From Gammaproteobacteria bacterium (GTDB lineage Bacteria > Pseudomonadota > Gammaproteobacteria > GCA-001735895): a DNA stretch of 6,752 bases. Made by a program: the position numbers and the translations under genes. Below are positions 1 through 6,752 of this stretch, in pieces (positions within the stretch are counted from its first letter, which is position 1; each line of letters starts with the position of its first letter). The stretch lies in assembly GCA_003645435.1 (NCBI GenBank), contig QNFD01000142.1, positions 1 to 6,752 of the forward strand, in the 5' to 3' direction. The notes beneath the pieces were generated by a model. It was not told the DNA's origin, did not search any database, and saw only the letters and a list, made by a program, of their open reading frames with translations.

Positions 1-15
1 AGGGAGTTAAAAGTC

Positions 16-36
16 CCCTCTCCCTGAGGGAGAGGG
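16..36. repeat. Perfect GC-rich hairpin, dispersed-repeat (REP-like) type
   Basis: A 9-bp perfect inverted repeat, CCCTCTCCC at 16-24 and GGGAGAGGG at 28-36, flanks a TGA loop. It is followed by CTAGGGTGAGGG at 37-48. From memory, this hairpin plus GGGTGAGGG tail is a recurrent intergenic element in many gammaproteobacterial genomes, which suggests a REP-like repeat or small mobile remnant. It lies about 55 bp past the bhcR stop codon and could also help end that transcript or protect its 3' end. There is no T-run on either side, so it is not a classical intrinsic terminator. Only one copy is visible in the window, so the repeat status is inferred. Confidence 0.5.
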
Positions 37-90
37 CTAGGGTGAGGGTGCATGAAGCGAGCACGAAGGCTTTATATCCGAATCAATAGA

Positions 91-930
91 CTATCCCCGC
101 GGAACCTTCCCGCCTATTGCATTAGTCACTTCGGCGGCGGCCCGCTTCACCATCGGCCCGAGTTTTGCGACAACCTGATCGGGAAATCGTACCGTCGGCC
201 CGGATACTGAAATTCCGGCAACCGCTTCACCGAAGGTATTGTAGATATTCGAGGCCACGCAGCGCATACCCGAATAACGCTCCTCATCGTCGATCGACCA
301 ACCGCGTTTACGGGTTTCTACGAGGTCGGCAAACAGCCGATCAGTTGATGCCAGGGTTTTCGAAGTGAACTCGGGTTGGCCTTTCAATTCCAGAATTTTT
401 TCCACATCCCGGCGAGGCATGTCGGCGAGGAGAGATTTACCGATACCGGATGCGTGCATATGACTGCGAGTACCGGGCCGAAAAAATGCGCGGATGGGAT
501 TGTGGGTTTCAATTTGATCGATAAAAACGACATCACCTTTATCGGCAATACCGAGATTTGCGGTCTCGCCCGTATCTTCCATCAAGCCACGCAATATTTT
601 TCTTGCGGCCTCCACCAGGTTGGTTCTCGCCAGGTAGGTATTGCCGATACGAAACGCTTCGATACCAACCTGCCACTCCTGGGTGGTTTCATCGAATCCG
701 ACAAAGCCGTGCTTCTGTAAAGTGAACAGGAGCCGATGGGTCGAGGAGGGCGGCATATCGGTACGAATTGCCAGGTCGGTCAGGGTGATGTTGCCGACCT
801 GGGCGAGTTCGCGTAACAGGATGAGACCGCGGTCGAGTGCTCGTACCGTGCTCAGTTTAGTATCTGTATCGACCGATCTGGGCCGGCCGCGTGGTCTTTT
901 CTGAACTGGTATTATTCTGTCTTTACTCAT
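91..930 (-). CDS. bhcR: IclR-family transcriptional regulator of the beta-hydroxyaspartate cycle (BhcR-like)
   Basis: This 279-aa protein is predicted to control the divergent bhcABCD operon. Residues about 26-85 form the IclR N-terminal winged helix-turn-helix, with the recognition-helix region MPPSSTHRLLFTLQKHGF near 59-76. Residues about 100-270 form the IclR effector domain, with the family hallmarks HASGIGKSLLA (159-169) and DDEERYSGMRCVASNIYN (214-231, C224). In IclR and its relatives this pocket binds small oxo-acids such as glyoxylate. A basic segment RPRGRP (12-17) before the HTH resembles an AT-hook core. In Paracoccus, the homologue binds the bhc promoter and glyoxylate weakens that binding; its action there is reported as activation. 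The start at 930 is chosen because the HTH is complete and upstream DNA is AT-rich and non-coding; no strong Shine-Dalgarno is visible. Family assignment is very secure. The BhcR name rests on its position next to the cycle genes, and no effector is proven here. Confidence 0.9.
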   Translation of the reverse strand: MSKDRIIPVQKRPRGRPRSVDTDTKLSTVRALDRGLILLRELAQVGNITLTDLAIRTDMPPSSTHRLLFTLQKHGFVGFDETTQEWQVGIEAFRIGNTYLARTNLVEAARKILRGLMEDTGETANLGIADKGDVVFIDQIETHNPIRAFFRPGTRSHMHASGIGKSLLADMPRRDVEKILELKGQPEFTSKTLASTDRLFADLVETRKRGWSIDDEERYSGMRCVASNIYNTFGEAVAGISVSGPTVRFPDQVVAKLGPMVKRAAAEVTNAIGGKVPRG

Positions 931-971
931 TTTTACACCGGCTATCCGCCTTTTAGTCTCCCGATCAGGTG

Positions 972-1000
972 AAATTAAAATTCCTGAAATTAATTTACAA
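972..1000 (-). promoter_or_regulatory. Candidate bhcR promoter (weak)
   Basis: On the minus strand, TTGTAA (plus coordinates 995-1000) is followed after 17 bases by TAATTT (972-977), about 40 bp upstream of the bhcR start codon. The -35 is fair but the -10 matches the consensus poorly, and such matches are easy to find by chance in AT-rich DNA. It overlaps the palindrome at 987-996, which would fit autoregulation. Confidence 0.3.
985..999. promoter_or_regulatory. Candidate operator, palindrome AAATTAATTT
   Basis: AAATTAATTT at 987-996 is a perfect 10-bp palindrome inside TGAAATTAATTTACA. It loosely resembles the E. coli IclR box (TGGAAATNATTTCCA as I recall it), with one base different in the spacing. 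It lies between the elements of the candidate bhcR promoter, where a bound regulator would block it. In such AT-rich DNA a chance palindrome is possible. Confidence 0.3.
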
Positions 1001-1006
1001 AAATTC

Positions 1007-1023
1007 TGGAAAATAAAAATCCA
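1007..1023. promoter_or_regulatory. Candidate BhcR operator, distal copy (TGGAAAATAA)
   Basis: The site begins with TGGAAAATAA (1007-1016) and ends with ATCCA, so its outer bases TGGA and TCCA are inverted repeats over 17 bp. The same decamer recurs at 1060-1069, 53 bp away and on the same strand. That is close to five helical turns, so both copies face the same side of the DNA. The left half matches the E. coli IclR box. BhcR binding is inferred. Confidence 0.4.
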
Positions 1024-1059
1024 CCGATAATCAATAAGTTAATCATTTAATATTAATAA

Positions 1060-1074
1060 TGGAAAATAATTTCA
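1060..1074. promoter_or_regulatory. Candidate BhcR operator, promoter-proximal copy
   Basis: TGGAAAATAATTTCA is a 15-bp imperfect palindrome with TG..CA ends. It matches the E. coli IclR box both in overall form (TGGAAA, short spacer, ATTTC) and in length. It ends 6 bp before the -35 element of the bhcA promoter, a position suited to an activator touching RNA polymerase rather than to a blocking repressor. It shares the decamer TGGAAAATAA with the site at 1007. Confidence 0.5.
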
Positions 1075-1080
1075 GAAAAA

Positions 1081-1108
1081 TTGAAAAATATTATAGATCA
1101 TTTATATT
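1081..1108 (+). promoter_or_regulatory. Candidate sigma70 promoter of bhcABCD
   Basis: TTGAAA (1081-1086) is followed after 16 bases by TATATT (1103-1108). Both hexamers are close to the sigma70 consensus, and transcription would start near 1115, leaving a leader of about 25 nt. AT-rich DNA upstream could serve as an UP element. The leader ends with AAGGA (1130-1134), a good ribosome binding site 6 nt before the bhcA start. No start-site data are available. Confidence 0.55.
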
Positions 1109-1140
1109 AGATCCAACATCAATATAGATAAGGAAAAACC

Positions 1141-2331
1141 ATGACCGGCCAGAACCCTGTTTTTATTCCAGGCCCAACGAATATTCCCGATCGCCTGCGC
1201 GCCGCGATGAACGTTCAGACATGCGATCACCGCGCGCCAGATTTTGTAGAGTTTCTTTTGCCCTTGCTTGAAGACCTGAAAAAAGTGTTTAAAACTGAAA
1301 CCGGCAGGGTTATTACCTTTCCGGCGAGTGGCACCGGCGGTTGGGAAGCGTCGATTACGAATACGCTTTCACCCGGAGACAAGGTACTGGCGGCGCGTTT
1401 CGGTATGTTCTCTCAGCGTTGGATTGATATGTGCCAACGACTCAATCTTGATGTAGAAATCATCGAGTGTGATTGGGGAACCGGTGCACCTGCCGAACGT
1501 TATGCTGAGCGATTGGCAGCCGACGGTAAACATGAAATCAAGGCGGTGCTGGTAACCCATAATGAAACCGCGACGGGCGTCAGGAGCGATGTTGGTGCCG
1601 TACGCAAGGCGATGGATGCGTCAAATCATCCCGCGATGCTGTATGTCGACTGTGTTAGTTCGCTCGCCTCGATGGATTTTCGCATGGATGAGTGGGGTGT
1701 GGACCTGGCCGTATCCGGTTCGCAAAAGGGTTTTATGCTGGCGACCGGTATGACGATTGTCGGTGTCAGCCAGAAGGCTATGGCTGCTTGTGATACCGCA
1801 ACTTGCCCACGCGTATTTTTTGATTTCGGTGATATGGCGAAGGCCAACGCTACCGGCGGATATCCCTATACTCCCGCGCTGCCGTTGTTGATGGGCTTAC
1901 GCGAAAGTCTGAAAATGCTGTTTGAAGAAGGTCTGGATAATGTTTTTGCACGCCACTTCCGTATCGCCGAGGGTGTACGCAGGGCGATCCAGGCCTGGGG
2001 TCTGAGTCTCTGCGCGGTGTCTCCCGATCTTTATTCCGATACCGTCAGCGCCATCTACGTGCCTGAAGGCTTCGATAGCGATGTGCTTACCAATCACGCC
2101 TTCGATAAGTACCGAGTTTCCTTCGGTGTCGGCCTGGGTGCAATGGCCGGTAAGGCATTTCGGATCGGCCATCTCGGATCCATGACCGATGTCATGGCGT
2201 TATCGGGTATTGCCGCGATTGAGATGGCGATGAAAGATCTCGATTATCCGGTCGAACTCGGATCGGGTGTCTCGGCTGCACAAGAGTACTACCGTAGTAG
2301 CACCAGTATTGCGCAATCTCAGGCTGCCTGA
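1141..2331 (+). CDS. bhcA: Aspartate-glyoxylate aminotransferase (BhcA)
   Basis: This cytoplasmic, PLP-dependent class V aminotransferase (fold type I) is assigned the step L-aspartate + glyoxylate to oxaloacetate + glycine, which releases the cycle product and supplies glycine to BhcC. The 396-aa length is normal for the alanine/serine-glyoxylate aminotransferase group. Visible features are the N-terminal GPTNIP (11-16), the cofactor-phosphate region SGTGGWEA (63-70), THNETATGV (139-147), YVDCVSSLAS (168-177) with D170 expected to bind the pyridine nitrogen, and SGSQKGFM (192-199) with K196 the Schiff-base lysine. The C-terminal RIGHLG (341-346) is expected to hold the substrate carboxylate. 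A clear AAGGA site supports the start. Sequence alone would allow a serine- or alanine-glyoxylate aminotransferase; the specific call rests on the bhcB, bhcC and bhcD genes directly downstream. Confidence 0.93.
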   Translation: MTGQNPVFIPGPTNIPDRLRAAMNVQTCDHRAPDFVEFLLPLLEDLKKVFKTETGRVITFPASGTGGWEASITNTLSPGDKVLAARFGMFSQRWIDMCQRLNLDVEIIECDWGTGAPAERYAERLAADGKHEIKAVLVTHNETATGVRSDVGAVRKAMDASNHPAMLYVDCVSSLASMDFRMDEWGVDLAVSGSQKGFMLATGMTIVGVSQKAMAACDTATCPRVFFDFGDMAKANATGGYPYTPALPLLMGLRESLKMLFEEGLDNVFARHFRIAEGVRRAIQAWGLSLCAVSPDLYSDTVSAIYVPEGFDSDVLTNHAFDKYRVSFGVGLGAMAGKAFRIGHLGSMTDVMALSGIAAIEMAMKDLDYPVELGSGVSAAQEYYRSSTSIAQSQAA

Positions 2332-2346
2332 GGGGAAAGTGAAGTC

Positions 2347-3345
2347 ATGCCTAAAACGAAACCATTGTATACCATGTCCAGTACCAACCAGCTCTACATC
2401 CCGACTTTTGAGGATGTGAAAGCAGCGCATAAACGGATCGCGCCTTATATTCATCGCACCCCGGTATTGACCTCAAGCTATTTCAATAATCTCAGCGGTG
2501 CGGAGTTGTTTTTCAAATGCGAAAATTTCCAGAAAGCGGGTGTTTTTAAGGTACGCGGCGCCTGCAATGCAGTATTTGGCCTGTCGGATGAAAAGGCAGC
2601 AAAAGGCGTCGCAACTCATTCATCGGGTAATCACGCACTGTCACTGAGTTATGCCGCGGGACGTCGAGGCATCCAGGCTACCGTGGTGATGCCCCGCACC
2701 GCACCCGAGGCGAAGAAGGCCGCGGTGCGAGGTTATGGCGGCGAGGTACTCGAATGTGAACCCTCGACTGCCGTACGTGAGGAAATGCTGAATGAATTAG
2801 TCGCAAGAACCGGCGCTGATTTTGTTCATCCCTACAATGACCATCGGGTCATCGCCGGGCAGGGCACCTGTTCACTCGAACTTTACCAGGATATTGAATC
2901 GCTCGATGCAATAGTCGCACCGATTGGCGGCGGTGGCATGATTTCGGGTACTTGTCTGACCATGTCTAACCTGTCACCAGAGACAGCTATTTATGCAGCA
3001 GAACCCAAAAATGCAGATGATGCTTATCGATCATTTCACGCGGGCGAAATAATCGAAGACGATTCACCGCAGACCGTTGCCGACGGGCTCAAGGTAAGCC
3101 TGCGTCCGCGCACCTGGCATTTTGTCTCGAAGTATGTGACTGATATTTTGCTCGCAACCGAAGAAGAAATCATCGAGGCGATGTACCTCACCTGGCAGCG
3201 CATGAAAATTGTTATCGAACCGAGCAGCGCCGTGCCGCTGGCGACCATACTCAAGAATAAACCACTGTTTGAAGGGAAACGCGTCGGCGTAATCCTGACC
3301 GGCGGCAACGTGGACCTTAAAAAACTTCCCTGGATGAATTCCTGA
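2347..3345 (+). CDS. bhcB: beta-Hydroxyaspartate dehydratase (BhcB)
   Basis: This fold type II PLP enzyme of the threonine dehydratase/serine racemase family is assigned removal of water from beta-hydroxyaspartate to give iminosuccinate, the substrate of BhcD. The 332 residues contain FKVRGA (67-72) with Schiff-base K68, the SSGNH loop (92-96), the phosphate-binding GGGGM (194-198), EPKNADDA (219-226) where E219, A223 and D225 fit the Mg-binding triad of serine racemase, EPSSA (291-295) and TGGN (318-321). There is no C-terminal ACT domain, unlike biosynthetic threonine deaminase. It starts 15 bp after bhcA. GGGGA at 2332-2336 lies rather far (10 nt) from this start. An in-frame ATG at 2374 (M10) would give a protein nearer to the usual N-terminus, but it has no visible ribosome binding site. 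Threonine dehydratase is the main alternative and is disfavoured by context. Confidence 0.92.
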   Translation: MPKTKPLYTMSSTNQLYIPTFEDVKAAHKRIAPYIHRTPVLTSSYFNNLSGAELFFKCENFQKAGVFKVRGACNAVFGLSDEKAAKGVATHSSGNHALSLSYAAGRRGIQATVVMPRTAPEAKKAAVRGYGGEVLECEPSTAVREEMLNELVARTGADFVHPYNDHRVIAGQGTCSLELYQDIESLDAIVAPIGGGGMISGTCLTMSNLSPETAIYAAEPKNADDAYRSFHAGEIIEDDSPQTVADGLKVSLRPRTWHFVSKYVTDILLATEEEIIEAMYLTWQRMKIVIEPSSAVPLATILKNKPLFEGKRVGVILTGGNVDLKKLPWMNS

Positions 3346-3363
3346 ATTAATTGGAGAAACGCA

Positions 3364-4518
3364 ATGAATGCAATCAATAAAGCCGCCGATTTTGTCGTTG
3401 GCCTGAATATCCCGGCCGAGATCGGTATGGACGCGGAAGACATCTGTACGCCCGCGCTGATCGTCGACCTCGACGCTTTTGAGCACAACATCGAAGTCAT
3501 GCAACAGTACATAGTGGAACATGGCCTGCGTCACCGTGCCCATGCAAAAACCCACAAGTCGGTTGATATCGCGCTTTACCAGATCGAACATGGTGGTGCC
3601 TGCGGCGTTTGCTGCCAGAAGGTTTCCGAGGCCGAGGCGATGGTTGCCGGCGGCGTAAAAGATGTGCTGGTTTCCAACCAGGTTGTCGATCGCAGGAAAA
3701 TCAACCGCCTCGCAATGATGGCAAAAAAGGCGCGAACCCTGGTCTGTGTCGATGATGCGGGCAATATCGATGATCTTTCCGCTGCCGCGGTGAAACACGG
3801 GGTGACGATTGAGTGCCTGGTCGAGATCGACTGTGGCGCCGGGCGCTGTGGCGTGCAATGGGGAGATCCCGTGGTCGCCCTCGCAAAAAAGATCGCTGCC
3901 AGTGATGGCTTGAAATTTTCCGGCCTCCAGGCTTACCAGGGTGCCGCCCAGCACGTGCACGAATTTGAGGAACGCAAGGGCAAGATTGATACCGCGATTA
4001 AGCAGGTGGCCGATACCGTCGAAATGCTGAAAGCCGAAGGTCTCGAATGTGACATCATCGGCGGCGCCGGTACCGGCTCTTACTACTTTGAGGGAACCTC
4101 GGGTGTCTACAACGAAATGCAGTGTGGTTCCTACATATTCATGGATGCCGATTATCAACGCGTAAAAGATGATAAGGGTGGAAACATCTCTGAATTTCAG
4201 AATAGCCTGTTTATCTGGACATCCATCATGTCAAAGGCTAAAGCTGACAAGGCTATCTGCGACGCGGGCCTGAAGGCGCAAAGTGTCGATTCGGGTTTAC
4301 CCGTGATCTTCGGGCGTAGCGATATCGAATACATCAAATGCGCCGACGAGCATGGTGTAATTTCCGATCCTGACGGCAGCCTGAAACTCAATGACAAGTT
4401 AAAGCTGGTTCCGGGCCACTGCGATCCGACCTGCAATGTCTACGACTGGTATGTCGGAGTGCGTAACGGCAAGGTCGAATGTCTGTGGCCGGTGTCGGCA
4501 CGCGGGATGGCATTCTAA
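3364..4518 (+). CDS. bhcC: beta-Hydroxyaspartate aldolase (BhcC)
   Basis: This PLP enzyme of the D-threonine aldolase/alanine racemase-like fold III group is assigned the carbon-carbon bond step glycine + glyoxylate to beta-hydroxyaspartate. The 384-aa protein has the N-terminal TIM-barrel signature RAHAKTHKS (58-66), where K62 aligns with the PLP lysine of D-threonine aldolases. It also has EIDCGAGRCGV (154-164), the phosphate-binding GGAGTGSYY (233-241), and PGHCDPTCN (350-358), where H352 and D354 match the divalent-metal ligands of the family. The C-terminal beta domain is complete, ending in WPVSARGMAF. GGAGA (3353-3357) lies 6 nt before the ATG, the best ribosome binding site inside the operon. 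It begins 18 bp after bhcB and overlaps bhcD by one base. D-threonine aldolase or 3-hydroxy-D-aspartate aldolase are the alternatives; the complete pathway around it decides. Confidence 0.92.
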   Translation: MNAINKAADFVVGLNIPAEIGMDAEDICTPALIVDLDAFEHNIEVMQQYIVEHGLRHRAHAKTHKSVDIALYQIEHGGACGVCCQKVSEAEAMVAGGVKDVLVSNQVVDRRKINRLAMMAKKARTLVCVDDAGNIDDLSAAAVKHGVTIECLVEIDCGAGRCGVQWGDPVVALAKKIAASDGLKFSGLQAYQGAAQHVHEFEERKGKIDTAIKQVADTVEMLKAEGLECDIIGGAGTGSYYFEGTSGVYNEMQCGSYIFMDADYQRVKDDKGGNISEFQNSLFIWTSIMSKAKADKAICDAGLKAQSVDSGLPVIFGRSDIEYIKCADEHGVISDPDGSLKLNDKLKLVPGHCDPTCNVYDWYVGVRNGKVECLWPVSARGMAF

Positions 4519-5483
4519 TGCTTATCGTAACCGAGGATACCTGCAAGCAGGTGATAGGGCGCGGCGATTCTTTTCAGGCGGTAGAAGCTGTTTTTGCCGC
4601 GATGGCAAAGGGTGATGCCTGGAATTTCCCGGTCGTTCGCGAGGCGATCGGATATGCCGATGCACTCTATGGCTTTAAATCTGGTTTTGATCGGGCCGGT
4701 CTTTCACTCGGCGTAAAGTCGGGCGGTTACTGGCCGGGTAACAGCAAAAAGGGACTGACCAATCACCAGTCCACGGTGTTCCTGTTTGACCCGGATAGCG
4801 GGCAGCTACAGGCGCTGGTCGGTGGTAATTATCTGACCGCGGTACGGACCGCCGCGTCCAGCTCGGTATCGATTGCCCATCTGTCACGCAAGGATGCCAG
4901 GGTACTCGGTATGGTCGGCGCTGGACATCAGTCCACCTTTCAGTTGAGGGCAGCACTCGAGCAGCGAGATTTTGGAAAAGTAATTGGCTGGAATCTGCAT
5001 AAGGACGACTTATCTAAACTACAGGCGATAGCCGAGGAAAACGGGCTGCCTTTCGAAGCGGTCGAACGCGAGCAACTTGCGGCAGAAGCCGATGTCATTA
5101 TCACCATTACCTCGGCACATGAATCGCTAATCATGAAGGACTGGGTAAAACCCGGTGTGCATATCGCCTGCATGGGAACCGACACTAAAGGCAAGCAGGA
5201 AGTCGATCCGGAGCTGGTGGCGATGGCCACCGTATTCACCGACGAAATCGCACAATCCGTAACCATCGGTGAGACCCAGCATGCGATTGCCGGCGGATTA
5301 ATCAGCGAAGACGATATCACCGCGATCGGCGATGTCATCAATGGTGATCATCCCGGGCGTAGCAGCGATACCGAAGTCACCCTGTTTGATGGCACAGGTG
5401 TTGGATTGCAGGATCTGGCGGTTGCCTCCGCAGCGGCAAAACTGGCGGTAGAGCAGGGCATGGCGCAGCAGGTTGAGCTTTGA
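4518..5483 (+). CDS. bhcD: Iminosuccinate reductase (BhcD), ornithine cyclodeaminase/mu-crystallin family
   Basis: This 321-aa enzyme is assigned NAD(P)H-dependent reduction of iminosuccinate to L-aspartate, which regenerates the amino donor used by BhcA. It has the ornithine cyclodeaminase/mu-crystallin fold: GVKSGGY (65-71) with the conserved lysine K67, TAVRTAA (107-113) with R110, a Rossmann dinucleotide-binding loop GMVGAGHQS (131-139), IACMGTD (216-222), and FDGTGVGLQDLA (290-301) with D291. The start at 4518 forms TAATG with the bhcC stop codon, which implies translational coupling. An in-frame ATG at 4479 would add 13 residues read from inside bhcC that do not look like family sequence, so it is rejected. 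Family relatives include alanine dehydrogenase and ornithine cyclodeaminase; the role here comes from the operon. Confidence 0.92.
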   Translation: MLIVTEDTCKQVIGRGDSFQAVEAVFAAMAKGDAWNFPVVREAIGYADALYGFKSGFDRAGLSLGVKSGGYWPGNSKKGLTNHQSTVFLFDPDSGQLQALVGGNYLTAVRTAASSSVSIAHLSRKDARVLGMVGAGHQSTFQLRAALEQRDFGKVIGWNLHKDDLSKLQAIAEENGLPFEAVEREQLAAEADVIITITSAHESLIMKDWVKPGVHIACMGTDTKGKQEVDPELVAMATVFTDEIAQSVTIGETQHAIAGGLISEDDITAIGDVINGDHPGRSSDTEVTLFDGTGVGLQDLAVASAAAKLAVEQGMAQQVEL

Positions 5484-5592
5484 TTGTTTGTTTTGGTTTG
5501 CAGCCCTGATGGGAGCTTAGACGATTGCGAGATCGCCTCTTTCTCCTTTTATGAACCCGAAGGGAAGATATCCCGAGGGGGCTGGCGCAGGA
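5484..5592. other. Convergent intergenic stretch, no clear terminator
   Basis: These 109 bp lie between the stop codons of bhcD and the convergent phosphatase/nuclease-fold gene. Only small inverted repeats are present (GCGA/TCGC at 5527-5536 and GGGA/TCCC at 5562-5574). Neither gives a stable stem followed by a T-run, so no intrinsic terminator is called for either gene. A pyrimidine-rich run follows at about 5537-5550. Confidence 0.5.
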
Positions 5593-6519
5593 TTAGAAAC
5601 CCAGTTCAATCCAGTAGGGCCGATGATCCGAACCATCTGCGGAATGATCGACCCAGGCCCGTTCGACCTGTTGAGCCAGGCAGGGGGAGAGGAAGCAATA
5701 GTCCAGGCACAAACCATGACCCGGCTCACGCTCGGGCGGATCAGGCCACCAACTGGTGCGATCATGTGATCGCTGTCTGGCACTGGTCCAGCTATCAACA
5801 AAGCCATCCAGATGCTCGACCCGGCCATTGCAAGGGTCTAGCGCCCCCACTATCCTGTCGTATTCCTCGCTATCGGGCACATTATTGAAGTCGCCCATGA
5901 CGACCGTTTCCGTGGGCATCACCGGTGCAGTCTCACCATTATTCCAGTTCAGTATGGCCATATGCTGGGCCTCGACTGGATTGACCTTCGCGTTTATATC
6001 ACCACCAGTCCAGGCACCGCCGCTCACCCGGGCGTTTCGATGAAATTCGAGTAACCGATCAATCTGCATAAGGCGATCTCGCGGAGAAACCGCGGAGAGG
6101 TGCAGGGAATAAACCTTAAGGGGACCTGAAGGCGTATCCACCACGCATTCAATAGCCCCGGTATCCATGTTCAAACTGTTCACCGTGCCCAACTTTGGAA
6201 ACACAATCAAACGCGACATCCGAATGGGCCAGCGAGAAAGCAGCATGGGACCAAATTGGCGGCGCCGATTGAGCACGGTTCCTTCATCGTTGCGCGTACT
6301 GGCATCCACATCGAATGCCGGACAATATGCCCAGTAGAACTCGGGCAGGTGATTTCCAAGGATTTCAGGCTGATCAGTCATGCCGCTGTGTTCCCAGAAA
6401 CGCTCCACTTCCTGCAAGGCGATAATGTCTGCATCTCGCACGGTTTCGGCGATGCGTCCAAGATCTACTTGCTGGTCGAGCCCCAGGCCAAAACGGATGT
6501 TATAACTAACAAGTTTCAT
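5593..6519 (-). CDS. Endonuclease/exonuclease/phosphatase (EEP) family protein
   Basis: This 308-aa metal-dependent phosphodiesterase or phosphatase has a full set of EEP (DNase I-like) motifs: SYNIRFG (5-11, N7), ALQEVER (34-40, E37 expected to bind metal), YSLHLS (137-142, H140), VMGDFNN (207-213, D210 and N212), CLDYCF (271-276, D273) and the terminal SDHRPYW (297-303, D298 and H299). It starts at the first residue of the domain and has no signal peptide, so it is probably cytoplasmic. The fold covers AP endonucleases, DNase I, sphingomyelinases, inositol phosphatases and deadenylases, and the motifs alone do not choose among them; it lacks recognisable ExoIII-specific features. It is convergent to the bhc operon and probably not part of the cycle. 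The catalytic set is intact, so it is unlikely to be a pseudogene. Confidence 0.88.
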   Translation of the reverse strand: MKLVSYNIRFGLGLDQQVDLGRIAETVRDADIIALQEVERFWEHSGMTDQPEILGNHLPEFYWAYCPAFDVDASTRNDEGTVLNRRRQFGPMLLSRWPIRMSRLIVFPKLGTVNSLNMDTGAIECVVDTPSGPLKVYSLHLSAVSPRDRLMQIDRLLEFHRNARVSGGAWTGGDINAKVNPVEAQHMAILNWNNGETAPVMPTETVVMGDFNNVPDSEEYDRIVGALDPCNGRVEHLDGFVDSWTSARQRSHDRTSWWPDPPEREPGHGLCLDYCFLSPCLAQQVERAWVDHSADGSDHRPYWIELGF

Positions 6520-6537
6520 AATTTTTCCAGGGAGTCT

Positions 6538-6675
6538 ATGACCAGCTTGCTTGAGGAGTTAGATTTTTTATGCGTAGCACTTACTAATACTGTAGGCGAA
6601 AACGGTAATATTTCTGTTGTTACTGCCGTATCGACGATATTTAACCATGCCCCAACGGGTATAGGAAGTTTTTAA
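6538..6675 (+). CDS. Doubtful short reading frame, 45 aa, no recognised family
   Basis: An ATG at 6538 opens a 45-codon frame beginning MTSLLEELDFLCVALTN and ending APTGIGSF. It is divergent from the EEP gene, with an 18-bp gap. AGGGAG at 6529-6534 resembles a ribosome binding site but is only 3 nt from the ATG, closer than usual. Base composition is more AT-rich than the bhc genes. No domain, signal peptide or membrane segment is recognised. A second frame is open from 6651 to the window end, so a frameshifted remnant of a longer gene is one possibility; chance is another. Confidence 0.2.
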   Translation: MTSLLEELDFLCVALTNTVGENGNISVVTAVSTIFNHAPTGIGSF

Positions 6676-6752
6676 ACCATTCCGGCTATCCACGCTGAAG
6701 TTCATTAACACCCTCGAACAGTTGTCTGGAGCGATGAATTCCCAACACCAAA

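Follow-up and report, generated by a model that had tools for sequence, protein, structure and literature searches.

Does the operon on this contig encode a complete beta-hydroxyaspartate cycle, and if so, in what host and with which aldolase? Within the window (the whole 6,752-nt stretch analysed), open reading frames and NCBIfam profile scores delimit a complete bhcR/bhcABCD locus at 91-5483, with its catalytic residues intact. The gene for an IclR-family regulator, bhcR (91-930, minus strand, 279 aa), is divergent from a plus-strand operon that holds bhcA (1141-2331, a predicted aspartate-glyoxylate aminotransferase), bhcB (2347-3345, a predicted beta-hydroxyaspartate dehydratase), bhcC (3364-4518, a predicted 3-hydroxy-D-aspartate aldolase) and bhcD (4518-5483, a predicted iminosuccinate reductase). 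The bhcD ATG overlaps the bhcC stop codon as TAATG; we set the bhcD start at 4518, where the NCBIfam model match begins, rather than at the 4479 of the mechanical ORF call, which lies too far upstream. Downstream lies a minus-strand endonuclease/exonuclease/phosphatase-family gene (5593-6519; PF03372, 66.3 bits), which is outside the pathway and serves below as a host marker. No tRNA and no Rfam family was found in the window.

BhcA (719.2 bits, cut-off 650), BhcB (591.1, cut-off 550), BhcD (578.4, cut-off 500) and BhcR (377, cut-off 350) all score above the cut-offs of their NCBIfam equivalogs. The nearest solved structure to BhcD is 6RQA, an iminosuccinate reductase, at 421 bits, with the next at 162. 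For BhcA and BhcB the list of structure matches holds no solved orthologue, the best relatives being serine-glyoxylate aminotransferase (413.5 bits) and serine racemase (338.5 bits), respectively; their PLP lysines are kept in 68/68 (BhcA K196) and 74/74 (BhcB K68) aligned proteins. The preliminary description had claimed a complete locus with the four enzyme families of the cycle, a divergent IclR regulator and intact catalytic lysines, and all of this is borne out by gene set and order, operon layout, family scores (R, A, B and D) and the lysines K196, K68 and, in BhcC, K62. From these assignments we infer that BhcA would convert glyoxylate to glycine with aspartate as amino donor, BhcC would condense this glycine with another glyoxylate to form beta-hydroxyaspartate, which BhcB would dehydrate to iminosuccinate, and BhcD would reduce iminosuccinate back to aspartate, so that the cycle would turn two glyoxylate into one oxaloacetate without loss of CO2.

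Chance can be excluded as an explanation of the locus, because a BhcD relative is encoded in 502 of 534 candidate stretches of GTDB genomes (80 of which were kept) and the gene order of the window recurs among the kept loci. In a plasmid collection, BhcD relatives at 60-80% were present in 112 of the 887 records with a match. By a rough count of titles, about 22 of the 80 nearest BhcD loci are gammaproteobacterial, e.g. Amphritea, Psychrobacter, Colwellia and Neptunomonas. The locus is real, but the cycle in this host is less surprising than the preliminary description had made it: PMC11323563 already describes the cycle in both Alpha- and Gammaproteobacteria. In a paper on North Sea Gammaproteobacteria (PMC8371827), the pathway appears in the reference list only.

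The aldolase is where the window departs from the Paracoccus pattern. BhcC reaches 651.9 bits with the NCBIfam equivalog NF045642, below the cut-off of 690, though this is still its best family by far. The same holds for all ten scored proteins of its clade (643.7-665.8, window included), which we call type II, whereas the Paracoccus-type (type I) proteins score 710.2-749.2 in eight of ten cases, the other two reaching 687.5 and 689.3; these group names were given after the trees were inspected. The window protein lies outside the clade of the 6QKB aldolase, and its lysine motif reads HAKTHK, as in type II, rather than the HGKMHK of type I. Two type I clade members (L123 and L126) read HAKMHK, and the Met after the Lys is therefore the better mark of type I. 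Databases carry the type II proteins under the NCBI name 'DSD1 family PLP-dependent enzyme'. Among five genomes with a type II bhcC, bhcA and bhcB are adjacent to it in all five and bhcD in four. The type II operon of one genome (G001) is split over two contigs.

Phylogenies of the five proteins, built on selected subsets (56 and 65 rows for BhcC, 43 for BhcD, 41 and 47 for BhcB, 39 for BhcA and 31 for BhcR, with 30-31 in the AU tests), disagree about this aldolase. The D tree places the window together with L001-L004 (support 100/98), and the A and R trees unite the window, L002 and L004 (100/98 and 100/99), with L002 and L004 as sisters in all three (A, 99/82; R, 97/92; D, 95/84), the A set including one paralogue (L068, 31%) and the R set two (L024 and L068), each of them on a very long branch. 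These sister operons differ in their aldolase, which is type I in L002 and type II in L004. Likewise, the gammaproteobacterial bhcRABCD loci L002 and L003 are operon relatives of the window (A, B and D, 81-88%; R, 76-77% in L002), but both carry a type I BhcC, 67% identical to that of the window. AU tests rejected a single clade of window, L004 and L002 for C (p 0.0005) and a single clade of the four type II holders for A (p 0.006, L054 omitted) and D (p 1.7e-6). The BhcC of one D-tree relative, L001, is a 363-residue fragment. The B data neither support nor reject an exchange: one tree unites the window, L004, L002 and L003 (87/92), the second does not resolve them, and a clade of the four type II holders is not rejected (p 0.129). 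Identity is low over most of bhcC and about 80% in its last third; we claim no sharp breakpoint.

Because its operon relatives L002 and L003 hold type I, bhcC appears to have been exchanged inside a shared operon, with type II sitting in the same position as the Paracoccus type in otherwise sister operons. The same conflict could come from hidden paralogy, with an ancestor that had both types and lineages that each kept one, without transfer. Both types do occur within one order, as this would predict, but we consider it unlikely: none of the six nearest genomes and none of the 41 genomes of the order holds both full-length types, and each genome of the order has one BhcC match except G001, which has a pair of type II matches that are 96.5% alike. 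The alphaproteobacterial genome G207 also has two matches, and both read HGKMHK.

Does type II BhcC then perform the chemistry of the Paracoccus type? Its nearest solved structure is 6QKB, a D-3-hydroxyaspartate aldolase, at 520 bits, with a D-threonine aldolase next at 370; the D-threonine aldolases 4V15 and 7DIB, which share its fold family, PLP lysine, His base, His/Asp metal site and HAK motif, fall 150 to 208 bits below 6QKB and are absent from cycle operons among the loci seen. Residues K62, R161, Y191, H197, H352 and D354 align with those reported for 4V15, but the two aldolase families have their metal, base and carboxylate-binding residues in common, so that these argue for neither. 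In the widest tree, types I and II group together (98/91) apart from D-threonine-aldolase-like proteins; type II monophyly reaches just 85/82 there, the root was not resolved in the other BhcC tree, and rooting depends on the long D-threonine-aldolase branches. The BhcC tree proposed in the preliminary description has thus separated the protein from D-threonine aldolases and joined it to type I, but has not placed it in the Paracoccus clade.

A different main substrate for type II, such as a D-threonine-type beta-hydroxy amino acid, would make the operon a related but different glycine-releasing route. Besides the family cut-off that every scored type II protein misses, sequence positions lend this some substance: of 11 positions that differ between the types, type II has the commonest D-threonine-aldolase-like letter at five (61, 63, 120, 195 and 235; these letters are 50-90% frequent in 10 sequences), and A61 and T63, which flank the lysine, as well as A195 and A235 resemble those proteins rather than type I. 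We nevertheless regard it as improbable, given the 150-bit lead of 6QKB, the grouping of type II with type I and the bona fide cycle enzymes A, B and D encoded beside bhcC in the window. Operon context and nearest structure favour a beta-hydroxyaspartate aldolase function for the window BhcC, and we infer the same chemistry for type II as for the Paracoccus type.

The host is most likely an uncultured gammaproteobacterium, as three of the protein trees (A, D and R) and the unrelated flanking gene (5593-6519) indicate; this gene is the taxonomic marker on the same contig that had been sought. Full-length relatives of this gene occur in three genomes of the same gammaproteobacterial order, at 80% (G004), 70% (G005) and 58% (G002). 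Full-length matches reach no more than 48% among 385 genomes of the alphaproteobacterial class, and elsewhere among 369 genomes of the other class none exceeds 47%. An alphaproteobacterial host or a mis-assembled contig is very improbable: L031, titled Alphaproteobacteria, has a type II BhcC at 83%, and a 262-bp contig of G060, of the alphaproteobacterial class, is 77% identical to flanking-gene residues 1-87, but the three trees, the full-length flanking-gene relatives and BhcC relatives at 95% (P0006) and 92% (P0014) named Gammaproteobacteria all contradict it. The preliminary description was therefore right to place the host outside Rhodobacterales and in the Gammaproteobacteria, though its clues were weak. 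The GC content of 0.525 equally fits the alphaproteobacterial loci L006, L008 and L011 (0.53), and the hairpin, a real 10-bp inverted repeat at 16-36, was rejected as a host clue since its motif CCCTCTCCCTNAGGGAGAGGG occurred in none of eight genomes searched, the five nearest included. The neighbours of L001-L004 were also rejected as a guide, having no flanking gene in common; L002 and L003 have just two downstream genes in common.

The bhcR-bhcA gap holds two candidate operator boxes of the pattern TGRAA-N5-TTYCA, which is built on an IclR consensus. Box 2 (TGGAAAATAATTTCA, 1060-1074, near bhcA) has no mismatches, with 66 nt between its end and the bhcA start codon, while box 1 (TGAAATTAAAATTCC, 970-984, near bhcR), 90 bp from box 2, has two mismatches and is weak alone; an alternative to it at 985 (TGAAATTAATTTACA) has one. 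Just 3' of box 2 lies a plus-strand promoter-like element, TTGAAA-16-TATATT (1081-1108), which is singled out by its position, because a promoter scan found one against 1.1 expected in shuffles. Paired palindromes about 89 bp apart occur in 38 of 49 bhcR-bhcA gaps and are absent from 11, against a mean of 1.89 (maximum 5) in shuffled gaps, 6 of 2450 other places and 2 of the 49 most AT-rich other places, with the caveat that the pattern was picked after reading the window and the 49 loci are related. The conserved candidate pair, one box near each gene, would fit a dual-site BhcR operator, in line with the model in PMC11323563. By a hand count against Table 1 of that paper, the ligand pocket is of the BhcR type, as eight of nine positions equal those of P. 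denitrificans BhcR, the sole change being Pro for Thr at 143. The regulator would sense glyoxylate and act from the two palindromes.

Compared with the P. denitrificans operon in PMC11323563, the window thus has the same gene set and order, divergent IclR regulator and R/A/B/D family scores, and a palindrome likewise lies ahead of the -35 region of bhcA; it differs in BhcC clade, BhcR position 143 and host. What stands of the original cycle reading is the locus, its enzyme families and a host outside Rhodobacterales, and what weakens is its host clues and its degree of surprise. It had overlooked that BhcC is of another type than in Paracoccus and scores below its family cut-off, the two operator boxes, and the link to bhcBC pairs in purine clusters. 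Taken together, the sequence makes it very probable that this is a working cycle operon of an uncultured gammaproteobacterium, with BhcR acting on two palindromes and a type II bhcC exchanged with the Paracoccus type; its reactions and regulation would be those set out above.

Thirteen of the 41 genomes of the same order hold relatives of bhcB and bhcC as a pair and have neither a canonical bhcA nor a canonical bhcD (L141-L153; BhcB 62-74% and BhcC 64-72% to the window, lysine motif H[ASV]KTHK). These pairs lie beside purine genes and a gene for an AGXT-like aminotransferase: an aminotransferase gene adjoins in 12 of the 13 loci (in L143 at 6648-7976) and an allantoinase-family gene in 8. In this one uncultured order, BhcB and BhcC might act in a linear form on purine-released glyoxylate, with the AGXT-like aminotransferase replacing BhcA and with control by a BhcR-like regulator through box pairs of the same sort; as there would be no iminosuccinate reductase, iminosuccinate would hydrolyse to oxaloacetate. 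A PanE/ApbA-like reductase (c6) was rejected as a BhcD stand-in, position being its sole basis, and G008 has both c6 and bhcD. Type II BhcC would then be the form between the purine-linked aldolase and the Paracoccus type, which later displaced it in sister operons. That BhcB-BhcC is an exchangeable module, older and wider than the cycle, with this linear form and this succession of aldolases, is a tentative joint reading to which we give somewhat less than even chances.

These results suggest that a cycle used as an engineering blueprint has a second natural aldolase, not named by current annotation, that has been swapped into the same operon. The candidate boxes offer exact sites for the question of how BhcR can serve as repressor as well as activator. 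Purine-derived glyoxylate is indicated as a further input that may feed the same chemistry.

The window carries a complete bhcR-bhcABCD locus with intact catalytic residues, as the preliminary description had proposed. The products of bhcR (91-930, minus strand), bhcA (1141-2331, plus), bhcB (2347-3345, plus) and bhcD (4518-5483, plus) score above their NCBIfam equivalog cut-offs, and the PLP lysines of BhcA (K196) and BhcB (K68) are kept in 68/68 and 74/74 aligned proteins, respectively. The bhcC product (3364-4518, plus) falls below its cut-off (651.9 vs 690); despite this score the BhcC model is the best NCBIfam match, with every other family far behind. The best solved relative of BhcC is the D-3-hydroxyaspartate aldolase 6QKB (520 bits; runner-up a D-threonine aldolase, 370), and that of BhcD is the iminosuccinate reductase 6RQA (421 bits; runner-up 162). 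By alignment, BhcC residues K62, R161, Y191, H197, H352 and D354 correspond to Lys59, Arg157, Tyr187, His193, His347 and Asp349, the active-site residues of Alcaligenes D-threonine aldolase (PMC4401734, in the part available), and 6QKB is identical to the window BhcC at all six. The pathway is real, complete and also expected, since the accessible part of PMC11323563 describes the beta-hydroxyaspartate cycle as operating in both Alpha- and Gammaproteobacteria.

The gammaproteobacterial host suggested earlier is supported, on evidence other than that first offered for it: GC content was an insufficient clue, as was the hairpin 3' of bhcR, a perfect 10-bp inverted repeat at 16-36 (CCCTCTCCCT-N-AGGGAGAGGG) whose motif was found in 0 of 8 genomes searched. 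The closest BhcD proteins (85-88% identity) belong to four loci, L001-L004, three titled Gammaproteobacteria and one Proteobacteria, and the D tree (43 rows) places them with the window in one group (support 100/98). The window likewise groups with L002 and L004 in the A tree (39 rows, 100/98) and the R tree (31 rows, 100/99). L001-L004 and L021 belong to a single order, from which 41 genomes were compared. A marker outside the operon agrees: the PF03372-family gene that follows bhcD (5593-6519, minus), unrelated to the pathway, has full-length or nearly full-length relatives at 80%, 70% and 58% identity in three genomes of that order (G004, G005 and G002), the best elsewhere, in 369 genomes of the class, reaching at most 47%. 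Against 385 genomes of the class of an alphaproteobacterial genome, identity was at most 48%, apart from a 262-bp contig fragment of G060 (77%, residues 1-87). In locus L004, a GCV_T-family gene (folate-dependent aminomethyltransferase type; 9147-10361) follows bhcD.

The aldolase is the unusual member of the operon. Compared with L002 and L003, the window shows 81-82% identity in BhcA, 85-86% in BhcB and 85-87% in BhcD, but 67% in BhcC. Its BhcC is instead closest to those of L001 (92%), L004 (86%), L031 (83%) and L021 (80%), with 58-71% to the remaining loci over best segments, short fragments excluded. These five proteins alone among 78 aligned read HAKTHK at the PLP lysine, the other 73 reading HGKMHK. 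In the BhcC tree, the Paracoccus-type (type I) clade (35 rows, 100/92) contains 6QKB, L002 and L003, and the window's type (type II) falls outside it. A protein search with the window BhcC returned at least 120 proteins, its own included, the matches listed all being at least 77% identical; among loci and listed matches, HAKTHK occurs in 122/124 type II and HGKMHK in 74/74 type I proteins, an imperfect mark of type, as L123 and L126 read HAKMHK yet sit inside the type I clade. All ten type II proteins scored, the window's included, lie under the 690 cut-off (643.7-665.8), while eight of ten type I proteins lie above it and two slightly under (687.5 and 689.3). Positions 61, 63, 120, 195 and 235 separate the types, the type II letter being the commonest in ten D-threonine-aldolase-like sequences; 61 and 63 border the PLP lysine and 195 is two residues ahead of the catalytic His. 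The window aldolase should be named as a variant of its own. In genome G300, type II BhcC lies in an A-B-C cluster with the sole bhcD on a separate contig (L113/L158); in the draft genome G001, type II bhcC pieces on two contigs (L001/L156; 96.5% protein identity) represent two strains or copies.

The distribution of the two types conflicts with the rest of the operon. Three trees pair L002, whose aldolase is type I, with L004, whose aldolase is type II, as sister loci: A (99/82), R (97/92) and D (95/84). The window, L004 and L002 already form a single clade in A (100/97) and D (100/98), whereas forcing these three together in C was rejected (AU test, p 0.0005). Conversely, constraining the four loci with a full-length type II BhcC to one clade was rejected in A (p 0.006) and D (p 1.7e-6), and was not rejected in B (p 0.129); all these p values are nominal because the groups were named after the trees were seen. 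We read this conflict as a sign of bhcC exchange among related operons. The BhcC proteins of the gammaproteobacteria Motiliproteus (L073) and Psychrobacter (L051) fall among Rhodobacterales, adjoining that of Paracoccus, which also points to transfer of bhcC. The bhcB gene is likewise mosaic, in its own way: the window-group BhcB is common to Aurantimonas, Rubricella, L021, L025 and L031 (11 rows, 100/100), and BhcB of L020, L027 and L028 (Aurantimonas) and L046 (Rubricella) is 84-87% identical to the window's, with A and D at just 71-78%.

The bhcR-bhcA gap contains two candidate operator boxes. Measured against TGRAA-N5-TTYCA, a pattern picked after the window was read and resting on the IclR consensus, the box at 970 has two mismatches and the one at 1060 has none. 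The second lies directly 5' of a promoter-like TTGAAA-16-TATATT (1081-1108, plus) that on its own does no better than chance. Of 49 bhcR-bhcA gaps, 47 contain one or more boxes with up to one mismatch (5.18 expected from shuffles), and 38 contain a pair with up to two mismatches each, spaced 80-100 bp (shuffle mean 1.89, maximum 5), counts that are not independent draws because the loci share ancestry. Where each box has at most one mismatch, 24 of 32 pairs are spaced 87-92 bp (mode 89). Elsewhere in the same loci, pairs were found in 6 of 2450 random places and 2 of the 49 most AT-rich places (AT 0.54 vs 0.64 in the gaps). By hand count against Table 1 of PMC11323563, window and P. denitrificans BhcR agree at 8 of 9 ligand-pocket positions; the available part of that paper reports a single palindrome 5' of the -35 region of bhcA in P. 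denitrificans and proposes that BhcR works at two sites, for self-repression and bhcA activation.

Beyond the cycle operon, the same order carries bhcB-bhcC pairs in purine clusters. A BhcC match (E <= 1e-120) is present in 21 of its 41 genomes, BhcD (E <= 1e-100) in 8 and BhcA (72-87% identity) in 10; 13, drafts of unstated completeness, have BhcC with neither canonical BhcA nor BhcD (L141-L153), and in all 13 BhcB adjoins BhcC. Neighbouring genes were grouped by BLAST and one representative per group annotated. Near the 13 pairs lie genes of the following kinds: aminotransferase-like (12), IclR (10), allantoinase-family (8), OHCU-decarboxylase-family (7), xanthine-dehydrogenase-small-subunit-type (5) and HIUase-type (4). 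The representatives score above cut-off for PuuE (517.8 vs 424.6), xdhA (666.1 vs 467) and HIUase (126.3 vs 87.45), the OHCU representative is PF09349, and the IclR representative against the BhcR cut-off (343.1 vs 350), BhcB (544.9 vs 550) and BhcC (615.6 vs 690) are below. The aminotransferase, under the Pfam cut-off, is closest to alanine-glyoxylate aminotransferase (94 bits) and keeps its PLP lysine in the 14 members that were aligned. Seven of eight gaps examined between the PanE/ApbA-like reductase gene (c6) and the IclR gene hold a box with up to one mismatch, five of the seven as a pair 96-109 bp apart (counts without a control).

In the BhcC tree, types I and II join each other (98/91) and the purine-type proteins form a separate group beyond them (13 rows, 100/99), whereas in the BhcB tree the purine-type group is sister to the window group (99/98); these placements disagree, and hence bhcB and bhcC of the pairs differ in history. 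One contig of G008 (L154), which holds malate synthase G, an alanine-glyoxylate-aminotransferase-like gene and a PanE-like reductase, followed by bhcD and the end of bhcC, looks like an intermediate between purine-type cluster and cycle operon. Malate synthase G, an alternative glyoxylate sink, also lies near bhcBC in some purine-type loci, an arrangement that counts against bhcBC having an exclusive role. Judged from listings, the literature searched yielded no link of hydroxyaspartate to allantoin or purine catabolism; the available part of PMC11323563 mentions that purines are a source of glyoxylate and that AllR is related to BhcR. A purine link of bhcBC, if true, would merit more interest than the expected cycle locus.
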